A stretch of 64,000 nt of DNA from Lachnospiraceae bacterium oral taxon 500. GTDB lineage: Bacteria; Bacillota; Clostridia; Lachnospirales; Vallitaleaceae. Under the pieces are notes generated by a model. That model saw only the letters and a program-made list of their open reading frames with translations. It was not told the DNA's origin and did not search any database. Shown piece after piece: positions 1 through 64,000 of this stretch. The translations under genes were made by a program, and so were the position numbers. The stretch's first letter is position 1. Every line of letters starts with the position of its first letter. The DNA is taken from assembly GCA_002999035.1 (NCBI GenBank), contig CP027241.1, positions 2,742,195-2,806,194 of the forward strand. Direction: 5' to 3'.

Positions 1-1688
1 TTCATATTCGCCGGATGCAGCGCCCGGTAAACCAAACTCGTTGCCATCCCGTAGCGATTGATTAAAAAGCGGTCGCCGAAGAAATTGTTCGGATTTTTCT
101 TGTTATTCAGCACCGGACTGTTTTTCTTATTGGTTAAAAGCACTATCACCATTTGCTCTTTCGGGTCAATTACCGTCAGCGTTCCCGTCCAGCCGGTATG
201 GCCGACGGTTGCCGCATCTGCCATCGGTGAAAACGCCCAGCTGTACCGGCCGTCTCCTTCCCGCCGCCAGCCAAGACCATAGGTGGAATTGCTGTCTTTG
301 GGCTTAACAAACAAATCCTGCGTTGTCTTATCCCAAAATTGATATTGACCGTAGCCGCCTTCATTGAGCATAACCTGCGCCAGTTGAGCCAACTGCAAAG
401 CATTGGCAAAGAGTCCGGCATGCCCGCTGACACCGTTCATGGAATAATACGCCTTTTCATCATGGACCGTACCCTGAATCGTACCGACCCGGTTGTTGCT
501 GAAAGTCACCACGCCGTCGCGGGAATTGCCGTTTAATTCACTGGCAGCAATTTCATTGGCCCTAAAGCCGAATTGCAGCGGATTAAAAGTAATCCGGTCT
601 AAGCCCAGCGGCCGGTAAAATTCGTCTTTCATATAGGTGTCTAAATCCTTGCCGCTGACCTTTTCCACAATCAATCCCAACAGCATATAATCAACGTCGG
701 AATATACGGTTTTACTGCCCGGTTCATAAACTAACGGCGTTTTTAAAATCATTTCAGCAGTTTTGTTTCTTTCCTGCGAAAACAGGTCATTCTTGCCGTT
801 GACGATTCCGTCGTCCTTATCGTAATTTTCATTAAAGTACTGGGGATCGGCCGGGAACCCGCCCTGATGCTCCAGCAGTTCACGAATCGTCAATTTATCC
901 TTGCCTTTGATTTTGGCATCGGCTTCGTCCTTAAACTCCGGAAAATATTTACTGACCGGATCGCTGACCGCAATTTTTTTGTCTGCAACCAGCTTTTGCA
1001 GCGCATAATTCACCGAATACATCTTGGTATTGCTGGCTAAGTCAAATAAGGTCTGGTTCGTGACTTTGACTCTCTGCTCCAGCGGAATTGGCGTACCGTC
1101 GGGATAATAGCTGTTGACATAGCCAAAAGCCAGATTTTTAACCAGCCGCCCGTCCTTTAAGACAACCAGCTGCCCACCGGTGGAACCCTGCCGGACTTCG
1201 GCCTGCACAATATCCTCAAATAAGTTCATAATATTTCTATCCAGTACCTCTGAATAAAGTTTAGCCATATCAATTGACGGATAAGGAATCTGAACCTGCA
1301 GTTTGGGGTCATTCCCTTTCACGCCTGTTACCTGTAAAACATTCTGCGAATTATTGGTCAGTCCGGAAATATCAACCCGGTACGTGCCATTTTGGCGATA
1401 CGCCGCCGTATTTACCGGCTGATAATTGACATACAGCTGAAAATCACTGACATTACGGACAGTTAAAATCAATGTGCCCTGACCGGCATAGCCTTTAAAC
1501 TGATAAAAGGAATCGGTCAGAATCGAATCGTCCGCCTCTTTTAAGCTGAGCGGTAATGTAATATCCAGCGCGTATTTTTCCGGCTCAGCTTTCACTTCTG
1601 TCGCCTGAAGCACCGTTGACATAGAAAACAATAAAATCAACGACACCAGCCCCAATAAATTGATATAGTTTCGGTTTCTTGTTTTCAT
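1..1688 (-). CDS. Beta-lactamase-fold serine hydrolase, YfeW/YbbE-like (partial, C-terminus beyond window)
   Basis: The minus-strand frame is open from the ATG at 1688 to the window edge (562 residues visible), so the C-terminus is missing. It starts with a signal peptide (basic MKTRNRN, hydrophobic stretch to about residue 27). A poorly conserved N-terminal domain of about 150 residues follows, then a class C beta-lactamase/penicillin-binding fold. Visible motifs are SNTK (S219-K222, the SxxK nucleophile), YSD (Y329) and HTG (H497, in place of KTG). It follows murR-murQ-murP. In E. coli, yfeW (a penicillin-binding protein 4B-type DD-peptidase) is likewise next to murQP, and in Bacillus ybbE is in the equivalent operon. 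I infer an exported peptidase or amidase-like enzyme acting on wall fragments; an esterase activity is possible. A 15-bp intercistronic hairpin separates it from murP. Confidence 0.85.
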   Translation of the reverse strand, partial: MKTRNRNYINLLGLVSLILLFSMSTVLQATEVKAEPEKYALDITLPLSLKEADDSILTDSFYQFKGYAGQGTLILTVRNVSDFQLYVNYQPVNTAAYRQNGTYRVDISGLTNNSQNVLQVTGVKGNDPKLQVQIPYPSIDMAKLYSEVLDRNIMNLFEDIVQAEVRQGSTGGQLVVLKDGRLVKNLAFGYVNSYYPDGTPIPLEQRVKVTNQTLFDLASNTKMYSVNYALQKLVADKKIAVSDPVSKYFPEFKDEADAKIKGKDKLTIRELLEHQGGFPADPQYFNENYDKDDGIVNGKNDLFSQERNKTAEMILKTPLVYEPGSKTVYSDVDYMLLGLIVEKVSGKDLDTYMKDEFYRPLGLDRITFNPLQFGFRANEIAASELNGNSRDGVVTFSNNRVGTIQGTVHDEKAYYSMNGVSGHAGLFANALQLAQLAQVMLNEGGYGQYQFWDKTTQDLFVKPKDSNSTYGLGWRREGDGRYSWAFSPMADAATVGHTGWTGTLTVIDPKEQMVIVLLTNKKNSPVLNNKKNPNNFFGDRFLINRYGMATSLVYRALHPANM

Positions 1689-1721
1689 TCTCTTGTTTCC
1701 TTTCTTAAGTTTCTAACTTTT

Positions 1722-1792
1722 TCACTCCGCTTTCCCCCGCTGAAACAATACTGTTCCCACCCAGATGGCGCTGCCGCGGGAAAGCGGAGTGA
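1722..1792 (-). other. Intercistronic hairpin between murP and the serine hydrolase
   Basis: A perfect 15-bp inverted repeat (1722-1736 with 1778-1792, arm TCACTCCGCTTTCCC) lies between the murP stop and the next ribosome binding site. On the minus strand it is followed by AAAAAG, not a U-tract, so it is not a standard intrinsic terminator. It is more likely an mRNA-stabilising or partial-termination element that sets different expression for the two genes. Confidence 0.6.
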
Positions 1793-1850
1793 CCCCTTCT
1801 CATGGCCGCAGAATACCTGCTGCTGACCGGTTGCCTGTCTTAAAAGCTGA

Positions 1851-3272
1851 CTAAACGTTCTTTACCTCTTCGTCTTTAATTACCAAATGAGTAATAACAA
1901 AACCGCCGATATAAGCAATAACTAAGCCGATAACATAATTAATCATACATTCCGGTTTCATGACAGCCGTAGCAACTAAGCCGGACGGTCCCCAGGCGTT
2001 AGCCATAACTCCGGTCAGCATTACATACGCGCCGCCAAAGCCCGCTCCCAAACCAGCCGTAAAGAAAGGCTTAAACATCGGTAAGGTAACGCCGTAAATC
2101 AGCGGTTCGCCCACACCCAAAAAGCCGGCCGGCAAAGCACCGGTAACAACCTTTTGCAGTCTGGCATTGCCTGTCTTTTTCGCTTTCAGATAAATCGAGA
2201 TAGCTGCGCCAACCTGACCGGCTCCGGCCATGGCCAGTACCGGGAACAGAGATACGCCGCCCAGCTGCTCAAGCTGAACCGCATAAATCGGAATCAAACC
2301 GTGATGTAAGCCCAACAGTACCATCGGTAAAAAGACAGCCGATAAAACATAGCCGCTGATAACGCTGACTACTGGATTGGAAGAATTAATGATAAAACTG
2401 AGGACATAAATCAAACCGTCGGAAAAATATCCGGCCACCGGCATAACGATAAACACATAAATCAGACCGGTAATCAGTAAAGTCAAAAACGGCGTTACAA
2501 TCAAATCCAGCACATCCGGAATCCGCTTGCGCAAAGCTTTTTCAATTTTTGACAACAGCCATACACCGATAATCACGCCAATGATACCGCCCTTACCGGT
2601 GGTCAAAGTCGATTTTAACGGCACATCCTCATTGAAAAGCCCCAGCATTTTGGATAATCCCTGAATATTGGCACCGATAGTAATCGCACCAATCATACCG
2701 CCTAAGCCCTCGGTCGCGCCAAATTGTTTGGCTGCGTTAATACCGGTATAAATGACCAGATAGCCCAAAAACGCACCGCTGATCAAAGTAAAGAACAGCC
2801 GGACGCCTTCCCACATTTGATTTTTTTCGGTATTGAGCGTTCCGATCAATGAACCCAGACCATAGAACAGTCCGGCTGCAATAATTGCCGGAATCAGCGG
2901 AATAAAAATATTGGCAATGGTATTGATTGCTTTCTTAAAACCGCTGGCTTTTTGACCGGCCTTGATTGCCTGCTTATTGGCCTGCCAATCCTCGGTTACT
3001 TCTGTTACCTCCGCATCTCTTTTTAAGTGAAAAGCCTCCGCCGCTTCGTCCGTTACCTTTTTCGCTTTGCCGGGGCCTAAAACGATCTGGTAATAATTGC
3101 CCTCGCTGACCAATCCCAAAACACCGTCCAAACCTTTGATCTGATCGACCGAAACCTTCGCGCTGTCTTTGACCGTGACTCTCATTCTGGTCATGCAGTT
3201 GGTTAAAGAACCTATGTTTTCCGCACCGCCGGTAAGTTCAACAATTTTTACCGCTAATTCTTTGTTGCTCAT
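1851..3272 (-). CDS. murP: PTS N-acetylmuramic acid transporter, EIIBC (MurP)
   Basis: This 473-residue permease should import and phosphorylate MurNAc to MurNAc-6-phosphate. The N-terminal EIIB domain (about 1-80) carries the phosphorylated cysteine C26 in the NCMTRMR motif. A short linker leads to the EIIC membrane domain (about 110-465), with the GVGEPLIYG substrate-site motif near residue 390. Domain order B-C and length match the glucose/sucrose family members MurP and SacP. No EIIA domain is present, so it needs an EIIA-Glc-type protein encoded elsewhere. It follows murQ directly (198-bp gap) with a strong AGGAGG site before the ATG. Substrate is assigned mainly from the murQ neighbour; sucrose- or trehalose-type EIIBC proteins have the same architecture. 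Confidence 0.88.
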   Translation of the reverse strand: MSNKELAVKIVELTGGAENIGSLTNCMTRMRVTVKDSAKVSVDQIKGLDGVLGLVSEGNYYQIVLGPGKAKKVTDEAAEAFHLKRDAEVTEVTEDWQANKQAIKAGQKASGFKKAINTIANIFIPLIPAIIAAGLFYGLGSLIGTLNTEKNQMWEGVRLFFTLISGAFLGYLVIYTGINAAKQFGATEGLGGMIGAITIGANIQGLSKMLGLFNEDVPLKSTLTTGKGGIIGVIIGVWLLSKIEKALRKRIPDVLDLIVTPFLTLLITGLIYVFIVMPVAGYFSDGLIYVLSFIINSSNPVVSVISGYVLSAVFLPMVLLGLHHGLIPIYAVQLEQLGGVSLFPVLAMAGAGQVGAAISIYLKAKKTGNARLQKVVTGALPAGFLGVGEPLIYGVTLPMFKPFFTAGLGAGFGGAYVMLTGVMANAWGPSGLVATAVMKPECMINYVIGLVIAYIGGFVITHLVIKDEEVKNV

Positions 3273-3470
3273 GCTTACTCCTCCTTTTAGATAACTTTAT
3301 TTACAATCCGGCTTCCTATTCCGGCCGGCATCGTTTTTCTTATTCGGTCTTTCGCTAAAGTTTCAGCAGTCCGCAAAATGCGTCTTCTGGCGGTGAGCAA
3401 ACAGCGAAACCAACTGCACCGCATTGCCGATAATCAAACTGAGCCGCCGGATAAACCGGGAATAACCGGA

Positions 3471-4391
3471 TTATTTGTTCTTTTGTTCCTCCGCTGCCAG
3501 TTCCAATGCCCGCCGCACATAGCCGCCCGCCTGTTCCAAATAAGCAGCTGCCTGGCGGGTATCGGACCTGGATAAAACCGCGGTAATCGCCAGTTTAACA
3601 CTGCCCTCCGCCTCATCCAGCGCCGCTTTTGCCTCTTCCCGGCCGCAGCCCGTGGTAGCCATGACAATGTTCTCGGAACGGGTCACTAATTTTTCATTGG
3701 TTCTTTTTAAATCCACCATATAATTTTGGTAAACCTTGCCGATACCAACCATAGAACCGGTGGAAATCATATTTAAAATCATTTTCTGGGCGCTGCCGGC
3801 CTTGAGCCGGGTCGAGCCGGTCAAAACCTCGGGCCCTACCACTGCCTCCATCACAATATCCGCCGCTCCGGCCATACTTGAACCGCTGTTACAGACAATG
3901 GCCGCCGTGGGGCAGCCGATCTTTCTGGCATACTCCAGGCCATAAATCACATACGGCGTCCGACCGCTGGCCGCCAGACCGATTACCATATCCTTGGCGC
4001 TTAAGTGCAGGGCCTTTAAGTCCTCAGCCGCCAGAGTCTGGCTGTCCTCCGCGCCCTCAACCGCTTTGACAAAGGCCTTTTCTCCGCCGGCAATCAAACC
4101 GATGACCAGCCCCGGATCGGTTCCAAACGTCGGTGGGCATTCCACCGCATCCAATACGCCCAGCCGGCCGCTGGTACCTGCGCCCAAATAAATCAGCCGA
4201 CCGCCGTTTTTCAGGCAGGCCGTTGTTATTTCCACTGTTTTGGCAATCTCCGGTAAAATCCGGCGAATTGCTGTGGTTACTTGTTCATCCTCCCGATTGA
4301 TCACGGTGACCAGCTCTAACGGCGTCATCTGATCCAAGTTTTTGGTATCCGGATTTTGCCGCTCGGTCGTCATTTGTGATAAATCAATCAT
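3471..4391 (-). CDS. murQ: N-acetylmuramic acid 6-phosphate etherase (MurQ)
   Basis: This 306-residue protein cleaves the D-lactyl ether of MurNAc-6-P to give GlcNAc-6-P and D-lactate in the cytoplasm. It has a SIS-domain fold with typical MurQ motifs: IYLGAGTSGRLGVLDAVECPP near residues 68-88 and GLAASGRTPYVIYGL near 137-151, plus a C-terminal helical domain. Length and the N-terminal TERQNPDT sequence match the family closely. The ATG at 4391 is preceded by AAAGGAGCGG. It lies between murR and murP, in the same order as in E. coli. Its GlcNAc-6-P product would need a NagA deacetylase; a divergent NagA-like gene is at 22.3 kb but in a different cluster. Confidence 0.95.
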   Translation of the reverse strand: MIDLSQMTTERQNPDTKNLDQMTPLELVTVINREDEQVTTAIRRILPEIAKTVEITTACLKNGGRLIYLGAGTSGRLGVLDAVECPPTFGTDPGLVIGLIAGGEKAFVKAVEGAEDSQTLAAEDLKALHLSAKDMVIGLAASGRTPYVIYGLEYARKIGCPTAAIVCNSGSSMAGAADIVMEAVVGPEVLTGSTRLKAGSAQKMILNMISTGSMVGIGKVYQNYMVDLKRTNEKLVTRSENIVMATTGCGREEAKAALDEAEGSVKLAITAVLSRSDTRQAAAYLEQAGGYVRRALELAAEEQKNK

Positions 4392-4554
4392 TTTTCCGCT
4401 CCTTTCCGAATATCTTATTTTTTCCTTTTATAAGTTTTCCCCCGATGATATCGGATTACTTCGACTTTTTACCTCTTGCAGTCTGCCCGCAGCCGTCAAA
4501 AAGTCTTACACCTCTTTGCAGGCAGCTTTATCCTGAATTTTCACCTTCTGCCCC

Positions 4555-5406
4555 TTATACCCTTTCATCTTCTTTTAAAATATGAGTCTTGCTGACTTGC
4601 TGCAGGGAGGCCTCAAAATTGCGGTTAATAAAAGCCGTAAATAAAATATCAACCACATTCAGCTGGGCAATCCGCGAGCTCATTGCTCCGCTCCGAAAAA
4701 TATGCTCATTGGTAACAACCGGCAAATTATAATCCGCCATCTTGGCAATGGTTGATTTTTCAAAACCACAGACGCTGATCAGCTTTGCCCCCGATTCCTT
4801 AATCAGCCGGGCGCATTGAATCATTTCATTGGTCATGCCGGAATAGCTGAACAAAATCGCCACATCCTGGGCCGTAATATTTTTCGCCATCAGAAGCTGG
4901 ACATGCCATTCATCCTGAATCATGCACAGCCGGTTAATCCGAACCAGCTTTAAACTCAAATCTCTGGCCGCTAACAGCGAAGTGCCCAGTCCAAACAAAT
5001 GAACCACTCTGGCTTTTTCCAGCAAATCCACACAATCGCTTAAATCCTTAGGATTCAGATTTTGAGCCGTACTCTTTAACGACGTAATATTACGCAAACT
5101 GATTTTTTCAATAATCGCTTCCAGGCTGTCCTCTTTGGTTAAGTCTTCCACTTCCCGCTGCTCTTCCTTTTTTCTGAGCGCCGTTTCATAAATCAGTTCT
5201 GCTCTCAACTCTTTATAGCCTTTAAAGTCCAGTTTTTGACACAGCCGGATAATAGAGGACGGTGAGGTATAAGTTTCCGCCGCCAACTCCCGGACATTGA
5301 AACGACTGCTTTGCTCAGGATGCTCCAGCCAATATTGCAGGATTTCCTTTTCCGCTTCCGTGGCCTGCCGTAAATAATTTTGTAAAAGTAGAAATAAACT
5401 TTTCAT
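4555..5406 (-). CDS. murR: RpiR-family transcriptional regulator of the MurNAc genes (MurR)
   Basis: This 283-residue regulator has an N-terminal RpiR helix-turn-helix domain (about 1-77; YTSPSSIIRLCQKLDFKGYKEL is the recognition region) and a C-terminal SIS sugar-phosphate-binding domain (about 120-260) with GLGTSLLAARDLSLKL and FSYSGMTNEMI motifs. Its position upstream of murQ-murP on the same strand, 163 bp away, makes it the likely MurNAc-6-P-responsive regulator, as MurR is in E. coli. Whether it represses or activates cannot be seen here. A consensus sigma-A promoter lies just upstream. Confidence 0.85.
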   Translation of the reverse strand: MKSLFLLLQNYLRQATEAEKEILQYWLEHPEQSSRFNVRELAAETYTSPSSIIRLCQKLDFKGYKELRAELIYETALRKKEEQREVEDLTKEDSLEAIIEKISLRNITSLKSTAQNLNPKDLSDCVDLLEKARVVHLFGLGTSLLAARDLSLKLVRINRLCMIQDEWHVQLLMAKNITAQDVAILFSYSGMTNEMIQCARLIKESGAKLISVCGFEKSTIAKMADYNLPVVTNEHIFRSGAMSSRIAQLNVVDILFTAFINRNFEASLQQVSKTHILKEDERV

Positions 5407-5426
5407 AAACTTTCCCTTTCATTTTC

Positions 5427-5454
5427 ATTATAGTGCATAAAACTTTAATGTCAA
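5427..5454 (-). promoter_or_regulatory. Sigma-A promoter of murR
   Basis: On the minus strand, TTGACA (5449-5454) and TATAAT (5427-5432) are separated by 16 bp, with the start codon 20 bp downstream of the -10 box. Both hexamers are perfect consensus, so this should be strong unless repressed. Confidence 0.85.
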
Positions 5455-5503
5455 TCCTATTGCTTGTATCTGGATTTTTGTTTCATTCTTTGGTATAAAA
5501 ATT

Positions 5504-5534
5504 GTGGTATCTCCACAAAAACAAGAGATACCAC
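5504..5534 (-). terminator. Probable intrinsic terminator before murR
   Basis: A 10-bp inverted repeat (5504-5513 with 5525-5534, arm GTGGTATCTC) has an AATTTTTAT tract on its minus-strand 3' side. It would end transcription coming from dnaX and the repeat region. On the plus strand the following TTCTCTATTTT is weaker. It could instead be an operator for MurR, as it lies upstream of the murR promoter. Confidence 0.55.
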
Positions 5535-5642
5535 TTCTCTATTTTAGCAATATTATACAAATTTATAACCGTTCCGTACCGCCTCCTTGGATACAGGTTT
5601 GAGCACGCTCTCCCCGGCAATCAACAACAACATCTGCTGTAA

Positions 5643-5950
5643 TCACAGTTCAGGCAAGCTGCACCGATAATTCGCTTGCGCGAATTATCGGTGTCTGCGT
5701 TCCGCAAATAGATATTTATCCATGCCACGACAAGGGAGAGCAAGCTCTCCCCGGCATAGCAGCCACAACATCTGCTGCAACTACAGTTCAGGCAAGCCAT
5801 TCGCAATTCGTTGAAATGAATTGCAATTCCACTTTATCGACGAATTGCTCATGTTTGCGTTCCGCAAATAGGTGCTTATGGTTGATATGCCTCCGGAGAG
5901 CTTGCTCTCCCCGGCAATCAACCATAAGCACCTGCTTGCCTGAACTGTGA
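5643..5950. repeat. Nested palindromic repeat element with 17-bp terminal inverted repeats
   Basis: The element is bounded by a perfect 17-bp inverted repeat, TCACAGTTCAGGCAAGC at 5643-5659 and its complement at 5934-5950, ending at the dnaX stop codon. A third copy of CAGTTCAGGCAAGC starts near 5784. Inside are a 14-bp hairpin (5662-5675 with 5680-5693), a 16-bp hairpin (5871-5886 with 5917-5932) that encloses a smaller GGAGAGC/GCTCTCC hairpin, and two copies each of a GAGAGC..GCTCTCCCCGGCA module and of TGCGTTCCGCAAATA. No transposase is encoded. Related arms occur at 41903-41940 and 58678-58751. The short open frames here are artefacts of the palindromes. The element fills most of the 544-bp gap between murR and dnaX. 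Confidence 0.75.
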
Positions 5951-7549
5951 TCACCTCATTTCTATTTCAAAGTCAATGTTGCGGCGGAGGTCGGCTACTG
6001 CATTTTTCAGTTCCTGCGCCCCTCGTTTATGCCGGTTTTCATATTCCTGAACGGAAATAATCTGCAAATTAAAGTTTTTTTGAAACTTTTCCGCCAAAAA
6101 CTCCGCTATCCGCTCCTTATACTCGCTTTTTTCAATATAATCCGCGCCGGCGCTGCTGTCAATTACAATCAGCAGCGTGCCGCCGCCTGCTTCGGCATAA
6201 AAAGGCATAGCTTTTTCCAGAGCAATATCAACAAACGGATTCAGGGCAAAATGCAGCCCCGGCCAGGCCGCGATGACCGCTTTGATATCCTCCGGAAAGG
6301 CAGCTGTTTCAATCGGCGGCAGCGTCGGCTGGGCTTTCACCGGTTCGCCGCCTTTTTCCGCCGGCCGCCGTGCCGGCTCGGCCGAATGCACCGGCCCCTC
6401 AGCCAGACGGTTTTCAACCTCCGTCAACCGCCGCAGGATATTGGCCTCGCTTTGATCCACTTCCGGCCGGCACAGCTTAATCCATTCCAGTTCCAGCAAT
6501 ATCCGCTTATTGCTTTCATAGCGCATATCGGCTTCCAACTGCGATAATGACTTGATGATATACATCAAAAAGTCTTCCGTACACAGTTCCGCCGCCGCCC
6601 GCAAAGCCAGCAGATTTTCCTCCGCCAAATCCAGCAGTTTTCCCGGCTGAGGCATGGTCTTGACAATCAAAAGATCGCGTAAATAGCTGATTTCCCCCAG
6701 TACCAGCTGCTGCAAATCCCGGCCCTGCATCAGCATCTCATCGGTTTCCGTCAGCAGCGCCGTAATTTCCTTTTTCAGCAAATGCGCCGTGATTTTTTCA
6801 TAAACGCCGCTGTCAACCGCTCCGAGCAAGCGCAGCACTTTCTCCAAAGTCAATTCTTCGCCCAGATAAAAAGCCAGACAGCGATCCAAAATCGAATGCG
6901 CATCGCGCAGTGCTCCATCCGCGGTTTTAGCAATAAAACGGAGCGCTTTTTCTTCAAACGCAATTCCTTCCTTATTTAAATAGGTCTGCAATACCATTTG
7001 AATATCACCGCCAGCAATCCTTCGAAAATCATAGCGCTGACAGCGGGATAAAATCGTATCCGGTACCTTGTGCGGATCGGTCGTCGCCAAAATAAACATG
7101 GCATGCGCCGGCGGCTCTTCCAAAGTCTTTAGCAGAGCATTGAACGCTCCCGTAGACAGCATATGCACCTCGTCAATGATATAAATTTTATAGCGGGCGC
7201 CGGCCGGCTGGTAGCGAACGTCCTCGCGCAGTTCGCGGATATTATCAACGCCGTTGTTGCTGGCAGCATCAATCTCCATGATGTTCAAGTCCCGGCCTTC
7301 CAAATCCCGGCGGCAGTTTTCGCATTGATTGCAGGGTTCGCCGTCCTGCGGATTCAGGCAATTCACCGCCCGAGCAAATATTTTGGCGGTCGAAGTCTTA
7401 CCGGTACCCCTGGTGCCGGTAAATAAATAAGCATGGCTTAACCGGCCGGAACGCACCTGATTTTTTAAAGTCTGAACAATTGCTTCCTGACCGATTACTT
7501 CGGCAAAGGTCTGCGGTCTGAGTTTTCGGTAAAGCGCGGTGTATGCCAT
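5951..7549 (-). CDS. dnaX: DNA polymerase III subunits gamma/tau (clamp loader)
   Basis: This 532-residue AAA+ ATPase loads the beta sliding clamp. It has a Walker A motif GTRGTGKTS (G45-S53), a four-cysteine zinc module (C64, C73, C76, C79), Walker B IIDEVHML, and an SRC arginine finger (LSRCQRYDF). Domain III follows, then a variable C-terminal tau region. I chose the ATG at 7549 (MAYTALYRKLRPQ, the family start) because a longer reading frame to 7651 would run through the SRP RNA gene. A GAGGAGG-type site precedes it. I see no obvious A-rich slippery site for frameshifting. The usual ybaB-recR genes do not follow; a repeat element does. Confidence 0.96.
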   Translation of the reverse strand: MAYTALYRKLRPQTFAEVIGQEAIVQTLKNQVRSGRLSHAYLFTGTRGTGKTSTAKIFARAVNCLNPQDGEPCNQCENCRRDLEGRDLNIMEIDAASNNGVDNIRELREDVRYQPAGARYKIYIIDEVHMLSTGAFNALLKTLEEPPAHAMFILATTDPHKVPDTILSRCQRYDFRRIAGGDIQMVLQTYLNKEGIAFEEKALRFIAKTADGALRDAHSILDRCLAFYLGEELTLEKVLRLLGAVDSGVYEKITAHLLKKEITALLTETDEMLMQGRDLQQLVLGEISYLRDLLIVKTMPQPGKLLDLAEENLLALRAAAELCTEDFLMYIIKSLSQLEADMRYESNKRILLELEWIKLCRPEVDQSEANILRRLTEVENRLAEGPVHSAEPARRPAEKGGEPVKAQPTLPPIETAAFPEDIKAVIAAWPGLHFALNPFVDIALEKAMPFYAEAGGGTLLIVIDSSAGADYIEKSEYKERIAEFLAEKFQKNFNLQIISVQEYENRHKRGAQELKNAVADLRRNIDFEIEMR

Positions 7550-7573
7550 GATTTCCTCCTCAAAATGAAAAAT

Positions 7574-7835
7574 CCACACATATCCCGTCGACAATGCCTT
7601 TCCGAACGCTTCTTGGATTAACGGCTCAAATCCGGCTACCCCACGGCACATGAAAGTTTCTGCTTAGTGCTGCTTCCGTCAAGATCTGACACGATTCACA
7701 GATTTCCATTGCGTAGGACCAAACTCTCAACACCATTGCCCCAAGGCTGCTTCACAAAGCCAAGCCTCTGTTCAATATCACCCCTGCTATAGCGGATTGC
7801 AGGTTCAGGGCGCCGCTACCTCCCCGGCTGTGTGG
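7574..7835 (-). ncRNA. ffs: Signal recognition particle RNA, large bacterial type
   Basis: On the minus strand the Alu-domain consensus GGGGAGGTAGCGG..CCTGCAATCCGCTATAGCAGGG occupies about 7777-7826. The S-domain tip for Ffh binding, TGTCAGATCTTGACGGAAGCAGCA, lies at about 7666-7690. The 5' end CCACACA (7829-7835) pairs with the 3' end TGTGTGG (7574-7580), giving about 262 nt. This is the size of the Bacillus-type RNA with an Alu domain. It lies directly upstream of dnaX, as in many Bacillota, and probably shares its transcript. Confidence 0.93.
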
Positions 7836-7911
7836 AAACTTTTTATCAAAGGGCAAGCCCTCCAATTCCTTATTTATGTTCTCAAGCTATTTCCTTCAGA
7901 ACAGTATTAGT

Positions 7912-7940
7912 AGTATATCCTGTTTTTCCGAAAAAGTCAA
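7912..7940 (-). promoter_or_regulatory. Promoter of SRP RNA-dnaX with an inverted repeat over the -35 box
   Basis: TTGACT (7935-7940) and TATACT (7912-7917) have a 17-bp spacer on the minus strand, about 75 bp upstream of the SRP RNA 5' end. A perfect 12-bp inverted repeat (TTTTCCGAAAAA at 7924-7935, complement at 7944-7955) straddles the -35 box and may be an operator. Confidence 0.75.
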
Positions 7941-7965
7941 TTATTTTTCGGAAAATCCTGTTTTT

Positions 7966-7991
7966 CCCGGCTTGCACCCAGACAAGCCGGG
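7966..7991 (-). terminator. GC-rich hairpin after the OFA transporter gene
   Basis: A perfect 9-bp stem CCCGGCTTG/CAAGCCGGG (7966-7974, 7983-7991) lies about 70 bp after the transporter stop. On the minus strand it is followed by AAAAACAGG, not a U-tract, so termination is uncertain; it may only protect the 3' end of the operon mRNA. Confidence 0.4.
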
Positions 7992-8063
7992 GAATACGCT
8001 AAAAGATCAGCAAATTACAAGTACAAACGGCCAGCCAATAAATATTTATCCCTGCCTAAGCCG

Positions 8064-9311
8064 CTATGCTTTGGTAATCCGGCGATAGACAAAGGTCATG
8101 GCAAAGCCTAACAGGCCGAGCACGCCGGCCGCCACAAAGGCCATCTGATAGCTGCCGGTGGCCAGTACAATCCGGCCGGCGGCCAAAGGCCCAAGCGTTC
8201 CGGCCAAAGCAAAACCGACAAACATAATGCCGTAATTGACACTGTTATATCTGGCCCCGAAACGGTCAGCCGTAAAACCGGGAAACACACCCATAAAAGC
8301 CCCGAAACAGATACCGGCAATCGATACCCCGGCCATAAACAGCAGCGTTTGCCCCAGTCCACTGACCGTTAGTAAAAACAGGCCGACAATCGAAATCAAA
8401 AAGACAATCCGAATCACCTGAATCCGGCCGAGTTTATCCGACAAATAGCCGGCCAGCACCCGACCCATGGCGTTAAAAAGCGCCAGCAAACTGACGGCAA
8501 CGGCCGCATGTTCCGGTTCCATGCCAATCATTTTCTGTGCCATCGGTGATGCCTGCGAAATAATCATCAGCCCGGAAAAGGCTCCGCACATCAGCATTAA
8601 AAACATCACATAAAAAGAGCTTTGACTTAGCATCTGCCGCCAGTTTTTATCCTGACCGCCGGCCGCCGCCTGCGTTTTTGGCCCGACCATACCGGCCGTC
8701 ACAAAGTCCCGCGGTGCTTTTTCAATCAAAAAAGAGCACAGGATAATAATCACCGTAAACACCGCACCCAAAATCCGAAACGCCGACAGAACACCGCCGC
8801 CGACAATCAGTTTCTGAGCAACCGGCGGAATAATGACCGAACTCAATCCATAGGTGGCTGTTGCAATCCCGCCGATAAGACCGCGTTTATCGGGAAACAG
8901 CTTAACCGAATTGTTAATCGTACAAGTATAAACGCAGCCCATGCCCAAGCCGCAGCCTAAGCCGTAAGCCACCGTCAGCATTCCTAAGCTGCCGACAAAG
9001 CCGCTGAAAAACATGCCGCCGCCAAACAGCAGGCCGCCCAGCAGAATCCCCCAGCGCGGGCCCAAAGAATCATTGATAAAACCGCCGCCAATCATCGTCA
9101 CCGGCCCGACTGCGTTGGCTACGGTAAACACCACCGCCAGCGCCGCCGCCGTCAGCTGCTGATCGCCGGCCAGCCCCTGCGCCTGACTGATATGCGCGGC
9201 CATCGGCCCGGCAAATACGCTCCAGGCGTACAAAGAACCAATACATAAATTAATCAGGCAGGAAGCCGCCAATATGAACCATCTCTTTTTTTCCAATTTC
9301 ATTTTTCGCAT
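8064..9311 (-). CDS. OFA-family (oxalate/formate antiporter-like) MFS transporter
   Basis: This 415-residue protein with 12 predicted membrane segments belongs to the OFA branch of the major facilitator superfamily. Evidence is the N-terminal KKRWFILAASCLINLCIGSLYAWSVF, typical of OFA proteins, and the loop motif GYLSDKLGR between TM8 and TM9. Members exchange monocarboxylates or dicarboxylates such as oxalate/formate, but the substrate cannot be read from sequence. Its ATG starts one base after the stop of the V-ATPase subunit D gene (TAATATG), so it is translationally coupled to that operon. This suggests a transporter whose activity is tied to the ion gradient. The alternative ATG four codons later is possible. 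Confidence 0.85.
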   Translation of the reverse strand: MRKMKLEKKRWFILAASCLINLCIGSLYAWSVFAGPMAAHISQAQGLAGDQQLTAAALAVVFTVANAVGPVTMIGGGFINDSLGPRWGILLGGLLFGGGMFFSGFVGSLGMLTVAYGLGCGLGMGCVYTCTINNSVKLFPDKRGLIGGIATATYGLSSVIIPPVAQKLIVGGGVLSAFRILGAVFTVIIILCSFLIEKAPRDFVTAGMVGPKTQAAAGGQDKNWRQMLSQSSFYVMFLMLMCGAFSGLMIISQASPMAQKMIGMEPEHAAVAVSLLALFNAMGRVLAGYLSDKLGRIQVIRIVFLISIVGLFLLTVSGLGQTLLFMAGVSIAGICFGAFMGVFPGFTADRFGARYNSVNYGIMFVGFALAGTLGPLAAGRIVLATGSYQMAFVAAGVLGLLGFAMTFVYRRITKA

Positions 9312-9312
9312 A

Positions 9313-9930
9313 TTACCCCTGTTTTGTCAGTTTGATCATCTTTAACCGGCTGAACTCTTCCCTTTCTTTTTCCTCTAAAGCAGTGGCAATATCCTTGGTC
9401 AGCTTCTCATACTTGGGAATCATGATATTTTTTAAAGCGTTTGCCCGTTTCTGCGTCTGCTTAATCGAAAACGCCAGCCGATAGATAGCATTTTCAATCT
9501 CGGCCAATTTCAGCGTCAGCCGCTTGACCTTGGAAAACTGCAAATACGCCTCATCGAGCGAACATTCCGTCTTACCGATTCCATACTGCGGAATCAAATC
9601 GGAATCTAATTGGTTTAAAATCGGGATTTCCACTCCCATAATGGATTTGCTCTCAATCTGAACATTTTCCTCGGGCGCAATCGCCTGACTGATTTGGCTG
9701 ACGGTATTGATGCCCAGCCGGATATTCGCCTCCTGCAAAGCTAAATAAGCCTCGCCGAAAATATCGTCCATATCCTTTTGAATCGCCTCAACCTGGTCAA
9801 GCATGGACATCACTTCCCGCACCAAGATATTCCGTTTTTTATCCAGCAGTTCATAGCCCTGCCGGGACAACGCCAATCTTGATTTGGCCAATATATAATT
9901 TCCTTTGGTCGGAAATAAAGAACTATCCAT
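9313..9930 (-). CDS. ntpD: V-type ATPase subunit D (central stalk)
   Basis: This 205-residue subunit forms the coiled-coil rotor shaft linking the catalytic A3B3 head to the membrane ring. It begins with PTKGNYILAKSRLALSRQGYELLDKKRNIL, close to the family signature, and has long N- and C-terminal helices, the second ending near KYEKLTKDIATALEEKEREEFSRLKMIK. It follows subunit B by 11 bp. The gene ends just before an OFA transporter start. Confidence 0.94.
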   Translation of the reverse strand: MDSSLFPTKGNYILAKSRLALSRQGYELLDKKRNILVREVMSMLDQVEAIQKDMDDIFGEAYLALQEANIRLGINTVSQISQAIAPEENVQIESKSIMGVEIPILNQLDSDLIPQYGIGKTECSLDEAYLQFSKVKRLTLKLAEIENAIYRLAFSIKQTQKRANALKNIMIPKYEKLTKDIATALEEKEREEFSRLKMIKLTKQG

Positions 9931-9941
9931 CTTTTACCTGC

Positions 9942-11396
9942 CTAACGAGCTGCCGATTCGTATTTTTCCCGAATCCGCTCCTGATAATAGCTGTTAACGA
10001 GTTCCTCATCCACTCTGGTCAATTCCTCTCTGGGCAAAATACTGAGCAGCTCCCAGCCCAAATCCAAAGTCGTATCGATCATCCGGTCCTCATCAAACTT
10101 CTGGGCAACAAAACGCTCCTCAAACTGCTGGCCGAAAATCATATAGAGCTTATCCAGCGGCGACAGTTCTTCTTCCCCGATAACCGAGGCCAGCGCCTTG
10201 ACCTCCTGCACATGGGCGTAGGCAGCAAACAACTGATTGGCTACACCGCTGTGGTCTTTTCGGGTATAGCCTTCGCCAATGCCGTCTTTCATCAGCCGTG
10301 ACAGCGAGGGCAGCACTAAAATCGGCGGATAAATACCCTTTTGGTGCAGAGAACGATCCAATACGATTTGCCCCTCGGTAATATAACCGGTCAAATCGGG
10401 AATCGGGTGCGTAATGTCGTCATTGGGCATGGTTAAAATCGGAATCTGGGTAATCGAGCCCTTTTTGCCCTGAATCATACCAGCTCTTTCATAAAGCATC
10501 GCCAAATCCGAATACAGATAACCGGGAAAACCTTTCCGGGAAGGGATTTCGCCTTTCGACGAGGAAATTTCCCGAATTGCTTCGCAGTAAGATGTCATAT
10601 CGGTTAAAATGACCAGCACATGCATATCGCATTCAAACGCCAAGTATTCCGCTGCCGTTAACGCACAGCGCGGCGTCACCACCCGCTCAATCACCGGGTC
10701 GTTGGCCAGGTTCAAAAACATTACCACCTTTTGCAAAACGCCGCTTTCCTGAAAGCTGCGCTTAAAGAAATCCGCTACATCATTTTTGACACCCATCGCG
10801 GCAAAAACAATGGCAAAATCGTCCTGCCCATTGACCATATTCGGCAAATCATCTTCTTTACTGAAAATAATCCGCCCCTTGCTGCCGATTTGCGCTTGAT
10901 TGGCAATCTGCACGGCCAGCCGGTCATGCGGCAGACCATTGCCGGAAAAAACCGGCAGCTTTTGACCGCGAATCAGCGTGGTCAAGCCGTCAATCGTTGA
11001 AATTCCGGTCTGGACAAAGTTACGCGGATACTGACGGGCAATCGGATTAATCGGTGCGCCGTTAACGTCCCACGCCTCAGTTGCCCGGATCTCGCCCAAT
11101 CCGTCAATCGGCCGGCCGATGCCGTCCAGCGTCCGGCCCAAAAGCTCTTTTGATACGGGCAGCTTTAACACGCCGCCGGTCAGTCTGGTGCGAACGTTAA
11201 CACCGGAAATCCCCTGTGTACTTTCAAAAACCTGAATCACCGCCCGGTCCTCATCCATTTGAATGATTTTTCCGGTTCGGGTTTCTCCGCTTTCCAGCGT
11301 AATCCTGACGATTTCCTCAAAAGAAGCACCTTTCATTCCCTCGACTACCATCAGGGAACCGTTGACTTCTTTCACGCCTAAATATTCAACGCTCAT
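9942..11396 (-). CDS. ntpB: V-type ATPase subunit B (non-catalytic nucleotide-binding subunit)
   Basis: This 484-residue subunit alternates with subunit A in the hexameric head. It lacks a canonical Walker A (it reads [15 protein letters not shown], typical of B subunits) and contains [37 protein letters not shown], the conserved region that contacts nucleotide. The start ATG overlaps the subunit A stop as ATGA. Length is slightly above the usual 460 residues because of a C-terminal extension. Confidence 0.95.
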
Positions 11397-13183
11397 TTTA
11401 TTTCCATCCTTTCAAAACCCTTATAGCTGTCGGCGACTTCCTGATAAAAGCTGTCGATTTGCTCCTTCAGCCGGTCAAAAGGTTCGGTTGAGTTGTTGTC
11501 AATATTGTATCTCATTTTAACAACCTGATCAAATATCCCCGTCTGCCGCAGGCGGGAAACCGGAACATTAAAAGCAACCAGCTGCCGGGCTTTCCGGTAC
11601 AGATATAAAATCGTCTGCAGCATTTTAAACTGCTTGATCAGCGGCACGAAAGTATCAACATCATGAAACGCATTTTGCTGCAAAAAGCCAAGACGAATGA
11701 GCTTGGTAATCTCCAGCACTAATTTTTGGTTTTCCGGCAAAACATCAGCACCAATCAGCTTGACGATTTCCATTAAATTGTTTTCTTCCTGCAGCAGCGC
11801 CATCGCTTCCCGCCGATCGGCATAAAAATCCGGATCCACATTCCGGTCAAACCATTCTTCCAAGTCCGGTGCATATTCGCTGTAACTCTCCAGCCATTGA
11901 ATGGCCGGATAGTGGCGGGCATAAGCTAAGGCCCGGTCAAGTGCCCAAAAGCAGCGGATAAAACGCTTGGTGTTTTGCGTGACCGGTTCACTGAAGTCAC
12001 CGCCCTGCGGACTGACTGCCCCGATAATACTAACGGAGCCTTCTTCACCGTTTAAACTGACAACATAGCCGGCTCTTTCATAAAACTGTGATAAACGCGA
12101 CGGCAGATATGGAGGGAAACCTTCTTCGGCCGGCATTTCCTCCAGCCGTCCGGAAATTTCCCGAAGCGCCTCGGCCCAGCGCGAGGTCGAATCCGCCATA
12201 ATTGCTACATGATAACCCATATCCCGATAATACTCGGCAATCGTAATCCCGGTATAAATCGATGCTTCTCTGGCCGCCACCGGCATATTGGAAGTATTGG
12301 CAATAAGGACTGTCCTCTCCATCAGCGATTTACCGGATTTGGGGTCAATCAGCTTGGGAAAGTCCTCCAGCACCTCGGTAATTTCATTGCCCCGCTCGCC
12401 GCAGCCGATATAAACAATGATATCGGCATCCGACCACTTAGCCAGCTGATGCTGGGTCATCGTCTTACCGGTTCCGAATCCGCCGGGAATCGAAGCCGTT
12501 CCGCCCTTGGCAATCGGAAAGAAGGTATCAATAATTCTCTGCCCGGTAATTAACGGCTTTTCCAAAGATTTTCTGAGCTGAAAAGGCCTGGGCTTACGAA
12601 CCGGCCAATACTGCACCAAATTAAGCTCTTCAATTTGGCCGAAAGCATTTTGCAGGCGAATCACCGGATCTAAAACCTTATAGGTCGGCTGCTCAATAAT
12701 TTCCACTACCCGGCCGCTCTTATCCGGATGCAGCATGATTTTATGACTGACCAGCTCTGTTTCCTGCACAATGGCGTAAACCTCGCCGCCGTTTAGTTCC
12801 TGACCAGCCTGCACCGTGATTTGCACCGGCCATTCCTTATTTTTATCCAGATTAAAAATTTCACTGCCCCGGCCGATAAAATTGCCGAACTCTGCTCTCA
12901 GCATTTCCAGCGGCCGCTCAATCCCGTCAAATACCTGTCCGACAATCCCCGGCCCCAGCGTCAGACTGAGCGGTTCTCCGGTCGGGTAGACCGGCTCGCC
13001 GATCGTTAAGCCGGAGGTTTCTTCATAAACCTGAATGGTACAATAATCCCGGCTGATGCCGATGACTTCCCCGATTAACCGGCTGTTTCCGACATGCACC
13101 ATTTCCAGCATCTGAAATGCCGCCGCCCCGGCCGCCTTGACCACCGGCCCATTGATGCCGGAAATTACCGCTTTTTGCTCCAT
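11393..13183 (-). CDS. ntpA: V-type ATPase subunit A (catalytic)
   Basis: This 596-residue ATPase subunit has the Walker A loop GGFGTGKT (about residues 233-240), the downstream [19 protein letters not shown] with the catalytic glutamate, and the non-homologous insert characteristic of V/A-type A subunits (about 110-190). It drives, or is driven by, ion flow through the I-K membrane sector. ATG at 13183 follows AAGGTGG. It overlaps ntpB by 4 bp and follows subunit E by 12 bp. Confidence 0.96.
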
Positions 13184-13195
13184 ATTGCCACCACC

Positions 13196-13810
13196 TTACT
13201 CTATTATTTTCAATTCCGCTGCCATCCCCTGCAGAAAGTGCTCACGCTGCTCCTGTATCTGGCCGGCAAACGAATCATCGTAAAAAACATTTCCATCTTC
13301 CTGATACCCTTGACAGCCGCCGATCATACCGCTTTTGGTCTGCCGTTTTTCCGTTTCCAAAACCACTTCGGCAAACTCATCCGCCAGCTGCGGCCACCGC
13401 TCCCTGTCGGCTTCGGTCAGGATAATCTTTTTCTTCCCTGCACCCAGATATTCGATTGTCCGCCGGATTCTGCCTCTGAGGAGCTCTAAATATTCTTCGG
13501 TTTGAGTAAAATCGGCCAGCTGCTGCTCTAATTTCGCAAATATCTGATCAACAATTTCCATTCTTCTTTGCAGAACCCGCTGATGATTTTCCATCAATGC
13601 TTTTGATAAACGACTGTTTTTGTCTTTTTCCAGTTTTTTTAGTCCCGCCTGAATCGCCGTATAGCCATCTTCCAAATACTCGGTTTCTTTTCGGTCATAA
13701 TCCTTTTTCTGCTCTTCCAAAAACATTTCCCATTGCTTCTGGGTGGATTCTGCCGCTTCCCCTAGTACTTCCGCCGAAAACTTTTTTAATTTTTCCGATA
13801 ATTCTAACAT
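13196..13810 (-). CDS. ntpE: V-type ATPase subunit E (peripheral stalk)
   Basis: This 204-residue protein has a long charged N-terminal helix (about 1-95; many K, E and Q) and a C-terminal globular part with FYDDSFAGQIQEQREHFLQGMAAEL. This is the layout of V/A-ATPase subunit E, which pairs with subunit G/H to form the stator. Assignment rests on operon position and this layout, because the sequence is weakly conserved. The gene starts 10 bp after subunit F. Confidence 0.82.
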   Translation of the reverse strand: MLELSEKLKKFSAEVLGEAAESTQKQWEMFLEEQKKDYDRKETEYLEDGYTAIQAGLKKLEKDKNSRLSKALMENHQRVLQRRMEIVDQIFAKLEQQLADFTQTEEYLELLRGRIRRTIEYLGAGKKKIILTEADRERWPQLADEFAEVVLETEKRQTKSGMIGGCQGYQEDGNVFYDDSFAGQIQEQREHFLQGMAAELKIIE

Positions 13811-13820
13811 TTATTTTCCC

Positions 13821-14129
13821 TCAAATTTTCAAACCAATTGCTTCTCTGATATATTGTGTGATCGAATCCTTGGCCCGGCTGCTGCCGTGCCGATCCGGAA
13901 TCGTAACAATCAAAGGAACCCGGCGGTTCATCTTGATCTCTCTGATCTCTTCCGGAATCAGGCCGGCAATTTTTTCGGTTACCAGCAACACGCCGGTTTC
14001 CTGGTTCTGCAAAACCTTCGTCAGCGCCGTCAGCACTTCCTCCCGCTCATGCAGAACCACACCTTCCACTCCGGCCAACCGCATGCCGGCTTCCGTATCG
14101 ACATTATCCGCTATTAGATACATCTTCAT
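13821..14129 (-). CDS. ntpG: V-type ATPase subunit F (central stalk)
   Basis: This 102-residue, Rossmann-like small subunit binds subunit D in the rotor. Family features are MYLIADNVDTEAGMRLAGVEG at the N-terminus, GVLLVTEKIAGLIPEEI in the middle and the hydrophobic PLIVTIPD strand. In Enterococcus the equivalent gene is called ntpG; atpF is also used. The start has an AAAGGGAA site about 10 bp upstream. Confidence 0.88.
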   Translation of the reverse strand: MKMYLIADNVDTEAGMRLAGVEGVVLHEREEVLTALTKVLQNQETGVLLVTEKIAGLIPEEIREIKMNRRVPLIVTIPDRHGSSRAKDSITQYIREAIGLKI

Positions 14130-14177
14130 AACGTCTTTGATTCCCTTTCTTATCCGTTTTCTGCCGGAACAAAATCC

Positions 14178-14609
<432 letters not shown>

Positions 14610-14697
14610 TTATCATCATTGTAAAAGCTGCGCCAAACTCCTTGGCTTTGTTTTTATTCTTTTAGTGAACTCTCCCGCCCACGCTGCAAATCCATCG

Positions 14698-16608
14698 TCA
14701 ATCCCGAATCTGAAACGGCTTAAACTCCTTGCCGTCCCCCTTATAGAACCGGCTGAATAATTCATAATATTCCAGCCGCAAGCCCTGAATTCCGACAATC
14801 AAGCCCTCCAGCACAATAATCAGGATATTGCCGAAAACCATGACCGCCACCGAGCCGGCCCCGCCGACCATATGCGACAACTGATGAAAAGCCAGGAAAA
14901 AGCCGACATGGTTAAGCGCAAACGCCCCAACCCGCACGAAAGAAATCGTATTGGAAAAAACCGCCAGCAGGATTTCGACCAGTTCAAAAAACGACTCTAT
15001 GCCGGACGGCGTATGGCCGTCTGCTTCGGCTAAATGTCTTTTCCGGTTTAGCCCCTGCGCCAGCCGCTCGGAAAAGAACAGCACCAGCATTGAAACCACA
15101 ATCAGCCCGCCAATCAGCCAAATCGGAACTGCCTGTTTTAAGACCGTTGCTAAAATCAGGTACAAAATCGCCACATACAGAACCAAACCGGCAATTCCGT
15201 TTTTATCAAACAAAAATCGCCCCATATCTTTATTTTTCCATAGATTATATAAATTAATCAGCATCGCTATCAGCAGCAAGCCAATTCCGAAAACCACGGA
15301 AACGCCCAGCAACTGCATTTTAACCGCCATCGGGTCAATCATCGGAATAAACGGCAGATAATGGCGCAGCAGTTCTTCATTGCCGAACACCGAGCCGTAA
15401 AAAACACCGAAAATCATCGACATGACCCCAAAATAGGCCAGCAGTTTAGCCGCTTCCATGCCCTTGCGGCGGCTCAGCAAATACCCGGCCAGCGCAATCA
15501 CCAATCCCTGACCGACATCACCGAACATCATACCGAACAACAGCATATAGGTGATGCCGACAAAAATGGTCGGGTCGGTTTCCTCATAAGCCGGCACGCC
15601 ATACATTTTAACCACCGTTTCAAAGGGCTGAAAAAATCCCGGATTATTCAGCCTGGTCGGCGGTTTCTGGCGGACGGCGCTTTCATCTTCAATCACATAA
15701 GACAGCTCCGGCGTAATCTTAACATTGGCCTGAAACCGCTTAATTTGGCGATCCGGAATCCAGCCCGCCAGATAAAAAGCCTTATCGGTATGAACGGCAT
15801 AATGTCTGACGTCAAATACGCCGTTTAGCCGAACCAAATAATGATAATACTGCTCCAGTTCCGGCAAATAGGACTGCGTATACTGCAGGCTTTCTTTTTC
15901 CAGCGCCGCCAGCTCCGTCTCAATCTCGGCTACCCGAGCCTTTAAGTTCTCCATCATGTCATGCGACTTACCGCTGACATCATCGGAAATCCGAATCCGT
16001 TCAAAGGAAAGAGATGTAAACAAGCTGTCCATATTGAGCTGCTGTGCCAGAGGCGTAAAATACATAACATAGGAAAAGTCCTCAGCCTGACTGACCCGGT
16101 AAACGATAACATCTAAGTTATCGCTGTATTCCCTCAGCTTAACATAGCTGGCGGTCGGCATTTTACCATAACGAAACTTAATATATTTAAAGTGAAACAG
16201 TTTATTGACCTCAACCGGAAAGCTGTCTAACGGTGTTAATTGCCGAATCAGCTTCTGCTGCTGCTCTTTCTCTTCCCGCAGCGCATTCTGCTTTTCTGTC
16301 AAGTTTTTAACCGAATCCTCCAGTTCTTTGATTCGAGCGCTCATCTCCTCTATGGTCGCGGCTTTTCTGGCCTTGAGCGCATCATATTCAAACTGTGTGC
16401 CGCTGACTTTAGCCAGTTCTTTGATCCGGACAATCAGCTTTTCATATTTGTTTTCCTCGGAAAACTTTTGAATCCCCTTAAGCGAATCCAAAGTTTCATA
16501 AGCATCGACTAACTGAACGTCAAAGGGCACGATACTGGACAGCACAAAATCATCCAGCTCATGCAGCAATCCGACGATGCTCATAAAATGCATTTTTTCA
16601 ATGGCCAC
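14698..16608 (-). CDS. ntpI: V-type ATPase subunit I (membrane stator, a-subunit)
   Basis: This 636-residue subunit has a soluble N-terminal half (about 1-330) with a coiled coil (about 85-125) and a C-terminal membrane half with seven or eight helices. The latter contains GITYMLLFGMMFGDVGQGL and FVRVGAFALNHVGFF, the region that carries the essential arginine for ion transfer. It starts at GTG 16608 with upstream AGGAGGAAGGGAG and overlaps the end of subunit C by 11 bp, indicating coupling. ATG codons shortly inside are alternatives. Confidence 0.94.
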   Translation of the reverse strand: MAIEKMHFMSIVGLLHELDDFVLSSIVPFDVQLVDAYETLDSLKGIQKFSEENKYEKLIVRIKELAKVSGTQFEYDALKARKAATIEEMSARIKELEDSVKNLTEKQNALREEKEQQQKLIRQLTPLDSFPVEVNKLFHFKYIKFRYGKMPTASYVKLREYSDNLDVIVYRVSQAEDFSYVMYFTPLAQQLNMDSLFTSLSFERIRISDDVSGKSHDMMENLKARVAEIETELAALEKESLQYTQSYLPELEQYYHYLVRLNGVFDVRHYAVHTDKAFYLAGWIPDRQIKRFQANVKITPELSYVIEDESAVRQKPPTRLNNPGFFQPFETVVKMYGVPAYEETDPTIFVGITYMLLFGMMFGDVGQGLVIALAGYLLSRRKGMEAAKLLAYFGVMSMIFGVFYGSVFGNEELLRHYLPFIPMIDPMAVKMQLLGVSVVFGIGLLLIAMLINLYNLWKNKDMGRFLFDKNGIAGLVLYVAILYLILATVLKQAVPIWLIGGLIVVSMLVLFFSERLAQGLNRKRHLAEADGHTPSGIESFFELVEILLAVFSNTISFVRVGAFALNHVGFFLAFHQLSHMVGGAGSVAVMVFGNILIIVLEGLIVGIQGLRLEYYELFSRFYKGDGKEFKPFQIRD

Positions 16609-17671
16609 TGCTCTCTCCCTCCTTCCCGCTTAATGGAAATGCGATTTCTTTCGTCAAATCCATGCTGCTGATGACCGAGTAGCGAATGCCTTCAATAATA
16701 ACCGTGATATCTCTGATTTCAATTTCTTTGAGCAAAAGATACCCTAAAATAGAGGCCAGCCCAAAGGGATGCGCGTTCATCAGGTGGAGCCATTCTTTTC
16801 TCATAAACCGCTGAAAAGCCAGCCCCCGTCCTTTCCGGCGCAAGTCAAAAATTCGGCCGTAAAACGACTGGTCGGCAATCCGAACCACATCCTCTACTGT
16901 TGCCGCCTCAATCATGTCCTGAATCTCCTGCTTTGAAATGCGGTAATACAGCGGCACCAAATAACGGTACAGGATTTCCTTGGGCAGGTTATAATAGCGA
17001 CGGCCACGGTAAATATATAAAATATTGCGATAATCAAAACGACTGCCGAACATTTTCATCGCCAGCCCCTCCGCCGCCTGCATTTTAAAGTTTTGAATCC
17101 GCCGAATAATCTCCAAATCGCCGTAATAATCCAAAGTCATTTCCGCATCAAAAATCGGCAGCGTTCCCTTCTCCGACAGCAGCGCTTTCAGCGGCGGATA
17201 ATAAATCGTTGCTTTTAAACCCTCAATCAGTTCTGCCTCGGTTTTGGCTGCCAGACATTTTTCAAAATCAACCTGACTGCGCTGATCCCGAAACAGCGTC
17301 TCGGTATCCATTTCCGTCAGCGGCCGCCCCAGCCGCAAAAAGCGGAGCATCCTTTTGATGTCCTCAATTTCGCGATCGGTATAAATATGATAAAACAGCT
17401 CTTTTTCATAGCCGGAAACATAATGCGAAATTTTATCCGCATCCTCCGCCATTGAGCGGTACAGCAAAATCTCCAAATGTCCGCGATGAATATTGTCCTC
17501 CCGCAAGTCTTTCAGCGCTTCCCGGTAACAGGTCGAACTTTTCAGGTACAAAGCCGCTTCCTGTACACTCGGCATTCGGATTAAACGTTCATAATCCTCC
17601 TGCTGAAGGAGCCCCGCCTTCATCGCCTTGATCTTGGCTCCGGCATGATTATACTCATACATCCCCGCCAT
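16598..17671 (-). CDS. ntpC: V-type ATPase subunit C (rotor-membrane ring adaptor)
   Basis: This 357-residue helical protein is the d/C-type subunit that joins the central stalk to the K ring. It has the typical YEYNHAGAKIKAMKAGLL start and repeated YYxNILYIYRGRRYY- and FMRKEWLHLMNAHPFGLASILGYLLLKEIEIRDI-type blocks. It follows the small subunit gene by 3 bp. Confidence 0.9.
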   Translation of the reverse strand: MAGMYEYNHAGAKIKAMKAGLLQQEDYERLIRMPSVQEAALYLKSSTCYREALKDLREDNIHRGHLEILLYRSMAEDADKISHYVSGYEKELFYHIYTDREIEDIKRMLRFLRLGRPLTEMDTETLFRDQRSQVDFEKCLAAKTEAELIEGLKATIYYPPLKALLSEKGTLPIFDAEMTLDYYGDLEIIRRIQNFKMQAAEGLAMKMFGSRFDYRNILYIYRGRRYYNLPKEILYRYLVPLYYRISKQEIQDMIEAATVEDVVRIADQSFYGRIFDLRRKGRGLAFQRFMRKEWLHLMNAHPFGLASILGYLLLKEIEIRDITVIIEGIRYSVISSMDLTKEIAFPLSGKEGESSGH

Positions 17672-17674
17672 TTT

Positions 17675-17986
17675 CTACTCCTTTGTGATTTCAGCAAACA
17701 AAGCATCCTGCCAGTCTTTGGCTTTTTCTTTTTCAATCGCATCCAGTGCCGCCAGCCGCTTATCCAAAACAATTTTTTGTCTGGCGATTTCTTCGTCAGT
17801 TTCTTTCATTCCCCATTCATGCAGGGTGACAACCTTGTCGGCGGCTTTGCGCTTTAAGTTCTGGCGCAGATGCTCCAGGGTTTTTTCCTGCTCCAATTTC
17901 TTCTGCCGGATTTTTTCATTGGCGTCTTTTTCCATTTCCGCCGCTTCTTCTTCGATTTGTATGATTTTTTTAATTACTTCTTCCAT
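17675..17986 (-). CDS. V-type ATPase subunit G/H-like peripheral stalk protein
   Basis: This 103-residue, almost entirely charged coiled coil (MEEVIKKIIQIEEEAAEMEK and on to residue 100) is the first gene of the V-ATPase operon. In length and composition it matches the G/H-type stator subunit (NtpF in Enterococcus) that pairs with subunit E. I chose ATG 17986 because AAAGGAG lies upstream and a longer frame would overlap the promoter. Composition alone is weak evidence; operon position carries the call. Confidence 0.75.
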   Translation of the reverse strand: MEEVIKKIIQIEEEAAEMEKDANEKIRQKKLEQEKTLEHLRQNLKRKAADKVVTLHEWGMKETDEEIARQKIVLDKRLAALDAIEKEKAKDWQDALFAEITKE

Positions 17987-18011
17987 AGCGGTCTGCTCTC
18001 CTTTTCTTTGT

Positions 18012-18040
18012 ATTATAGTCCTGTCCTTTCTTCCGGTCAA
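18012..18040 (-). promoter_or_regulatory. Promoter of the V-ATPase operon
   Basis: TTGACC (18035-18040) and TATAAT (18012-18017) with a 17-bp spacer on the minus strand. The untranslated leader would be only about 20 nt, just enough for the ribosome binding site of the first gene. Confidence 0.8.
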
Positions 18041-18127
18041 GTCCGGCTATGGGATTTATAACAAAAAAGCCAATTTATACCTTATCTATTTTTCAGTATA
18101 AACCGGTGTCTTTCGCTGCTGATTTTA

Positions 18128-18874
18128 TTATTTTTGTCGAAGTTCCTTCAGCTTTTCCGACAGCAGACAAATGATCAGGTGCATGCCCAAACGGGGCAGC
18201 GTATCATTCGTCCTGGTATCGGAAATACCGGCATAAGAATAAAGTCGGATATCAGCCATCGCCTGAATCTCATTATCGGTAAAGGCAGTGATGCTGATTA
18301 GTTGCATTCCTTTTATTTTAGCCTTTTTAGCCATCTCCACCATCTTTTCCGTCCGCCCCGACAGCGACAGCAAAATAACCGCATCCTCAGCGAGTCCGCT
18401 GTCAGCAATCGTAGCGATATTGTTGCCGTCCCGAACAAACAGGGCTTTCACCCCTTGTTTGAGCAGCAGATTTTCCAGCATGGCGGCAATCTGGCCGGAT
18501 AAGCCCACGCCGAAAATATAAATCAAGCGGCTGTTTAAAATAGCTTGAGCCGCTTCCTCCAGAGTCTTTTCATCGGTCAGGAAAAAAGTTCTGTCCACTT
18601 CTTCCTGTAATTTTTTCGAGGCCGACAAGAAATCATCGGCCGGCTTTGCCGCCCCCTGATGATAAAGCAAATAATATTTAAAATTAGAAAAGCCCTGAAA
18701 ACCACATTTCTTGGCAACGTTAATGACCGTTGTTTTAGACACGAAGTTCCGTTCGGCAATCTCCTTGGCCGTTTGGCTTTGAATTCCTTTCACATTTTCC
18801 ACAATGTAATGGAAAATTTTCTTTTCTATTTCCGTTAATTTGCTGTAATTTTGCAGCATATCTCTTTCCGTCAC
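18128..18874 (-). CDS. RpiR-family transcriptional regulator
   Basis: This 248-residue regulator has an N-terminal RpiR helix-turn-helix domain (about 1-75; NFVSKTTVINVAKKCGFQGFSNFKYYL) and a C-terminal SIS domain (about 105-240; IYIFGVGLSGQIAAML and LLSLSGRTEKMVEMAKKAK) that should bind a sugar phosphate. Length and layout resemble GlvR, the RpiR-type regulator of Bacillus maltose PTS genes. A GlvA-like/EIICB cluster lies 2-7 kb upstream on the same strand, separated by brnQ, so it is a candidate regulator of that cluster. GTG 18874 has GAGGTGA upstream; ATG five codons in is possible. Confidence 0.8.
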   Translation of the reverse strand: MTERDMLQNYSKLTEIEKKIFHYIVENVKGIQSQTAKEIAERNFVSKTTVINVAKKCGFQGFSNFKYYLLYHQGAAKPADDFLSASKKLQEEVDRTFFLTDEKTLEEAAQAILNSRLIYIFGVGLSGQIAAMLENLLLKQGVKALFVRDGNNIATIADSGLAEDAVILLSLSGRTEKMVEMAKKAKIKGMQLISITAFTDNEIQAMADIRLYSYAGISDTRTNDTLPRLGMHLIICLLSEKLKELRQK

Positions 18875-18971
18875 GGTTCACCTCAATCCGGCTGCCGCCG
18901 TTTTCCTGGGCGCAGACAACTTTCCTGCGGCCGCTGATCGGACACTCGGCCAATTTTTGCCTATAAAAATA

Positions 18972-19053
18972 AAAAAATATGTTAAAGTCTGTCACTTTCC
19001 CCTGTCCGCCGGAACAAGGGAAAGTTCCGTCCATTTACTTTAACATATTTTTT
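18972..19053 (-). other. Nested inverted repeat between brnQ and the RpiR gene
   Basis: A perfect 17-bp inverted repeat (AAAAAATATGTTAAAGT at 18972-18988, complement at 19037-19053) encloses a near-perfect inner pair (ACTTTCCCCTGT near 18994, ACAAGGGAAAGT near 19014). On the minus strand the 3' arm ends in a TTTTT-rich stretch (near 18968), so it may terminate the brnQ transcript. Its AT-rich arms could also be a regulator binding site. Confidence 0.5.
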
Positions 19054-19101
19054 ATTTTTTTTCAATCCGACCTTTAGCCTTGATTCAAACTTTTATAACT
19101 T

Positions 19102-20463
19102 TTATAACCTTTCCTGTTCCCGCACCCGGCTGCCCACGCCGACTAATTTCAGGCTAAAGGTAACCGTCAGGGCAATCACCGCCGGCAGTACCCAGCTCAG
19201 CTGCCGGTCATATAAAGGCAACTGCGAGAAAACGCTCTGCAGCACCGGCAGCTTAACGCCCAATACCTTATCCAGCGATTCAACCGCGCTGATAACCAGC
19301 GTAGTATAAATCGTTGCCCGGTAAATCAACGGATTCGACTCAACAAAACGATCGGTCAGCGCCAGAAGAATCAGGACAATCGACACCGGGTAAAGAACGA
19401 AAAGCAGTGTCACATTGTAGCTCAAAATAGCATTTAAACCAATATTAGCAAAGATAAAACTTAACACCGTCCAGATTGTTACCCAGCTTTTATAGGATAA
19501 TTTGGTGCTTAATGTGGTAAAATACTTGCCCGAGGAAGTAATTAAGCCCACGCAGGTGGTAAGGCAAGCCAGAGTAAAGATCGCGCCCTGCAGGAGTGTT
19601 CCGCCGGTGCCTAACAGATGCATCGACACCCGGCCCAAAATTTGTGCCCCATTTTCGGTATCGGCAAACATACCGGCACTGGATGCGCCTAAATAGGCCA
19701 GTAAGAAATAAATAACCGCTAACAGTACGCCGGACAAAGTCCCGGCTTTGATGGTCGTGCTTACCATTTTTTTCTCATCCTTAATATGAAGCCCCTGAAT
19801 AACCATAGAAACCACCAAACCGAAATTAAGAGCGGCAATCGTATCCATCGTCATATAGCCGTCAATAAAGCCGGTCAGGCTGGGATGCGCCGAATAGTCC
19901 TCCGACAAGGGCTGCCCCAACTGCGGCATTCCCTTGGACAGCGAAACAATAAATAAAACCGCCATCAAAGTCAGCAGCGCCGGAGTAATCACCTTTCCCA
20001 TTCTTTCCACTAACTTGCTGGGGGTCAGCGACAGCCAGTAAGCCACACCAAAGAAAATTAAGGTATAAACCAGCAGCGGAAGCCGCGCCGATAAGCCGGG
20101 AAGATCGGTCAGCGCCGCCGGCAGATAGGGCTTAATCGCCATTTCAAACGGCACACTGCCGGCCCGCGGAATGCCGAGCGCCGGCCCGATCGATAAATAA
20201 ATCGCCGCCGTAAAAACAGCCGCAAACTTGCCGTCCACTCTGGCCGCCAGATTCTTCAGACCGCCGGATTTCGCCACTGCAATCACACCCATCACCGGCA
20301 GCACCACTGCCGTTACGCAAAAGAATACCATCGTCAGCCAAACATTGCTGCCGGCCATTTTCCCGGTCATCGGCGGAACGATTAAGTTGCCGGCTCCGAA
20401 AAACATACCAAATAATAAGGTACTGACCAGCAAATACTGTTTAACGGTTAATTTTTCTTTCAT
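19102..20463 (-). CDS. brnQ: Branched-chain amino acid carrier BrnQ (Ile T-box controlled)
   Basis: This 453-residue, 12-helix LIVCS-family symporter imports leucine, isoleucine and valine with sodium or protons. Diagnostic motifs are FGMFFGAGNLIVPPMTGKMAG (residues about 17-37), AAIYLSIGPALGIPRAGSVPFEMAIKPYL (about 87-115) and LIDGYMTMDTIAALNFG-type sequence (FIDGYMTMDTIAALNFG). A second paralogue at 57.0-58.3 kb shares these motifs. The gene has its own T-box leader with an AUC specifier, so it is expected to be switched on by uncharged tRNA-Ile. It is probably monocistronic. Confidence 0.94.
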   Translation of the reverse strand: MKEKLTVKQYLLVSTLLFGMFFGAGNLIVPPMTGKMAGSNVWLTMVFFCVTAVVLPVMGVIAVAKSGGLKNLAARVDGKFAAVFTAAIYLSIGPALGIPRAGSVPFEMAIKPYLPAALTDLPGLSARLPLLVYTLIFFGVAYWLSLTPSKLVERMGKVITPALLTLMAVLFIVSLSKGMPQLGQPLSEDYSAHPSLTGFIDGYMTMDTIAALNFGLVVSMVIQGLHIKDEKKMVSTTIKAGTLSGVLLAVIYFLLAYLGASSAGMFADTENGAQILGRVSMHLLGTGGTLLQGAIFTLACLTTCVGLITSSGKYFTTLSTKLSYKSWVTIWTVLSFIFANIGLNAILSYNVTLLFVLYPVSIVLILLALTDRFVESNPLIYRATIYTTLVISAVESLDKVLGVKLPVLQSVFSQLPLYDRQLSWVLPAVIALTVTFSLKLVGVGSRVREQERL

Positions 20464-20611
20464 TTTTTTCTTTTTCTCCTTTTCTGATTGTAGTTAAACT
20501 TTTTTCTTCTTTTCATACCGTTTCGTTTGCCGCCGAAACGCTGCTCGCATGCCGGGGCACGGTTTTTGTCAAATCAGAGATTATTTCAGAGAAACCGCGA
20601 TTTTGACAATT

Positions 20612-20875
20612 AAAAAGTCCTTTGTATCTTTCAATACAAAGGACGAATTATCGCGGTACCACCTTTTTTCCAATTTTCATTGGCGCTCTCTCGCGTCTGA
20701 CAACGCTGTTTCTCTATAACGTGAGACCAATCCGTCAATTCCTAATTTGCTTTTCAGAATGAACCTAAGAGATGATTTTCAAAATCTGTCTTTTAGCAGC
20801 TCACACCAACCGCTGCCTCTCTGATAAAATCCATGACCTTTACTCGTTCTCTATAATCGGCAATGTTTTATTTGA
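20612..20875 (-). promoter_or_regulatory. T-box riboswitch, isoleucine specifier (AUC)
   Basis: On the minus strand the T-box core GGTGGTACCGCG is at 20652-20663, followed by an intrinsic terminator (stem 20617-20644, then TTTTT). Stem I is recognisable from AGAGAACGAGTAAAGG near 20848 onward. The specifier region reads GAAAATCATCTCTTAG; aligned with the second T-box in this window, the codon is AUC (the next triplet is also AUC), hence tRNA-Ile. A gene for a branched-chain amino acid carrier follows, in agreement. Confidence 0.93.
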
Positions 20876-20883
20876 TTTGTCTT

Positions 20884-20912
20884 AGTCTACCTCATAAGCC
20901 TAAAAATGTCAA
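20884..20912 (-). promoter_or_regulatory. Promoter of the Ile T-box-brnQ transcript
   Basis: Perfect TTGACA (20907-20912), 17-bp spacer and a weaker TAGACT (20884-20889) on the minus strand, immediately upstream of stem I. Confidence 0.65.
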
Positions 20913-20955
20913 GAGAAATTTTTATTTTTTTAATCCGCTTTTTTAGCAGTTTTTT

Positions 20956-22278
20956 TTAATGCAGTTCCCAGAAATCTTTGTTGCATTCCATCAGATCCGG
21001 CAGCACAGCCTCCGCCTTGGCTAAAGTATTGACCGTTCGATTCAGCGTCAGCGCCTGCAGGGCTTTGCTATAGCTTTGCTCAAAATACGCCTCGGTAGTC
21101 AGTCGCTCATATGCGTATTGATTTTCCATCAGACCCTTGTAAAAGACCGGAATCGCTGGATACGGATCCGGCACTACGCCGTCCTTGCCGAGCTTACCGG
21201 ATACTTCCACTATCGCCTCCGGGTTAAAGTTCGGGATAACGCCGTCGTTCTTAGTCATTAAGACGAACTCATTATTTAAGTCATAGGCGATCGATTCGGC
21301 CACTTCCATCATCATCGCGCCAAATACCGGACTGGTTAGAATCTCGATTCCTTCTAAATCGGTCTTGCCGACCGCCGTAGCGCAGGTATCCCACACTTCT
21401 TTTTCCCTAGTCTGCTTGGCTTCATCGGCCCGGGTATAGTTAATATCCGACTCCGCCACGATTTCTTCCTGCAAGAAATAGTATTCCAAATAGGTGTTCG
21501 GAATATAGTGATCCGATACCTTCATCACTTTGTTGACTCTTTCATAGGTATCTAACCACGATTTGGTCCGCTGTTCAGCATTATATGGCCGGAAACCATT
21601 CTGACTAATGCTTTGATACAGCTGTTCAAAATAATTCTTGCCGTTTTTATCATATAAGTCCGTAAACCAGCCGAAATGATTGAGGCCAAAATATTTGGCT
21701 CGTAAATCCTGTGACGGCACTCCCAGGATCTTGGCAAAGGACACCATCATTGAATAGGGCTGATCGCACATATTAATAATCCGTTTATCATTCGGGAACT
21801 TATAATCCATAGCCACTGCCACGATCGCCGCCGGATTGGTGTAATTCAAAATCCACGTGTCCTTGGAATAGCTGCGCACTACCTCGACCATTTCTACCAT
21901 GTCTCGGATCGAGCGCATGCCATAAGCAAAACCACCTGGACCGCAAGTTTCCTGACCGATCAAACCGTACTTAAGCGGCACTTTCTCATCCAGCGAGCGC
22001 ATGTCGTTTTTACCGACCCGCATCTGGCAAAAGACATATTCGGTATCACGGTACGCCTCATGGATGTCATCGGTCACGATCACTTCCGTTTCCGGCGAAA
22101 GGTTTTTCAGCAGTAGCAGGACATAGTCCTGAATCTTTTGAAACCGGGACATATCCTTATCAAAAAAAATAATTTTCTTTAACGGGAACCGGTCCTTTCT
22201 TTGCATCAATGTTCCGATTAGCGCCGGCGTCCGAGCACTGCCCGCTCCGGAAACCGTAATAATATTTGGTTTTCGCAT
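20956..22278 (-). CDS. Family 4 glycosidase, 6-phospho-alpha-glucosidase (GlvA/MalH-like)
   Basis: This 440-residue, NAD- and metal-dependent hydrolase probably cleaves phosphorylated alpha-glucosides such as maltose-6'-phosphate made by the adjacent PTS. It has an N-terminal dinucleotide-binding loop (VSGAGSARTPALIGTL), the GLIGQETCGPGGFAYGMRSI block typical of the GlvA/MalH branch, the metal-binding cysteine in NMCDQP, and the metal-binding histidine in FGLNHFGWFTD. GH4 includes beta-glucosidases and galactosidases, but the CDQP and LNHFGW context fits the alpha-glucoside branch. It is downstream of the NagA-like gene by 37 bp and likely co-transcribed. Confidence 0.85.
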   Translation of the reverse strand: MRKPNIITVSGAGSARTPALIGTLMQRKDRFPLKKIIFFDKDMSRFQKIQDYVLLLLKNLSPETEVIVTDDIHEAYRDTEYVFCQMRVGKNDMRSLDEKVPLKYGLIGQETCGPGGFAYGMRSIRDMVEMVEVVRSYSKDTWILNYTNPAAIVAVAMDYKFPNDKRIINMCDQPYSMMVSFAKILGVPSQDLRAKYFGLNHFGWFTDLYDKNGKNYFEQLYQSISQNGFRPYNAEQRTKSWLDTYERVNKVMKVSDHYIPNTYLEYYFLQEEIVAESDINYTRADEAKQTREKEVWDTCATAVGKTDLEGIEILTSPVFGAMMMEVAESIAYDLNNEFVLMTKNDGVIPNFNPEAIVEVSGKLGKDGVVPDPYPAIPVFYKGLMENQYAYERLTTEAYFEQSYSKALQALTLNRTVNTLAKAEAVLPDLMECNKDFWELH

Positions 22279-22315
22279 AATTTCTCCTTCTTTCTAAAAT
22301 CCGGCCGTCCCGGGC

Positions 22316-23512
22316 CTAGCCCTTAAACACCAATTCCCCGCGGCAATAAGTCGCTTTTAACTGATAATCCTGATCCACTACCAATAAGTCAGCGTCCTTA
22401 CCTACCTCCAGCGAGCCTTTGCGGTCAAATACGCCGATATATTTGGCCGGATTCTCCGAGGTCATTTGAATAACTTCATGCATCGACGGCGCGACGTTTT
22501 TCGCCATATTCTGCACCGACTCTAAATAGCCCAGTTCCAAATGCTTGATCTCCTCATAGTTATCCCGGCGATAACGCTCCTCCCGGCCATCATCGTGCCG
22601 AATCTTCAAATATTCCCCATCCGGTATCATGGTAATCTTGCGGATATAATGATACTTTTCTTTTTGGGACTGAGCCAGCCCGGCGCAGTCCGTCGTCATA
22701 ATAATCCGGCCCGCTCCCTTGATTTTATAGGTCAGGGCAAAAGCTTCCGGTCGCACTGTCAAGCCTGTCTGCTTGGCGAACTCGCAGTACAAATCATCAA
22801 AATACCAAGCCGCACCGACTACCCCCAGTTCCCGGTGGTGAAAGCCCCGCATTCCGGAAAACATATGGGTGACACCGCCGATGCCGTAATTTTTAACTCG
22901 TTTAATCTCTTCAAAAGTCGCTCCGGTATGACCGGCACTAACCTGAATCCCATTGTCAAAACACATCTGAATCAATTTATCCGCATCCGTCAATTCCGGC
23001 GCCACTGTCATCAGTTTAACCACTCGCTGCTCCTGATAGCGGCAAAACTCACGCATCAGTTCCAGATCGGGCTGCAGACAGCACTCCGCCCGCTGCATCC
23101 CCTTATGCTCAACACTGATAAACGGCCCCTCCAGATGAACACCTAGGACTTCAGCCCCGCCGGTCTGAGGCTGCTCCATAACCCGCCGGACACTTTCAAT
23201 GCCGGTATTGAGCTCCGCCACTTCTTCTGCTCCGGAAGTCGCTAAAAAAGAGGTTACGCCGGTATCCACCAAGTCCCGTCTCATTTTATGCAGCGATGCT
23301 TCCGACTTATCATTGATAAAAGAACCTGTTCCCCAGCCGTGAATATGCATATCAATAAATCCGGGGATGATATAAAACCCTTTGTAGTCAACAATTTCTT
23401 CTCCTGCCGGTTTTTCATTGCAAATTTCTTTAATTTTACCGGCTTCCGCTTTCAAATAACCGTCAAAAACTCTTCCGTTCGGCAAACAGATATGATCGCA
23501 GTATAAATACAT
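22316..23512 (-). CDS. NagA-like N-acetylglucosamine-6-phosphate deacetylase (divergent)
   Basis: This 398-residue amidohydrolase probably removes acetyl from a GlcNAc-6-P-type substrate. It has the DMHIHG metal-site motif, HLEGPFISVEHKG, GHTGATFEEI, THMFSGM and TTDCAGLA with the catalytic aspartate. The usual THLFNAM and TDA(M) sequences are altered to THMFSGM and TDC, so substrate preference may differ from classical NagA. ATG 23512 is chosen because AGGAGG lies 8 bp upstream; a TTG eight codons earlier would include the ribosome binding site. It lies between the PTS and GH4 genes, an unusual place for NagA; no nagB is visible. Confidence 0.8.
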   Translation of the reverse strand: MYLYCDHICLPNGRVFDGYLKAEAGKIKEICNEKPAGEEIVDYKGFYIIPGFIDMHIHGWGTGSFINDKSEASLHKMRRDLVDTGVTSFLATSGAEEVAELNTGIESVRRVMEQPQTGGAEVLGVHLEGPFISVEHKGMQRAECCLQPDLELMREFCRYQEQRVVKLMTVAPELTDADKLIQMCFDNGIQVSAGHTGATFEEIKRVKNYGIGGVTHMFSGMRGFHHRELGVVGAAWYFDDLYCEFAKQTGLTVRPEAFALTYKIKGAGRIIMTTDCAGLAQSQKEKYHYIRKITMIPDGEYLKIRHDDGREERYRRDNYEEIKHLELGYLESVQNMAKNVAPSMHEVIQMTSENPAKYIGVFDRKGSLEVGKDADLLVVDQDYQLKATYCRGELVFKG

Positions 23513-23610
23513 ATTTTTTTCCTCCTGCTCAATCAAGTACTTGTTTTATTTAAAATTTCCGGCATGCAGCAGGACGAGTGCCTTTCACGCCGGAAATTAG
23601 GGGGAGTGCC

Positions 23611-25197
23611 TTATTTTTTCATTTCTTCATCAACCGCATTGCGGATGAACTCAACCATCGGACCGAAGACCACATGAATATGTGTACCGGATGGGAAGAA
23701 CACACCGGTTGACCCGGTTTCTTTCAGCTTTTCCCGGTCAATTTTGGTCTTATCCTTAAAGTCCATGCGCAGACGGGTGATACAGTTTTCCACACTGACA
23801 ATATTGTCCCTGCCGCCCATGCCTTCAATGACCAGTGCGGCAATCTTATCGTACTGCTTGTTCTTAATCAGCTCATTATCCGCCGATGCGTCCTCTTCCC
23901 GGCCCGGCGTTTTGACATTGAACTTTTCAATATACCATTTAAAAATAAAGTAGGTCGCAACCGCCGCCACAATACCGACAATGATGATATTGTACCAGCG
24001 CGAGTTTTCGTACATCGGTCCAAAGATAATAAAGTCAAAAATCGTACCCCGGATATAACCCACCGCCGTTCCCATAAAATAAAGAGCAATGGAAATCACC
24101 GTACTGATGCCGCAGTAAATAATATACAACATCGGCGCAATGAAGAGGAAAGTAAATTCCAAAGGCTCGGTCACGTTACCTAATAACGCCGTTAAAACAA
24201 CCGTGATTAACAAACCTTTAGCCATTTTCTTATTTTCCGTATACGCTGTTTTATACATAGCCAACGCGATTGCCGGGAAAACAAACATTGTCCGCACCAT
24301 CTGGTTTTGTGCGCCAAACCTGGTCAGTTCCGGCATCATTGCCCAGTACTCACTGCGCGGTCCCAAGTTAAAGAGAATCTCATTTTCGGCACTTAAGTAA
24401 CCAATGTATTCCTTGCCTTCAATGATATACTTACCGCCCGCTTCGGTAAAACGCAGCATCGCGTTCCACACATGATGCAGGCCAAACGGAATCATCAGCC
24501 GGTTGACAAAGGTACTTAAAATCGGCCCCATGATCTTATGCAGCAGCAGACCGGAAATACTGATCATCGCCGTGGTAAAGTACTGCCATAAAAACGGCAG
24601 CGTAAAACCCACTACAATACAAACACCCATCGTAATCAGTGGCACGGACTTGCGCCCGGAGAAAAAGGCAAACGCCAGCGGCAGCTCCAAATTATAAAAG
24701 CGGTCGGTTGCCCAGGCGCCGACTAAGCCGGCAATAATTCCGCCTAAAACATTGACGTTTAAGGTTTGAATGCCCAGAACCAAAAGCTGACCCTGAACTG
24801 CCATATTTTCTTTATCCGCCATATTGCCGGTAATTCCCAGCCAAGCATTAATCGATGCAATTAAAATCAGGTAGCCTATCACCGATGAAAAGGCGGCAAT
24901 CCCCTTGTCTTTTTTGCTCATGCCGTAAGCCACACCCATGGCAAACAGCAGCGGAATATTATTAAAAATAATATTGCTCATCTGCCGGATGGTCTTAAAA
25001 ATAGTTTGCAGCACGTCATTGTTTAAAAACGCTACCCGCTCAATCATATAACTTTGGGTCAGTGCGCCCGATAATCCAAGCAAAAGACCAACTGGAGCCA
25101 TCACACCGATCGGTAACAAAAGCGAACGCCCGAACCGCTGAACATTTTCTTTAAACGCCTGCTTTTTATTTGCTGTTGCTTCATTTGTGTTAGCCAT
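23611..25197 (-). CDS. PTS EIICB permease of the maltose/glucose family
   Basis: This 528-residue transporter has a membrane EIIC domain (about 20-425; FGRSLLLPIGVMAPVGLLLGLSGA start, VTEPLEFTFLFIAP substrate-site motif near 345) followed by EIIB (about 445-525) with the phosphocysteine in VENCITRLRMDF. The order C-B and motifs match GlvC/MalP-type alpha-glucoside permeases. No EIIA domain is present. With the neighbouring GH4 enzyme it should import an alpha-glucoside as its 6-phosphate. A possible terminator separates it from the upstream GH31 gene. Confidence 0.87.
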   Translation of the reverse strand: MANTNEATANKKQAFKENVQRFGRSLLLPIGVMAPVGLLLGLSGALTQSYMIERVAFLNNDVLQTIFKTIRQMSNIIFNNIPLLFAMGVAYGMSKKDKGIAAFSSVIGYLILIASINAWLGITGNMADKENMAVQGQLLVLGIQTLNVNVLGGIIAGLVGAWATDRFYNLELPLAFAFFSGRKSVPLITMGVCIVVGFTLPFLWQYFTTAMISISGLLLHKIMGPILSTFVNRLMIPFGLHHVWNAMLRFTEAGGKYIIEGKEYIGYLSAENEILFNLGPRSEYWAMMPELTRFGAQNQMVRTMFVFPAIALAMYKTAYTENKKMAKGLLITVVLTALLGNVTEPLEFTFLFIAPMLYIIYCGISTVISIALYFMGTAVGYIRGTIFDFIIFGPMYENSRWYNIIIVGIVAAVATYFIFKWYIEKFNVKTPGREEDASADNELIKNKQYDKIAALVIEGMGGRDNIVSVENCITRLRMDFKDKTKIDREKLKETGSTGVFFPSGTHIHVVFGPMVEFIRNAVDEEMKK

Positions 25198-25276
25198 TTA
25201 CAACCTCCTTGCCTAATCCTTAACATTTGTTCGTTTCCGCCTGATTTTCTGCACGCCTCGCTTTTTACCAAGACCG

Positions 25277-25335
25277 CAAAAAAAGGACTGTAAAACCTGC
25301 TGTTATCTTCCAGCCCACCTTATGTTTTACCGTCC
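25277..25335 (-). terminator. Hairpin with U-tract between GH31 and PTS genes
   Basis: On the minus strand GGACGGTAAAAC pairs with GTTTTACAGTCC (25324-25335 and 25285-25296, one mismatch) and is followed by eight T residues (25277-25284). It may terminate the GH31 mRNA, or act as a regulated attenuator for the PTS-NagA-GH4 genes; no separate promoter for those was evident. Confidence 0.7.
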
Positions 25336-25403
25336 TTATTTTATTATAAATCACTTAATATTTCAATATTTTTTAAGGTTTTATAAATAAACTCTTAATT
25401 CTT

Positions 25404-27665
25404 TTATTTGGTCAAAAGAAGTGACTTTGGAAAGCATGAATCGCTACCCTGTATCTCCCCGTACTCCCGGTATCCTCGGTGCAGCATTTCGGTTTGCAGC
25501 CGGCCGTCCTGCCAGGTAAAACGGTAAAGATTGTATTCGCCTTTTTCATAGCCATAATCCCGACCGTTATCCTGATAATGGACATATTCTGCTTCCGTTC
25601 CGAAAACCTCTAACAGCAGCCGCTCGTCCTTGCGTTCGCTAACAGACGGATACACCGGATAATGCGGCAGAATCGTACCGCTTTTAACGAATAAAGGACA
25701 GACGGATAACGGCGCATCAATGATGTAATATGCCTGACCGCTGTATTTTTGCTTCGTCCAGTAATCAAACCATTCGCCTTCCGGCAGATAAACCAGCTTT
25801 TTGGTTGCTCCCTGCTCGACCACCGGTGCAACCAAAAGAGCATCGCCAATCATAAACTGATCATTTTTTTCCTGAACTTCCGGGTCAAACGGGTAATTTA
25901 ACACCAGCGGCCGCATGACCGGCAATCCGTCTCCGGCTGCCCGATAAAAGCAATCATAAAAATACGGCAGCAACTGATAGCGTAAATGGATATACCGGCG
26001 CAGCACCGCCAGCACATCTTCACCAAAGCACCAAGGTTCCTGCTCCAGCGTTGCCAGGGCCGAGTGATTCCGAAACAGCGGACTAAAACAGCCCAGCTGA
26101 AACCAGCGGATCAAAAGCTCCGGTGTCGTATCGCTTCCAAAGCCGCCGACATCCGTCCCGCTAAAGGGAAAACCACTCATACCCAAATTGCAGAGCTGCG
26201 GAATTGCCAAGCGCAAATGGCTCCAAAGACTGTGATTGTCCCCCGTCCAAACCACTGCGTACTTTTGGCTGCCGGCATAGCAGGCTCTGGTAATGACAAA
26301 CGGCCGCTCCCCGGTCAGCCGGCGCAAGCCTTCAAAGGTGGCTTTGGTCATATTATGCCCATACACATTATGCATTGCTTTATGAGTGGAAGGCTTATCC
26401 TCATCGTAAAAGACCACATCATCCGGCAGCGGACCGTTAAAGCTGGCCGGTTCGTTCATATCATTCCAAATTCCGGCAACGCCCTTATCCACCAAAAAGT
26501 GGTGCAAATCGCCCCACCAGCGACGTACCTCCGCCCGGCCAAAGTCCGGATAAACGGAGTCACCCGGCCAAACCTGATTGACATAAGTTAAATTATTTTT
26601 ATCTTTGGCAAAATACGCCTTATCCAGTCCCTCATCATAAACCGCATATCCGGCATCGACTTTCACTCCGGGGTCAACAATGGTAATTGCTTTAATCCCC
26701 ATTTCCTTTAAATCAGCCAGGGCTTTTTCAGCATTTTCATAGCGCTCCTGATTCCAAGTAAAAACGCGGTAGCCGTCCATATAGTCAATGTCAAAATGAA
26801 TCGCATCACAAGGCAAATCACAGCGCCGCAGGTTTGCCGCCAGTTCCCGCATTTCCTGCTCCGTCCGGTAGCCCCAGCGGGATTGATGATAGCCCAGCGT
26901 CCACAGCTGCGGCAGCGGCGTCCGCCCGGTTAGGCCAGTATAAGCTGTCAGCACCGCTTTTAAATCCCGGCCGGCAAAGAAATAAAAATCCAGCGCCCCG
27001 CCTTCCGCTTCATAGTGCAGGCAGTTACTCTGCCATTTACCCAAATCGAAATAACTTTTATGATGATTGTCAAAAAAAAGCCCATAAGCCATATCTTCTT
27101 TTAAGACCATTAAAAAGGGAATGCTCTTATACAGTGCCTTAAAATTGTCCTCATGCGGCGTGGGGTCGTCGGTGTTCCACATCTCGTATTCATAGCAGCG
27201 TTTATTTAAACCGCCGGTTTTATCGCCCAGGCCATAAATCCGGTCTTTTGGCTCCAGCCAAAAAGACATCTCTGCTTCCGCCGGCTCCGGCTGTACCATC
27301 ACTGTATGCCCTTCGCTGACCAAAAGCTCAAGAAAATCCGGCGCCAGCCGTTCCGGCCGTTTCGCCTCTCCCCGAAAGGTCCGGCAAATCGGCTTCCCTT
27401 TCGGATCAACAAAATCAAGACCGTCCTCCTCTATAGAAATACCAATGCCGTCCGTATAATAACAGCGTCTCCCGCCCTCTGTTTTTTCTGTTAATGCCAC
27501 CGGCAGCGGTTTCTTTTCGACGGCATAGGACGGGAAATCAGCCGCCTTTTCTGAATAAATGTGAAAAATATCGGAACCGATCGCTTCTATTTTAATCCTG
27601 TCAACGCCACGCTCCAATTCCACCGTTTGGCCGTTAAAGGCCTGAAAATGATATTTTTTTGTCAT
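25404..27665 (-). CDS. Family 31 alpha-glucosidase
   Basis: This 753-residue hydrolase lacks a signal peptide and so acts in the cytoplasm. It has the N-terminal beta-sandwich (about 1-230), the catalytic barrel with HFDIDYMDGYRVFTW near 290-305, the nucleophile motif GIWNDMNEPASFNG near 400, the acid/base region VVWTGDNHSLWSHL near 475, and C-terminal beta domains. WNDMNEP is typical of alpha-glucosidases; alpha-xylosidases usually differ there. It probably cleaves unphosphorylated alpha-glucosides and complements the PTS/GH4 route. ATG follows AGGGAAGGAAAACT. Confidence 0.9.
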   Translation of the reverse strand: MTKKYHFQAFNGQTVELERGVDRIKIEAIGSDIFHIYSEKAADFPSYAVEKKPLPVALTEKTEGGRRCYYTDGIGISIEEDGLDFVDPKGKPICRTFRGEAKRPERLAPDFLELLVSEGHTVMVQPEPAEAEMSFWLEPKDRIYGLGDKTGGLNKRCYEYEMWNTDDPTPHEDNFKALYKSIPFLMVLKEDMAYGLFFDNHHKSYFDLGKWQSNCLHYEAEGGALDFYFFAGRDLKAVLTAYTGLTGRTPLPQLWTLGYHQSRWGYRTEQEMRELAANLRRCDLPCDAIHFDIDYMDGYRVFTWNQERYENAEKALADLKEMGIKAITIVDPGVKVDAGYAVYDEGLDKAYFAKDKNNLTYVNQVWPGDSVYPDFGRAEVRRWWGDLHHFLVDKGVAGIWNDMNEPASFNGPLPDDVVFYDEDKPSTHKAMHNVYGHNMTKATFEGLRRLTGERPFVITRACYAGSQKYAVVWTGDNHSLWSHLRLAIPQLCNLGMSGFPFSGTDVGGFGSDTTPELLIRWFQLGCFSPLFRNHSALATLEQEPWCFGEDVLAVLRRYIHLRYQLLPYFYDCFYRAAGDGLPVMRPLVLNYPFDPEVQEKNDQFMIGDALLVAPVVEQGATKKLVYLPEGEWFDYWTKQKYSGQAYYIIDAPLSVCPLFVKSGTILPHYPVYPSVSERKDERLLLEVFGTEAEYVHYQDNGRDYGYEKGEYNLYRFTWQDGRLQTEMLHRGYREYGEIQGSDSCFPKSLLLTK

Positions 27666-27801
27666 AGTTTTCCTTCCCTATATAATTTAATTCTGTTTTC
27701 CGCTATTTTCCGCTATTTCCCAAAATACTTTCTTCCGCCTAAAAAGTGAACGCCCTCCTGCTGCCATTTCATTTTAAACCAGTCTTACACACCATCTCTG
27801 A

Positions 27802-28674
27802 TTAGTCTTCTTTTATCTCCGCCGTAAACTTCTTCGCCCATTTGGTATTGGCTAATCCACCTTTGGCAGTTTCCCGAAAAGCGGTCGGCATATTCTGGCC
27901 AACCTCCTTCATCGCGTCAATCACCTCATCCGCCGGAATACGGCTGGTAAGTCCGGCTAGCGCCATATCCGCCGCTGCCATGGCATTGACTGCACCGCCG
28001 ACATTCCGCTTAATGCAGGGGACCTCAACCAGACCCGCAACCGGATCACACACCAGACCAAGCAGCATTTTCATCGCCATCGCCGCCGCATCCAGAATCT
28101 GATGATGACTGCCGCCCCGCAAATGCACCAGCGCCCCGGCCGCCATTGATGAGGCCGAACCGATTTCCGCCTGACAGCCGCCGGCCGCTCCGGCAATAAA
28201 TGCCCGCAGCGCAATCACCTGTCCAATCCCGGCCGCCACATAGAGCGCTTCTATGATTTGATCAGCACTTGCCTTTTGGCTGCGGTACATCGGAATCAAT
28301 ACCGCCGGCAACACGCCGCAGGCGCCGGCCGTAGGCGCGGCCACAATTTTTTTCATGCAGGCGTTGCATTCGCCGGTTTTTAAGGCTTCACTGATGACTT
28401 CCGCCATAAAATCTCCCGACAGCGCCGAGCCTTTTTGCCGGTACTCGTCCATTTTCAGACCGCTGCCGCCCGACAAGCCGCTTTTGGAGCGGAGGCTCCC
28501 GTCATAATTTTCACTGGCCGCCAGCATCGCCTGCCACATCCCTTTCATCCGGGCAATCGACTCTTCCCGGCTGACACCTCTTTCGGCCATATCTTCTTTT
28601 AATATTGCCTCCCAAAAATCTATTTTTTCCTGTTCGCAGGTTTGTGCAATCTCCTGCAAGGATTGATATGCCAT
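27802..28674 (-). CDS. sdaAA: L-serine dehydratase, iron-sulfur-dependent, alpha subunit
   Basis: This 290-residue subunit carries the catalytic [4Fe-4S] centre that deaminates L-serine to pyruvate and ammonia. Visible features are SGLSGG near residue 67, GACGVLPAVLIP with its cysteine near 137, and LVCDPVAGLVEVPCIKRN with two cysteines near 210-225, the expected cluster ligands. It lies downstream of the beta subunit gene, with a 233-bp gap that holds no gene and only a weak promoter-like sequence. Its pyruvate output supports amino acid fermentation. Confidence 0.94.
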   Translation of the reverse strand: MAYQSLQEIAQTCEQEKIDFWEAILKEDMAERGVSREESIARMKGMWQAMLAASENYDGSLRSKSGLSGGSGLKMDEYRQKGSALSGDFMAEVISEALKTGECNACMKKIVAAPTAGACGVLPAVLIPMYRSQKASADQIIEALYVAAGIGQVIALRAFIAGAAGGCQAEIGSASSMAAGALVHLRGGSHHQILDAAAMAMKMLLGLVCDPVAGLVEVPCIKRNVGGAVNAMAAADMALAGLTSRIPADEVIDAMKEVGQNMPTAFRETAKGGLANTKWAKKFTAEIKED

Positions 28675-28907
28675 CTTTTTTCCTTTCTATTTTTCATACT
28701 CCAGCGCTGATATGCTATAATTGCAATTTTCGCTCGGCAAAAGCTACATCTTTCTTTGGAAACGATGCGTCTGATAAGCTCAACTTTTTATAACTCAACT
28801 TCCTCTGCCAAAATCTGCATATTTTTACGGCAAACGCAGGAAACATTTTTTATTTCTCAGCGCCGAAATCCTTATTTAAAAACGCAACTCTTTTGCAGCG
28901 GAAACAA

Positions 28908-29567
28908 CTATAAACTCGCAATATAAGTGACCTTTAAAATGCCGTCTATTTTTTCCAGCCGGTCGATAATCTCCCGCGGAATCGCCTGGTCGCTTTCAAT
29001 AATCATCACCGCCTCCGTTCCTCTTTTGCCCCGGAACAGACGCATAGTGGCGATGTTAATGGCCCTCGCCGCCAGCGCCGACGTTACCTCGGCCACATAG
29101 CCGGGCAAATCCTTATTATAAACGATTAAAGTCGGATATTCAGCGGTACACTCGACCTCAGCTCCGTCAATCTTATTGATTACAATCCGGCTGCCGCCGA
29201 CCGAAGCCCCCTGAACTTCAATCTTTCTGCCTCCGGTATCGGTCAGCTCCATTACTGCGGTATTGGGATGCGCACCCGGCAGCTCAATATTTTCAATCTG
29301 AAAAATGAGCCCCCGCTCCTGCGCTAATTCAAAGGATGCGGGAATTCTTTCGTCATCCTCCTTCATCCCCAAAATCCCGGCAATAATTGCCCGATCGGTG
29401 CCATGCCCTTTGCCGGTATCGGCAAACGAGCCATGCAGGTAAACTTTAGCCGTTACCGGCTCTCCCCCCAAAAGTTTGCGGGCAACATAGCCTAATTTCA
29501 CCGCCCCGGCGGTATGTGAACTGGACGGGCCAATCATCACCGGCCCCAATATATCAAAAATATTCAT
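28908..29567 (-). CDS. sdaAB: L-serine dehydratase, iron-sulfur-dependent, beta subunit
   Basis: This 219-residue subunit has the family start FDILGPVMIGPSSSHTAGAVKLG, the GSFADTGKGHGTDRAIIAG block and a C-terminal ACT domain (about 147-219; TLIVYNKDLPGYVAEVTSALAARAINIATM). The ACT domain may sense serine. It is transcribed ahead of sdaAA on the same strand. ATG 29567 follows AAGGAGAAGAT. Confidence 0.94.
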   Translation of the reverse strand: MNIFDILGPVMIGPSSSHTAGAVKLGYVARKLLGGEPVTAKVYLHGSFADTGKGHGTDRAIIAGILGMKEDDERIPASFELAQERGLIFQIENIELPGAHPNTAVMELTDTGGRKIEVQGASVGGSRIVINKIDGAEVECTAEYPTLIVYNKDLPGYVAEVTSALAARAINIATMRLFRGKRGTEAVMIIESDQAIPREIIDRLEKIDGILKVTYIASL

Positions 29568-29713
29568 ATCTTCTCCTTTATATAACAGTAGTATTTAGGT
29601 TTCTCCGCTTTTCCATGTCCGGCAAAACCGTCTCTTTTAAAAACAAAACTATCAGCCGCTGAAAACAAATAAGATATCTTTCGAAGTGAACTTTTTATTT
29701 TGTTTTCCCGCTT

Positions 29714-29742
29714 AATTTAACATATTTTTCAGCGGATAGCAA
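29714..29742 (-). promoter_or_regulatory. Possible promoter of sdaAB-sdaAA
   Basis: TTGCTA (29737-29742) and TAAATT (29714-29719) with a 17-bp spacer on the minus strand. A 10-bp inverted repeat (CCGCTGAAAA at 29656-29665, complement at 29726-29735) has one arm in the spacer and may be an operator. Both hexamers are imperfect. The rest of the 367-bp divergent gap to yitT shows only the yitT promoter. Confidence 0.45.
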
Positions 29743-29846
29743 TAGCCCCGCACCCAAATTCATCATCCCAAAATCAAATAAGGCCGTTCCGGTAAGCCAG
29801 TCGGAATTCTCAAAAGGCGAAAGAACACGAAAATGAAAATATGGTC

Positions 29847-29875
29847 TTGACAATCCGCAAAAGATTAACTAAAAT
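29847..29875 (+). promoter_or_regulatory. Promoter of yitT-like gene
   Basis: TTGACA (29847-29852), 17-bp spacer, TAAAAT (29870-29875) on the plus strand, 60 bp before the start codon. Confidence 0.75.
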
Positions 29876-29934
29876 AAACTAGCCGCTTCGGAAAAAGTAA
29901 ACGCTCCGGCGGAGGAAAGCAAAGGACGTGTTTT

Positions 29935-30813
29935 ATGGTACCTCAGTTTATCGGTAAAAATCCCTATTATAAAAATATTTGGAATCTGGCCTGTGTTTTG
30001 CTGTGTGCATTTGTACAGGCTTTTGTGCTGGAAACCTTTCTGCTTCCGCCCCAGCTTTTATCGGCCGGCTTTACCGGTGTGGCCATTTTGCTGAACCGAA
30101 TTTCACTGGAGTTTACCAGTTATCAGATTTCAACTTCTTTTTTTATTATCATACTCAATCTGCCGGTGGCTTTGATTTGCGCCAAAACGGTCGGTAAGAA
30201 GTTTACGCTTTATTCCTCGATTGAGTTTATTGCCGCCGCTGCTTTTTTAAAATGGTTTGACTTTTCGCCGATTTTCCAGGATACGGTTTTAAATATTATT
30301 TTCGGCGGCTTTATTAACGGACTTTCAATTGTAGTCGCCCTGTCCGGCAATGCGTCAACCGGCGGCACGGATTTTATTGCGCTCTATGTTTCCAATAAGA
30401 CCGGCCGGGAAATCTGGCAGCATATTTTTGTTTTCAATATCCTTTTACTGATTGTGTTCGGCTACCTGTTCGGCTGGGAACACGCAGGTTATTCGATGCT
30501 CTATCAGTTTATTTCCACCAAAACAATTGAAAACTTTTACCAGCGCTATAAACGGGTAACCTTACAAATTACTACCCAAATCCCCGATAAAGTCATCCGT
30601 GAATATCTGGCGCATCACCGGCACGGCATCAGTGTTGTCAACGGATACGGCGGATACAGCGGCAAGCCGGTGTCCCTGGTTCATATCGTCTGCTCCAGTT
30701 ATGAACTGGACGCTTCGATTAAAACCATTCGTCGGGCCGATCCCGGCGTGGTCATCAATGTCCTGCCGTCCATTAACTTTTTCGGTCGTTTTTACCGGCC
30801 GCCGCTGGAATAA
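29935..30813 (+). CDS. YitT-family membrane protein
   Basis: This 292-residue protein has five or six predicted membrane helices (about 14-210) of the YitT/DUF161 type, with GFTGVAILLNR and LSGNASTGGTDFIALYVSNKTGR motifs, then a cytoplasmic C-terminal DUF2179 domain (about 225-285; VVNGYGGYSGKPVSLVHIVCSSYEL). The family's function is not established. It is monocistronic, with its own promoter and terminator, and one of three plus-strand genes here. Confidence 0.88.
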   Translation: MVPQFIGKNPYYKNIWNLACVLLCAFVQAFVLETFLLPPQLLSAGFTGVAILLNRISLEFTSYQISTSFFIIILNLPVALICAKTVGKKFTLYSSIEFIAAAAFLKWFDFSPIFQDTVLNIIFGGFINGLSIVVALSGNASTGGTDFIALYVSNKTGREIWQHIFVFNILLLIVFGYLFGWEHAGYSMLYQFISTKTIENFYQRYKRVTLQITTQIPDKVIREYLAHHRHGISVVNGYGGYSGKPVSLVHIVCSSYELDASIKTIRRADPGVVINVLPSINFFGRFYRPPLE

Positions 30814-30820
30814 TGCTAAA

Positions 30821-30859
30821 AAACCGCCAAAGCCCGAAAGCTTTGACGGTTTCTTTTTT
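30821..30859 (+). terminator. Intrinsic terminator of the yitT-like gene
   Basis: A 13-bp stem with one mismatch (30821-30833 with 30840-30852, AAACCGCCAAAGC/GCTTTGACGGTTT) followed by CTTTTTT on the plus strand, 8 bp after the stop codon. It ends at the stop codon of the converging dCache gene. Confidence 0.9.
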
Positions 30860-31832
30860 AGTCCTCTTTTCCGCCTGAACCGATATCTTTTCGAAAAAAT
30901 ACGGTGACATAGACAATCAGCCCAAAGCCCAAAACAGCAATCGCCGCTAAGAACAAGTTATATACCAAGATAAGATTCATCTGTCTGCGGAATTCCTGTT
31001 GATCCATACCGGCCACTAAATAAAAATCCGTATGCCCAATGTGCTTGGCCAGATACATTTTTTCCCTGCCCTGATAAGCAGCCTGAAACATTTCCATTTC
31101 GTTATTAAGTAGGTTCATGCCCAGTTCTTTGACTTCTCCCTGATTGATATTAAAAATTGTATCCGCCTGTTCAACACGGGAACTAAAGCTGTATTGCGGA
31201 TGCACCAGAAATCTGCCGTCTTTATACAAGATAAAAGCATAGCCCATTTCGCCTAACTTTTCACCGTTCAGAAGCCGGCCCAACTGCAACAGACTGATGT
31301 CAATAGCCATAACTGCCTTTTCTTCGCCTTTTTGAATGAACTTCGACAGTGTTACTATCGGGCTGCCGGTATGAACATCGGCATATACCTCAGTGTAATT
31401 GATTTTGTCCGGATTTTTTTCCGCCTCAATATACCAGCTTCTTTCATATGACTTCCAATCGATATCCATAATCTTGCGGTGGGAGCCGCTTTGCTGCGTG
31501 CCGTCAGGATAACCGGCATAAATATCGACAATGCTGTATTCACTTTTTAAATAATCATACTGCTCGGTCAAATGCCTCAGCACTTTCTGATTTCCTAAAT
31601 TGTTCTGGGCAAAGGTTGCTTCTCCCAGCAAAATGGCTTCCCGGGCTTTCAGAAAGCTTTCCACTTTTTCATATAAATCTTCAAACTTCGCCGTCATATT
31701 TTGATTGATTTGTTTTCGCAGCGCCTGCGTTGACTGCAAATAAGAAGCGCCGGCAAAAAAAAGAACCCCGATTAAAATCAAACCGGCTGCTATGAGAATT
31801 AATTTTTGTTTCAGTTTTAATTTTTTCAGCAT
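30858..31832 (-). CDS. Membrane-anchored dCache sensor protein without an output domain
   Basis: This 324-residue protein has a first membrane helix (about 10-31), an extracytoplasmic domain (about 35-280) resembling the dCache_1 fold (YDYLKSEYSIVDIYAGYPDGT, WKSYERSWYIEAEKNPDKINYTEVYADVHTGSPIVTLSKFI), a second helix (about 288-313) and an 11-residue basic/acidic tail. Chemoreceptors and sensor kinases with this ectodomain continue into HAMP and signalling domains; here the frame stops. No output domain follows in any frame, since the next gene converges. It may be a ligand-binding partner of another receptor or a truncated receptor. Small-molecule sensing is an inference from the fold. Confidence 0.8.
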   Translation of the reverse strand: MLKKLKLKQKLILIAAGLILIGVLFFAGASYLQSTQALRKQINQNMTAKFEDLYEKVESFLKAREAILLGEATFAQNNLGNQKVLRHLTEQYDYLKSEYSIVDIYAGYPDGTQQSGSHRKIMDIDWKSYERSWYIEAEKNPDKINYTEVYADVHTGSPIVTLSKFIQKGEEKAVMAIDISLLQLGRLLNGEKLGEMGYAFILYKDGRFLVHPQYSFSSRVEQADTIFNINQGEVKELGMNLLNNEMEMFQAAYQGREKMYLAKHIGHTDFYLVAGMDQQEFRRQMNLILVYNLFLAAIAVLGFGLIVYVTVFFRKDIGSGGKED

Positions 31833-32029
31833 CTATTTTCCTCACTGTCTCAATCGCTGTGTCTTTTTTTAATATCGGCCTGACCGTAAAAAAAATAAAC
31901 CCCGGAATACAGTTAGGCAAACAAGGGCTTATCTTTTTTTGATAAAATCGTGTCAAAGTCAGCGCTTCGCTCTGCTGATGCCTAATAAAACCTGTTTGTC
32001 TGCTGTTTGTCTGCTTTTAACAAATCATT
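31833..32029. other. Divergent intergenic region between the dCache gene and marR
   Basis: No gene is seen. On the minus strand a TTGACA-like box near 31950 is not followed by a clear -10 box. A duplicated GTTTGTCTGC (near 31994 and 32005) lies before the marR promoter. The downstream part, to 32184, holds the marR promoter, its operator and an untranslated leader of about 115 nt. Confidence 0.4.
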
Positions 32030-32077
32030 TTGACAGAACTTTTTTTGTCTGTTATAATAGTTGACATGGCAACTATT
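32030..32077 (+). promoter_or_regulatory. marR promoter with overlapping palindromic operator
   Basis: Perfect TTGACA (32030-32035) and TATAAT (32053-32058) with a 17-bp spacer. A perfect 8-bp inverted repeat, AATAGTTG at 32056-32063 and CAACTATT at 32070-32077, overlaps the -10 box and start site. MarR-type repressors bind such TTG-N-CAA palindromes, so autorepression of marR and the pump is likely. Confidence 0.88.
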
Positions 32078-32184
32078 TTGTTTTTGACCACACCCAGCGA
32101 AACGGATGTAAAATCTAAGGTAAACCCGTATTTGACGGAAGTTGAACCGACTGGATGCTGGGGCTGAAAAAAGAGTGAGAGTTT

Positions 32185-32670
32185 ATGAAATTATTTTCCG
32201 CACAAAAAAATCATGCCCTCTATCTGAACCGCCTGATCTCCATGATTTACCGGCATAACCGGATTTATATGGACGGCCAGCTGGAAGAACTGCATTTGCA
32301 GTCGGGGCAATACACCTATCTGCTTTATCTGTATCATCACGATGGCCAAAAACAGGACGATATCGTCAAAACACTGCGCATTGATAAAGCCGGCACGACC
32401 CGGGCACTGCGCAAACTGGAAAAAAGCGGTTATATTTTCCGCAAACCGGATGAAAAAGACCGGCGCGGCAATCTGGTTTATCTGACCGAAAAGGCTTGGC
32501 AAATCCAGCCGCTTTTACTTAAGTTTTATTCGAATTGGTTAAACTTGGCACTGGACGGATTAAGCGAGGAGGAGCTTGCCACCCTGTATCGATTATTAAA
32601 TCGGGTGGCCATCAATGCGATTTCCATCAAGGAGGGAAAGGAACAAGAAAATGAACGAACGACAGATTGA
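32185..32670 (+). CDS. MarR-family transcriptional regulator
   Basis: This 161-residue winged-helix regulator has the family layout: dimerisation helices (1-35), recognition region (QDDIVKTLRIDKAGTTRALRKLEKSGYIFRKPDEKDRRGNLVYLTEKA, about 57-105, including the DxRxx wing) and a C-terminal dimerisation helix. It overlaps the MATE gene by 20 bp, so the two are one operon and it probably represses the pump until a toxic compound binds. The operator over its promoter supports this. Confidence 0.9.
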   Translation: MKLFSAQKNHALYLNRLISMIYRHNRIYMDGQLEELHLQSGQYTYLLYLYHHDGQKQDDIVKTLRIDKAGTTRALRKLEKSGYIFRKPDEKDRRGNLVYLTEKAWQIQPLLLKFYSNWLNLALDGLSEEELATLYRLLNRVAINAISIKEGKEQENERTTD

Positions 32671-34003
32671 GCTAAAAGAAGCACCGATTTTTCGGCTGCT
32701 GCTGAAATATTCCATTCCGGCAATTATCGGTATGCTGGTCAATGCCCTGTATAATGTAGTCGACCGGATATTTATCGGTAATATGGTAAAAGACCCGCTG
32801 GCGATGAGCGCGGTCGGCCTGACCTTTCCTTTTATGCTGGTCATTTTCGGTTTTTGTATGCTGATCGGCATCGGCGGCTCCAGCCGAATCTCCATTGCTC
32901 TGGGCGAAGGCGAGCATCAAAAAGCAGAAAATATTCTGGGCAATATGTTTACGCTGATTATTATTTTAATGCTGGGGCTGGTGCTGATCGGCAGCATCTT
33001 TAAAACGCCGATTCTCTATTTTCTGGGTGCCAGCGAAAGTACCATCGGCTATGCCGGCCAATATATTCAGATTATTTTGTTCGGCGCCGTCTTTCAAGGG
33101 CTGTCCTACTGCTTTAATACGGCGATGCGCTCGGAGGGAAACCCGAAAAAAGCGATGTATACCATGCTGATCGGTGCCGGGGCAAACATTATTTTAGATC
33201 CGATTTTTATCGGGCCGCTGGGCTTAGGCATTGCCGGTGCGGCCTGGGCAACGATTATTTCCCAGTTTATCTGCATGGTTTGGGTGCTGTCGCACTACTT
33301 TTCCAAAGACAGCGTCTTAAAGCTGCACAGCCGTTTTCTGGCGCTGCGGCTGGATTTAGTAAAAAGTATTGTGTCGATCGGAATTGCTCCCTGCATCATG
33401 CAAATTGCTTCCGGGGTTATCTCCGCCACCGCCAATAATGCGCTGCGCACCTACGGGGGCGACCTGGCGATTGGCGCAATGACGATTGTCAATTCGATTG
33501 CCGCCTTTATCCTGATGCCGATTTTCGGAATCAATCAGGGCGCACAGCCGATTATCGGTTTTAACTACGGTGCCAAGCAATATGCCCGCGCTAAAAGAAC
33601 CTGGCAGTTAGCAGCTTTGGCGGCAACAGCGATTTGTATTTTCGGTTTTTTGGCAACACAGCTTTTTCCGGAGCTGCTGATCCGAACTTTTACGCCCAAT
33701 CCTGAGCTGATTGCCTTAGGCAAGGGCGGCCTGCATAAGCTCCTGATGATGCTGCCGATCATCGGTCTGCAGGTGGTCAGCGCCAATTATTTTCAGGCCG
33801 TCGGCAAGGCCTATAAGGCAATGATATTAAGTATGCTGCGCCAAGTGATTATCCTGATCCCGCTGCTCTTTATTTTACCTAACTTCTGGCAGATCAACGG
33901 TGTCTGGTTTGCGTTTCCGATTGCCGATGCAGTGGCTTCGGTGATTACCGGCATTTTCATCTTTCAGGAAATGCGGCATTTAAACGAATTGGCTAATGAT
34001 TAA
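32651..34003 (+). CDS. MATE-family multidrug efflux transporter
   Basis: This 450-residue, 12-helix antiporter (two bundles of six) exports cationic drugs with sodium or protons. Motifs include PAIIGMLVNALYNVVDRIFIG at the N-terminus and GINQGAQPIIGFNYGAKQYARAKRT in the second half, as in MepA/DinF-like MATE proteins. I chose ATG 32651 (MNERQIELKEAPIFRLLLKYSIP) because AAGGAGGGAAAGG lies just upstream inside marR. Its stop overlaps the stop of the converging toxin gene by 4 bp. Confidence 0.9.
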   Translation: MNERQIELKEAPIFRLLLKYSIPAIIGMLVNALYNVVDRIFIGNMVKDPLAMSAVGLTFPFMLVIFGFCMLIGIGGSSRISIALGEGEHQKAENILGNMFTLIIILMLGLVLIGSIFKTPILYFLGASESTIGYAGQYIQIILFGAVFQGLSYCFNTAMRSEGNPKKAMYTMLIGAGANIILDPIFIGPLGLGIAGAAWATIISQFICMVWVLSHYFSKDSVLKLHSRFLALRLDLVKSIVSIGIAPCIMQIASGVISATANNALRTYGGDLAIGAMTIVNSIAAFILMPIFGINQGAQPIIGFNYGAKQYARAKRTWQLAALAATAICIFGFLATQLFPELLIRTFTPNPELIALGKGGLHKLLMMLPIIGLQVVSANYFQAVGKAYKAMILSMLRQVIILIPLLFILPNFWQINGVWFAFPIADAVASVITGIFIFQEMRHLNELAND

Positions 34004-34260
34004 AGTGTGCCTGTCCGAAACAAAAACAGTTCAAGCACATCTTCCTCAATGCGATACACAAGCAGCCCCTCCGGTTCGATATGGCACTTCCAAAATCCCT
34101 GGTATTCACCTGTTAAATTATGGTCGCAATATTTGCTTTTCAATTTTTGACCTGCTGCCAGTTTATTGACTACATCATGGAGATGCTTGATTTTGTACCC
34201 TCGCTTTTGCGCAAGTTTTAAATCTATTTTAAATTGGTAGGATGGTACAATTTCAAGCAT
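34000..34260 (-). CDS. YafQ/RelE-family mRNA interferase toxin
   Basis: This 86-residue protein has the YafQ pattern: N-terminal helices (YQFKIDLKLAQKRGY), an HDVV helix, a DHNLTGEYQGFWKCHIEPEGLLVYRIEEDVLELFLFRTGTL core with conserved histidines and the RTGTL C-terminus. Family members cut ribosome-bound mRNA. It overlaps the antitoxin gene by 8 bp (antitoxin first), the standard arrangement. Confidence 0.88.
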   Translation of the reverse strand: MLEIVPSYQFKIDLKLAQKRGYKIKHLHDVVNKLAAGQKLKSKYCDHNLTGEYQGFWKCHIEPEGLLVYRIEEDVLELFLFRTGTL

Positions 34261-34534
34261 CGGTCAATACCTCGTCCAATAATTCATCAAAAGAAGTGCA
34301 GCGTTTATAGGTATCGGGATTTTTCTTCATCTCCTCATACTCCTCCAGCGCCGCTCTTGTTTCCGCGTTTGGCATCCGGCGTTTTATCTCAAACGGTATC
34401 CCGTTATGACTAACGGCACTTTTCAGAAACATCGTAATCGCCGATAATATATTAAGGCCAAGGTCAGAAAATAACTCCTCCGCCGACTGTTTTAATTCTG
34501 TGTCTACACGAATATTGATATTAGTAGTCGCCAT
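34253..34534 (-). CDS. RelB/DinJ-family antitoxin
   Basis: This 93-residue protein starts with a ribbon-helix-helix DNA-binding segment (MATTNINIRVDTELKQSAEELFSDLGLNILSAITMFLKSAV), typical of RelB/DinJ, followed by a toxin-binding tail. ATG 34534 is used because AAAAGGAGAAATTTT precedes it; a start ten codons upstream would swallow this site. It should neutralise the adjacent YafQ-like toxin and repress its own operon. Confidence 0.9.
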   Translation of the reverse strand: MATTNINIRVDTELKQSAEELFSDLGLNILSAITMFLKSAVSHNGIPFEIKRRMPNAETRAALEEYEEMKKNPDTYKRCTSFDELLDEVLTDA

Positions 34535-34613
34535 AAAATTTCTCCTTTTGATCGTGAACGACATTCTATACTTCCCTTTTAAAAAGCATATAACTCAAAT
34601 TATCATAAGCTTA

Positions 34614-34628
34614 TTCACTCAAAGTGAA
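34614..34628 (-). promoter_or_regulatory. Candidate operator of the RelB/DinJ-type operon
   Basis: A perfect palindrome TTCACT-CAA-AGTGAA, about 80 bp upstream of the antitoxin start, sits near a TATGAT-like -10 box (about 34602-34607, minus strand). Position fits autorepression by the antitoxin. No strong -35 box is seen. Confidence 0.4.
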
Positions 34629-34771
34629 AATTTTAATGTCGTTCCCTATCGTTAATGCTTTTATTACATGGCGTTTTGTAAACATTGTCAACACTGCGTA
34701 AAGATATATTCCCCTTTTTCCTAGGCTTGACTGAAATATTTCACTCACGCTTCGCCAAAATACACTTCGCC

Positions 34772-35575
34772 CTAAGCCTCTTTTTTCTGATAAGAGTACA
34801 TCACCAGCCGGTTGTTAAATAGGTAAATCAATGGCGTGAACAGCTTATCAAAGCCTTTCAGCCATTTTTTAAATTCATCGGTAAAATTGATATACCCGAT
34901 TTGCTTCAGCTTTGGGTTCAGCGCAACGATCTCCTGACCTTTGGTGACACCAAACAGATACTCGGACTTAGTCTTTTTAACGGCCCGGTTCATGCCGGCT
35001 CTTTTTACCAGGATTTTTGGCACGCAGTCTAAGTGCAGCTCAAACTGACTGAAATGATCAGTTAAAATATTTAAGAGCCGCCGCACGTCCGCTTCGGGTA
35101 AATACATGAGCATGCCTTCCGAAATGATCAACAGCTTCCGCCCGTCCGGCCTTACTTCCTCGGTCCAAGCCGGATCGAACGCGGACTTAGCGATGAACCT
35201 CACCCGCTCGTTTTCGGTAAAAAACTTGCGCCGGACCTCGATCACTTCCGGAAAGTCCACGTCGTACCAGTGGATCTGCCCGTTGTCCAACCGGTCAAAG
35301 CGGGTATCTAGGCCCGACCCAAGCGACACAATATAGCAGTCCGGATATTTTTGAATAAACTTCTTGATTTCTCTGTCCATGATTTTAGCTCTGGACAAAA
35401 CGCCGATATAGTTTTTCATTTCCTTCTGAAAGTCGGAAAAATCATAATCAATCTGATCGGCGATCTCGGCTGATTTTTTATCTTTCAATACCGAATTAGC
35501 CGAGCGGTAGTCCCTCGCCCGAATGTCCAAGGTAATCAGCAGCGTTTCCATAACCCCTTCTAATTTTATTTTCAT
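34772..35575 (-). CDS. SAM-dependent methyltransferase, leucine carboxyl methyltransferase (LCM)-like family
   Basis: This 267-residue protein has a class I methyltransferase core with IVSLGSGLDTRFDRLDN (SAM-binding glycine loop), WYDVDFPEV, ISEGMLMYLPEADVRRLL and a helical N-terminal cap, the pattern of the LCM/Ppm1-like family that includes polyketide O-methyltransferases. The substrate is unknown. ATG 35575 (MKIKLEGVMETLLIT) is preceded by GGAAGGAA. It stands alone between two toxin-antitoxin pairs with no pathway partners. Confidence 0.8.
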   Translation of the reverse strand: MKIKLEGVMETLLITLDIRARDYRSANSVLKDKKSAEIADQIDYDFSDFQKEMKNYIGVLSRAKIMDREIKKFIQKYPDCYIVSLGSGLDTRFDRLDNGQIHWYDVDFPEVIEVRRKFFTENERVRFIAKSAFDPAWTEEVRPDGRKLLIISEGMLMYLPEADVRRLLNILTDHFSQFELHLDCVPKILVKRAGMNRAVKKTKSEYLFGVTKGQEIVALNPKLKQIGYINFTDEFKKWLKGFDKLFTPLIYLFNNRLVMYSYQKKEA

Positions 35576-35673
35576 AACAGTTCCTTCCTGATAAAGTTTA
35601 TTTCTCATAAAGTTCGCTTTTGCTAACTGTATAATTATATCACTTTTAGAAAATAAAGAACAGATATTTTTTT

Positions 35674-35784
35674 ATGACCGCCTATACTCTGGCGCAGGTA
35701 TTTGGCAATACCAAATCGCAGGTCTGACTGCAAACCGCCTGCCGGGAAGCGTTTGATTTTGATCTGATGCAAATCCGTATTTAA
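35674..35784 (+). pseudogene. Short TGA-interrupted coding remnant (doubtful)
   Basis: From ATG 35674 the plus strand reads MTAYTLAQVFGNTKSQV, then TGA, then in the same frame LQTACREAFDFDLMQIRI and a TAA just inside a terminator stem. Composition looks protein-like and the terminator follows where a gene end would be. I do not recognise a family. It may be the decayed tail of a lost gene. No ribosome binding site is clear. Confidence 0.25.
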
Positions 35785-35820
35785 AAAGCTCTCGGCTTTT
35801 GATTCTGCCGAGAGCTTTTT
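35783..35820. terminator. Bidirectional intrinsic terminator after the HigBA-like operon
   Basis: A perfect 14-bp stem AAAAAGCTCTCGGC/GCCGAGAGCTTTTT (35783-35796, 35807-35820) with T-tracts on both strands. It ends the toxin-antitoxin transcript on the minus strand. Confidence 0.9.
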
Positions 35821-35838
35821 TACTCCTGCGCTTTAATG

Positions 35839-36147
35839 CTATAATACATTTGTGGTACTTCCTTGCTGAATCGGCTCAAAAGAAAGCTTTAACTCACAAT
35901 CCAGTGCATAGGCTATTCGTTTCAAAGTTCTAATCGAGGGATTCGCATTTCCATTTTCGATTTTACTGATATCGCTTTGTGCTATTCCGGTTATATCCGA
36001 TAATTGCTTTTGTGTCATACTTTGCCTTTTTCTGCTGTTAAGCATTGCTTTCATAATCTGAAATTCAGCCTCAACGTTCTCCCATTCTTCTTTAAACTCT
36101 GGATTCTTCATTTGCTCCTGCAATGATTCTCTAAAATTTTTCCCCAT
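35839..36147 (-). CDS. XRE-family antitoxin (HigA-like)
   Basis: This 102-residue protein has a helix-turn-helix domain (about 40-92; MTQKQLSDITGIAQSDISKIENGNANPSIRTLKRIAYAL) with a short N-terminal helix. It lies directly after the toxin gene, the order of HigBA modules. ATG 36147 has AGGTGG 5 bp upstream; GTG 36156 is the alternative. It probably binds the palindrome in its operon promoter. Confidence 0.88.
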   Translation of the reverse strand: MGKNFRESLQEQMKNPEFKEEWENVEAEFQIMKAMLNSRKRQSMTQKQLSDITGIAQSDISKIENGNANPSIRTLKRIAYALDCELKLSFEPIQQGSTTNVL

Positions 36148-36156
36148 TTTGACCAC

Positions 36157-36501
36157 CTATCTTTCTAAATATTGCTTTCGATATTTTAAGGCGATATCAA
36201 TTTCATTTTTCGGTGTCTTTTGCATCTTTTTAATAAAACCATTCGTCAAAATCACTTTTTTATTTTCAACAAAAAAATATAATACTCTGGCAGCATCGGT
36301 TCCTTGTTTGGCTCTTATCTCAAAAATACCGTCCAAAATTGATTTTGAATAAGGTTCCCGTAATTCGTTTCCCTTCAGTTCCAACAGTTCTAATAAGCGA
36401 AAAAGCTTTACCTGCATTTTTACATTTTGCGATAAAATAAATTCTTCAGCCGGAAATGTACCATCTTCTCTTTCAAAAAATTCTACAGTAAAATTTCCCA
36501 T
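36157..36501 (-). CDS. HigB/Gp49-like RelE-superfamily toxin
   Basis: This 114-residue protein matches the phage-derived Gp49-like/HigB family: FFEREDGTFPAEEFILS, KLFRLLELLELKGNELREPYSKSILDGIFEIRAKQGTDAARVLYFFVENKKVILTNGFIKKMQKTP. The ELR, R-V-LYFF and LTNGFIKK elements are the family core. It likely cleaves mRNA on ribosomes. It is first in the operon, with the antitoxin 9 bp downstream. Confidence 0.88.
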   Translation of the reverse strand: MGNFTVEFFEREDGTFPAEEFILSQNVKMQVKLFRLLELLELKGNELREPYSKSILDGIFEIRAKQGTDAARVLYFFVENKKVILTNGFIKKMQKTPKNEIDIALKYRKQYLER

Positions 36502-36516
36502 TTTCTCCTCTGTTTT

Positions 36517-36545
36517 ATTATATCGGATATATCCTATATTGTCAA
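36517..36545 (-). promoter_or_regulatory. HigBA-type promoter with an operator palindrome in the spacer
   Basis: Perfect TTGACA (36540-36545) and TATAAT (36517-36522), 17-bp spacer, minus strand. The spacer contains the perfect palindrome GGATATATCC (36525-36534), positioned for repression by the XRE antitoxin. Confidence 0.85.
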
Positions 36546-37351
36546 CTTCTTACCACCCACCGAAACGCCAATACTCCCGCCAGATAGGCGGCGGTTAAAA
36601 GATAGGCCGCTGCGTCCGCCTTGCCGTATTTAAGCGGCTTAAACTTAGTCCGCCCCTGTCCGCCGCGGTAGCAGCGAGCCTCCATCGCCAGCGCCAAATC
36701 ATCCGCCCGGCGAAAGGCTGACAAAAAGAGCGGCACTAAGAGCGGCAGCATCGCTTTGGCTTTTTTGATAATGCCCTTTTGCTCAAAGTTCGCTCCCCTA
36801 GCTAACTGCGCTTTCATGATTTTATCCGTTTCCTCCAGCAAAATAGGAATAAAGCGAAGGGCAATCGACATCATCATCGCAATTTCATGCGCCGGCACTT
36901 TTACCCGCTCCAGCGGCTTGAGCAGGCTTTCAATCGCATCGGTCAGGGCAATCGGCGGCGTGGTCAGGGTTAAAAAGGACGAACCCAAAATCAGCAGTAC
37001 CAGCCGCAGCGCCATTGCCGCCGCCGATAACACACCCTCTTTGGTAATCCGAATAAAATGCCACTCCAATAAGACCTGCGTACCCGGCGTTTGAAACAGA
37101 TTAAAAGCCACCGTAATCAAAATAATAATAAATACCGTTTTTAAACCCCGCAGAATAAAGCGCAGCGGCACTTTCGTCAGCCTTGTCACCCCCAAAAAAA
37201 GGAGCGCAACGACCAAATACAGACGAATATCGGCGCTGAAAAAAAGGGATAAAATAAAAGCAAAGCTGATGATCACCTTGGTACGCGGATCTAGGCGATG
37301 AACCACCGAATCTGCCGGATAATATTGTCCTATGGTAATATCTCGAATCAT
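36542..37351 (-). CDS. ecfT: ECF transporter membrane coupling protein EcfT
   Basis: This 269-residue protein has about five or six membrane helices and the two coupling helices that contact the ATPases, with AQLARGA (near 183) and [12 protein letters not shown] (near 222) signatures. It joins vitamin- or metal-binding S components to EcfA1/A2. Start ATG 37351 overlaps ecfA2 by 4 bp. No S component lies in the window, so this is a shared (group II) module. Confidence 0.93.
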
Positions 37352-38205
37352 AATTCTTTTCTCCGAAGTTCTTCTTCAATCAGGGGCAGCGCTTCCTCCA
37401 AAGTAATTACGGCTGCCGGCAGGGTAAATCCCCTCTCCCTTAAATGATAGGCCAATTCCGTAATCTGGGGCACGGCTAACCCGATTGACAGTAAGGCATC
37501 TCTTTGGCTAAAAACCTCACGCGGTGTCCCGTCTAAGACAATGCGGCCGTCATTCATGGCAATCACCCGGTCAACATATTCAGCCACATCCTCCATGCTG
37601 TGCGACACCAAAAGAACGGTCGCACCGGTTTGCCGATGGAGCCCCCGAATCTGGCGCAAAATGCTGTCGCGCCCCTTGGGATCAAGTCCGGCTGTCGGCT
37701 CATCCAAAATCAGGATTTTCGGGCGCATGGCCAGCACACCGGCAATTGCCACCCGCCGTTTTTGGCCGCCGGATAACTCAAACGGCGATTTTTCCATATA
37801 TTTTTCTTTTAAACCAACCAGCGCCGCCGCTTCCTTGACCCGGCGCTCGACTTCTTCCGGCGGCAGGCCTAAGTTTTTGGGGCCGAAGGCAATATCCTTA
37901 GCCACCGTCAGTTCAAACAGCTGATGCTCCGGGTACTGAAAAACCAGCCCTACCTCCCGGCACAGGGTATTTAAGTTGTTGCTCTGCCGGGAAATCTTGC
38001 GGCCGTCCACCTCAATCTCGCCGGATGTCGGCCGAATCAGGCCGTTTATATGCTGAATCAACGTGGATTTACCGCTGCCGGTATGACCGATAATCCCGGC
38101 GAACTCACCGTCTGCAATCTCTAAGTTAATATCCTTTAAGGCCGCTTTTTCAAATGGCGTACCGGCTGCATAAATATAATTTAATCCTTTGATTTTAATC
38201 GACAT
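37348..38205 (-). CDS. ecfA2: ECF transporter ATPase EcfA2
   Basis: This 285-residue ABC ATPase has Walker [10 protein letters not shown] (about 37-45), Q-loop [11 protein letters not shown], signature LSGGQKRR and Walker [14 protein letters not shown]. It forms a heterodimer with EcfA1. It begins inside ecfA1 (25-bp overlap) and is followed by ecfT. Confidence 0.94.
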
Positions 38206-39041
38206 AATGCCTCCGCCATTTCTTCTATCGTCAGCTCCTGTCCGCTTAAGGGATAGCCGTCTTTTTTCAGCCGATAGGCCAACTCTGCCATTGGCGGCAC
38301 ATCCAGCCCCAGCTCTTTCATTTTCTCTACTTGCGAAAAAATTTGCCTGGGACTTCCCTCTAAGGCGATTTTGCCATGATCAATTACAAACACATGGTCA
38401 GCTTCAATCGCCTCTTCCATATAATGAGTGATTAAAATAATCGTGATACCCTCACGGTGCAGGCGTTTAATGGTTTTCATCACTTCCCGCCGGCCACTGG
38501 GGTCAAGCATGGCCGTCGGCTCATCTAAGACGATACAGCTTGGCCTCATCGCCAACACCCCGGCAATGGCGATTCTTTGCTTTTGCCCGCCGGACAGCTT
38601 ATTGGGCGAGTGTTTGGCATAGCGCAGCATTTTGACCGCCGACAGTGACTCTTCCACCAAAGAGCCAATCTCCGCCGTCGGCACGCCTAAGTTTTCCGGT
38701 CCAAAAGCGGTATCCTCTTCAACGATACTGCCGATAATTTGATTGTCCGGATTTTGAAAGACCATGCCGACATTGCGGCGCAGCTCCCAAATTTGCTCGG
38801 TATCAACGGTATCTATGCGGCCAACTGTTATACTGCCTTCGGTCGGGAAAAGAAAAGCATTTAAATGTTTGGCAAAGGTGGACTTGCCGGAGCCATTATG
38901 CCCCAAAACCGCCACAAAGCTGCCTTTTTCAATGGTTAAACTGATATCGTCCAGCGCCCGGAAGACCTTTTTTTCCCCATTTTCCTCATTGTCCGGCTGC
39001 TGCATTATAAAATCATGACTGACATGCTCGGCTCGAATCAT
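38181..39041 (-). CDS. ecfA1: ECF transporter ATPase EcfA1
   Basis: This 286-residue ABC ATPase has Walker [10 protein letters not shown] (about 47-55), Q-loop [11 protein letters not shown], signature LSGGQKQR and Walker [14 protein letters not shown]. It is the first gene of ecfA1-A2-T, immediately after the ribosomal supercluster as in many Bacillota, but with a terminator between. The 177-bp gap shows no strong promoter. Confidence 0.94.
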
Positions 39042-39181
39042 TTTTATCCTCTCTTTTCCTGTTTGCTCTAAAATGATGCCGCTATTAAAAGTATCTTAGC
39101 GCCTATGACACCAGCGTACTTCCGCTAACGCTTTGACAAGCTCTCCAGCGCATCCAGCATCAATATTCGCTTGCCAACGAT

Positions 39182-39210
39182 AAAAAAGGGGTTAAGCCAC
39201 CTTAACCCCT
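39182..39210 (-). terminator. Terminator of the ribosomal protein supercluster
   Basis: A perfect 10-bp stem AGGGGTTAAG/CTTAACCCCT (39187-39196, 39201-39210) with a 4-nt loop, followed on the minus strand by TTTTTTA, 9 bp after the rplQ stop. Confidence 0.9.
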
Positions 39211-39218
39211 CTTTGTTC

Positions 39219-39755
39219 TTATACTAATTCCAAAATTACTACTTCCGCAGCGTCGCCTCTTCTTTCGCCCAGCTTAATCGCCCGGGTGTAGCCGCCCTTC
39301 CGGTCAACATATTTCGGCGCAATCTCAGCAAACAGCTTTTCTACCAAATCCGCCTGCTTGGTGTTAGCCCGCCGTTTGGAGTTTTCTGCCGGAACTTCCG
39401 TAACCGGATAAAGTACCTGAAGCATCTTTCTTCTGGCATTCATTCTAGACGGATTGTCCTTCTTCACTGTTTTTTGGATTTCTTCATATTGCGTGACCTT
39501 CTTGCCGTCAACAACTTCTTTTACCCGCTTTCCATCGGCCGTCTTCTTCGGAACTTTTTGAGTGACCGTAACTTCTGTAAAGTTGTCTTTTTCTTTTACG
39601 GCAAGCGTAATCAATTTTTCTGCAATTTTGCGAATTTCTTTCGCTTTGGTTTCAGTCGTCTTTATCTTACCATGATACAGCAGCGCTGTAACCTGATTTC
39701 TAAGCAGAGCCTTCCGCTGTGCGGATGTTCTGCCGAGCTTACGATACGCAGACAT
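39219..39755 (-). CDS. rplQ: Ribosomal protein L17 (with internal insertion)
   Basis: This 178-residue protein has the L17 start ([39 protein letters not shown]) and end ([23 protein letters not shown]), split by a lysine-rich insert of about 55 residues (about 57-112; [20 protein letters not shown] region). L17 is usually 113-127 residues; similar insertions occur in some Clostridia. It is the last gene of the supercluster, after rpoA. Confidence 0.96.
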
Positions 39756-39776
39756 TCAAGTAACCTCCTTTATTTC

Positions 39777-40736
39777 CTATTCATTATTCGGTTTTAACGA
39801 AAGACCGAGTTCATTTAACTTGGCCAAAACCTCGTCTAACGACTTGCGGCCCAAGTTACGAACCTTCATCATTTCGTCCGGAGTCTTATTGATCAACTCC
39901 TCAACTGTATTGATATTGGCGCGTTTCAAGCAGTTATAGGAACGAACCGACAATTCCAGTTCGTCAATGCTCATCTCCAGCGCCTTTTCCTTGTCATTCT
40001 CTTCTTTTTCGATCATGACTTCCGCATTTTTCGCATTTTCCGACAGATCAATAAACAAGTTCAAATGCTCATTCAGCACCTTAGCCGCCAGCGAAACCGC
40101 TTCATCCGGTGCAATCGTACCGTTTGTCCAGACCTCCAGCGTCAGCTTGTCAAAGTCTGTAATCTCACCGACCCGGGTATTTTCAACAATCAGGTTTACT
40201 CTCTTGACCGGAGTGAAAATCGAATCCACCGGAATCATACCAATCGGCTGTTCCTCCATCTTATTTTTTTCGGCCGGAACATAGCCGCGCGAACGCGCCA
40301 TGGTCAGTTCCATGAACAGCTTCGAATCACTTCCGCCGTCAAGCGTAGCAATCACCTGGTCAGGATTGACGATTTCAATATCGGCATCTGTCTTGATATC
40401 GGCGGCGGTTACCGTACCCTCGCCTTCAAATTCAATATATGCAACCTTTGCTTCAGAGGAGTTGGTATTTCCTTTAATCGCAAGTTTTTTGATATTTAAG
40501 ATCACTTCCGTAACGTCCTCTTTGACGTTCGGAATCGTCGAAAACTCATGTAAAACACCATCAATTTTGATACTGGTTACCGCGTAACCGGGCAGGGAAG
40601 AAAGCATAATCCGACGCAGAGAGTTTCCCAGCGTCGTACCGTAGCCTCTTTCTAAGGGTTCGATTACAAACCGGCCGTAGCAATTATCTTCTGATATTTC
40701 CTGAATATCTATTTTCGGTTTTTCAAACTCAAACAT
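39777..40736 (-). CDS. rpoA: RNA polymerase alpha subunit
   Basis: This 319-residue subunit has the assembly domain (about 1-230; [21 protein letters not shown]) and the C-terminal DNA- and activator-binding domain (about 250-310; [41 protein letters not shown]). It follows rpsK by 43 bp, with no rpsD between. Confidence 0.98.
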
Positions 40737-40779
40737 TATTAAAGACCCTCCTTTGATCTTGTATCATAAGGATTGATGG

Positions 40780-41178
40780 TTATACTCTTCTTCTCTTCGG
40801 CGGGCGGCAGCCGTTATGCGGTACCGGCGTTACGTCCTTAATGCTCGTTACTTCCAGGCCCGCTGATTGAAGCGCCCGAATGGCTGCTTCCCGACCCGAA
40901 CCCGGTCCCTTAACCATGACCTCAACTGTCTTTAATCCATGCACAAGAGCGGCTTTGGCTGCCGTTTCCGCTGCCATCTGAGCGGCATAGGGCGTCGATT
41001 TCTTGGAACCGCGGAAACCCAATCCGCCGCTGCTGGCCCAGCTTAAAGCATTGCCTTCTGCATCGGTCAATGTCACGATTGTATTGTTAAAGCTTGACTG
41101 AATATGAGCTTGTCCGCGTTCAATATGCTTTTTAACGCGCTTCTTAGCGACTCTTTTTACAACATTTTTCTTAGCCAC
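40780..41178 (-). CDS. rpsK: Ribosomal protein S11
   Basis: This 132-residue small-subunit platform protein has [43 protein letters not shown] and the C-terminal [18 protein letters not shown] chose GTG 41178 (MAKKNVV) because AGGAGG lies 10 bp upstream; a TTG three codons earlier is too close to that site. Confidence 0.97.
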
Positions 41179-41199
41179 GAATCTCAAACCTCCTTCTTA

Positions 41200-41568
41200 T
41201 TATTTCTTCTTATTGGCGACTGTTCTTCTCGGACCTTTTCTCGTTCTTGCGTTCGTCTTGGTCTTTTGACCTCTGACCGGCAGACCCTTACGATGACGAA
41301 TTCCACGGTAGCAGCCAATTTCCATCAGTCTTTTAATGTTTAAGGCCACATCTCTTCTCAAATCGCCTTCTACAACCATTTGCGAATCGATGATATCTCT
41401 GATTTTGGCTACTTCACTGTCAGTCAGGTCTTTTACGCGAGTGTCCGGATTGATGCCTGCTTCTTTTAAGATTTTGTTTGAGCTCGGGCGTCCGATGCCA
41501 TAAATGTATGTTAATCCGATTTCTATTCTTTTTTCTCTTGGTAAATCAACACCAGCAATACGTGCCAT
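41200..41568 (-). CDS. rpsM: Ribosomal protein S13
   Basis: This 122-residue head protein starts [26 protein letters not shown] and ends with the basic [20 protein letters not shown] tail. ATG 41568 follows GGAGGTG; a longer open frame upstream is not supported. It has its own promoter and a leader of about 290 nt. Confidence 0.97.
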
Positions 41569-41861
41569 CCGTTTTTTACACCTCCAAATGATATCATTAG
41601 TAATTTTTGCTTCTTTCATCGGCGGACAAAGCCGCCGGCAATGTATTCTCAAACAGCGGCTCCAAGCTCCGCCGGCAGATACGGCCGACAGGCTGAGACC
41701 CGTGCTAATATCCTCCGGATAATAGGAAAGCGGTGAAATTAATACTATCCCTAAGATATTAACCGGCTACGATTCCCCGCCGGCGGTAGCAACTCCCTGC
41801 CCCCTGCAGCGAAAAGCGCGGATTTCCGCAATCGCCCTCTCAATACATCCTCTAAATTATT
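41569..41861 (-). promoter_or_regulatory. Long structured 5' leader of rpsM-rpsK-rpoA-rplQ (candidate)
   Basis: The 388-bp gap between rpsM and rpmJ holds no gene. From the promoter at 41862-41890 to rpsM the transcript leader is about 285 nt and can form GC-rich hairpins, for example CGGCGG/CCGCCG near 41622-41640 and GGCCG/CGGCC-type pairings near 41676. Ribosomal operons often carry such leaders for autogenous control; the ligand protein is unknown here. Confidence 0.5.
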
Positions 41862-41890
41862 ATTATATCTTACTTTCCTTAAAAAAGCAA
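41862..41890 (-). promoter_or_regulatory. Internal promoter before rpsM
   Basis: TTGCTT (41885-41890) and TATAAT (41862-41867) with a 17-bp spacer, minus strand, just downstream of the inverted repeat at 41903-41940. Confidence 0.75.
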
Positions 41891-41902
41891 GAAAATTGTT
41901 TA

Positions 41903-41940
41903 AAGTTCAGGCAGGCGGCTATGTAAGCTTGCCTGAACTT
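41903..41940 (-). repeat. Inverted repeat of the GTTCAGGCAAGC family, probable rpmJ terminator
   Basis: AAGTTCAGGCA(G/A)G at 41903-41915 pairs with CTTGCCTGAACTT at 41928-41940. The arms match those of the elements at 5643-5950 and 58678-58751. On the minus strand it follows the rpmJ stop by 16 bp and precedes TTTAAACAATTTTCTTGC, so it may stop or slow transcription ahead of the new rpsM promoter. Confidence 0.65.
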
Positions 41941-41956
41941 CTCTGCCTCAAATCTG

Positions 41957-42070
41957 TTAGCCTTGTTTTTGCTTATGCTTTTTATTTTCGCAAATAATCA
42001 TAACCTTGCCTTTGCGTTTAATAATTTTGCATTTTTCGCAAATAGGTTTTACCGAAGATCTTACTTTCAT
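41957..42070 (-). CDS. rpmJ: Ribosomal protein L36
   Basis: This 37-residue zinc-ribbon protein ([21 protein letters not shown]) has the C-x2-C...C-x4-H pattern (C11, C14, C27, H32-33), the zinc-binding form. ATG 42070 follows AAAGGAG. A longer upstream frame is not part of the gene. Confidence 0.97.
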
Positions 42071-42158
42071 TCCAGTAGCTCCTTTCTTAACCGCGATTCG
42101 GAAAACTCCGCTTCGCTGCTGATTTCTTAGCTTTGCCGCATGGATAAGGCGGCTGGTA

Positions 42159-42377
42159 TTATTTATCTCTCCAAATAATTCTTCCTTTGGACAAGTCGTA
42201 AGGCGACATTTCAATCGTAACCGTATCTCCGGGAAGAATACGAATATAATTCATTCTTAATTTTCCGCTGATATGCGCTAAAATGATATGTCCGTTTTCC
42301 AGCTTGACTTGGAACATGGCATTCGGCAGCTTTTCCACTACCTGCCCTTCCACTTCAATCACATCTTTTTTTGACAT
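42159..42377 (-). CDS. infA: Translation initiation factor IF-1
   Basis: This 72-residue OB-fold factor ([37 protein letters not shown]) binds the ribosomal A site during initiation. Start chosen at 42377 after AAGGAGGAATAGG. It follows the KOW gene by 2 bp. Confidence 0.97.
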
Positions 42378-42379
42378 TC

Positions 42380-42652
42380 CTATTCCTCCTTCTCCAGCAA
42401 CGCGGCAATTTCCTTTTGAATGTCGGCATTGCTTAATTTTCCGTACGACCCGATTTCTTCCGCCACATTGCGGCTCAGCCAATGGGTGGGCTGAATATGC
42501 TTGATTTTTTTCTTTTTGGGCTGGTCAATCCGTCTGGACTTGCCGTTGACCAGATAGACATATTCCCCGGCGACTTGCACCGCCAAAAAATACTCGCCCT
42601 TATCCCGGCCGGCCTTGGAAATAACCAACTGCCCTACTTTGATATCCTGCAT
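42380..42652 (-). CDS. KOW-domain RNA-binding protein (L14e-like)
   Basis: This 90-residue protein has an N-terminal KOW motif ([48 protein letters not shown]) and an acidic C-terminal helix. Proteins like it, annotated as KOW or L14E/L6E/L27E-like, lie between map and infA in many Clostridia. Its exact function is not established; a role with the ribosome is likely from context. Confidence 0.85.
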
Positions 42653-42660
42653 ACTTTACC

Positions 42661-43416
42661 TCACAGCGTCAACAGCTCATACCCGTCCTCGGTAATCGCC
42701 AATGTATTTTCATAATGCGCGGAAATGGAATGATCCAAAGTCACGATTGTCCAATCATCCTTTAAGATTCTGACCTCCGGACGACCGATATTCACCATCG
42801 GCTCAATCGCCACCACCATCCCGGCCTGAAGCCTTGGCCCCCGGCCCTCGCCTCTGGGCCGATAGTTTGGAATCTGCGGTTCTTCGTGCAGCTCCCTGCC
42901 GACTCCGTGCCCGACCAAATCTCTGACCACGGAAAAACCATTGGCTTCGACATATTCCTGAATCGCACCGGAAATCTGATACAAGTGATTACCGGGCTTT
43001 ACCATTTCCATCCCTTTAAAAAAGCTGGCTTTGGTTACTTCCACCAATTTTTTAATTTCAGCGGAAGCATTGCCCATAATATGAGTCCGGGCGGCGTCGC
43101 CATGATAACCGTTCTTATACGCGCCGATATCTAAACTGACAACATCGCCTTCCTTTAAAAACCGCTTTTTGCTGGGAATGCCATGCACAACTTCATCATT
43201 GATTGAAACGCAGATACTGGCCGGATATCCCTCATAATTTAAGAACGAAGGTATCGCCCCTGCCTTGCGGATGAATTCCTCACCCAGCTTATCAATGTCA
43301 TAAGTTGACATGCCGATTGCCAATTGGCTTTCCAAATACAAATGCGTTTCCGCTACGATCTTGCCTGCTTCGCGCAGGTACTGAATCTCTTGCGGTGTTT
43401 TTATATGAATTGCCAT
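42661..43416 (-). CDS. map: Methionine aminopeptidase, type I
   Basis: This 251-residue metalloenzyme removes the initiator methionine. Metal ligands are visible in SLDIGAYKNGYHGDAARTH (two aspartates), DLVGHGVGRELHEEP (histidine), AIEPMVN (glutamate) and the last glutamate in HYENTLAIT. It follows adk by 2 bp. Confidence 0.97.
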   Translation of the reverse strand: MAIHIKTPQEIQYLREAGKIVAETHLYLESQLAIGMSTYDIDKLGEEFIRKAGAIPSFLNYEGYPASICVSINDEVVHGIPSKKRFLKEGDVVSLDIGAYKNGYHGDAARTHIMGNASAEIKKLVEVTKASFFKGMEMVKPGNHLYQISGAIQEYVEANGFSVVRDLVGHGVGRELHEEPQIPNYRPRGEGRGPRLQAGMVVAIEPMVNIGRPEVRILKDDWTIVTLDHSISAHYENTLAITEDGYELLTL

Positions 43417-43418
43417 AA

Positions 43419-44063
43419 TTATCTTCCTAACTGTTTTTGAATCTCCGCTAAAATCTCTGTAACTTCCTTGGTTCCGTCCACTTCGCGCAAAACCTCATTT
43501 TTCCTGTAATAAGCAATCAGCGGCTCGGTTTGTTCATGATAGACAGCCAGACGTTTTAAGACCGTTTCCGGCTCATCGTCCTTACGCAGTGCAAGCGTAC
43601 CGCTGCATTTATCACAAACCCCTTCTGCTTTCGGCTTCAGATATTCGGTATGATACGATGCCCCGCATTCGGCACAAAAGCGCCGACCGCTCATCCGGTC
43701 AACAATGACCGCATCCGGTACGTCGATATTAACTGCATATTCAATCTTCCTGCCCTTTTCCTGCAACATCCGGTCAAGACTTTCCGCCTGCGGAATGGTT
43801 CTGGGAAAACCGTCAAAAATAAAACCGGCTTTCGCATCCTCTTCTTCCAAACGATCCGCTACCAACTGAATAACCAGTTCATCCGGCACCAGCGCACCGG
43901 CGTCAATAAAGCTTTTGGCTTTCTTGCCCAGTTCTGTTTCCCGGCTGATGTTGCTGCGCAGGATATCGCCGGTGGAAATATGGGGAATTCCGTATTTCTC
44001 CGCCATTCTCTTGGCCTGCGTACCCTTGCCTGCTCCCGGAGCGCCTAACATAACGATATTCAT
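43419..44063 (-). CDS. adk: Adenylate kinase
   Basis: This 214-residue enzyme balances ATP, ADP and AMP. It has the P-loop GAPGAGKGTQ (7-16), DGFPRT near 84, and a long LID with a four-cysteine zinc site (CAECGASY and CDKCSG), as in Gram-positive zinc-containing kinases. ATG 44063 follows AAAGGGAGG. The upstream extension of the frame is not supported. Confidence 0.97.
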   Translation of the reverse strand: MNIVMLGAPGAGKGTQAKRMAEKYGIPHISTGDILRSNISRETELGKKAKSFIDAGALVPDELVIQLVADRLEEEDAKAGFIFDGFPRTIPQAESLDRMLQEKGRKIEYAVNIDVPDAVIVDRMSGRRFCAECGASYHTEYLKPKAEGVCDKCSGTLALRKDDEPETVLKRLAVYHEQTEPLIAYYRKNEVLREVDGTKEVTEILAEIQKQLGR

Positions 44064-44167
44064 AACTGCCTCCCTTTTTCTTTGCTTATTGCTGGTACAG
44101 TTCTGCTCTTGTCGTTTAAACTCCTGCCGCAAACGGCCATACTGTTTGCGACAGAAGCCCTATCGGC

Positions 44168-45439
44168 TTAGACGTTTAAAAAGCCTTTATAATGTCTGGT
44201 AATCAACAGAGATTCGATTTGATTGATGGTTTCTAACGCCACACCGACTACAATGATCAGCGAAGTTCCGCCGAAATTAATCTGAGCCTGCGTTGTCCAG
44301 CGCAAAATGATTGGCAAAATAGAAATTAAGCCTAAAATCACGCCGCCGATAAAGACCATCCGGTTTAAAATCGTCGTTAAATATTCCATCGTCGGCTTGC
44401 CCGGACGAATACCGGGAATAAAACCGCCGTTCTTCTTCATATTGTCCGCCACTTCATAGGGATTGAAAATAATCGCCGTATAAAAGTAAGCAAATGCCAC
44501 CGTCAGAATGAAGTACAGCAGCGTTCCGAAAGGATTGGTGTAATAATTCAAAAAGTTCAGGACGGTAGCCAGCACACCGGTCGGCTGTGCGGTGAAAAAG
44601 CCGGCCAAAACCTGCGGAAAACCTAATAAAGAGGAAGCAAAGATGACCGGGATAACACCCGCCATATTTACTTTCAAAGGAATATAGGTCGACTGTCCGC
44701 CATATACCTTTCTGCCCTGCATTCTTTTGGCATACTGCACCGAAATCCGTCTTTCCCCTAACTGAATCAGGACGATCACCACAATCATTGCCAAAAAGCC
44801 AACTAAGATAGCTATGATTGACAAATATCTGCCTTCCTTGAACAGATTGGTAATCATCTGTACACCGCTCGGCAGCCCCGACAGAATATTGATTGCAATA
44901 ATCAGGGAAATACCGTTGCCAACGCCCTTTTCATTCATCCGTTCGCCCAGCCACATCAAAAAGGCCGTACCGGCAACCATGGCCGATACCGATACCAACG
45001 CACTGAAAAAGTTCCATTGAATAAACATTCTCTGTGCATTTAAGGTCAGCGTAATCGCAATTGCCTGAATCAGTGCCAGCACCATCGTTACATAACGGGT
45101 GATGGTAGCAATCTTTTTCCGGCCATCCTCGCCTTCCTTCTGCATTTCTTCCAGAACAGGAATGGCAATCGTCAACAGATTCATGATAATGGATGAGTTA
45201 ATGTATGGGATAATACCCAGTGCAAACAAGGTCATGTTCCGAAAAGCACCGCCCGAGAAAGCATCCAGCATACTCAAAAGACCTTCGTTGCTGGCGAAAA
45301 CGCCCTGCAGTGCCGCCGTGTTAATCCCGGGGATCGGTACATTCGCGCCCAGCCGGATCACAACAAACATCAAGAGTGTATAAATGATCCGCTTTCTGAC
45401 GTCCTCTACCTTGAATGCTGTTTTCAGTGTATTTAGCAC
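44168..45439 (-). CDS. secY: Protein translocase subunit SecY
   Basis: This 423-residue channel protein has ten membrane helices, with KRIIYTLLMFVVIRLGANVPIPGI at the start, the plug region near LLSMLDAFSGGAFRNMT, and the cytoplasmic loop QLGERRISVQYAKRMQGRKVYGGQSTYIPLKVN. The start is GTG 45439, immediately after the rplO stop. Confidence 0.97.
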   Translation of the reverse strand: MLNTLKTAFKVEDVRKRIIYTLLMFVVIRLGANVPIPGINTAALQGVFASNEGLLSMLDAFSGGAFRNMTLFALGIIPYINSSIIMNLLTIAIPVLEEMQKEGEDGRKKIATITRYVTMVLALIQAIAITLTLNAQRMFIQWNFFSALVSVSAMVAGTAFLMWLGERMNEKGVGNGISLIIAINILSGLPSGVQMITNLFKEGRYLSIIAILVGFLAMIVVIVLIQLGERRISVQYAKRMQGRKVYGGQSTYIPLKVNMAGVIPVIFASSLLGFPQVLAGFFTAQPTGVLATVLNFLNYYTNPFGTLLYFILTVAFAYFYTAIIFNPYEVADNMKKNGGFIPGIRPGKPTMEYLTTILNRMVFIGGVILGLISILPIILRWTTQAQINFGGTSLIIVVGVALETINQIESLLITRHYKGFLNV

Positions 45440-45880
45440 CTAGATCACCTCAGTCTTTCCTCCGGCAGCTTCGATTTTTTCTACGGCAGTCTTACTAAAC
45501 GCATTTACTTTGACCGTTAATTGCTTGTTGATTTCTCCATTGCCCAAAATCTTGACGCCATCTCTCGGATTTTTAACAATCCCGGCTTCCAGCAAGGCAT
45601 TAATGTCTACTACCGCTCCGTTTTCAAAACGGTCTAAAACATCAACGTTGATGCCGACAATCTCTTTGCTGTTGCGATTGACAAAGCCGCGCTTGGGCAG
45701 TCTTCTGATCAAAGGCATTTGTCCGCCTTCAAAGCCCGGCCGAACACCGCCGCCGCTTCTGGCGTTTTGTCCCTTATTGCCGCGTCCGGAAGTCTTACCC
45801 TTGCCCGAACTTTCTCCGCGACCCTTGCGGATCGTCTTTTTTGTTGCGCCCTGTGCAGGATTTAACTCTGATAAGTTCAC
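45440..45880 (-). CDS. rplO: Ribosomal protein L15
   Basis: This 146-residue protein starts [38 protein letters not shown] (the glycine/arginine-rich L15 tail). GTG 45880 is chosen because AAGGAGGTGCAAGCT lies directly upstream; the TTG eight codons earlier precedes that site. Confidence 0.96.
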
Positions 45881-45900
45881 AGCTTGCACCTCCTTCTCTA

Positions 45901-46089
45901 TCAATTAGCTTCTACAGCTTCTACTTTTACTAAATGTTGAATTTGATGGATCATGCCCCGAATCGAACCGTTATCCTCCTGAACAACGGTCTTATGCATC
46001 TTATTTAAACCCAGCGCCTTAGCGGTTGCCCGATGCTTCGGAATCGCACCGATGGTCGATTTTACTAAAGTAATTTTAATTTTTGCCAT
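45901..46089 (-). CDS. rpmD: Ribosomal protein L30
   Basis: This 62-residue protein ([30 protein letters not shown]) is the short bacterial L30. Two ATG codons are adjacent; the second (46089) has better spacing (6 bp) from AGGAGG. Confidence 0.95.
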
Positions 46090-46099
46090 CATAAGCCTC

Positions 46100-46609
46100 C
46101 TATCCTAATATCTCGCTGACCGGTTTGCCGCGCAGACGGCTGACTTCTTCCGGAGTCTTTAAGTTTCTTAAAGCCTCAATCGTTGCGGAAACCACATTAG
46201 TCTTATTCTTGGAGCCCATCGATTTGGTCCGGATATTCCGAATCCCGGCTAATTCCAGGACTGCCCGGGCCGAACCGCCGGCGATAACGCCGGTACCTTC
46301 CGGAGCTCTCATTAAAAGGACGGACGCACTGCCGAACTTGCCTGTCCAGTTATGCGGAATGGAACTGTTTTCATCAATCGGTACATTGATTAATTTTTTC
46401 TTTGCATCCTGTGCGCCTTTGCGGATTGCTTCCGGAATTTCGGTGGACTTACCGATGCCGTATCCGACATGGCCGTTACCGTCGCCGACTACCACCAGTG
46501 CAGCAAAGCGGAAGTTCCGGCCGCCTTTTACTACTTTGGTTACACGGCGAATGGCAACCACTCTTTCCTGAAGATCTAAAGCGCTGGCATCTATCATTTG
46601 ATTTCTCAT
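46100..46609 (-). CDS. rpsE: Ribosomal protein S5
   Basis: This 169-residue protein has the double-stranded RNA-binding N-domain ([39 protein letters not shown]) and the C-domain ([17 protein letters not shown]). S5 affects decoding accuracy. It lies 10 bp after rplR. Confidence 0.97.
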
Positions 46610-46619
46610 CTTTGCCTCC

Positions 46620-46976
46620 TTAGAAATTTAAGCCTGCTTCACGAGCGGCCTCTGCTAATGCTTTGATTTTACCGTGGTACTTATAGCCGCCTCTGTCAAA
46701 TACGACTGTGTCGATTCCTTTGGCTTTGGCTTTTTCGGCAATCGCCTTGCCTACGGCTTTGGCAGCTTCTACGTCATTGGTCTTATCAAGGCCCTCCGTC
46801 CGGGAGGAGGCGGCAGCTAATGTATGCGCTTTGACGTCGTCAATGATCTGCGTGTAAATATGATTATTGCTGCGATACACTGAAAGCCGCGGCCGTTCTG
46901 CCGTGCCACTCAGTGTTTGACGGAGCTTTTTATGTTTTTTAATCCGGTTCTTCACCTTGGAAATTTTATTTATCAT
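46620..46976 (-). CDS. rplR: Ribosomal protein L18
   Basis: This 118-residue 5S rRNA-binding protein has [32 protein letters not shown] and [28 protein letters not shown]. Confidence 0.97.
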
Positions 46977-46994
46977 CTTGATTCACTCCTTTAC

Positions 46995-47531
46995 CTATTT
47001 AGCAGTTTTTCCTTCTTTACGGCGGATAACTTCGCCAACATACTTAATACCCTTGCCCTTATACGGCTCCGGCATTCTCTTAAATCTGATCTCCGCTGCA
47101 TATTGGCCGACCTTTTCCTTGTCGATGCCGCGCACGGTAATGATATTATTCTCAACAGTCGACTCGATGCCTTCCGGATCTGTCATCTCAATCGGATGAG
47201 AATAACCGAGAGCTAAATCAAGCTGTTTTCCTTTTTTGCTGGCCTTGTAACCAACGCCATTGATCTCCAATTTCTTTTCATAGCCTGCCGTTACGCCGAC
47301 GACCATGTTATTGATCAGCGTTCTAGTTAAGCCGTGCAAAGACTTCATTTTCTTCAAATCGTTCGGCCGGACAACTTTAATCTCCGCACCGTCAATCTCA
47401 ATCTTCATTTCTACGGGAAGCTGTCTTTGCAGCTGACCTTTCGGGCCTTTAACGGTCAACAGATTGTGTTCCTTCAGATCAACCGTAACTCCTGCCGGAA
47501 CGGTAATCGGCATTCTTCCTATTCTTGACAT
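46995..47531 (-). CDS. rplF: Ribosomal protein L6
   Basis: This 178-residue protein has two repeated domains; [14 protein letters not shown] at the start and [30 protein letters not shown] at the end are diagnostic. Confidence 0.97.
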
Positions 47532-47602
47532 TTCGTCTTTCCTCCTTTGGTTTCATTGGGACAGCGGAACCTATCCGCTATCATTTCGCCTTTGATTTAT
47601 TA

Positions 47603-48004
47603 TTACCAAACAAATGCTAACACTTCGCCGCCAACATTTTGCTTGCGGGCTTCTTTATCGGTGATAACGCCTTTGTTGGTCGAGATAATAGCAATCCCCA
47701 GTCCTCCCAGTACGCGCGGCAGTTGATCCTTATTGGCATAAACTCGCAGGCCGGGTTTGGAAATCTTCTTCAAACCGGAAATTACTTTTTCATTTTTATT
47801 GACACCATATTTCAAAGCGATTTGGATTTCCGGGAACTTTCCGTCCTCCAGCACCTCATAGCTCTTAATATACCCTTCTTTTTCCAGAATATCGGCAATC
47901 GCCAACTTCATTTTGGACGAAGGAACCTTTACATAATCATGCTTTGCAGTATTCGCATTGCGGATTCTTGTCAGCATATCCGCGATCGGATCGGTCATAG
48001 TCAT
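47603..48004 (-). CDS. rpsH: Ribosomal protein S8
   Basis: This 133-residue protein has [29 protein letters not shown] and the C-terminal [26 protein letters not shown]. In E. coli S8 represses the spc operon; nothing here shows this directly. AGGAGG is 8 bp before ATG 48004; the ATG two codons later is an alternative. Confidence 0.97.
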
Positions 48005-48025
48005 AGTTTATTCCTCCTCTCTTTC

Positions 48026-48211
48026 TTACCAGCTGGCTTTCTTAACGCCCGGGATTTGACCCTTGTAGGCCAATTCTCTGAAACATACTCTGCAAATTCC
48101 GAACTTCTTTAATACGGAATGAGGTCTTCCGCAGATTCGGCAGCGGGTATACCCTTGTGTAGAAAATCTGGGTTCGCGCTGCTGCTTAACGATCATTGAT
48201 TTTTTAGCCAT
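48026..48211 (-). CDS. rpsZ: Ribosomal protein S14, zinc-binding type
   Basis: This 61-residue protein has the two CxxC pairs ([20 protein letters not shown]) that bind zinc, so it is the short C+ form. Confidence 0.97.
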
Positions 48212-48220
48212 AGCTTCCTC

Positions 48221-48760
48221 CTACTTTCTAAACGGCATTCCGAATTGCGCCAGCAATTCACGGCCTTCTTCATCACTGTGAGCAGTCGTTACGATAATAA
48301 CGTCCATGCCGCGCACCTTATCCACCTTATCGTACTGAATCTCCGGAAAAATAATCTGTTCCTTGATTCCCAGCGCATAGTTGCCGCGTCCGTCAAAAGA
48401 ATCCGGATTTACGCCGCGAAAGTCTCTAACCCGAGGTAAGGCGATCGAGATTAAACGGTCTAAGAAATCATACATCTTGTCGCCGCGCAGAGTAACTTTG
48501 CAGCCGATGTTCATGCCTTCTCTTAATTTAAAAGCCGCGATTGATTTTTTTGCTTTGGTGATAAGGGGCTTTTGACCGGTGATCAAACCCAATTCCTCAG
48601 CTGCGTTTTCCAGCGCCTTGGCGTTTTCTCTGGCATCACTGACGCCCATGTTGATCACGATCTTTTCAATCTTCGGCACCTGCATCACGCTTTTATAATT
48701 AAACTTTTTCTTTAATTCACTAACAATCTGTTCCTGGTATTTTACCTTAAAACGACTCAA
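48221..48760 (-). CDS. rplE: Ribosomal protein L5
   Basis: This 179-residue 5S rRNA-binding protein has [34 protein letters not shown] and [26 protein letters not shown]. The start appears to be TTG 48760, 8 bp after AGGAGG; no ATG is available nearby in frame. Confidence 0.96.
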
Positions 48761-48765
48761 TGCTC

Positions 48766-49110
48766 TTACCTCCTCTTTTCGTCAATCACATCGCCGGTTG
48801 ACTTGGCGACACGATACCGAACGTTCTTCATCTTGCCGTCCACTTCTTCCTGAACCACTTTAATTCCGAGTCTTGTCGGCTTGCCATTATGCAGGTACAT
48901 AACATTGGATACATCAATAAAGGCTTCCTGATGAACGATCCCGCCCTGACGGTTGGCTGCGCTTGGCTTGGTATGCTTGGTCGCTTTGGCGATGCCTTCT
49001 ACCAGCACTCTGCGGTTTTTGTGGTCAACCTTCAGCACTTTGCCCTCTTTACCCAAATCTTTGCCGGCAATTACTCTGACCTTATCGTTAACTTTTATCT
49101 TCATTTTCAT
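48766..49110 (-). CDS. rplX: Ribosomal protein L24
   Basis: This 114-residue protein has an N-terminal KOW motif ([41 protein letters not shown]) and initiates large-subunit assembly. ATG 49110 is 8 bp after AGGAGG. Confidence 0.96.
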
Positions 49111-49122
49111 GCTTACGTCCTC

Positions 49123-49491
49123 CTAAAGAACTTCCGGAGCAAGAGACAAAATCTTCATGTAATTTTTCTCTCTCAGCTCTCTGGCAACCGGTCCAAAAAT
49201 ACGGGTGCCCTTCGGCGTTCCGTCTTCTCTCAGAATAACCGCTGCGTTTTGATCAAAGCGGATATAAGAACCGTTGCTTCTTCTGGTTTGGTTGGTAGTG
49301 CGCACTACGACCGCCTTGACTACGTCGCCTTTTTTTACAACGCCGCCTGGTGTTGCGCTTTTAACAGTCGCAATGATAACATCTCCGATCCTTGCGTATC
49401 TTCTGGTGGATCCGCCCATGACGCGAATGCAAAGTAGTTCTTTGGCGCCGGTATTGTCTGCCACCTTTAATCTTGATTCCTGTTGAATCAT
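49123..49491 (-). CDS. rplN: Ribosomal protein L14
   Basis: This 122-residue protein starts [27 protein letters not shown] and contains [17 protein letters not shown] and [13 protein letters not shown], all family signatures. Confidence 0.98.
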
Positions 49492-49514
49492 TTTCCGTAC
49501 CTCCTATTTCGCAT

Positions 49515-49775
49515 CTATTTTGCTTTTTCGATAATTTCTACTAATCTCCAGTGCTTATCCTTAGACAGCGGTCTGGTTTCCATGACGCGCACCCGGTCGC
49601 CGATTTTGCATTCGTTGTTTTCATCATGCGCCTTTAATTTCTTCGTCTGCTTTACAACCTTGCCGTACAGCGGATGCTTTACGTTGGTTTCGACTTTTAC
49701 GGTAATGGTTTTATCCATTTTATCACTCGAAACGATACCGACCCGAGTTTTTCTCATATTTCTTTCTTCTGCCAT
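49515..49775 (-). CDS. rpsQ: Ribosomal protein S17
   Basis: This 86-residue OB-fold protein has [23 protein letters not shown] and [23 protein letters not shown]. Confidence 0.97.
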
Positions 49776-49793
49776 GATCTATTCCTCCTTCGG

Positions 49794-50000
49794 CTATGCT
49801 TTCTTGCTTTGAGCGGTCAGAACGGTTTGGATCCGGGCAATGTTCCTGCGCACCTCTTTAATCCGACCGGTGTTGCTTAACTGATTGGTCGCATTTTGAA
49901 ATCTGAGGTTAAACAATTCTTTTTTCGCGCTCACAAGGTCTTCGTTTAATTCCGCTGCGGACTTATTTAATAATTCTTCCATATATTTAGATGATTTCAT
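49794..50000 (-). CDS. rpmC: Ribosomal protein L29
   Basis: This 68-residue helical hairpin ([40 protein letters not shown]) lies near the peptide exit. I prefer ATG 50000; a GTG three codons upstream would overlap rplP by 8 bp. Confidence 0.94.
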
Positions 50001-50001
50001 T

Positions 50002-50427
50002 CTACTCACCGCCTTCTAAATCAGCTTTCGACACTACCTTGCACTTGATCGGCAACTTATGTGTCGCAAGTCTCAACGCTTCTTTGGCAACCGTTTCGCT
50101 GACGCCGCCGATCTCGAACATGACGCGATCCGGCCGAACTACTGCCACATAATACTCTACCGCACCTTTACCTTTACCCATACGAGTTTCAGCGGGAGTT
50201 GCCGTAATAGGCTTATCCGGGAAAATCTTAATCCATAACTTACCGCCACGACGCATGTGACGGGTAGCAGCCACACGGGCAGCTTCGATCTGATTTGCCT
50301 TGATCCAGCCCGGCTCTAATGCAATGATTCCATATTCACCATAATTGATTTTATTTCCGCGTGTTGCTCTTCCGCGCATTTTCATGCGGAATTGCTTACG
50401 ATATTTTGTTCTCTTCGGCATTAACAT
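50002..50427 (-). CDS. rplP: Ribosomal protein L16
   Basis: This 141-residue protein ([55 protein letters not shown]) helps position tRNA in the large subunit. It starts directly after the rpsC stop. Confidence 0.98.
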
Positions 50428-51090
50428 TTATTTTTCGCTCCCTTCGCTTGACGCTTTTACTTTTTCAGGAAGTATTTCGCCCTTATAAATCCAAACCTTG
50501 ACACCAATTTTGCCATAAGTCGTATTGGCTTCTGCAAAGCCGTAATCAATGTCTGCTCTTAATGTCTGCAGCGGGATCGTCCCTTCCGAATAGCTTTCGC
50601 CACGGGCAATTTCCGCACCGCCAAGCCGTCCGGAACAGGTTACTTTGATTCCCTTAGCGCCGGATTTCATCGTTCTGCCGATGACCTGCTTCATTGCCCG
50701 GCGGAAGGAAATACGGCTCTCAAGCTGTGCCGCTACGTTTTCAGCGGTCAAAGTCGCATTTAATTCCGGTCTTTTGATCTCAACTACGTTAATCATGACC
50801 TGCGAATCGGTTTTCTTTTCCAAATCGCTCTTTAATTTTTCAATGGATTCACCGCCCTTGCCGATGATAATACCCGGCTTAGCTGTGTGTATATTAAAAC
50901 GAACTCTCTTTGACGCTCTTTCAATTTCAATATTGGAAATACCGGCGCTGAACAGCCGCTGTTTTAAGTATTCTCTCAGCTTATGATCTTCTACCAGATA
51001 GTCGGCATATTCCTTTTCAGCATACCACTTGGAATCCCAGTCTTTGATAATGCCGATCCGTAAGCCATGAGGATTTACTTTCTGACCCAT
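50428..51090 (-). CDS. rpsC: Ribosomal protein S3
   Basis: This 220-residue protein has a KH domain with [20 protein letters not shown] and the C-terminal [22 protein letters not shown] block. It lies at the mRNA entry site. Confidence 0.98.
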
Positions 51091-51101
51091 GCTTAACCTC
51101 C

Positions 51102-51497
51102 TTATTTGTCTTTCAACTCATTCAATACAATCGTAATGTGACTTGTTTTCTTTTCAATCCGAAATGCTCTGCCCTGTGCTCTGGGACGAATTCTCTTCAT
51201 GATCGGTCCCTGATTGGCATAGGCTTCTTCAATGTACAGACGGCCTGCATCCATACCATTGTTATTTTCTGCATTGGCAACTGCCGACCGCAGGAGCTTG
51301 CCGATCACTTCCGCACCGTATCTGGAATTATATGCCAGAATACCGAGAGCCTGTCCGACTTTCTTGCCGCGAATTGCCTTTAACACAAAATTAGCTTTTG
51401 TCGGAGAAACACGAGCGAACGAAACTTTAGCCCTGGGTCTTGTATCCTTGACATTGTTTCTTTCCTTTTTTATCTGACTTCTATGTCCTTTAGCCAT
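51102..51497 (-). CDS. rplV: Ribosomal protein L22
   Basis: This 131-residue protein has the core [28 protein letters not shown] and the exit-tunnel loop [37 protein letters not shown] basic N-terminal extension ([23 protein letters not shown]) is somewhat longer than in E. coli. Confidence 0.97.
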
Positions 51498-51515
51498 TGA
51501 AACGATCCTCCTTCG

Positions 51516-51794
51516 CTATTTCTTTCCTTTTCTTTCTGATTTGACATGACCTTTATAGGTTCTGGTTAAGGAGAATTCTCCCAATTTGTGTCCAACCATA
51601 TCTTCACTGATATAGACCGGAATGTGCTTGCGGCCGTCGTAAACCGCAATCGTCAGGCCTACCATCTCCGGGAAGATGGTGGAACGTCTGGACCAGGTTT
51701 TAATTACTTGCTTATTTCCGCTGGCCTTTGCCTCTTCGACTTTCTTCAATAAATGATCATCGGCAAAAGGTCCTTTTTTTAACGAACGTGCCAT
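51516..51794 (-). CDS. rpsS: Ribosomal protein S19
   Basis: This 92-residue protein has [50 protein letters not shown] and [15 protein letters not shown]. Confidence 0.98.
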
Positions 51795-51814
51795 CTGTTT
51801 AAACCTCCTTGTGC

Positions 51815-52645
51815 CTAATTGTTCTTACTGCGTGCGCGAACAATATATTTCGTGGAATTCTTTTTCTTCTTTCTCGTCTTAAGACCAAGCGCCGGCTTAC
51901 CCCAAGGAGTTTTCGGATTCTTAAGACCGATCGGAGTGGTACCTTCACCACCGCCGTGCGGGTGATCATTCGGGTTCATAACCGAACCGCGGACGGTCGG
52001 GCGAATACCCATGTGTCTCTTGCGGCCGGCTTTACCGACGTTAACCAATTCATGCTCGGTATTGCCTACTTGACCGATGGTTGCCCGACACAAAATCGGC
52101 AGCATTCTCATTTCACCGGAGGGCAGACGCAGAGTTGCGTACTTGCCTTCTTTGGCCATCAGCTGTGCAACCATACCGGCCGAGCGCACTAATTGTCCGC
52201 CCTTGCCCGGCTTCATTTCCACGTTGTGGATGTTGGCACCCACCGGAATGTTGGCCATCGGTAAGGTGTTTCCGACTTTTACTTCGGCATTTTCGCCGCT
52301 CATCAGCACATCGCCGACCTTTAAGCCGACCGGTGCCAAGATATATCTCTTTTCGCCGTCCTGATAGTTAAGCAAAGCAATGAATGCAGTCCGGTTCGGA
52401 TCGTACTCAATTGCCGCTACCTTTGCCGGCATATTATCCTTATTTCTCTTAAAGTCAATAATTCTGTATTTGATCTTGTGTCCGCCGCCGCGGTGTCTGA
52501 CCGTGATTTTACCTTGATTGTTTCTTCCAGAATTTTTCTTCAAGCTGATAACCAGCGACTTCTCCGGCTTTTTCTTGGTCAGCCCTTCATAAGACGCTAC
52601 GGTCATATGTCTTCTGGAAGGAGTATATGGACGATATGATTTCAT
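51815..52645 (-). CDS. rplB: Ribosomal protein L2
   Basis: This 276-residue protein near the peptidyl transferase centre has [27 protein letters not shown] and the conserved histidine region [19 protein letters not shown]. Confidence 0.98.
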
Positions 52646-52662
52646 ATTAATGCTCCTTTCGT

Positions 52663-52962
52663 TTACATGCCGTCAAAGAATTCGATGTCTTTGCTGTCTG
52701 CCGTTAAGCTGACGATTGCTTTTTTGGTCTTAGCCGTTCTGCCCTTCGTCGCGCCGCGTCTCTTTTCTTTGCCGTCGTAATTCATGGTGTTGACTTTTTC
52801 TACCTTTGTTCCGGGGAACATCTTTTCAACCGCTTCTTTGATTTGGATTTTATTTGCTTCCGGATGAACAAAGAAAGTATATTTCTTTTCCGACATCATT
52901 TCCATTGATTTTTCGGTTACTACCGGGCGGAGCAACACATCATAGTATTGAACGTTTGCCAT
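52663..52962 (-). CDS. rplW: Ribosomal protein L23
   Basis: This 99-residue protein ([44 protein letters not shown]) lies at the tunnel exit and docks SRP and trigger factor. Its ATG shares a base with the rplD stop (TAATG). Confidence 0.97.
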
Positions 52963-53582
52963 TACGCATACACCTCCTCAAGAGCCTTAACTGCGTCTTT
53001 GGTAATAACGCATTTTTCGTATTTCAGCAAATCATAAATATTGATATTATTTACCGGAATCGTTCTGGTATCGGGAATGTTTCTGGCCGACAGAACCACA
53101 TTGTTGTCTACACCGCTCAGCACAACCAGACCCTTGGTTACTTCCAGCGCCTTCAGCACCGCTACCATGTTCTTGGTCTTAATCTCGCCGAATTCCAACT
53201 TATCCAGCACAATCAGATTTCCGTTTCTTACTTTTTCCGATAACGCTACTTTCAGCGCCAATCTTCTTTCCTTTTTATTCAAACGCTTGGAGTAGTCACG
53301 CGGTTTCGGCGCAAATACCACGCCACCGCCGGTCCACTGCGGAGCACGAATCGAACCCTGTCTGGCCCGACCGGTTCCCTTTTGCCGCCACGGTTTGATA
53401 CCGCCGCCTCGTACTTCTCCTCTGGTCAAAGCTGACTGTGTGCCCTGACGATGATTGGCAAGCTGAGTAACTACCGCCCGGTAAACGACATGATCGTTTG
53501 CTTCCAGGCCAAAAATGCTATCATTTAACTCGATTTCCTCGACTTGTTTGCCCTGCATATTTAATACTGCTATTTTCGCCAT
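52962..53582 (-). CDS. rplD: Ribosomal protein L4
   Basis: This 206-residue protein has the tunnel loop with [45 protein letters not shown]. In E. coli L4 represses this operon through the rpsJ leader; a structured leader is present here too. Confidence 0.97.
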
Positions 53583-53600
53583 TTTAGTTCCTCCTTCCCA

Positions 53601-54230
53601 CTAAGCCTTCTTGACGGCACTTCTTACCGTCACGACTGTTTTCTTTGCTCCGGGAACTGCACCTTTGATCAATAATAAATTATTTTCTGCGTCCACCCGA
53701 ACAACTTCAAGGTTCTGCACCGTAATCTGTACCGCGCCCATATGTCCCGGCAGCTTTTTGCCTTTAAATACTTTGCCCGGGAAGGATGCATTACCCATCG
53801 AACCGGCATAGCGATGATATTTGGAGCCGTGGGCCATCGGTCCGCGGTGCTGGCCGTGACGCTTGATTGCGCCTTGATAGCCCTTACCTTTGGAACGTCC
53901 GGTTACGTCAACATAGTCGCCGGCAGCAAAGCTCTCCGCCGTAACCATCTGGCCGATCTGATAATTTTCAGCGTCCGCCAACCGAAATTCCTTTAAAAAC
54001 TTCTGCGCCGGTACATTGGCCTTTTCAAAATGTCCCTTGGCCGGTTTGGTCACATTTTTGGTCTTTTCTTCAAAGCCCAACTGAACCGCACTGTATCCGT
54101 CGTTTTCTACAGTCTTGACCTGCACTACCGGGCAAGGTCCCGCCTGAAGCACCGTAACCGGAACTACGGTTCCGTCTTCGGTAAAAATCTGCGTCATACC
54201 GATTTTTCTGGCAATGATTGCTTTTTTCAT
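53601..54230 (-). CDS. rplC: Ribosomal protein L3
   Basis: This 209-residue protein has [30 protein letters not shown] and [36 protein letters not shown]. Confidence 0.98.
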
Positions 54231-54320
54231 ATTTTTCCTCCTGTTTTTCTACAGCGGAACGGAAAGTCTATCCGTTCATACTAGACAAAGGATTCTCCCA
54301 AAGTCTATTTTGTGATCCGC

Positions 54321-54632
54321 TTATTTTGCATTAACTTTGATATCTACGCCAGCCGGGAGCTCTAACTTCATCAAAGCGTCCACGGTCTTAGCCGTCGGCA
54401 TTAAAATATCGATCAAACGCTTGTGCGTTCTTCTCTCGAACTGCTCTCTGGAGTCCTTGTACTTATGCACCGCCCGCAGGATCGTAACCACTTCCTTTTT
54501 GGTCGGCAGCGGAATCGGGCCGCTCACCTTTGCTCCCGTTTTCTTCGCTGTCTCAATGATTTTGACTGCTGACTGATCAATAAGCTCATGATCGTATGCC
54601 TTTAAACTGATTCTGATTTTTTCCTTAGCCAT
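54321..54632 (-). CDS. rpsJ: Ribosomal protein S10
   Basis: This 103-residue protein ([52 protein letters not shown]) is also a NusG/NusE-type transcription partner. ATG 54632 has AAAAGGAGG upstream; the longer frame lies in the leader. First gene of the supercluster. Confidence 0.97.
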
Positions 54633-54670
54633 AAAAAAAGCCGCCTCCTTTTCGTACTGTTTTGCTTGGT

Positions 54671-54760
54671 ACGACAAGTGGTGACTGTACATCCTGCCGA
54701 GTGTTTCTTCTCTTCAAACACCCATAAACTGTATGTTTCCTTGTACAGTGATCTTGTCGT
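54671..54760 (-). promoter_or_regulatory. Hairpin-rich leader of the S10 operon (candidate L4-type control element)
   Basis: In the leader of about 210 nt between promoter and rpsJ, ACGACAAG..CACTGTACA pairs with TGTACAGT..ACTTGTCGT (arms 54671-54691 and 54741-54760). An inner GTGTTT/AAACAC hairpin is at about 54700-54722. The structure ends about 20 bp before the ribosome binding site. Autogenous control by L4 is known for S10 operons elsewhere; here it is inferred. The rest of the gap shows no gene. Confidence 0.6.
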
Positions 54761-54847
54761 CTGTTTCGTGAACTAGACTCGCTCTGCCGGAATACCCTAA
54801 AACATTTTAGCAACCTCCGGCTTCACCGCTCTTATCACAACTTGGTT

Positions 54848-54876
54848 ATTATATACCTGCGGGGAAAAAATTACAA
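54848..54876 (-). promoter_or_regulatory. Main promoter of the S10-spc-alpha supercluster
   Basis: TTGTAA (54871-54876) and TATAAT (54848-54853) with a 17-bp spacer on the minus strand, about 215 bp upstream of rpsJ. Confidence 0.82.
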
Positions 54877-54954
54877 GTTTTTTTCGCGTTTTTCTGTTTT
54901 TCTCTGTTTTGCACAAATTTATTCTCCGTTTTTACCGAAAGTGTAAAATTTTGT

Positions 54955-55503
54955 TCATTGCGACATTGAATCCTCATGAGTTAAATTATGATTCCGGCAA
55001 TACACAAGATACTGCGCTTCGACTATCGAAAAGTCGCAACATCTTTGTACTAACTGTGGTTGGGCTTTTTTCTGAACAACCATATCGTAAAGTTTTTGTG
55101 CCCTGCTGGTAATAAACGTCGAATTTTCAGTTTTATTGCACCATGACAGTTGATTTGATAAAAGATTTTTATAATTAATTGTTGGTTTATCATCTGTCGG
55201 CAAAATTTTCATATTCACAATCTGCAAACTATTTTCATGAATCGGTATCATGTTATTCAAATTGATTGCCCCCCATGCTCCGCCTTTGATTTTAAGAAAG
55301 TCTATCTGATTTTTCATGGCAAGATGTTTCGGCTTGGGAGACGTAAGCGGAGCATAATATTTATAGCCATTAATCGAAAACACAATTCCAACAAATGGCC
55401 GATTTCTTTTTTTATCCATTGTATAGGGAACGCAAGGATCGCTTTTCCGCAAAAAGTCACAATATTAATATTCATCATCAGCGCAGTAAAAAGAAAATTT
55501 CAT
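54955..55503 (-). pseudogene. ToxN/AbiQ-family type III toxin gene with in-frame TAA at codon 13
   Basis: From ATG 55503, 3 bp after AGAGGAGGTGA, the frame reads MKFSFYCADDEY, then TAA (55465-55467), then continues without change of frame as YCDFLRKSDPCVPYT and on to the natural stop at 54955 (182 codons in total). The whole matches the ToxN/AbiQ endoribonuclease family: the N-terminal DDEY-x-x-FLRK-D-x-x-VPY segment, NRPFVGIVFSINGYKYYAPLTSPKPKH with the TSPK active-site region, MKNQIDFLKI and GAINLNNMIPI. Without the first 16 residues only a TTG (55452) without ribosome binding site is available. So the gene is probably inactive, or expressed at trace level by readthrough or reinitiation. 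Upstream are the antitoxin repeats and terminator. Confidence 0.85.
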
Positions 55504-55520
55504 ATTTCACCTCCTCTTTC

Positions 55521-55555
55521 AAAAAAAGAACAGGCTCATAAAAGCCTGCTCTTTT
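55521..55555 (-). terminator. Intrinsic terminator between antitoxin repeats and toxN
   Basis: On the minus strand a 12-bp stem (55544-55555 with 55524-55535, CAAAAGAGCAGGC/GCCTGTTCTTTT-type pairing with one G-U) is followed by seven T residues. In type III systems this leaky terminator keeps antitoxin RNA in excess over toxin mRNA. Confidence 0.85.
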
Positions 55556-55563
55556 GCTTTTTT

Positions 55564-55665
55564 AGCTCCCACTCATGGTAGGGTACACCGCTTTTTTAGC
55601 TCCCACTCATGGTAGGGTACACCGCTTTTTTAGCTCCCACTCATGGTAGGGTACACCGCTTTTCA
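55564..55665 (-). ncRNA. Type III antitoxin RNA repeats (ToxI-like), three copies of 34 nt
   Basis: Three tandem copies with 34-nt period start at 55564, 55598 and 55632 (plus-strand unit AGCTCCCACTCATGGTAGGG + TACACCGCTTTTTT). The first two are identical; the third differs only at its T-run end. As RNA each unit can form a CCUAC/GUGGG stem and has an A-rich junction (AAAAAGCGG) suited to toxin cleavage. Unit length and number match known ToxI/AntiQ arrays (about 34-36 nt, roughly three copies or more). There are no spacers, so it is not a CRISPR array. A small hairpin (55665-55678) lies at the 5' end of the transcript. Confidence 0.88.
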
Positions 55666-55687
55666 GACATCTCTGTCTACCAATAAT

Positions 55688-55716
55688 ATTGTATGCTAAT
55701 CCCGAAAGCCTGTCAA
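55688..55716 (-). promoter_or_regulatory. Promoter of the ToxI-like RNA
   Basis: TTGACA (55711-55716) and TACAAT (55688-55693), 17-bp spacer, minus strand, about 20 bp before the first repeat to be transcribed. Confidence 0.82.
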
Positions 55717-55742
55717 GATATTTTTCTATTTTTCTATTTTTA

Positions 55743-56363
55743 TTATTCTTTAAGATACTTAGCCTTAGCCGCTTCCCATATTTCAACTACATCTTGACTG
55801 GGGGTATATTCTTCATCGCCATGCCTTTTTAAAACAGCCGCCGATCTATCCGCCGACAGCGAAATACTCCCATAATAAATGCCCTGTGGTGTATAATACT
55901 CCGTTTTATCCTGCATAATATTTTTTTCTTTAAAAAACAGCAGCCGCTCTTCCCCTGCTTTGATTGCTTGATAGCTCTCCACATGATAAGTAATATCACT
56001 TTCTTCATCATAATACTCATTTTCGTAAATTGTAATCTCCTGACCAGGCAAAATTTCTTTCGACTCATCCTTATAGACATCCAACACCTTAACCTTTGAC
56101 AAAGTACAGCCAAACACCGGTTTTCCATTATGCCGATCTATTAAAATGCGGTCTTTAGTGCTATCTTCTTTTATTACCTTAACCACGATCCCACTATTAT
56201 TATCCATCTCCTCAAAGCTTTCAAAACTGACAACTTTAGCTTCTATATCCTCATGCTTCGAAGCATTGGTCGGATTGTCCTTTGTCTGCGTTTCATCTGC
56301 CACGCAAGCACTTAAACTTAATACTGCTACCATTAGTACGGCCGCTGTCCATAGCTTCTTCAT
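55743..56363 (-). CDS. Predicted lipoprotein of unknown function
   Basis: This 206-residue protein has a lipoprotein signal peptide (MKKLWTAAVLMVAVLSLSAC; lipobox LSAC, C20) and a soluble domain rich in acidic residues (KVKVLDVYKDESKEILPGQEITIYENEYYDEES, LLFFKEKNIMQ, YTPQGIYYGSISLSADRSAAVLKRH). I do not recognise a characterised family; the pattern resembles small secreted proteins that carry one beta-rich domain. ATG 56363 follows AAGGAGGG. It lies 14 bp after the metalloprotease gene and is probably co-transcribed. Confidence 0.8.
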   Translation of the reverse strand: MKKLWTAAVLMVAVLSLSACVADETQTKDNPTNASKHEDIEAKVVSFESFEEMDNNSGIVVKVIKEDSTKDRILIDRHNGKPVFGCTLSKVKVLDVYKDESKEILPGQEITIYENEYYDEESDITYHVESYQAIKAGEERLLFFKEKNIMQDKTEYYTPQGIYYGSISLSADRSAAVLKRHGDEEYTPSQDVVEIWEAAKAKYLKE

Positions 56364-56377
56364 AATCAATCCCTCCT

Positions 56378-56869
56378 TTAGTATTTAGCCGCAATTCCCT
56401 GCTTATCATCTGAAAGTGGGTACGGTTTGTTATTAAAGCCTCTTTCTCGCATAACAGATATTGTGTTATTTTCTTCCTCACAATGATCCAATCCAAGACA
56501 ATGTCCCACTTCATGCACAACCGTTTCCTGTTGTTCAACATTGGATAGTTCTTGATGAAAGCTCTTGTATAACGTTACTGTATGCGAGTCATTACTGTAA
56601 TGGTGTGCTATTGCGTAAGCACCGGAATCCATATCATAGCGCGCATAAAAATAAATATTATGTTCTCCCTCTACCGCTCTTACTTTTATTTCTGGACAAG
56701 CCTCCCATTTTTTAGTACAAGTAGTTACCATAGTGGAATAAGAACCCACAACTGTGCTTATTAAAAATTTAACGTCCTGTGGATTTGTCAAAGTCCAGTC
56801 ATTGAACCTATATGCCTGAATACTCACTGTCGAATACAAGACAAATAAAAATGTAAATAAAAACACCAT
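56378..56869 (-). CDS. Small secreted matrixin-like zinc metalloprotease
   Basis: This 163-residue protein has a hydrophobic N-terminal segment (MVFLFTFLFVLYSTVSIQA, likely signal peptide) and a metzincin core: HEVGHCLGLDH (zinc-binding HExxHxxxxxH at about 118-128) with a downstream Met-turn (ISVM). This matches M10A-like matrixins without prodomain. The signal peptide lacks the usual basic residues, and the ribosome binding site AAAGGAG lies an unusual 19 bp upstream, next to an A7 run. One extra A in that run would join an upstream GTG reading (MNVYIKK) to this frame, so a frame-altering A-tract or sequencing error is possible. Target unknown. Confidence 0.78.
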   Translation of the reverse strand: MVFLFTFLFVLYSTVSIQAYRFNDWTLTNPQDVKFLISTVVGSYSTMVTTCTKKWEACPEIKVRAVEGEHNIYFYARYDMDSGAYAIAHHYSNDSHTVTLYKSFHQELSNVEQQETVVHEVGHCLGLDHCEEENNTISVMRERGFNNKPYPLSDDKQGIAAKY

Positions 56870-56926
56870 TTTTTTATATAAACATTCACTCCTTTCTCTG
56901 TTTTTTACTGTTATTTTTCGATAATT

Positions 56927-56955
56927 ATTATATCGTATAATAAATAAATCGTCAA
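56927..56955 (-). promoter_or_regulatory. Promoter of the metalloprotease-lipoprotein pair
   Basis: TTGACG (56950-56955) and TATAAT (56927-56932) with a 17-bp spacer on the minus strand, about 58 bp before the metalloprotease ATG. Confidence 0.8.
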
Positions 56956-56991
56956 TTTTTTTCTGAAAAATTATTCGTTTTTCCCTCTTCC

Positions 56992-58329
56992 TTAGTCAAA
57001 CTTTTTCTTTAGTAGCTCCCATCCTCCGACCTGCAATGCCCAAGTCAGGCCAAAGACCACCAGCACCGGCAAAAGCCAGGACAATTTAACTTCATGCAGC
57101 GGCAGCCGGGCAAACAGCGGATAAATCAGCGGGATTTCTATTCCCAGTTCCGTTGCCAGCGCCGCCACGCCACTGATGATCATGGCCGTGTAGACCGGCA
57201 GCCGGTAAATCCATTGCCCGACCGGCAGCCGGTAATGGACCAGCGCCAGAAAGATCAGGACAATGGCAATCGGATAAAGGACATAAAGCACTGTCACATT
57301 GTACTTTAAGATCGCATCCAAACCAATATTGGCAAACGCCAAACTGAGCAGCGTCCATAAGCTGACCCAAGCTTTATAGGAAAAGCGCGGATAAATCGCG
57401 GCAAAATATTCGCCCGAAGAAGTAACCAGCCCGACCGAAACACTTAAACAAGCCAGAGTAAAAATAGCGCCCGTTAAAATCGCACCGCTCCATCCAAAAA
57501 GGTGATTCGACAAACGGCTCAAGATTTGAGCGCCATTGGTTGCATCGGCAAAAAGACCGGCACCGGAAGCTCCCAAATAAGCCAAAATGAAATAAATCAC
57601 TGCCAGCAATAACCCGGCAAAGCCGCCCGCCCTGACTGTCGCCCGGACGATTGCCTTTTCCTCTGTCACCTGAAAATCTCGAATAACCATAGAAATAACT
57701 ATTCCAAAGTTGAGAGCAGCAATCGTGTCCATCGTCATATAGCCATCGATCAGTCCGGTCAGCCCCGGATGCTCCTGATAAGCGGTAGTCGCTGCTGCTC
57801 CCATCGCCGGCATTCCAGTGATCAGAGCGGTCGCGAATAAGATCAGCATCAAGCCCAGCAGCGTCGGCGTAATGATTTTGCCAAGCCGCTCCACCAGCTT
57901 GCTGGGATTTAGTGCCAGCCAATAAACGATAGCAAAAAACAGCAGGGAATAAAGAAACAAAGCCAAACGCTCAGAGAAAGCAGCCGGCAGATAAGGCTTA
58001 GCCCCCATTTCAAAAGCAACCGTACTGGCTCTGGGAATAGCCAGTACCGGCCCGATGGATAAATAAATAGCCGCCGTGAAGATCCCCGCAAAGCGCGGGC
58101 TGACCCGTTCTGCCAAGTTTTTCAAGCTGCCGGCTTTGGCCACCGCCACCACTCCCAAAACCGGCAGCGCTACTGCGGTAATGCTGAAGAAAAACATAGC
58201 ACTCCACACCTCTTCACCGGCCAGCTTCCCGGTCATCGGCGGCACGATCAAATTGCCCGCTCCGAAAAACATTCCGAAAAGCATTGTTCCAATCAGCATA
58301 TACTGTCTTAAACTTAATTTTTCTTTCAT
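56992..58329 (-). CDS. brnQ: Branched-chain amino acid carrier BrnQ, second paralogue (Val T-box controlled)
   Basis: This 445-residue, 12-helix LIVCS-family carrier shares FGMFFGAGNLIVPPMTGKLAG, AIYLSIGPVLAIPRASTVAFEM and LIDGYMTMDTIAALNFG with the paralogue at 19.1-20.5 kb, and differs most in the C-terminal helices. It has its own T-box leader with a Val specifier (GUA). The two therefore appear to be separately regulated import routes for branched-chain amino acids. Substrate preference of each carrier is not visible in sequence. Confidence 0.94.
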   Translation of the reverse strand: MKEKLSLRQYMLIGTMLFGMFFGAGNLIVPPMTGKLAGEEVWSAMFFFSITAVALPVLGVVAVAKAGSLKNLAERVSPRFAGIFTAAIYLSIGPVLAIPRASTVAFEMGAKPYLPAAFSERLALFLYSLLFFAIVYWLALNPSKLVERLGKIITPTLLGLMLILFATALITGMPAMGAAATTAYQEHPGLTGLIDGYMTMDTIAALNFGIVISMVIRDFQVTEEKAIVRATVRAGGFAGLLLAVIYFILAYLGASGAGLFADATNGAQILSRLSNHLFGWSGAILTGAIFTLACLSVSVGLVTSSGEYFAAIYPRFSYKAWVSLWTLLSLAFANIGLDAILKYNVTVLYVLYPIAIVLIFLALVHYRLPVGQWIYRLPVYTAMIISGVAALATELGIEIPLIYPLFARLPLHEVKLSWLLPVLVVFGLTWALQVGGWELLKKKFD

Positions 58330-58370
58330 TTTCTTCCTCCTTTACTGGGAAAAAATTTAAAATTTAAAAA

Positions 58371-58625
58371 GTCCTTTGTATTTTTCAATACAAAGGACGA
58401 ATCTCTCGCGGTACCACCTTTTTTCCGAATTACTCGGCACTCTCGCATCCAACAATGCTGCTGCTCGATAACGTGAGCTCAACCCGTCATTTCCTACTGC
58501 AATTTCAGAATGAACCTAAAAGACTACCTTCCAAACCGGCATTTCAATAGCTCTCACCACCCGCTATCTCTCTGCGCAAACACACGGCTCGTACTCCTTC
58601 TTTATCCTCGGCGCTGCTTATTTAT
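58371..58625 (-). promoter_or_regulatory. T-box riboswitch, valine specifier (GUA)
   Basis: The minus strand carries the T-box core GGTGGTACCGCG (58407-58418) and a terminator stem (58371-58398) followed by TTTTT. The region GGAAGGTAGTCTTTTAGGTTC aligns with the first T-box; at the same specifier position it reads GUA instead of AUC (the next triplet, GUC, is also Val). tRNA-Val is thus the likely effector. Confidence 0.92.
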
Positions 58626-58632
58626 TTCATGT

Positions 58633-58661
58633 ATCATAACTCATAACAGCCCCGCTGTCAA
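58633..58661 (-). promoter_or_regulatory. Promoter of the Val T-box-brnQ transcript
   Basis: TTGACA (58656-58661) and TATGAT (58633-58638), 17-bp spacer, minus strand. Confidence 0.8.
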
Positions 58662-58677
58662 GTATTTTTTGTCCACA

Positions 58678-58751
58678 GTTCAGGCAAGCGATTTATATAT
58701 GAGCAATTTGGCGAAAGTCATTTCGGCAAATTGCGAGTGTGTTGCCTGAAC
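58678..58751. repeat. Palindromic element of the GTTCAGGCAA family
   Basis: Outer arms GTTCAGGCAA (58678-58687) and TTGCCTGAAC (58742-58751) enclose a 14-bp near-perfect hairpin (58703-58716 with 58721-58734, GCAATTTGGCGAAA). It is a single-unit relative of the composite element at 5643-5950. It sits between the Val T-box promoter and the dehydratase-like gene; the rest of the gap to 58861 shows nothing else. Confidence 0.7.
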
Positions 58752-58861
58752 GGAAATTTTTCTTCCTATTATAAAGGACTTCTTAATATGATGATTTCCT
58801 TTTTTTCTTCGTTATATTGCCGGCTTATTTATTGCTGACAAAATCCCGATCCGCCGTCCAA

Positions 58862-60145
58862 TCAATCTGCCATCTCTGCCAGCGAAGCCGTTCTTTCTTT
58901 CAGCTTGCCTTCCTTGGCTACCGCCAGCATCAGCTTCAGCCGGTTTTCCTGATTAACGTGCGTCGCACCGGGGTCGTAGTCAATCGCCACAATATTGGCG
59001 TTAAAGCTCTCCCGCAAATTGCGGATCATGCCCTTGCCGACAATATGATTGGGCAGACAGCCAAAGGGCTGGGTACAGACGATATTGGAAAAACCATGAT
59101 GGATCAGTTCGACCATCTCCGCCGTCAAAAGCCATCCTTCGCCCATTTTACAACCCTCGCCGACCACCTTGGTGCCCTCCTGAAAAAGCCTTTGGTGCGG
59201 CCAGGGCGCCAAAAACTTACTATGTCTCCCGACTGCTTGAATCAGCAGTTTTTCATAGCCCTCCACATAGCGGAAAATCAGATGATGCACGATCCGGTTC
59301 AGTAGATGGCCACCGTAAAGCTTGATATCAATGACATTATTTTTGGCACAGTAAAGGACAAAACCTAAAATTCCCGGAACATTGACCTCGCAGTCATGCT
59401 CAGCCAAGAACTTTTCCAAATGATTATTGGCTAAGGGCGAATATTTAACATAGATCTCGCCGACAATGCCCACCTTCGTCTTGTCCCTCTTTTCCAGGGC
59501 AATCGCCGCAAAATCATCTGCAATCTCATTCAGATAGCGCTTGATCCCGATACGGGAAAATGCTTTTTTTTGCGCCATCAGCTTCGCCAGCCGCCGCGTC
59601 CAGTTTTCGACCAAACGATCCGTTTCCCCCGCCGTGATTTCATAAGGCCGGGTTTGATTGGACAGCAGCATCAACAGGTCGCCGTAGACCACACCAACCA
59701 GCAGATGATGCACCATTGCCAGCGACAGCTGAAAGCCGCTATGCTTTTCCAGCCCCGAAGTTGAAAAAGAGATCACCGGAATATGCCCCAGTCCGTCGGT
59801 TTTTAAGGCTTTGCGCAACAGGTGAATATAATTGGACGCCCGGCAGCCGCCGCCCGTCTGGGACAAAATCAGTGCCGTCTTACTCAGATCATATTTGCCG
59901 CTGTGCAACGCATCCATGATTTGACCGATGCACAAAAGTGCCGGATAGCAGGTGTCGTTATGGACATAGCGCAGCCCCTCCTCGACAATCCGCTGATCGG
60001 TCGTGGTCAGCAGCTCAACCTTATAACCATGATATAAAAAAATATTTTTTAATATTTCAAAATGAATCGACGCCATATTGGGAATCAATATGGTATGCGT
60101 TGCTTTCATTTCCGCGGTAAATTCCTGCCAGCTTCGTTCTCTCAT
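58862..60145 (-). CDS. 2-hydroxyacyl-CoA dehydratase-like protein (HgdB-related), partner of the activase
   Basis: This 427-residue protein has the HgdB-like layout of activase-associated proteins, with cysteines placed for Fe-S binding (YVHNDTCYPALL near 60, SQTGGGCRASNYIHLLRKAL near 97, CTQPFGCLPNHIVGKG near 365). ATP-driven electron transfer from the partner activase would reduce it. No substrate is known for this branch; classic dehydratases act on 2-hydroxyacyl-CoA thioesters. Its ATG overlaps the activase stop (ATGA), so the two are coupled. Confidence 0.82.
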   Translation of the reverse strand: MRERSWQEFTAEMKATHTILIPNMASIHFEILKNIFLYHGYKVELLTTTDQRIVEEGLRYVHNDTCYPALLCIGQIMDALHSGKYDLSKTALILSQTGGGCRASNYIHLLRKALKTDGLGHIPVISFSTSGLEKHSGFQLSLAMVHHLLVGVVYGDLLMLLSNQTRPYEITAGETDRLVENWTRRLAKLMAQKKAFSRIGIKRYLNEIADDFAAIALEKRDKTKVGIVGEIYVKYSPLANNHLEKFLAEHDCEVNVPGILGFVLYCAKNNVIDIKLYGGHLLNRIVHHLIFRYVEGYEKLLIQAVGRHSKFLAPWPHQRLFQEGTKVVGEGCKMGEGWLLTAEMVELIHHGFSNIVCTQPFGCLPNHIVGKGMIRNLRESFNANIVAIDYDPGATHVNQENRLKLMLAVAKEGKLKERTASLAEMAD

Positions 60146-63066
60146 CGCTTATCCTCTCTCTTTTTTTGTTCAATTGCGGCAAATAAGCTGCGCATTCGGA
60201 TTTTGACTGCTCCCAAATTGGCAATTTCATCAATTTTCAGCTGGGTGTAAATCCGGCCGCTGTCTTCCAAAATCTCCCGGATTTCATCCGTTGTAATAGC
60301 GTCAACGCCGCAGCCAAAGCTGACTAACTGAACCAGATTAATATCCGGGTCTTTGCTTTCAGCGATATATTTGGCCGCCGCATACATCCTGGCGTGATAA
60401 GTCCATTGATTAATGACCAAGGTATTCACTTTGCCAAACTCGGCCGCCAAACAGTCCTCGCTGATCACCGCCGCGCCGCAGTCGCAAATCAAATCATCAA
60501 TTCCGTGATTGATCTCCCGGTCCATATGATAGGGCCGGCCGGCCAGTACGATCAAAGACAATCCCTGCGCTTTGGCCTGAGCCATGATTTCCTGCCCCTT
60601 TTGCATAATTCTTTGCCTATAGGCGTCATTTTCGGCATAGGCCTGCCGGGCCGCCTCCTGAATTTCCCGCAGTGAAATCTTAGGAAAATACTTGGCTAAA
60701 ATCTCCTGCATTTTCTTCGGAAAATCTTTGGGCCGATGGATGCCGATATAATCGCTGATAAAAGCAGTATCGGCCAGGCGTTTTACATTTTTTTGGATAA
60801 CCTCCGGATAATAGGCCACTACCGGACAGTTATAGCAGTTGTCACTAATCCCCTCGTCAAAATTATACGACAGGCAGGGATAAAAAATCGCATCCAATTT
60901 TTTATCCAACAACTCCTCGATATGTCCGTGCACCAGTTTCGCCGGATAACAAACCGTATCGGACGGAATCGTATGCTGGCCCCGGATATAGAGTTTGCGG
61001 TCGGCTTCCTCCGTCGTGTGCAGTTCAAAGCCGAGTGCAGTAAAAAAGGTATGCCAAAACGGCAGCATTTCATAAACATTCAGCGCCAGCGGCATGCCAA
61101 TCCGCCCCCGCCGTCCGGACACCGGCTGATATGCCGCCAACAATTCCTTTTTATAATCATAAATATTCAGCCGCTTTTGCGGTGATTTGCCGGTTAAAGG
61201 CAGCTCGCAGCGGTTGCCGGAAATATAGCGCCGGCCGGTGCCGAAACGATTGACCGTCAGCTGGCAGTAATTGGCACAGCCCTTGCAGGTTGTCCGTTTA
61301 ATGGTATGTTCAAACTCCGCCAGTTTCTCCGGTGTCAGAACCGTACTGTTCTCATAATCCATATTTTTGACATACAGCGCCGCTCCGTACGCCCCCATTA
61401 AACCGGCAATATTGGGCCGGGTCACTTCCCGCCCGATCTCCAGCTCAAAGCTGCGCAGCACCGCATCGCTCATAAACGTGCCGCCCTGAACCACGATATG
61501 CCGGCCCAGACTGTCCGGTGTCGCTGCTCGAATCACTTTATACAAAGCATTTTTCACCACACTGATCGACAGCCCCGAAGAAATGGAGGCCAGCGCCGCC
61601 CCGTCTTTTTGGGCCTGCTTAACCGAAGAGTTCATAAACACGGTGCAGCGGCTGCCCAAGTCAACCGGCGCATCTGCAAATAAGCCCAGCGCCGCAAAAT
61701 CCGCACTGTCATAGCCGAGTGTAGCCGCAAAGGACTGTAAAAAGGAACCGCAGCCGGACGAACAGGCTTCGTTTAAAAAAATATTATCAATCGCTCCGTT
61801 TCGGATCTTAAAGCACTTAATATCCTGACCGCCGATATCAATGATAAAATCAACCTCCGGGTCAAAGGCATACGCCGCCGTAAAATGAGCAATCGTTTCC
61901 ACCACACCCAGATCAAAGGAAAAGGCATTTTTAATAATATCCTCGCCATAGCCGGTCGCAGCCGCCCCGCCAATCCGGATCCCGGGATAGCGCTCATACA
62001 GTTCGGTTAAAAAGCCGCGGACGATAGAAACCGGATTGTCCTTGTTTGACACATAGCGCGTGAATACAATCTCATTTTTCCGATTTAAAGCGACAAACTT
62101 AACCGTCGTTGAACCGGCATCCACTCCCAGCCACAGCTTATTATCAGCGCCCGGCTGCGCATCCGTCGAAATATCCTTTCGCTGGTGGCGCCGTTTAAAG
62201 TCAGCATACTGGGCTTCACTTTCAAATAAGGCTTTGCACTTCTTATAATCATTTTTGGAAAGATAGGCACGGGCTGAGTGGGCCAGAAAAGACAAATCCA
62301 CGGCATGGCTTTCAGGATAGCGGGCCGCACCGTAAGCAACATAATAAAGAGAGTTGTCCGGACAGATACCTTGCAGCTTTAAGGCATCGTCAAACGCCGC
62401 TCGTAAGCCCGAAAAAAAAGTCATCGGCCCACCCAGATACAGGATTTTACCGCTGATTTCCCGCCCCTGCGCCAGCCCCGCAATCGTCTGGCTGACAACG
62501 GCATGAAAAATAGAATGAGCGATATCCTGCGGCAACGCCCCCTGATTGAGCAGCGCCTGAATATCGCTTTTGGCAAAGACTCCGCAGCGGGAGGCAATCG
62601 TATAAAACTTTTCACTGCCGGCCGCCAGGCTATTCATTTCTTCCGCCGTTACGCCCAGCAGGGTTGCCATCTGGTCAATAAACGCCCCGGTCCCGCCGGC
62701 GCAGCTGCCGTTCATCCGAACCTCCAGTGCCCCGGTTAAAAATAAAATTTTAGCGTCTTCACCGCCCAATTCAATGACTACATCCGTATCAGGATAAAGT
62801 GCTTTCACCGCTAAGCGGCTGGCATAAACTTCCTGCACGAAAGACACGCCCAGATCCTCAGCCAGTCCCATTCCGGCTGAGCCGGAAATGCAAACCGGAC
62901 ATTCCCCGATCCCCGGAAAGCGCTCCATAATCTGCTCAATCAGCGCTGCCGTCTTAGCGGCAATTTGCGATAAATGACGCTCATAATGAGTGTATACTAT
63001 ATTGTTATCGTTGTCTAAGACAACGCATTTTAAAGTCGTAGAGCCAATATCCAGTCCTACCCGCAT
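60142..63066 (-). CDS. Large CoA-substrate-specific activase (two BadF/BadG/BcrA/BcrD ATPase domains + DUF2229)
   Basis: This 974-residue protein has two tandem ASKHA-type activase domains. The first (about 1-255) starts VGLDIGSTTLKCVVLDND and has ELGGEDAKI and MNGSCAGGTGAFIDQMA with the Fe-S cysteine. The second (about 305-565) starts LWLGVDAGSTTVKFVALN and has DIGGQDIKC, NEACSSGCGSFLQS. A cysteine-rich region follows (TCKGCANYCQL near 610), then a DUF2229-type C-terminal part (about 650-960; VCYPAKLVHGH). This is the known long form of HgdC-related activase. ATG 63066 (MRVGLDIG) follows AAAGGA; the longer frame is not supported. Its role in hydroxyacyl-CoA or similar radical chemistry is inferred. 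Confidence 0.88.
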   Translation of the reverse strand: MRVGLDIGSTTLKCVVLDNDNNIVYTHYERHLSQIAAKTAALIEQIMERFPGIGECPVCISGSAGMGLAEDLGVSFVQEVYASRLAVKALYPDTDVVIELGGEDAKILFLTGALEVRMNGSCAGGTGAFIDQMATLLGVTAEEMNSLAAGSEKFYTIASRCGVFAKSDIQALLNQGALPQDIAHSIFHAVVSQTIAGLAQGREISGKILYLGGPMTFFSGLRAAFDDALKLQGICPDNSLYYVAYGAARYPESHAVDLSFLAHSARAYLSKNDYKKCKALFESEAQYADFKRRHQRKDISTDAQPGADNKLWLGVDAGSTTVKFVALNRKNEIVFTRYVSNKDNPVSIVRGFLTELYERYPGIRIGGAAATGYGEDIIKNAFSFDLGVVETIAHFTAAYAFDPEVDFIIDIGGQDIKCFKIRNGAIDNIFLNEACSSGCGSFLQSFAATLGYDSADFAALGLFADAPVDLGSRCTVFMNSSVKQAQKDGAALASISSGLSISVVKNALYKVIRAATPDSLGRHIVVQGGTFMSDAVLRSFELEIGREVTRPNIAGLMGAYGAALYVKNMDYENSTVLTPEKLAEFEHTIKRTTCKGCANYCQLTVNRFGTGRRYISGNRCELPLTGKSPQKRLNIYDYKKELLAAYQPVSGRRGRIGMPLALNVYEMLPFWHTFFTALGFELHTTEEADRKLYIRGQHTIPSDTVCYPAKLVHGHIEELLDKKLDAIFYPCLSYNFDEGISDNCYNCPVVAYYPEVIQKNVKRLADTAFISDYIGIHRPKDFPKKMQEILAKYFPKISLREIQEAARQAYAENDAYRQRIMQKGQEIMAQAKAQGLSLIVLAGRPYHMDREINHGIDDLICDCGAAVISEDCLAAEFGKVNTLVINQWTYHARMYAAAKYIAESKDPDINLVQLVSFGCGVDAITTDEIREILEDSGRIYTQLKIDEIANLGAVKIRMRSLFAAIEQKKREDKR

Positions 63067-63232
63067 AAACAAAGGTCCTTTCTGCACAATGACCGTCCTC
63101 CGGCACTGCCGTTTGGCTGCGGTCATTTGATTTTATCCGCCTAAGTTAAGAGTCCGCCGCAACTTCGCATAAAAAGCAAAGTTTTGGGCAAAGAAAAATA
63201 TATCTGCCGCCAAGCACGAACTTCTTTGACTG

Positions 63233-63261
63233 AAAATATCACTAAACGCAGAAATTGTCAA
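63233..63261 (-). promoter_or_regulatory. Promoter of the activase-dehydratase operon
   Basis: Perfect TTGACA (63256-63261) and TATTTT (63233-63238) with a 17-bp spacer, minus strand, about 170 bp before the activase start. Confidence 0.65.
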
Positions 63262-63316
63262 CTGGTATTTGTCTCTATATTTACGTGATAAATTTCACAT
63301 GGCCGGAAAGACCCTG

Positions 63317-64000
63317 TTACTCTTTTTCCCCCGCCGCCAGCCGGTTCAGGCCGGCGGTGTTTTTTACGCCGCACAGCAAATACAGCCGCTTTAATTCCTC
63401 TTTCCAGTGTTCAACCTCGGCAATGGTTTCCGTCAGGCCTTTTTCTTTCAGCAAATACAAAATCTGCCCGGCCAGCCCGGCCGCCTTGGCGCCCAGTGCT
63501 AAGGCCTTGGCAATATGGAGCGCATTTTTAATCCCGCCGGAAGCTAAAAACTCCGCCTGCCCCTGAAAATCCCGACTGTTTTTTAAGGATTCGACCGTCG
63601 AAATGCCCAAATTCTCTAATTCGGCAAAGGGTTTGTCCCGGCGGACATTTTCAATCTTGGCAAAGTTCGTACCGCCCCGGCCGCTGATATCAATTGTTCT
63701 TACTCCGGCCGCCAAAAGCCCCGCGATATCATCCCGGCTCATACCGAAGCCGACCTGCTTCACCATCACCGGCACCGGACTTTTTCGCACAATTTCCTCA
63801 ATATGACCGAGCCAGCCCCGGAAGTTTCTTTCGCCCTCCGGCATGATTAACTCCTGCAAAGGGTTGATATGAATCTGTAAAAAATCGGCCGCCGTCTCCT
63901 CAAGCGCCTGCCAGGCCTCAGCCGGAGTTTTATCCGCCCCCAGATTAACACCCAGACAAATGTCCGGCGCTTCCCGGCGAATCACGGCAAACGACCGCTT
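63317..64000 (-). CDS. fni: Isopentenyl-diphosphate delta-isomerase, type 2 (partial, N-terminus beyond window)
   Basis: The frame runs from the stop at 63317 to the window edge (about 228 residues; the full protein is usually about 345). The FMN-dependent enzyme interconverts IPP and DMAPP. Motifs are ANLG-type DICLGVNLGAD, QIHINPLQELIMPEG, VKQVGFGMS, IDISGRGGTNFAKIEN and ASGGIKN for phosphate and flavin binding. Type 2 isomerase is typical of Gram-positive bacteria. The start codon is outside the window. Confidence 0.93.
   Translation of the reverse strand, partial: KRSFAVIRREAPDICLGVNLGADKTPAEAWQALEETAADFLQIHINPLQELIMPEGERNFRGWLGHIEEIVRKSPVPVMVKQVGFGMSRDDIAGLLAAGVRTIDISGRGGTNFAKIENVRRDKPFAELENLGISTVESLKNSRDFQGQAEFLASGGIKNALHIAKALALGAKAAGLAGQILYLLKEKGLTETIAEVEHWKEELKRLYLLCGVKNTAGLNRLAAGEKE

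Follow-up and report, generated by a model that had tools for sequence, protein, structure and literature searches.

In the window, i.e., the whole stretch of 64,000 nucleotides of the genome of Lachnospiraceae bacterium oral taxon 500 that was analysed, the stop codon of dnaX (5951–5953; gene named by NCBIfam) is adjoined by the A-side terminal inverted repeat (TIR) of a small palindromic unit. The segment in which this unit lies, 5643–5950, had been put forward in a preliminary description as a composite nested palindrome. Its ends, 5643–5659 and 5934–5950, are exact reverse complements over 17 bp, as stated there, and a repeat search lengthened the arms to 21 nt at 95%. The internal hairpins and repeated modules were recovered as nested inverted and direct repeats, and the sole listed ORF of at least 60 aa lying mostly inside the segment is a mechanical 61-aa ORF (5621–5806). 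The inverted-repeat bounds were thus confirmed; the view of a single composite unit was not, since the limits 5643–5950 are the outermost TIRs of an array (Table 1). When positions 5590–5960 were folded and compared with dinucleotide-preserving shuffles, z was −12.3 on the plus strand and −10.7 on the minus strand, with 0/100 shuffles as good on either strand. Head-to-tail arrays were seen at the loci L067, L091 and L120 as well as in the window (5600–5945), where unit 2 is without a proper left TIR.

Table 1. Positions of the units, their parts and the derived forms in the window.
Feature	Position	Strand	Basis
Full unit 1 (160 nt; TIR, hairpin A, C, hairpin B, TIR)	5786–5945	−	Covariance model R1, 124.8 bits (unit 1 is a row of alignment A1, hence part of the model that scores it)
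Unit 1 left TIR, GTTCAGGCAAGC, A side	5934–5945	−	Exact pattern match
Unit 1 hairpin A, long arm pair	5870–5933	−	Inverted repeat I1; A1 columns 13–78
Unit 1 small hairpin C, TGCG-GAA-CGCA	5856–5866	−	A1 columns 82–93
Unit 1 hairpin B, CATGAG...CGAATG type (tandem G-A mismatches)	5798–5853	−	Inverted repeat I6; A1 columns 97–152
Unit 1 right TIR (GCTTGCCTGAAC on minus strand)	5786–5797	−	Exact pattern match
Array unit 2, left TIR degenerate, right TIR 5648–5659	5648–5781	−	R1, 78.1 bits; direct repeats D1 and D3
Truncated third unit, hairpin A remnant	5600–5647	−	Direct repeat D2, copy 5601–5630
TIR-only derivative, 34 nt	41905–41938	+	R1, 21.0 bits, E 0.0098
Internal-deletion derivative, 74 nt, hairpin B kept	58678–58751	+	R1, 28.2 bits

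The arms had been reported to reappear at 41903–41940 and 58678–58751, each time around a different inner palindrome. The reappearance was found at both sites. At the former a single mismatch is present in the left arm (GTTCAGGCAGGC), and just 10 nt are enclosed instead of an inner palindrome; at the latter there are two mismatches in the right arm, and a hairpin B of the same family forms the interior. With up to two mismatches allowed, the 12-mer GTTCAGGCAAGC occurs 16 times in the window versus 5.54 expected, and 0/100 shuffles contained as many. Ribosomal protein genes lie near the TIR-only derivative (rpsK was identified at 40780–41187). Other Rfam matches in the window were an S10-Clostridia leader (54754–54834), T-box leaders (20636–20866 and 58390–58617) and a large SRP RNA (7574–7835), which is consistent with a Clostridia-type genome.

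Copies, Placement and Fold in the Home Genome

The exact 12-mer GTTCAGGCAAGC is present in 71 copies (29 + 42) in the complete 3.2-Mb genome, so that the element is not limited to the three sites noted in the window; about 0.4 copies are expected for a random 12-mer, and the reversed-pattern control gave 0. A blastn search of this genome with the window site gave 79 matches with an E of 0.01 or less, which were grouped into 67 clusters (66 taken as the stretches L061–L126, the 67th being the window site). The covariance model R1 gave 129 matches on both strands at E up to 0.01, corresponding, with overlaps of up to 40 nt permitted and 150 candidates scored, to at least 86 units at 67 loci, in agreement with the dispersed non-coding family proposed in the preliminary description. 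Several units are present at 13 of the 67 loci, and full units measure 132–160 nt. More than 500 bp away from the R1 loci lie 27 of the 71 exact 12-mers, which represent solo or short forms.

Placement was tabulated with a rough ORF caller for the 46 R1-matching loci in the fetched stretches, 45 of which could be classified: 31 lie between same-direction genes, 10 between divergent and 4 between convergent ones, and a single locus of the 46 was flagged inside an ORF. The 3′ end of the upstream gene is faced by the B side in 23 of the 31 same-direction loci and the reverse is found in 8 (p 0.011). The A-C-B strand is usually antisense to the neighbouring genes and, therefore, not usually part of a neighbour's transcript. 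Replication orientation was judged by GC skew and counted by eye, L101 (skew near 0) being assigned to the positive-skew arm; 27 of 41 loci are oriented opposite to the leading strand (p 0.06).

On one strand, the unit runs from TIR GTTCAGGCAAGC through hairpin A (21 pairs and an apical stem, its tip usually GCTTGC), an ATT linker, hairpin C (TGCGGAACGCA or variants) and hairpin B (14 pairs) to TIR GCTTGCCTGAAC. Alignment A1 contains 30 full units of the home genome, one overlapping false pair having been dropped beforehand. From this alignment RNAalifold, unaided, recovered hairpins A and B together with the TIR stem, 34 of 46 pairs having changes on both sides. Hairpin C was not recovered from A1 by this program and is the weakest part of the fold (73% of cells paired). 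In the named structure 89.6% of the 1696 cells of A1 pair (1459 are Watson-Crick and 61 G-T) and 37 of 57 pairs show changes on both sides, neither value being reached in 500 shuffles; when the partner was slid by one to three columns, pairing fell to 32.8–41.6%.

Alignment A2 comprises 46 matches from 36 loci in 15 other genomes (see below). Filtering gave a full-length subset of 35 rows from 14 genomes, 12 of these rows from genome G381, the remaining rows being for the most part matches of the same palindromes that are partial or lie on the reverse strand. In A2, which was fitted to the model and leans towards the structure, both-side changes were counted in 56 of 57 pairs, and 0/500 shuffles reached that count. 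In the 35 full-length relatives the unpaired letters are also kept, both at the apex (C 34, T 33, Y 35, G 34) and in the linker (A 31, T 35). The apex stretch contains GC[TC][TC]GC in 34/35 relatives and 22/30 own units, versus 2% of the shuffled relatives' stretches, and tandem G-A mismatches are present in hairpin B in 15/35 relatives and 5/30 own units. G-T exceeds A-C by 61:41 in own units (p 0.06, not significant alone) and by 77:38 in the relatives (p 0.0004, counted from the model-fitted alignment), which suggests that the A-C-B strand is the folded one. A fold under selection is supported statistically by these alignments.

Related Elements and Their Ends

No match to the element was found by blastn in 58 relatives, and R1 matched none of 21 other genomes of the own family, of which two belong to the same genus. 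A search with dnaX gave distant relatives only, at 37–54% identity. When R1 was run on 392 genomes of the order, the own genome included, with eight candidates scored per genome, 15 others matched: 11 in the sister family f6, 3 in f18 and 1 in f9. A closer look with R1 at these 15 gave 29 matches in G381 and 1–4 in each of the other 14, the architecture being the same, the stems different and the TIRs mostly different. Model R2 was built from A2, to which G381 and G122 had given rows among the 40 genomes of f6; it matched 28 of these 40, in 27 of 39 genera, with 54 matches in G381, 34 in G410, 28 in G412 and 21 in G413. In a phylum-wide sample (eight candidates per genome) 5 of 398 genomes matched, namely the own genome and four of f6, all of the same order. 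The home genome is an outlier among the family members searched, suggesting that the element was acquired from outside.

The exact TIR-pair pattern had 0 matches in the genome-contig and viral-contig collections, from which the records of the own genome may have been left out. By blastn, own and G381 elements were unmatched in plasmids and phages, and a G410 element was unmatched in plasmids. Among the TIR patterns searched in viral contigs, one gave 0 and later ones 10 and 9 stretches, with the fold only in L310 and L314.

Near-identical copies in G381 start with GTAACAGTTCAGCC and end with GGCTGAACTGTTAC, and they are flanked by identical 8-bp repeats, e.g., TTTTTTAG, AGCATTAA and GACATATC. 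Over G381, G410 and G412, 8-bp duplications that agree in at least 7 of 8 positions flank 20 of 42 elements; in 2000 shuffles the mean was 0.96 and the highest count 6. The 42 are all the pairs that the script found with up to three substitutions in the TIRs; doubtful pairs were counted, and elements with missed TIRs (e.g., L279, L202 and L212) were left out. Flanks of two elements in IMG/VR viral contigs match, by eye, 8/8 and 7/8. The 12-mer GTAACWGTTCAG occurs 72 times in G410, 183 times in G412 and 14 times in G420 (control 0). Mobility is shown by these duplications in the relatives, and the MITE-like character suggested in the preliminary description gains from them and from the many TIR-bearing copies. 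G410 also contains short forms, of 33, 79, 80 and 98 bp, whose 8-bp repeats are perfect as read from the flanks; as the 33–98-bp forms are without most of the fold, the latter may be dispensable for insertion. The short forms may also have shrunk after insertion and are, therefore, no proof of dispensability.

In the home genome a fixed-offset test gave no clear excess of duplications and a free-offset test a modest one, 7/8 or more being reached at 10 of 45 loci versus 3.8 expected. The check for target-site duplications advised at the outset thus had a clear outcome in the relatives and a modest one at home. The own copies are read as mostly old, with clear TIR cores and duplications mostly eroded.

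A transposase with matching ends had also been proposed for search. None was recognised in the stretches examined from these draft genomes, twenty from G381 (mostly solo TIRs) and fourteen from G410 and G412, three ORFs having been run against Pfam; in four of the fourteen, facing TIRs lie kilobases apart. The solo TIRs of G381 were considered as ends of a larger element, and the candidate ORF at a contig end was a PEP-utilising enzyme. A 3.5-kb stretch between facing TIRs in G410 encodes an AAA-ATPase-like and an AMP-binding protein and no transposase. A composite transposon was considered for own copies 2–4 kb apart and rejected, the seven intervals holding host ORFs that look ordinary by position and sequence start.

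GTAA ends and 8-bp repeats are typical of IS66, and an IS66-type MITE resembles the element in the GTAAC ends and in the duplication length seen in G381, G410 and G412. IS66 (PF03050), present in 10 of 18 genomes searched, is missing from the own genome as well as from two of the same genus, and GTAA-type ends were found at none of six IS66 loci scanned in other genomes. One of these loci has clear inverted ends of another kind and the others are without convincing ends. An IS66 partner is, on these results, unsupported.

Resemblance to Clostridiales-1

At gathering thresholds Rfam gave nothing at the window element and only an rRNA in nine relatives' loci. At permissive thresholds the full model of Clostridiales-1 (RF01699) matched the window unit with 28.8 bits (E 1.5e-4 for 371 bases). 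In a 17-locus run, full-length matches were obtained to own units in L071, L091 and L118 (39.1, 35.7 and 32.5 bits; E 4e-5 to 0.002) and none in L095, L073, L096, L083 and L067 (5 of the 8 own loci). In the nine relatives' loci of this run the element was matched only in L175 (over the full model, 28.2 bits, E 0.03), and in L178 a match of 41.4 bits lies at a distance from the R1 element. A separate run left the elements in L281, L124, L290, L310 and L208 unmatched; its one match in L208 is a true RF01699 copy apart from the element. The match is on the A-C-B strand in 5/5 elements overlapped, and all matches to elements are below the gathering score of 48 (best own unit 39.1 bits). In the reverse test, R2 was run against nine RF01699 copies in seven G381 loci and gave, on the right strand, two whole-model matches (L236:4276–4398, 29.7 bits; L225:3744–3851, 22.0 bits) and a partial one.

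Common to the element and RF01699 are the closing stem, a GCUUGC apex hairpin and an ACAUGAG...CGAAUG hairpin, all on the same strand, although the tandem G-A form of hairpin B, which is the RF01699-like type, is found in just 5/30 own units. The element differs by the small hairpin C between A and B, and a third, GAUUGCGGGAG-type hairpin of RF01699 (GCGGGAG...CGGAG internal loop) is absent from A1. The ends differ too: GTTCAG-type with 8-bp duplications in the relatives of the element, TGATACC...ACATC with 5-6-bp flanking repeats in the RF01699 copies of G381. The preliminary statement that no named family fits is accordingly to be modified, as the fold resembles Clostridiales-1, and it keeps its force in that the matches stay below the gathering score. 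In view of these sub-threshold matches we call the element a putative distant cousin of Clostridiales-1 and not a member.

Six RF01699 copies were counted in 93.9 kb of G381 stretches, which had been chosen for TIRs, in addition to that in L208 and to further copies found by blastn. In L225, L226, L230, L236, L208, L174 and L200 the copies are dispersed and almost identical, are flanked by repeats of 5-6 bp and have ACATC at the end of a 3′ extension. Eight copies have both ends defined, and with one base of slack their flanks agree 5/5 in six and 4/5 in two, the chance rates at these low-complexity targets being 14% for 5/5 and 45% for 4/5 or better. This is suggestive of the Clostridiales-1 copies in G381 being mobile themselves. 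Clostridiales-1 is tabulated by Weinberg et al. 2010 (PMC2864571) with "y" for RNA, "n" for cis-regulatory and the taxa "Clostridiales, human gut".

Nature of the Element and Rival Readings

The element is probably a non-autonomous DNA transposon of a MITE-like kind, with a body selected to fold, single-stranded, into a four-way-junction cloverleaf. Dispersed copies, TIRs, a covarying fold and conserved unpaired motifs belong to the established features of the family, as do the 8-bp duplications in its relatives. A trans-acting DDE-type transposase would recognise the TIR, GTAAC[A/T]GTTCAG... in the relatives and about G[T/C]TTACAGTTCAGGCAAGC in the own genome, and copies would be inserted into AT-rich sites via 8-bp staggered cuts. 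The A-C-B strand would work folded, as single-stranded DNA in transposition or replication or as RNA. The copies of the own genome would be mostly old, and tandem arrays and internal-deletion derivatives are found among them. The superfamily would take in the orphan "Clostridiales-1 RNA", which would be the body of a mobile element and not an ordinary sRNA gene.

The strong covariation (37/57 pairs in own units, 56/57 in relatives) would be expected as well of a family of structured non-coding RNA genes of the Clostridiales-1 kind, multiplied by duplication and working as RNA, with the TIRs as closing stem. CTTG, GNRA-like and tandem-GA loops are stable, and all three lie on the A-C-B strand, the same strand that resembles RF01699. 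We regard this reading as rather unlikely, because the flanking duplications in the relatives are of fixed length, the element was not found in 21 family relatives, and the A-C-B strand is antisense to same-direction flanking genes at 23/31 loci. Covariation could also be mimicked, in the absence of any selection on the fold, by quasi-palindrome correction, in which hairpins are repaired against themselves; the arms are indeed near perfect and dominated by Watson-Crick pairs (1459/1696 own cells, 61 G-T). Such repair would not keep an unpaired apex, a linker and tandem G-A mismatches across unrelated stems, which makes it improbable as an explanation.

REP/BIME-like palindromes, moved as single-stranded hairpins by a Y1 transposase (RAYT or IS200/IS605), would share the folded strand and could account for the weak replication-orientation bias (27/41, p 0.06). 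The anatomy, with long TIRs and with 8-bp duplications in the relatives, speaks against this part of the preliminary description and leaves it a very small probability; insertions of the IS200/IS605 type are not known to make a target duplication. Smallest of all is the chance that the copies are spreading intrinsic terminators or insulators, the transcript-ending hairpins also considered in that description. Several copies adjoin gene ends, and five Ts are present within 25 nt upstream of the A side in 6/30 units, but a five-T run within 20 nt past the fold was found in 1/30 units on each strand.

The transposon reading places the element beside the bacterial MITEs that fold (Correia, ERIC, RUP, BOX and SPRITE), which, as treated in the main text of PMC10969869, are likewise small and non-coding, with TIRs, AT-rich intergenic targets, stable folds and clusters. 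The element differs from those treated there in that covariation maintains its four-way junction in many genera and across sequences with little in common; that main text mentions neither Clostridia nor Lachnospiraceae. With REPIN/BIME and RAYT (PMC3116915 and PMC6006769) it has in common the dispersed palindromes and the folded strand, and it differs in its long TIRs and, in the relatives, target-site duplications. A literature search that included the TIR letters found, among titles and opening lines of abstracts, no description of these elements; it predates the link to Clostridiales-1, so that a paper on Clostridiales-1 mobility could have escaped it.

A more speculative extension, possible though rather unlikely, is that the unit of selection is the folded nucleic-acid body instead of the ends. 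A cloverleaf superfamily including Clostridiales-1 would then be carried across the order by transposon ends of two or more kinds, one with GTAAC-type TIRs and 8-bp duplications and the other with TGATACC/ACATC ends and 5-6-bp repeats. If so, bacteria would have a counterpart of SINEs in this module of structured RNA or single-stranded DNA, whose fold is kept while sequence and ends are replaced, and the module would aid the spread of the element or render it harmless to the host.

Clostridiales-1, an Rfam RNA family listed in PMC2864571 and without known function in the entry given there, seems to be part of a mobile superfamily that is common in f6 (28/40 genomes), in which case some "structured RNA candidates" found by covariation are transposon bodies. 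The question is then raised why a small transposon retains a covarying four-way junction. The relatives offer near-identical copies with exact ends, with which the enzyme can be sought directly and transposition tested.

Other small elements with GTAACAGTTCAGCC-type ends were observed in the viral contigs L304 (662–741) and L302 (1621–1725); their flanks match 8/8 and 7/8 by eye and they have no match to the cloverleaf model, and ends of this type may be common to several bodies. In a 202-bp class of G381 (L203–L211) the loop of hairpin B is enlarged by an additional insert, which is a further palindrome with ACATGTCCTTG and GGTACCCTTGGGGTG.
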